A stretch of 12,456 bases of DNA from Myxococcales bacterium UBA5297. Lineage in GTDB: Bacteria; Myxococcota; Myxococcia; Myxococcales; UBA5297. Made by a program: the position numbers and the translations under genes. Position 1 is the stretch's first letter. Each line of letters begins with the position of its first letter. Positions 1 through 12,456 of this stretch are shown one piece after another. The stretch spans positions 19,606 through 32,061 of the forward strand of contig DHSB01000058.1 of assembly GCA_002408385.1 (NCBI GenBank). The letters are read 5' to 3'. The notes below the pieces were generated by a model. It was not told the DNA's origin, ran no database searches, and was given only the letters and a program-made list of their open reading frames with translations.

Positions 1-30
1 CTCCTGACCTGGACCTTGCACGAGCTCTGG

Positions 31-411
31 GGCTCGGGCGGTTGTGGTGTTGGTCCCGCAATGCGACCGGCCGCTCGTTCGAAGGAGCGGCCGGATCCCC
101 TCATCCAGCGAAGAGGTGCGGCGCTACACCTTGGCCAGCGCGTCGTCGAGCGCGTTGCGCAGGACGTCCAAATCCTCGAGGCCGACCGAGAGGCGTACGA
201 GCCCGTCGGTGACGCCGCCCTTCCGCGCTTCTCCTTGGGCACGCAGGCATGGGGCATCGACGCCGGGTGCTGGATGAGCGAGTCGACGCTGCCCAGCGAG
301 ACGGCCAGGGTCCAGATGTGGATCGCGTCCATCAGCTCGCGGCCAGCCTCGAAGCCGCCCTTCAGCTCGAAGGAGACCATGCCGCCGCAGTTGTCCATCC
401 GCTTGTCGGCC
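31..411. repeat. Long direct repeat, copy 1 (partner at 3577-3964)
   Basis: This block aligns almost collinearly with 3577-3964, with roughly nine of ten bases identical by eye and a few single-base indels. It covers the downstream hairpin and the last ~95 codons of the PLP enzyme gene whose intact copy is at 3672-4934. Similarity fades abruptly after about 411, where this copy continues into unrelated sequence while the intact gene goes on. The left edge lies near position 31, close to the window start, so the true edge could be slightly earlier. The two copies are in the same orientation and bracket the hydrogenase-like gene and the minus-strand remnant. Confidence 0.85.
67..94. repeat. Imperfect inverted repeat (hairpin) in repeat copy 1
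   Basis: A 28-base palindrome with arms beginning CCGGCCGCTC and ending GAGCGGCCGG. It matches the perfect palindrome at 3612-3639, except that one central base has changed (GTTCGAAG instead of GTTCGAAC). It sits just downstream, in the minus-strand sense, of the gene fragment at 124-419, so it is the relic of that gene's 3' hairpin. Confidence 0.7.
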
Positions 412-419
412 AGCAGTCC
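124..419 (-). pseudogene. 3' fragment of a cystathionine gamma-synthase/lyase-family gene (broken)
   Basis: Read on the minus strand, the last ~33 codons ([18 protein letters not shown]..., stop at 124) match the C-terminus of the intact enzyme at 3672-4934. Further upstream the match continues in another frame ([12 protein letters not shown]). A single base is missing near 224-227 relative to the intact copy (CCTTCCGCG here, CCTTCTCGCG there), which breaks the frame. Everything upstream of the equivalent of about residue 323 is absent, including the PLP lysine, so no enzyme can be made. Weak, scrambled similarity to the parent may persist to about 560 but I cannot support it. It is probably a partial duplication or the remnant of a rearranged tandem gene. 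Confidence 0.82.
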
Positions 420-1004
420 GGGCCAGGGGCTCGGGGTGAACGGGAATGCCGGCCGCAATCACCGAGGAGGCGAACCGGCTCCATTGCGCTCGAGAATGGC
501 GCGGCCGGCTGAATGGAAGCTCGGTCTTCTGCGCGAGAGCGCCGCGCTGCGCAGCCCGCAGGTTCACCCGAGCTCAGTCGCGAGCCGACCCTGGCAACCG
601 GCTGTCGCGCAATTCGACTTACCGAGCTGCCGGTCGCTTCCCACGCGGGTCGTGTAGACCGCCCCGGCTCCGCATCTGGCTCGGGACGCGAGCCTCTGCC
701 CGTCCTGCTTCAGCAGGCAGGCCTCCTCGGCGGACTGAGGCCAGGGCGGCGACTCGCTCCGAGAGCCCTCTCCTACACCCCAGGACCGCTTCGAAACCGT
801 CCGGCACGGGCGCCAATTCATTGCCGCACCCCGAACCGGCGGGCAGGGGCTCAACGTCCCACACATCCCGCAGCCAAGGCGCCATCGCGTTATTCGCCTC
901 TTGCACTGTGCGACATTATCCATTTCCCTTTAGACTACTTAGCGAGCCTCGTCGGCCGGGCGTTGGGCGTCGTTTTCGTTTCGGGGAAAGATAAGAGGGA
1001 GCAG
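412..1004. other. 593-base region without a recognisable gene
   Basis: Open frames here translate to low-complexity Arg/Pro/Ala-rich strings typical of GC-rich noncoding DNA. No RNA gene, sigma-54 element (GG-N10-GC with TTGC) or GTTCCA/TGGAAC half site is seen. The stretch from about 886 to 950 is the most AT-rich part and is the likeliest place for the hydrogenase-gene promoter, but no -35/-10 pair with normal spacing stands out. Confidence 0.5.
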
Positions 1005-2907
1005 GTGTCACGTGATCGCCCGTTGATACTGACCAGCCCGGGCAAGTGCGCCGGCTGCAACAAATGCATTGCGCGCTGCCCGTCACCGGACGCCAACTCC
1101 TCGGTCTTGGCCGGAGACTCGTCTTTCGTGTCAGTCGATCCGCTGCGCTGCATCGCGTGCGGGGCCTGCCTGCGCGCCTGCGACCATGACGCGCGCTACT
1201 TCGAGGACGATACCGAGGCCTTCTTCGCCGACCTCGCGCGCGGTACGCCCATCTCCGTGGTCGTCGCTCCGGCGGTGCGCGCCAACTTCCCCAGGCCCGA
1301 GCTGTTGCTCGGCTTCCTGAAAAGCCAGGGCGTGAGGCTCGCCTTCGACGTCTCCTTCGGCGCCGACATCACGACCTGGGCCTACCTCAAGGTGATCGGG
1401 GAGCGGGGCCTCGATTCGGTGATCGCCCAGCCGTGCCCGGCGATCGTCAACTACATCGAGCGCTATCTCCCCGACCTCATCGGCCGGCTCGCGCCGGTTC
1501 ACAGCCCGATGATGGCCTCGGCGATCTACCTGCGCCGCTACCTCAACGCGACCGAGCGGATCGCGTTTCTGTCGCCCTGCGTGGCCAAGTCCGACGAGAT
1601 CCGCGCTGCCGAGACCGGGGGCTTGGTCAGCTACAACGTCACCTTCTCCGGGCTGCTGCGGTACCTCGAGCGTCGCCGCGCGCGGCTCGAGGAGTCCTCG
1701 CCCGCGGGTTATGACGATCTGGGCTGTGGCCCTGGGGTTGCTCTACAGCCGTCCGGGCGGGCTTCGCGAGTGCGTCGAGCACGTCGCCCCGGGCGCCTGG
1801 GTTCGGCAGATCGAAGGCCCCGAGCGCGCCTACCCCTACCTTCACGCCTACGGGGAGCGGCTGCGCGCGGGCAAGCCGGTGCCCCTGCTCGTCGACATCC
1901 TGAGCTGCGCCGATGGCTGCAACCTCGGCCCGGGCACGACCGGGGAGGCCGCGCTCGACGACATCGACGCGACCTTCAACGCGCTGAAGGCCTCACGCAT
2001 CGCGCAACGCGACGGCTGGTTGCGAAAGCCCGCCTCGCTGCTGCGCTACTTCGAGAAGAGCTTGCGCGTCGAGGACTTCCAGCGCTCGTACCGCTCGCGC
2101 GCCGAGGAGATAAGCCGCACCGAGCCCGGTGCCGCGGCGATAGCGCAGGCCTTCGCGGCGATGCGCAAGCAGACGCCCGAGTCGCGCTCCATCAACTGCA
2201 CCGCCTGCGGCTACCAGAGCTGCCGGCGCATGGCGGTCGCCATCGCGCGCGGGCTGAACCACCCGGGCAACTGCATCTACTTCACCCGCGAAGAGATGAA
2301 GTCGGAGAAGGCGCAGATAGAGCAGGCGCACGCCAGCCTGCAGCAGTCGAACGCGCGCATCGGGAACAGCGTCGCGGAGATGACCCAGGCGCTCGAGTCG
2401 CTCGCCGGCTCGAACCAGGCAGCCGTGCGGGACGTGGAGCAGGTCGAAACCAACCTCGGCGAGGTGCGGGCCGCAGCCTTGCGGCTGCGCGATGCGGTTG
2501 CGGCCATCAACCAGTGGCTGGGCAAGTTCGACGGGGCCATCGAGGACATTCTCGGAGTGGCGGGGGTCACCCACGTCGTCTCCGTCAACGCCTCGCTCGA
2601 GGCCGCGCGTGCCGGGGAGTCAGGCAAGCCGTTCGTCCCCATCGTCGGCGCCGTGCGCCGGCTCGCCGAGGACTCGAGGGCCGTGGCGCAGGCGATCAGC
2701 CTCGAGCGCAAGTCGGTCGGCGCCCGTATCGACGAGATCGATGGGGTCTCCGCGCTGCTCGAGTCGAGCACCGCGCTGGTCGAGGCCGCGATGCAGGACC
2801 TGACTGCGGCCGCCACGCGCATCGCGGCCCAGTCCGGCGAGATCTCGGAGGCCGCGCGGCTGCTCGCGGAGTCGGCATCCGAGGAGGAGAGCGACGGGCT
2901 CGGGTAG
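1005..2907 (+). CDS. Sensory-type [FeFe]-hydrogenase fused to a chemoreceptor-like output domain (one frameshift)
   Basis: Corrected for one extra base, the protein is about 633 residues. Order: two [4Fe-4S] ferredoxin motifs (C15/18/21/25 and C49/52/55/59); an [FeFe]-hydrogenase H-domain (about 80-330) with motif L1 as QPCPA (C144), L2 as SPCVAK (C192) and L3 as SCADGC (C301, C305); a CX2CX4CX16C motif (C398/401/406/423); then an Ala/Glu-rich helical tail with a methyl-accepting-chemotaxis-protein-like hairpin (about 516-557, containing VNASLEAARAGE and RRLAEDS). All four H-cluster cysteines are present. The catalytic proton-relay Cys of the usual TSCCP motif is Pro143, and the CX2CX4CX16C motif is typical of sensory [FeFe] hydrogenases, so H2 or redox sensing rather than bulk turnover is inferred. 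There is no transmembrane segment or PAS domain, so it should be cytosolic. GTG at 1005 is preceded by AGAGGGAG at 994-1001. As sequenced, the reading frame changes at 1730-1732, so it may be a pseudogene or carry a sequencing error. Confidence 0.85.
1728..1735 (+). other. Frameshift point in the hydrogenase-like gene
   Basis: Codons up to 1730 read ...GYDDLGCG. The family-like continuation, LGLLYSRPGGLRE, is found one base over, starting at 1732. Removing one C from the CCC at 1730-1732 restores a single frame from 1005 to 2907. The frame before the break stays open but yields Arg-rich nonsense to 2915, so a premature stop is not immediate. I see no clear slippery heptamer with a downstream hairpin that would suggest programmed shifting. 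Confidence 0.85.
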
Positions 2908-2940
2908 TGAGGTGAGGCGCGCTGCGGCGGGCCAGACCCT

Positions 2941-3529
2941 TCAGAGCCGAGCGCATCGCCGAGCGCGCGCGTCGAGAGCGTCGCGTCTTGGCCGCGGTTC
3001 GCTCACGAGCGCGAGCATCGCCGCTTTGAGCTCGCGCGCATCGGGGGCGAGCCGCTCGTCGGCCTCGAGCGCGATGTCCTCCCAGGTCGCGCAGAAAGCC
3101 ACTTCAACCGCGTCCGGTGCCTCGGCGAAGGGGCGCCGTATTCGTGGATCCCAAGGCGCGCGACCTCGAGCCCCCAGGCTCCGGGGGCACGCGAGACCTG
3201 TACTTCGAGCGGCGATCGCCGCCGGAACCGAGCGAGGCCTCCAGCAATCATCGGGAGCTCTCGGCGGCGGTCAGCGCTGTCTCGAGGCTCCCTCCGCGCC
3301 GCCCGTCGATGACCCGGGCTGCGGCGATCGCATGGAACCAAGCCAGGCGACTGTGCCCGCGGTCGAGAGTCTCGAGCGCCTGCTCGAGGGCGCGCTTCGA
3401 GGGTGGCTTCCGCTCGGCGAGCCTCGCCAAGGCCAGCCCGGCCGCCGTCACGTCTTTCGCGCGAGCGTCGCTCAATCCCTCACCATCCCTGGTCCAACGC
3501 GAACCGATGCGCCATCGCCACGCGAACAA
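2941..3529 (-). pseudogene. Degraded hypothetical gene, two frameshifts
   Basis: Three consecutive minus-strand frames give protein-like sequence when joined. The first runs from about 3529 to 3255 (DARAKDVTAAGLALARLAER..., ...LAWFHAIAAARVIDG). The second runs from about 3253 to 3134 (LPMIAGGLARFRR..., LEVARLGIHEYGAP). The third runs from about 3133 to the stop at 2941 (FAEAPDAVEVAFCATWEDIA, LEADERLAPDARELKAAM). One base is missing at each junction, the second in the run of G at 3130-3133. Amino-acid composition and alternation are those of a real globular protein, unlike the Arg-rich shadow frames around it. I do not recognise the family. The start is uncertain: ATG at 3529 lacks an obvious ribosome binding site, and the gene may have been longer upstream. 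Confidence 0.5.
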
Positions 3530-3576
3530 CGCTGGCGATACGCGGCCGCTTCCGCCGCGGTCGATCGCTCGTCCAG

Positions 3577-3964
3577 GGCTCGGTCGGTTGTGGTGTGGTC
3601 CCCCAATGCGACCGGCCGCTCGTTCGAACGAGCGGCCGGAGCCCTACATCCAGCGAAGAGGTGGCCTCGCGCTACACCTTGGCCAGCGCCTCGTCGAGCG
3701 CGTTCCGCAGATCGTCCAAGTCCTCGAGGCCGACCGAGAGACGCACGAGCCCGTCGGTGACGCCGCCCTTCTCGCGCTTCTCCTTGGGCACGCAGGCGTG
3801 GGTCATCGACGCCGGGTGTTGGATGAGCGAGTCGACGCTGCCCAGCGAGACGGCCAGTGTCCAGATGTGGATCGCGTCCATCAGCTTGCGGCCGGCCTCG
3901 AAGCCTCCCTTCAGCTCGAAGGAGACCATGCCGCCGTAGTTGCGCATCTGCTTGCCGGCCAGCT
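3577..3964. repeat. Long direct repeat, copy 2 (partner at 31-411)
   Basis: This is the second copy of the repeat described at 31-411. It comprises the sequence downstream of the intact PLP enzyme gene, the perfect palindrome at 3612-3639 and the gene's last ~97 codons. Because this copy is part of an intact gene, it is probably the parent copy and the left one the relic. Confidence 0.85.
3612..3639 (-). terminator. Perfect 28-base palindrome, probable 3' hairpin of the PLP enzyme gene
   Basis: Two 14-base arms, CCGGCCGCTCGTTC and its exact complement, abut with no loop, 33 bases beyond the stop codon of the minus-strand gene at 3672. No U-tract follows on the minus strand, so it is not a canonical intrinsic terminator. 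It could act as a 3' stabilising hairpin, a weak terminator or a protein-binding site. The palindrome is kept, with one change, in the other repeat copy. Confidence 0.5.
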
Positions 3965-4934
3965 TGTGCTGCGGATGGCTCTCGAGGCCCGGGTAGTAGA
4001 CCTGGGCGACCTTCGGGTGGCTCTCGAGGTGCCGGGCGATGGCCATCGCGCTCGCGCAGTGGCGCTCCATGCGCAGCGGCAGGGTCTTCAGGCCCAGGTT
4101 CACCAGCCAGGCGTCAAACGGGCTCGGCGAGCTGCCGAGATCCTTGATGACCTTGTAGAGCTCGTCCTTCATCGCCTCGTCGGCGGTGGTCACCACGCCG
4201 CCGACCACGGTGCCGTGGCCGCAGATGTACTTGGTGGTGCTGTGCACGACGACGTCGGCGCCCAGCTCGAGCGGGCGCTGCAGGTACGGGGTCGCGAAGG
4301 TGTTGTCGATGATCACCCGGGTCTTCGGGTTGACCGCCTTCACCACGCGCACGACGTCCGGGATGCTCGCGAGCTCGAGGGTGGGGTTGGTCGGCGTCTC
4401 GAAGTAGACGGCCTTGGCGTTCGGGTGGGCCTTCATCGCCGCCTCGACCGCCTCGAGGTCGGCCATCTTCACCTCGACCGCGCGGATGCCGAAGCGCGGC
4501 AGTACCTGTGAGCAGAGGTGCTCGGTGGCCCCGTAGACCACGTCGCCGACGAGCAGAGTGTCGCCGGCCGAGCAGGCCGAGAGGATCGCCGAGGAGACCG
4601 CCGCCATGCCCGAGGAGAAGGCGAGGGTCGCCACGCGCTTCTCTGGGTCGGCCAGCTTGATGGCTGCGCCCTCGAGCGCGTTGAGCTTGGCCTCGAGCAC
4701 CCGCACGGTCGGGTTGCCCAGCCGCGTGTAGATGTAGCCGTTGCGCTCGCCGGCGAAGGTGTCGGCGCCCTCCTGCGCGGTGTGGAAGGTGAAGGTCGAG
4801 GTCTGGAAAATCGCGCCGGTGTGGGCACGCGTCTCGGGCTGGTCGACGTGCTCGCCCGCGTGCAGCGCGCGGGTCGCGAAGCCGCAGTCCAGGTAGAACT
4901 TCTCGAGAAAGTCTTTGCGCTTGGAGTCTTCCAT
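3672..4934 (-). CDS. PLP-dependent trans-sulfuration enzyme (cystathionine gamma-synthase/gamma-lyase/methionine gamma-lyase family)
   Basis: A 420-residue cytosolic fold-type I PLP enzyme, about the usual length (380-430). Visible motifs: YTRLGNPT (69-76, phosphate-binding Tyr/Arg from the neighbouring subunit), SSGMAA (107-112), [12 protein letters not shown] (Asp210 to the pyridine nitrogen) and [11 protein letters not shown] with the Schiff-base lysine at 235. The C-terminal [12 protein letters not shown] segment is family-typical. The family handles gamma-replacement or gamma-elimination of homoserine esters, cystathionine or methionine. The position equivalent to the methionine gamma-lyase active-site Cys reads YGAT, which argues mildly against MegL, but the exact substrate cannot be decided from sequence. 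The start ATG is preceded by GGAGAGGA. The gene stands alone, divergent from the regulator, and its 3' part is duplicated at 31-411. Confidence 0.93.
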
Positions 4935-5123
4935 CGTCCTCTCCGCTCAGATGGCGATCGCGCGGCCGGTCGCCGGCTGGATGCCGAGGCGCCTTCCGCG
5001 TGGTCGGCCCGAGCGCGACCGGCCGTCCGATGGCGGGTCGGCAACGCGCTCGAGGGCGGGCACGGGTAGCGAGAATCGAGCCAGCCTGCCCCCTGGCTCG
5101 GCGGCGACCCGGCGATGCGGTCT

Positions 5124-5141
5124 GTTCCAGATGCCTGGAAC
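5124..5141. promoter_or_regulatory. Palindromic operator upstream of the sigma-54 regulator gene
   Basis: GTTCCAGATGCCTGGAAC: perfect 6-base inverted arms around a 6-base spacer, centred ~126 bases upstream of the regulator start at 5259. The same arms recur upstream of the -24/-12 promoter of the target operon (6895-6912). This suggests the binding site of the regulator itself, giving autoregulation. A related half site, TGTTCCAGG, follows at 5166-5174. No protein-binding data; inferred from motif sharing. Confidence 0.6.
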
Positions 5142-5165
5142 GGTTCGGCGGAAACCGAGGCGAAA

Positions 5166-5174
5166 TGTTCCAGG
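5166..5174 (+). promoter_or_regulatory. Half site of the GTTCCA operator
   Basis: TGTTCCAGG repeats the left arm of the 5124-5141 palindrome 43 bases downstream. It is the near reverse complement of CCTGGAACAG at 6862-6871 in the target operon's control region. A single half site could be chance; its spacing near the full palindrome makes it worth listing. Confidence 0.35.
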
Positions 5175-5258
5175 TGGTCGCCTGTTGCGCTACAGGGAAG
5201 CGCGGCTCGATGCCTGCACGGTATCGAGGCTCTGGAAGAACGGAGGGATGCACTGCAG

Positions 5259-6638
<1,380 letters not shown>

Positions 6639-6861
6639 GACGTTCCTGAACGCCTGGCACCTCCTCCCCGCGTCGGCCCCATCCCAAGCCAACGGAGCGC
6701 CGGCCAGTGCCGGCCGCGGGTGCGAGCGATCCCTGTTCGCAGACCCGAGCCGTCGGAGGGCCGGCCTTCGGGCGCCTTCGTGCCGGCCGAGCAGGACGCC
6801 GCATCCTGCGCCACAACCAACGCACGACCGACCGATCGGGCCGCGCAAGGCCGGCAAGCCG

Positions 6862-6871
6862 CCTGGAACAG
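6862..6871 (-). promoter_or_regulatory. Operator half site upstream of the ORP-like operon
   Basis: CCTGGAACAG; its reverse complement CTGTTCCAGG matches the left arm and flanks of the site at 5122-5130 and the half site at 5166-5174. It is about 117 bases upstream of the predicted transcription start (6984), a usual distance for an enhancer site. Confidence 0.4.
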
Positions 6872-6894
6872 TCGGGCTTCCGGGTGAAGCAGGA

Positions 6895-6912
6895 CGTTCC
6901 ACGCTTGGAACG
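6895..6912. promoter_or_regulatory. Palindromic enhancer site upstream of the sigma-54 promoter
   Basis: CGTTCCACGCTTGGAACG: perfect 7-base arms with a 4-base spacer. The core arms GTTCCA/TGGAAC are the same as at 5124-5141, although the spacer is two bases shorter. Its centre lies about 80 bases upstream of the predicted start, which fits an upstream activating sequence for a sigma-54 enhancer-binding protein. Confidence 0.65.
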
Positions 6913-6957
6913 GAGGAGGGGCGCGGACCGGCTTCACCACAGGCGCGCCGAGCCGGG

Positions 6958-6973
6958 TGGCACATGCGTTGCT
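6958..6973 (+). promoter_or_regulatory. Sigma-54 (-24/-12) promoter of the ORP-like operon
   Basis: TGGCACATGCGTTGCT fits the consensus TGGCACG-N4-TTGCW at all positions but one, with the invariant GG and GC separated by exactly 10 bases. With C6972 as -12, transcription would begin near 6984, only three bases before the first gene's best start codon (6987). The regulator gene immediately upstream encodes a sigma-54 activator, and palindromic sites lie at -80 and -117, all of which supports function. Confidence 0.8.
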
Positions 6974-6986
6974 CAAACGCGGATCG

Positions 6987-7346
6987 ATGGCACTGCGAAT
7001 CGGCATCCCACTCTTTGGCGACGAGGTCTCACCGCGGTTCTGCTTCGCGGGGCGGATGCTGGTCGTGACGGTCGCCGACGACGGGGCCGAGCTCTCGCGC
7101 GAGACGATCTCGCTGGGCAGCACCTGGTTTCCGGATCGGCTGGCGCTCGTCGCCAGCCGAGGGATCGCCGTTGTCGTGTGCGGCGGCTTCAACGCCGCCT
7201 TCCTCCCGCAGGCCGAGCAGATGGGCATCCGAGTGATCAGCGGCGTCGCCGGCGACGCCGAGCAGGCGTTCGCGAGCTTCTTGGCGGGCAAGCTCGTCTC
7301 GCGCCGCCGGTGCGGAAGAGCGACGGGACGGCGCCACAGGTCCTGA
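6987..7346 (+). CDS. NifX/NafY-like DiNase-domain protein 1 of the ORP-like operon
   Basis: 119 residues. The opening RIGIPLFGDEVSPRFCFA is the hallmark N-terminus of the dinitrogenase iron-molybdenum cofactor-binding fold (PF02579-like), which in relatives binds metal-sulfur clusters (NifB-cofactor, or the Mo-Cu-S cluster of orange protein). Cysteines lie at 19 and 65; the C-terminus is Arg-rich. ATG 6987 is chosen because the domain starts right there. The in-frame GTG at 6957 begins one base before the -24 element and would lie upstream of the predicted start. No Shine-Dalgarno fits, so a leaderless message is possible. It is the first gene of the operon. The exact ligand is not inferable. 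Confidence 0.8.
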   Translation: MALRIGIPLFGDEVSPRFCFAGRMLVVTVADDGAELSRETISLGSTWFPDRLALVASRGIAVVVCGGFNAAFLPQAEQMGIRVISGVAGDAEQAFASFLAGKLVSRRRCGRATGRRHRS

Positions 7347-7372
7347 AAGGCATCAACCCCAAGGCATCAACC
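7347..7372. repeat. Short tandem direct repeat between genes 1 and 2
   Basis: AAGGCATCAACC occurs at 7347-7358 and again at 7361-7372 (period 14) in the 42-base gap between the first two operon genes, just before the AGAGGAGA ribosome binding site. Probably a small slippage duplication; no function is evident. Confidence 0.6.
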
Positions 7373-7388
7373 AAGCAGAGGAGAACTC

Positions 7389-7775
7389 ATGGCGAAGCTC
7401 GTAGCGGTAGCGTGCGAAGACGATCAGGGACTCGGAGCGCAGGTGAGCATGCACTTCGGGCGGTGTCCCTTCTTCACTCTGGCTCAGGTCGACGAGGGCA
7501 AGATCCTCTCGGCGCAGGTCGAGAAGAACCCGCACTTCGGAAACCATCAGCCCGGGCAGATGCCGGTTTTCATCGGCTCTCTGGGCGCCAACGTGATCCT
7601 GGCCGGCGGCATGGGGCCGAAGGCGGTCCAGATGTTCGAGCAGATGGGCATCGAGGTCGCCACCGGCGCGGTCGGCAAGGCCGAGAAGGTGCTCCAAGCC
7701 TGGCTCGACGGGCAGCTCAAGGGCACTGCGCCCTGCAACCACGACCACCCGGAGAGCTGCGGAGGCCACCACTGA
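7389..7775 (+). CDS. DiNase-domain protein 2 with Cys/His-rich C-terminal tail
   Basis: 128 residues of the DiNase (MTH1175/orange-protein-like) family: N-terminal strand KLVAVACEDD, the family-typical MHFGRCPFF (21-29), and the GANVILAGGMGPKAVQMFEQMGI core (66-88). After a complete domain it ends in CNHDHPESCGGHH (116-128), a probable metal-binding extension. The ATG follows AGAGGAGA. The family binds metal-sulfur clusters without catalysis; here it is the closest counterpart in the operon to the Desulfovibrio orange protein. It overlaps the next gene by one base (TGATG). Confidence 0.85.
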   Translation: MAKLVAVACEDDQGLGAQVSMHFGRCPFFTLAQVDEGKILSAQVEKNPHFGNHQPGQMPVFIGSLGANVILAGGMGPKAVQMFEQMGIEVATGAVGKAEKVLQAWLDGQLKGTAPCNHDHPESCGGHH

Positions 7776-8134
7776 TGCGGCGCGTGGCCATCGCCATCGG
7801 TGAAGGCAGCGACCTCGACGCGCGGGTCGGTCCTCACTTCGGGCGTGCCGAGCGCTTTCTCGTCGCCGACGTCGAGACCGGCGCGCTCGTCGAGGTGAGG
7901 CAGAACACCGCGGCCCAGGATGCCCACGGCGCGGGCACGGGCGCCGCCGGCTTGGTCGCCGACCTGGGCGCCGGCGAGGCGATAGCCGGCCGCTTCGGGC
8001 CGAAGGCCTACGACGCCCTGCGTGCCCTCGGCATCGCGATGTACCAGGTGCCCGAGGGCCTGCTCGCCCGCGAAGCGCTCGCGCAGCTCAGGGACGGCAA
8101 GCTCTTGCCGTTCGAGGTGAAGGTCATCGAATGA
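7775..8134 (+). CDS. DiNase-domain protein 3
   Basis: 119 residues. It starts RRVAIAIGEGSDLDARVGPHFGRAERFLVAD, with the family's HFG element at 21-23 and a core with AGRFGPKAYDALRALGI (71-87). It is a third small cluster-binding-type domain in the same operon. The start ATG overlaps the preceding stop (TGATG), with GGAGG at 7761-7765; the end overlaps the next ATG by four bases (ATGA), indicating translational coupling. It has no cysteine, unlike its two neighbours, so any cluster would need other ligands or a partner. Confidence 0.83.
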   Translation: MRRVAIAIGEGSDLDARVGPHFGRAERFLVADVETGALVEVRQNTAAQDAHGAGTGAAGLVADLGAGEAIAGRFGPKAYDALRALGIAMYQVPEGLLAREALAQLRDGKLLPFEVKVIE

Positions 8135-9000
8135 AGATCGCAGTGGCGAGCGGCAAGGGCGGCACCGGCAAGACGTTGATCGCGACTCACCTCGCGTGGG
8201 CCCTCGCGCGGGCCGGCGAGCCGGTCACCTACGTCGACGCCGACGTCGAAGCGCCCAACGGGCACCTCTTCCTGCGCCCGGAGATAGCCGAGGAGCGGCC
8301 GGTCTCGGTCGCCGTCCCGGCGATGGTCCGGCCGACCTGTGCCGGGTGCGGCGACTGCGCCCGGGCCTGCGCCTTCCACGCGATGCTCGCGGCCAAGGAT
8401 CGGGTCATCGTCCTCCCCGAGCTGTGCCACTCCTGTGGGCTGTGCCTCGAGATCTGCCCGGAGCGGGTGCTCGAAGAGCGGCCGCGGCGCCTCGGCGTGG
8501 TGTGCGAGGGCCGGGCCGGCCCCATCCGCTTTCTCTCGGGAGTGCTCGACGTCGGCGAGGCGCGGGCGACGCCGCTGATCTCGGCGCTCGCCTCAAGCCT
8601 GTCGGCCGAGGGCACGACGATCATCGACGCGCCCCCGGGTACCTCGTGCCCGGCGATGGAGGCGGTGCGCGCGGCTGACCTGGTCGTGCTGGTCACCGAG
8701 CCGACGCCCTTCGGGCTGCACGACTTCGAGCTCGCCGTGCAGATGTGCCGGGCGCTCGGCAAGCGCGCCTACGCGGTCCTGAATCGGGTGGGCCTCGGGC
8801 AGACGCCGATGGACGAGGCGTTCGCGCGCCACGGCACTCCGCTGGTGGCGAGCATCGGCTTCGACGCGGCGATCTCCGCGGCCAGCGCCGAGGGGCGGAT
8901 GGCCGACGAGAGCTCGGAGACCTTGAAGAAGGGCCTGCTCGAGCTGCTGCTGCGGCTCGGCGAGGACTGGCAGTCGCTCAGCCCCGCGGTGAACCCATGA
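8131..9000 (+). CDS. MinD/Mrp-family ATPase with two inserted [4Fe-4S] ferredoxin motifs (1)
   Basis: 289 residues. The deviant Walker A motif SGKGGTGKT is at 7-15, followed by YVDADVEAPN (34-43). A ferredoxin insertion has C70/73/76/80 and C99/102/105/109, each CX2CX2CX3C. The later P-loop ATPase core includes IIDAPPGTSCP and the VLVTEPTPFGLHDFELAV segment typical of the family. Such paired ferredoxin-MinD ATPases (for example DVU2103/DVU2104 of the Desulfovibrio orp locus) accompany cluster-binding DiNase proteins and are thought to drive cluster assembly or transfer with ATP; that role is inference here. It overlaps both neighbours by four bases (ATGA). Confidence 0.92.
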   Translation: MKIAVASGKGGTGKTLIATHLAWALARAGEPVTYVDADVEAPNGHLFLRPEIAEERPVSVAVPAMVRPTCAGCGDCARACAFHAMLAAKDRVIVLPELCHSCGLCLEICPERVLEERPRRLGVVCEGRAGPIRFLSGVLDVGEARATPLISALASSLSAEGTTIIDAPPGTSCPAMEAVRAADLVVLVTEPTPFGLHDFELAVQMCRALGKRAYAVLNRVGLGQTPMDEAFARHGTPLVASIGFDAAISAASAEGRMADESSETLKKGLLELLLRLGEDWQSLSPAVNP

Positions 9001-9911
9001 AGACCAGACAGCTCGCGGTGCTCAGCGGCAAGGGAGGCACGGGCAAGACCTCGCTCGTCGCCTCGTTGGCCGCGCTCGCCGGCCGCGCGGTCGTCGTCGA
9101 CTGCGACGTCGACGCGGCCAACCTGGCGCTCTTGATGCCGGGCTCCGACGGCCCGACCGAGTCCTTCTATGCCGGGCGGCGGGCCAGGATTCTGGAGGAG
9201 CGCTGCGCGGCCTGCGGCCGCTGCACCGAGGTTTGCCGCTTCGGCGCGCTCACGTTCCAGGGCTCGCGGCTGGTGGTCGATCGCCTGGCCTGCGAGGGCT
9301 GCGGCGCCTGCGCCCACGCGTGTCCGAACGCAGCGGTCGCCTACGACGACAACCTGGCCGGCGACTGGTGGGTGCGCCCGGTGGCCGAAGGGCTGCTCGT
9401 CCACGCGCGGCTGGGCATCGCCCAGGACAACTCGGGCAAGCTCGTCGCGAGCCTGCGCAAGACCGGGCGCGAGCTGGCCGAGCGCGACGGGTACGAGCTC
9501 GTGCTCGTCGACGGGCCGCCCGGCATCGGCTGTCCGGTGCACGCCGCGCTCAGCGGCGTCGACGCCCTGCTCGTCGTCACCGAGCCGACCGTCGCCGCCG
9601 AACACGATTTGCGGCGGATCGTCGGGCTGGCCGCCCGGTTCGAGGTGCCGACTGGCGTGGTCATCAACAAGCACGACCTCGTGCCGGGCGCCTGCGAGCG
9701 CCTCGAGCGCTCGTGCGCAGAGCTGAAGGTGCCGATTCTCGGGCGTATTCCGTTCGACCCGCTTGTTCCCGAGCGCGCGAGCAGGGGCCGGCCGGCCCTT
9801 GCTGCTTCGGCTGGTACCGCCGAAGCCCTGGCCGATGTATGGTCGCGCGCCCAGGAGAAGCTGTTGAGCGGAGAACCGAATGGAAGCAACCCCCACCTCA
9901 CCGGAGCGTAA
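8997..9911 (+). CDS. MinD/Mrp-family ATPase with two inserted [4Fe-4S] ferredoxin motifs (2)
   Basis: 304 residues, a paralogue of the preceding gene. Walker A SGKGGTGKT lies at 10-18, VVVDCDVDAAN at 32-42, and ferredoxin cysteines at 70/73/76/80 and 99/102/105/109, exactly the same positions as in the partner. The VDGPPGIGCPV and VTEPTVAAEHDLRR segments complete the core. The pair probably forms a heterodimer, as proposed for related tandem genes. ATG 8997 overlaps the previous stop (ATGA), and the 3' end overlaps the VKOR-DsbA start by 32 bases, so the membrane oxidoreductase is part of the same transcript. Confidence 0.92.
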   Translation: MKTRQLAVLSGKGGTGKTSLVASLAALAGRAVVVDCDVDAANLALLMPGSDGPTESFYAGRRARILEERCAACGRCTEVCRFGALTFQGSRLVVDRLACEGCGACAHACPNAAVAYDDNLAGDWWVRPVAEGLLVHARLGIAQDNSGKLVASLRKTGRELAERDGYELVLVDGPPGIGCPVHAALSGVDALLVVTEPTVAAEHDLRRIVGLAARFEVPTGVVINKHDLVPGACERLERSCAELKVPILGRIPFDPLVPERASRGRPALAASAGTAEALADVWSRAQEKLLSGEPNGSNPHLTGA

Positions 9912-11049
9912 GGCAGGCTGGAAGCTGTGGGCCGGCATGCTCGTCTTCGGCCTGGCCGGACTCGGCGTGGCCATCGAGCTGACGGTGCTGCACGTGCGCG
10001 TCCACCTCGATCCGGCGTTTCGCAGCTTCTGCGCCATCAATGAGACGGTCAACTGCGACACCGTCGCTCAGAGCCCCTACTCGGTTTTCCTGGGGGTTCC
10101 GGTCTCGGTCTGGGGAATCCTCGGCTACCTCGCGATGAGCGGGGTCGCCATCGCGGCCTTCCTGCTCAAGCGGCGCGGCCGCGACGTGCTCGCCGGGATG
10201 ATGCTGGCGCTCACGGGCTTCTCGGTAGGCATGAGCCTGGTGCTCGGAGGCATCTCGACCTTCAAGCTCAAGTGCTTCTGCCTGCTGTGCATGTTCACCT
10301 ACGGCATCAACCTGGTGCTGCTGGTCCTCTCGCTGCTCGAGGCGAGGCGTTGGGGCGTGGCCGCGAGCCTCCAGGCCGCCGTCGACTTCGTCGCCGGAGA
10401 GTGGAAGCGCGTCCTGCCAGTCGGCATCTTCGGCTCGGTCGCCGTCGTCGCGCTGCTCGCCTTCTACCCGGCCTACTGGGCGACGCCGGCGCACGCCGAC
10501 GTCGACCTATCTACCGGGGCCGACGCCTTGGGCGATCCCTGGATCGGCGCCAAGGAGCCGAAGCTGACGATCATCGAATACAGCGACTACCAGTGCCCGC
10601 ACTGCCGGCGCGGTCACGAGGAGATGCGCGCGCTGCTGGCCAAGCACCCGGACGACGTGCGGCTCGTCCATCGCAACTATCCGCTCGACGAGGCCTGCAA
10701 CCCAAAGATCAAGAGCGCCTTCCATCCCTACGCCTGCGAATACGCCAAGCTGTCGGTGTGCGCGGGCGAGCAGGGCAAGTTCTGGGAGGCCAACGACTAC
10801 CTCTTCGAGAACGGCAAGCAGGAGTCGCCGATAACGCCCGCGGCGCTGGTCAAAGCGATCAAGGCCGATCCGGGCAAGCTCGAGGCGTGCATGAAGTCGA
10901 GCGCGGCGCAGAGCCGGGTCGACGCCAACATCCAGGAAGGCATTCGCCGCGGCATCCAGGGGACGCCCAGCTTCCAGGTCGGCGACAAGGTCTACCCCGG
11001 CCGCCTGCCGCCCGAGGTGATCGACAGCTTCCTCTCGCCGGCGAAGTAG
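9880..11049 (+). CDS. VKOR-DsbA fusion, membrane thiol-disulfide oxidoreductase
   Basis: 389 residues. The N-terminal vitamin K epoxide reductase domain has about four helices (14-36, 77-96, 102-125, 134-154), a periplasmic-loop pair C51/C59 and the active-site CLLC at 134-137. A fifth helix (180-200) leads to a DsbA-like thioredoxin domain with CPHC at 239-242 and cis-proline in GTPSF (P363); extra cysteines are at 273, 286, 294 and 337. The family passes electrons from exported protein thiols through DsbA and VKOR to quinone, forming disulfides in the envelope. The start has GGAGAA upstream and lies inside the end of the second ATPase gene, so it is the last operon gene. Its pairing with cytosolic cluster proteins is unexpected. 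A strong hairpin follows at 11074-11111. Confidence 0.95.
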   Translation: MEATPTSPERKAGWKLWAGMLVFGLAGLGVAIELTVLHVRVHLDPAFRSFCAINETVNCDTVAQSPYSVFLGVPVSVWGILGYLAMSGVAIAAFLLKRRGRDVLAGMMLALTGFSVGMSLVLGGISTFKLKCFCLLCMFTYGINLVLLVLSLLEARRWGVAASLQAAVDFVAGEWKRVLPVGIFGSVAVVALLAFYPAYWATPAHADVDLSTGADALGDPWIGAKEPKLTIIEYSDYQCPHCRRGHEEMRALLAKHPDDVRLVHRNYPLDEACNPKIKSAFHPYACEYAKLSVCAGEQGKFWEANDYLFENGKQESPITPAALVKAIKADPGKLEACMKSSAAQSRVDANIQEGIRRGIQGTPSFQVGDKVYPGRLPPEVIDSFLSPAK

Positions 11050-11073
11050 CGGCGAGACAGCAGGTTTCGAAGC

Positions 11074-11111
11074 GAGAAAGGGCGCCCGCCTACCGGCTGG
11101 CGCCCTTTCTC
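11074..11111. terminator. Convergent (bidirectional) hairpin terminator
   Basis: Perfect 13-base arms GAGAAAGGGCGCC (11074-11086) and GGCGCCCTTTCTC (11099-11111) around a 12-base loop. It is placed 25 bases after the VKOR-DsbA stop and 3 bases after the stop of the facing gene. The stem contains A-rich and T-rich ends, as in bidirectional intrinsic terminators, and it separates the two converging transcription units. Confidence 0.85.
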
Positions 11112-11113
11112 CT

Positions 11114-11422
11114 TCAGTCGTTGGACTCCGGTCGCGCGCTCTCCACCGCCTCGAGCCGCTCGCGCAGCTTTTCGAGCTCGGCCTCGAGCGCGTCGGCGCG
11201 CGCCTTCAGGCTCTGAGTGTCGGTCTCCGGTGCGGCAGCTCCGATCGTCTGAGCGCGGCCGAAACCGGCGCGGCGGCCACCGCCCCAGCACCGGCCTCGA
11301 CCGCCGCCGAAGGGGCGCCCTGCGCGGCCGGCGCCGCGCACTTCACCCGGCGCGCAGTCGCCACGGCCCCCGCCGGTCCGTGGACCATTACCGTGGGGTC
11401 CTGTTCCATCGAATCGAGGCAT
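11114..11422 (-). CDS. DUF5320-type small Gly/Arg-rich protein with C-terminal coiled coil
   Basis: 102 residues. The N-terminus MPRFDGTGPHGNGPRTGGGRGDC is the signature of DUF5320 proteins (usually M-P-x-x-D-G-T-G-P-x-G-x-G-P-x-T-G-x-x-x-G-x-C). A Gly/Arg-rich middle follows, then a predicted coiled coil (about 70-98: SLKARADALEAELEKLRERLEAVE). From memory, such genes often sit beside DiNase and ferredoxin-MinD genes, as here, but their function is unknown. ATG 11422 has AAGGAGGA just upstream. It converges with the ORP-like operon and may have its own sigma-54 promoter at 11477-11493. Confidence 0.8.
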   Translation of the reverse strand: MPRFDGTGPHGNGPRTGGGRGDCAPGEVRGAGRAGRPFGGGRGRCWGGGRRAGFGRAQTIGAAAPETDTQSLKARADALEAELEKLRERLEAVESARPESND

Positions 11423-11435
11423 CGCGTTCCTCCTT

Positions 11436-11441
11436 GTTCCA
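11436..11441 (-). promoter_or_regulatory. GTTCCA operator half site in the leader of the DUF5320 gene
   Basis: On the minus strand CTGGAACA overlaps the ribosome-binding region of the DUF5320 gene; on the plus strand it reads TTGTTCCAGG, resembling the half sites at 5166-5174 and 6862-6871. A single half site downstream of the promoter could be chance. Confidence 0.25.
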
Positions 11442-11476
11442 GGCCTCGCGGGGCGACCATCGCCCCGAGCCAGAGC

Positions 11477-11493
11477 AGGCAGGATGCGTGCCC
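11477..11493 (-). promoter_or_regulatory. Candidate sigma-54 promoter for the DUF5320 gene
   Basis: The minus strand reads GGGCACGCATCCTGCCT, with GG and GC separated by exactly 10 bases, the GGCACG part perfect and TGC in the -12 element. It deviates at the first T and around the -12 flanks. Transcription would start near 11467, giving a 45-base leader with a good ribosome binding site before ATG 11422. The match is weaker than that at 6958-6973 and no full palindrome was seen upstream. Confidence 0.4.
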
Positions 11494-11548
11494 GCGGGTC
11501 CGCAGCGGACGATCGGTCGAGCCGGGGCGCTTGGCGAGAAGGCTGGGG

Positions 11549-11815
11549 CTACCTGCCTGTTCGTCTTCGCCCTCTCGCGCGCCGCAGCAGGAAGAGCGCG
11601 CCGAGGAGGCCCGCGACGACATCGACCAGGCGCGCGAGGAGGTGCCGCTCCTCCTCCGGCGTCCCGACCTCGAAGTCGACGCCCTTCTCCCGCAGGAATT
11701 GGACTTCGCCGAAGGTGAGCGTCCCGGTCTTGCCGAGGAAGCGCACGCGCATCGGATAGCTCTCCGGGTCGTCGAGCAGCGCGCGCTGTTCCGCGTTCAT
11801 CTCGGAGTGGCGCAT
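11549..11815 (-). CDS. Small hypothetical protein with C-terminal membrane helix
   Basis: 88 residues, not recognised. The N-terminal ~60 residues are soluble and acidic (MRHSEMNAEQRALLDDPESYPMRVRFLGKT and onward). A hydrophobic stretch near 60-78 (LLARLVDVVAGLLGALFLL) ends in a very basic tail (RRARGRRRTGR), as in a tail-anchored inner-membrane protein with its basic end in the cytoplasm. AGGGGGA precedes the ATG. It starts 13 bases after the cytochrome stop, so the two are probably cotranscribed and may work together at the membrane. Confidence 0.6.
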   Translation of the reverse strand: MRHSEMNAEQRALLDDPESYPMRVRFLGKTGTLTFGEVQFLREKGVDFEVGTPEEERHLLARLVDVVAGLLGALFLLRRARGRRRTGR

Positions 11816-11828
11816 CGAGTCCCCCTGC

Positions 11829-12410
11829 TCACTGTCTGCCGCCGCTGGGCTTGGCGTCGGGGTTGCGTTCGAGCTGCAGGCCCAGATGCCAGGCGTAGGT
11901 GATGACCTTCCAGAGATCGTCCTCGGTCATCACCTGTCCGAACCCCGGCATGGGCATCCGGTCGAGGCCGTCGGCGACCCACCGGAAGACGTGGTCCTGG
12001 CGCTCGCGAAATGCGTCGAGCAACGCGTCGTCGGCGAAGCTGGGCGGATACGGCTCGATGTACGTCCACATCGGCCCGCGGCCGCGACCGTCGTTGCCGT
12101 GGCAGACCGCGCAGCTCAGGCCCTGATGCGGCGTGAAATAGAGCAGGCGGCCTTCTTCGAGCACCCCCGCGTCGTCGGGCGAGAAGGGGTTCTTACGGCC
12201 CTCGTAGGCCGCCGGCAGAGATCTGGTCGTCAGCCCGGGCGGCAGGCTCTGCTCGCGGGTGTTGGGAGGACACCCGAGTAGCGCCGCCAGCCCCAGCCCG
12301 AGCAGCGCGCGCCTCGAGAGGTGCCGGAGAAATCCCCGGACCTCGGCCCGCCCCCTCCGGTCACCTCGAGCAAAGTCGAGAGGCCCTCGACTTCGGCCGC
12401 GTCCGCTCAC
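11829..12410 (-). CDS. Monoheme class I cytochrome c, probable lipoprotein
   Basis: 193 residues from GTG 12410. A signal sequence with twin Arg and a lipobox is visible (RRALLGLGLAALLGC, lipidated Cys47), so export and membrane anchoring are expected. A single heme site CAVCH (100-104) and a Met-rich distal-ligand segment RMPMPGFGQVM (151-161) mark a class I cytochrome c domain, followed by the C-terminal helix EDDLWKVITYAW. It would carry electrons at the outer face of the cytoplasmic membrane. The start is uncertain: the first ~30 codons lie partly in repeat-like sequence with an inverted repeat, and no other ATG, GTG or TTG occurs in frame before the signal peptide. It heads a probable two-gene operon with 11549-11815. 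Confidence 0.82.
   Translation of the reverse strand: MSGRGRSRGPLDFARGDRRGRAEVRGFLRHLSRRALLGLGLAALLGCPPNTREQSLPPGLTTRSLPAAYEGRKNPFSPDDAGVLEEGRLLYFTPHQGLSCAVCHGNDGRGRGPMWTYIEPYPPSFADDALLDAFRERQDHVFRWVADGLDRMPMPGFGQVMTEDDLWKVITYAWHLGLQLERNPDAKPSGGRQ
12373..12393. repeat. Short inverted repeat within REP-like sequence at the window edge
   Basis: AAGTCGAG and CTCGACTT (8-base perfect arms, 5-base loop). The following sequence to 12456 contains further GTCGA/CTTCG-type strings (CCCTGAGCGCAG, GGAGCGGAGTCGAAG) resembling the dispersed intergenic repeats common in GC-rich genomes. Only one end is in the window, so the repeat unit cannot be defined. Confidence 0.4.
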
Positions 12411-12456
12411 CCTGAGCGCAGCCCCCGACGCGCAAGCGGCGGGAGCGGAGTCGAAG

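Follow-up and report, generated by a model that had tools for sequence, protein, structure and literature searches.

The window analysed here is the whole stretch of 12,456 nucleotides, which corresponds to positions 19606-32061 of contig C96 in a 7.65-Mb genome of 255 contigs. It carries a gene, hydS, which starts with a GTG at 1005 and ends with a TAG at 2907, and whose intact product has 633 residues. The preliminary description had read in it a ferredoxin region, an H-domain with four H-cluster cysteines, a CX2CX4CX16C motif and a tail of the type found in methyl-accepting chemotaxis proteins (MCPs); all four were matched by Pfam and their residues located. The features, including those of the predicted hairpin, are the following:

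993 to 1001, + strand: ribosome-binding-site-like sequence AAGAGGGAG, read directly
1005 to 1733, + strand: 5' part of hydS in the frame of 1005, with the GTG, the ferredoxin domain and the first portion of the H-domain
about 1026 to 1214, + strand: ferredoxin domain, within the 5' part
1434 to 1436, + strand: codon of the H-cluster cysteine Cys144, preceded by that of Pro143 at the proton-relay position
1725 to 1735, + strand: one-base change of reading frame in the assembly
1726 to 2907, + strand: 3' part of hydS (frame of 1711-2907), with the remaining H-domain, the C-terminal FeS domain, the hairpin tail and the TAG
1906 to 1920, + strand: H-cluster cysteines C301 and C305, motif SCADGCN
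2197 to 2274, + strand: C-terminal [4Fe-4S] motif C398-X2-C401-X4-C406-X16-C423 (PF04060)
2275 to 2610, + strand: first long hairpin helix (residues 424-535), AlphaFold2 model
2539 to 2685, + strand: tip of the hairpin (residues 512-560), which carries VAGVTHVVSVNASLEAARAGESGKPFVPIVGAVRRLAEDS as its rewritten motif
2632 to 2895, + strand: second long hairpin helix (residues 543-630), AlphaFold2 model

The two ends of the gene agree with those first proposed for it, whereas its reading as a single frame does not hold: a one-base frameshift near 1730 had been missed. The stretch 1005-2907 has 1903 bases, a number not divisible by three, and the early H-domain lies in a different open reading frame from the later H-domain and the tail. 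Near 1730 the frame is continuous in three database copies, P0003, P0005 and P0006, whose aligned parts are 99-100% identical, and P0005 and P0007, the latter a near-identical fragment, change frame at other places. An indel of assembly or sequencing is therefore the likeliest cause, and a programmed frameshift was rejected on the same grounds. The break by itself would suit a decaying gene, a reading that we weigh below together with the tail, but the three copies in frame at that site and a coding-like GC3 on both sides of it (0.899 and 0.932) argue against decay. The window's own gene was left unmended, and P0003 (633 residues, 5 member sequences) served as its stand-in for the analyses of the whole protein.

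The base composition of hydS (0.696) matches that of its surroundings (0.70), so that its acquisition, if there was any, was not recent. The gene lies between two copies of the 3' end of a metB-like gene, positions 30-414 being a 91.8% direct repeat of 3576-3963, and this repeat could mark an insertion or a duplication. Next to hydS no gene could be recognised as an output partner, and no sigma-70-like promoter was found before it in 459-3700. The window holds three sigma-54-like sites (3.68 expected at up to two mismatches), of which none precedes hydS and one, at 1727, lies inside it. The Rfam search returned nothing at gathering cut-offs. Upstream of the window, contig C96 contains a run of N (L053, 16472-17986), and the genes just upstream are thus partly masked.

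Downstream, beyond metB, the Pfam domains delineate an ORP-like cluster (5115-9911), reported here as an observation in its own right that implies no link to hydS. Together with 11114-11422, this region codes for a PAS-containing sigma-54 activator, three Nitro_FeMo-Co (NifX-like) proteins, two MinD-type ATPases that contain ferredoxin inserts, and a DUF5320 protein; the first of the NifX-like proteins, at 24.4 bits, falls short of the 26.3 cut-off. A sigma-54 -24/-12 site that matches exactly (6958-6973; 0.01 expected) precedes the first NifX-like frame, whose ATG is at 6987, and a fusion of VKOR and DsbA (9880-11049) adjoins the ATPase genes. In another genome of the same family (G001), a similar activator at about 66% stands beside two NifX-like matches. 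The cluster presumably resembles, gene by gene, the orp cluster of Desulfovibrio. The latter, in the part of PMC3897727 consulted, comes with the sigma-54 regulator DVU2106.

The sensor half of the protein appears, from its residues, to be an intact H-cluster domain of the sensory type in which the relay cysteine has become a proline. The 5' part matches Fe_hyd_lg_C at 80.9 bits (cut-off 22.1), ferredoxin families match in the N-terminal region, and the FeS domain PF04060 is found at 32.7 bits (cut-off 23). All four H-cluster cysteines are present in P0003 (residues 144, 192, 301 and 305), and they are kept, like the four C-terminal cysteines, in every row of the alignment (98 rows, 78 from loci and 20 from database proteins that include P0003 and P0004). 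PMC10055695 describes, in the part consulted, the residues C299, M353 and M497 of CpI as altered in sensory enzymes; by spacing from the H-cluster cysteines, these correspond to P143, S190 and L299 in P0003, with a serine at the S190 position in 98 of 98 rows and Leu299 invariant in 45 rows. The loss of the relay cysteine to Pro143 had been noticed from the beginning and is borne out in P0003; the same proline occupies this position in every one of the 98 rows, against about 10% of sensory enzymes in the HydDB-based count of PMC10055695, and it looks like a mark of the MCP-linked subgroup. The H-domain was also expected to fall outside the catalytic enzymes, and it scores 71.7 bits with the group A model TIGR02512, whose cut-off is 405.95.

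These data bear directly on another reading of the protein, that of a catalytic H-domain feeding or taking electrons for metabolism. The retention of all H-cluster and ferredoxin cysteines would agree with catalysis, but the second sphere is of the sensory type, the domain lies outside group A, and the genome already possesses two group A enzymes (487.3 and 515.1 bits with TIGR02512), whose neighbours read by eye like HydB/NuoF; we regard this reading as very improbable. The two group A loci (G000:C193 with L010/L012, G000:C239 with L009/L013) each lie beside or near a different sensory hydrogenase, and one further enzyme of the genome is group-B1-like, at 288.6 under its model's cut-off of 450.

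The tail of hydS matches MCPsignal (PF00015) significantly, as the preliminary description had anticipated, with 41.4-42.2 bits for a cut-off of 34.6 and an E of 1e-10; in the genome search the match spans window positions 2500-2889. The AlphaFold2 model of P0003, built on a 45-sequence alignment, has a mean pLDDT of 86.4 (about 77-83 over most of the tail, lower at its end) and predicts two long helices, residues 424-535 and 543-630, with a turn between them. The first of these helices begins directly after the last FeS cysteine. The hydrophobic periodicity of the arms was reached by 0 (residues 427-511) and 13 of 2000 shuffles. In the model, the second helix has P545 in its opening turn, a place where a proline can be tolerated, and we do not claim a broken helix. 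Fold searches with the model gave, among the matches listed, only entries of the [FeFe]-hydrogenase type, over about residues 1-370 (up to 413), and no chemoreceptor folds. Pfam reported no HAMP domain in the protein.

Proteins of this kind were defined in 2016 by HydDB as [FeFe] group C2, "Chemotactic (putative)", with an H-domain linked to an MCP domain and H2 sensing given as putative (PMC5037454, in the part consulted). The output type is therefore not new, although its description as little characterised stands in so far as the limited literature searched contained no functional test of the MCP-linked group; nor did the literature consulted for this report hold a demonstration of H2 binding by a C2 protein. 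The architecture of the window's protein is that of group C2, and by its score outside group A and its place in the H-domain tree the protein would belong to this type. In that tree, P0003 and P0004 group together (SH-aLRT 100) inside a 72-row clade of MCP-tailed proteins (SH-aLRT 99); the tree is a quick one, on 77 of 103 rows kept after thinning, in which several of the five outgroup rows from the own genome are long-branched and the composition of P0003 and P0004 is unusual. P0004 is the one close relative of P0003 (77% identical). A database search with the 3' part retrieved it at 75% identity, along with 17 full-length relatives at 31-38%, and each of the 19 full-length proteins aligned, P0003 included, matches MCPsignal, Fe_hyd_lg_C and FeS.

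The combination of a hydrogenase and an MCP is, judging from these searches, widespread. A first scan of genome contigs with the window's 3' part as query confirmed no relatives, and the scan of named genomes confirmed at least 580, of which the best 80 loci were kept. By their titles, these 80 are mostly Bacillota, with Calditrichota, Spirochaetota, Cyanobacteriota, Armatimonadota, Acidobacteriota and Alphaproteobacteria also represented. Of these best 80, 78 have a recognisable MCP tip in one open frame with the hydrogenase; L070 has its MCP domain in the following open reading frame, and in L117 (Desulfosporosinus SbF1, 7875-10625), an open-frame protein of 875 residues with 49% identity over query residues 7-447, no MCP tip motif was found and the C-terminus is a different one. 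Within the window's phylum the gene is rare: among 195 genomes searched, a close match exists in the own genome only, and 4 of the 194 others match at E <= 1e-25, all at 31-35%, which is no closer than the 31% (H part) of the own kinase-type HydS L012. When the same gene was sought in 60 relatives, the best non-own match to the 3' part among those listed reached 36.2 bits, in the tail, and a plasmid search gave one match, at 32.6%, on a 2.6-Mb record.

In chemoreceptors, the hairpin tip is the site of docking on the chemotaxis machinery, and it is this part that P0003 and P0004 have rewritten. At the 19 tip columns conserved at 90% or more in 96 relatives, P0003 departs 8 times and P0004 9 times, while no relative departs at more than 3; seven of these departures carry the identical new residue in both proteins. 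Over the ferredoxin, H, linker and FeS domains, each of the two departs at only 3 of 93 conserved columns; the hairpin arms, which have no column conserved at 90%, fall outside this comparison. In a gapless alignment with 95 relatives, the tip of P0003 has changed at 11 of the positions conserved at 80% or more, and two of its new residues recur in relatives (Ile at +18 in 12, Val at -10 in 9). The log-odds of the tip against the family profile are 33 for P0003 and 28 for P0004, for a family median of 142 and a lowest value of 53. All 161 reference tails (96 C2 and 65 MCP) have V, I or A at +17 and Ala at +19, where P0003 and P0004 both have Pro and Val. The best 22 of these 161 tails are all C2, the MCP references having been trimmed for this comparison to some 220 residues around the tip, so that a tail swapped in from a resident MCP is not supported; together with the nesting of the pair in the MCP-tailed clade, this indicates that the canonical tip is likely the ancestral state.

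A tail-only search of a 5.8-billion set, in which the best 7995 candidates by shared words were scored, returned P0003, P0004, the frame-broken P0005 and then proteins at 51 bits or less; those among the latter that were compared have ordinary residues at +17 and +19, and no further protein with the rewritten tip was found. The new tip is thus seen in only two distinct proteins, of which P0004, a metagenome protein, comes without any context.

P0003 and P0004 are 84% identical in the H-domain, 73% in the tip and 71% on average in the arms, and the resulting excess of tip over arm identity (0.03) is the lowest of 86 pairs with an H-domain identity of 0.74-0.92, the next being 0.10 and the median 0.25. 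These pairs are not independent, and when one set of 20 disjoint pairs was picked greedily, starting with P0003/P0004, this pair was again the lowest. One may then ask if the tail is a relic, belonging to a sensor or slow hydrogenase whose hairpin merely dimerises, or to a decaying gene: the fall of tip conservation nearly to the level of the arms fits with this idea, as does the frame break of the assembly. Yet of 53 other pairs with a comparable H-domain identity, 45 have arms less conserved than those of P0003 and P0004, and therefore the tail is not simply decaying; the seven new residues held in common by two proteins that are 77% identical also speak against a relic, which we consider improbable.

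Part of the divergence is compatible, as far as sequences tell, with the role of a receptor, for some change of the tip appears to be tolerated elsewhere. An MCP of the same order, L029, has half of the change, QTHVLSVNASLEAARAG, with a canonical second half; L041 has a proline at +14 and P0040 one at +10; and the tips of seven MCPs from the same genome have log-odds of 41-117, the lowest being L006 with 41. The core LEAARAGE is kept in P0003, and P0004 has a Q for its G. These observations can be taken to mean that the window's protein is an ordinary C2 chemoreceptor which still docks in the array, its tip changes being either tolerated or matched by a co-evolved CheW or CheA. The PF00015 match above cut-off and the chemotaxis genes of the genome, which counts 17 CheW-domain matches and 12 MCPsignal matches including hydS, also go in this direction, as do the two relatives described below that stand before che genes. 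What weighs against it is that the L at -3 and the A at +19, lost here, are kept in all seven of the genome's MCP tips that entered the comparison, so that a shared array would need to accept both kinds, and that the tip no longer shows its extra conservation. We therefore hold continued docking to be unlikely, though it deserves serious consideration.

A search of the genome for maturation and chemotaxis genes had been suggested, and besides the CheW-domain matches the genome has HydF (551.9 bits) and HydG (491.7 bits), both above cut-offs. The proposal that the receptor feeds a CheA/CheW pathway gains from the operons of two relatives and is weaker for the window's own protein: its tip has diverged, hydS is the sole PF00015 match on its contig, and no CheW-domain gene was found in C96:1-51900, a stretch that includes the run of N.

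Among the 80 loci, CheW-domain genes lie in the flanks of four (L077, L085, L086 and L090), as found with a profile built from six CheW domains of the own genome. At L090 (Calditrichales MX18-03, 8001-15670), the hydrogenase-MCP runs to 10175, and four che genes come after it on that strand:

10219 to 13278, same strand as the hydrogenase-MCP: CheA-REC
13278 to 13721, same strand: CheW
13746 to 14816, same strand: CheB
14813 to 15670, same strand: CheR

At L086 (Desulfocucumis palustris, 7992-17137), the hydrogenase-MCP is followed by CheA-REC, CheW, a HAMP-MCP and REC-GGDEF, and the two proteins belong to one small clade (SH-aLRT 96). These operons are the most direct evidence found that C2 proteins control CheA, support that is genomic in nature, and their domains suggest adaptation by methylation in the case of L090 and a c-di-GMP output in that of L086. 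Flanking sequence of up to 8 kb yielded no CheW-domain gene at the remaining 76 loci; the downstream flank covers 3 kb or more in 66 of the 80. The 63 adjacent same-strand genes of the 80 loci (33 downstream and 30 upstream, within 250 bases) showed no recurrent family, the largest Pfam family having at most 4 members. C2 genes thus seem to lack conserved neighbours, as expected of orphan receptors.

The best reading of these data is that the hairpin of an H2/redox sensor no longer docks with the CheA/CheW array, or docks with it differently. We give a probability of roughly 0.6 to a soluble C2-type sensor that signals by way of an altered interface, or to another partner in the form of a dimeric rod, and not through the standard array. 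In such a scheme, H2 would bind at the H-cluster, where the relay cysteine is replaced by a proline, and change its redox state; the signal would pass to the C-terminal [4Fe-4S] domain by electron transfer or conformational change, and from there, through the long helix that starts after the last cysteine, to the chemoreceptor-like hairpin formed with its partner helix. These early steps follow proposals made for HydS in PMC13104023; the same source, in the part consulted, attributes to the C-terminal cluster of TamHydS a negligible effect on catalysis and says that this challenges earlier ideas on signalling. In the relatives, the canonical tip presumably controls CheA. In the lineage of P0003 and P0004, the sensing half and the arms would have been kept while the tip was rewritten and then kept in its turn, giving an output at a non-canonical tip. 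A stronger version, which we put forward tentatively, is that of a re-targeted hairpin: the H2-sensing rod would have left the CheA/CheW array and its rewritten, conserved tip would control a different partner, which, if true, would add a new class to the outputs of sensory [FeFe]-hydrogenases.

What is new here is a rewritten tip on a known architecture, together with the che operons of two C2 relatives, and both bear on how sensory [FeFe]-hydrogenases relay an H2 signal. The window's protein constitutes a natural control, with the same sensor and a changed tip, and L090 and L086, with their adjacent che genes, lend themselves to direct reconstitution, with H2 as input and CheA phosphotransfer or c-di-GMP as output.

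Compared with known chemoreceptors, the tail aligns over the hairpin with the cytoplasmic domain of the Tsr-type MCP 1qu7 (E 2.4e-8) and with receptor pieces of the T. maritima type (4jpb at E 3.5e-7; 3g67 and 3ur1). The protein differs from MCPs by having no HAMP domain reported by Pfam and by the replacement of the tip motif IAxQTNLLALN...GxGFAVVAxEV, and its hairpin tip lacks conserved residues of both the standard chemoreceptors and the C2 relatives. One residue of the E. coli receptor, R394, was described as a contact of CheA P4 in simulations (PMC6746300, in the part consulted). With HydDB group C2, the window's protein has in common its ferredoxin-H-FeS-MCP content (18 full-length relatives) and the proline at the relay position, and it departs from this group by the loss of the canonical tip and its rarity in its phylum. 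It resembles TmHydS by the non-prototypic residues around the H-cluster (PMC10055695), and TmHydS and TamHydS by the C-terminal [4Fe-4S] cluster (PMC10055695, PMC13104023), as these sources describe them in the parts consulted; TmHydS, however, continues into a PAS domain and has an alanine at the relay position, and TamHydS is devoid of PAS, whereas the window's protein has a chemoreceptor hairpin and a proline. The two other HydS of its own genome, L012 with a histidine kinase and L013 with a PAS-like domain (PAS_8 at 20.0 bits, cut-off 21.8), share the ferredoxin-H-FeS sensory core, L012 being 31% identical in the H part, but have different outputs, and each has a group A hydrogenase gene adjacent or close to it. 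Finally, the hydrogenase-MCPs of L090 and L086 have the same domain order as the window's protein and, unlike it, are longer (about 725-750 residues), carry a canonical tip and adjoin che genes.
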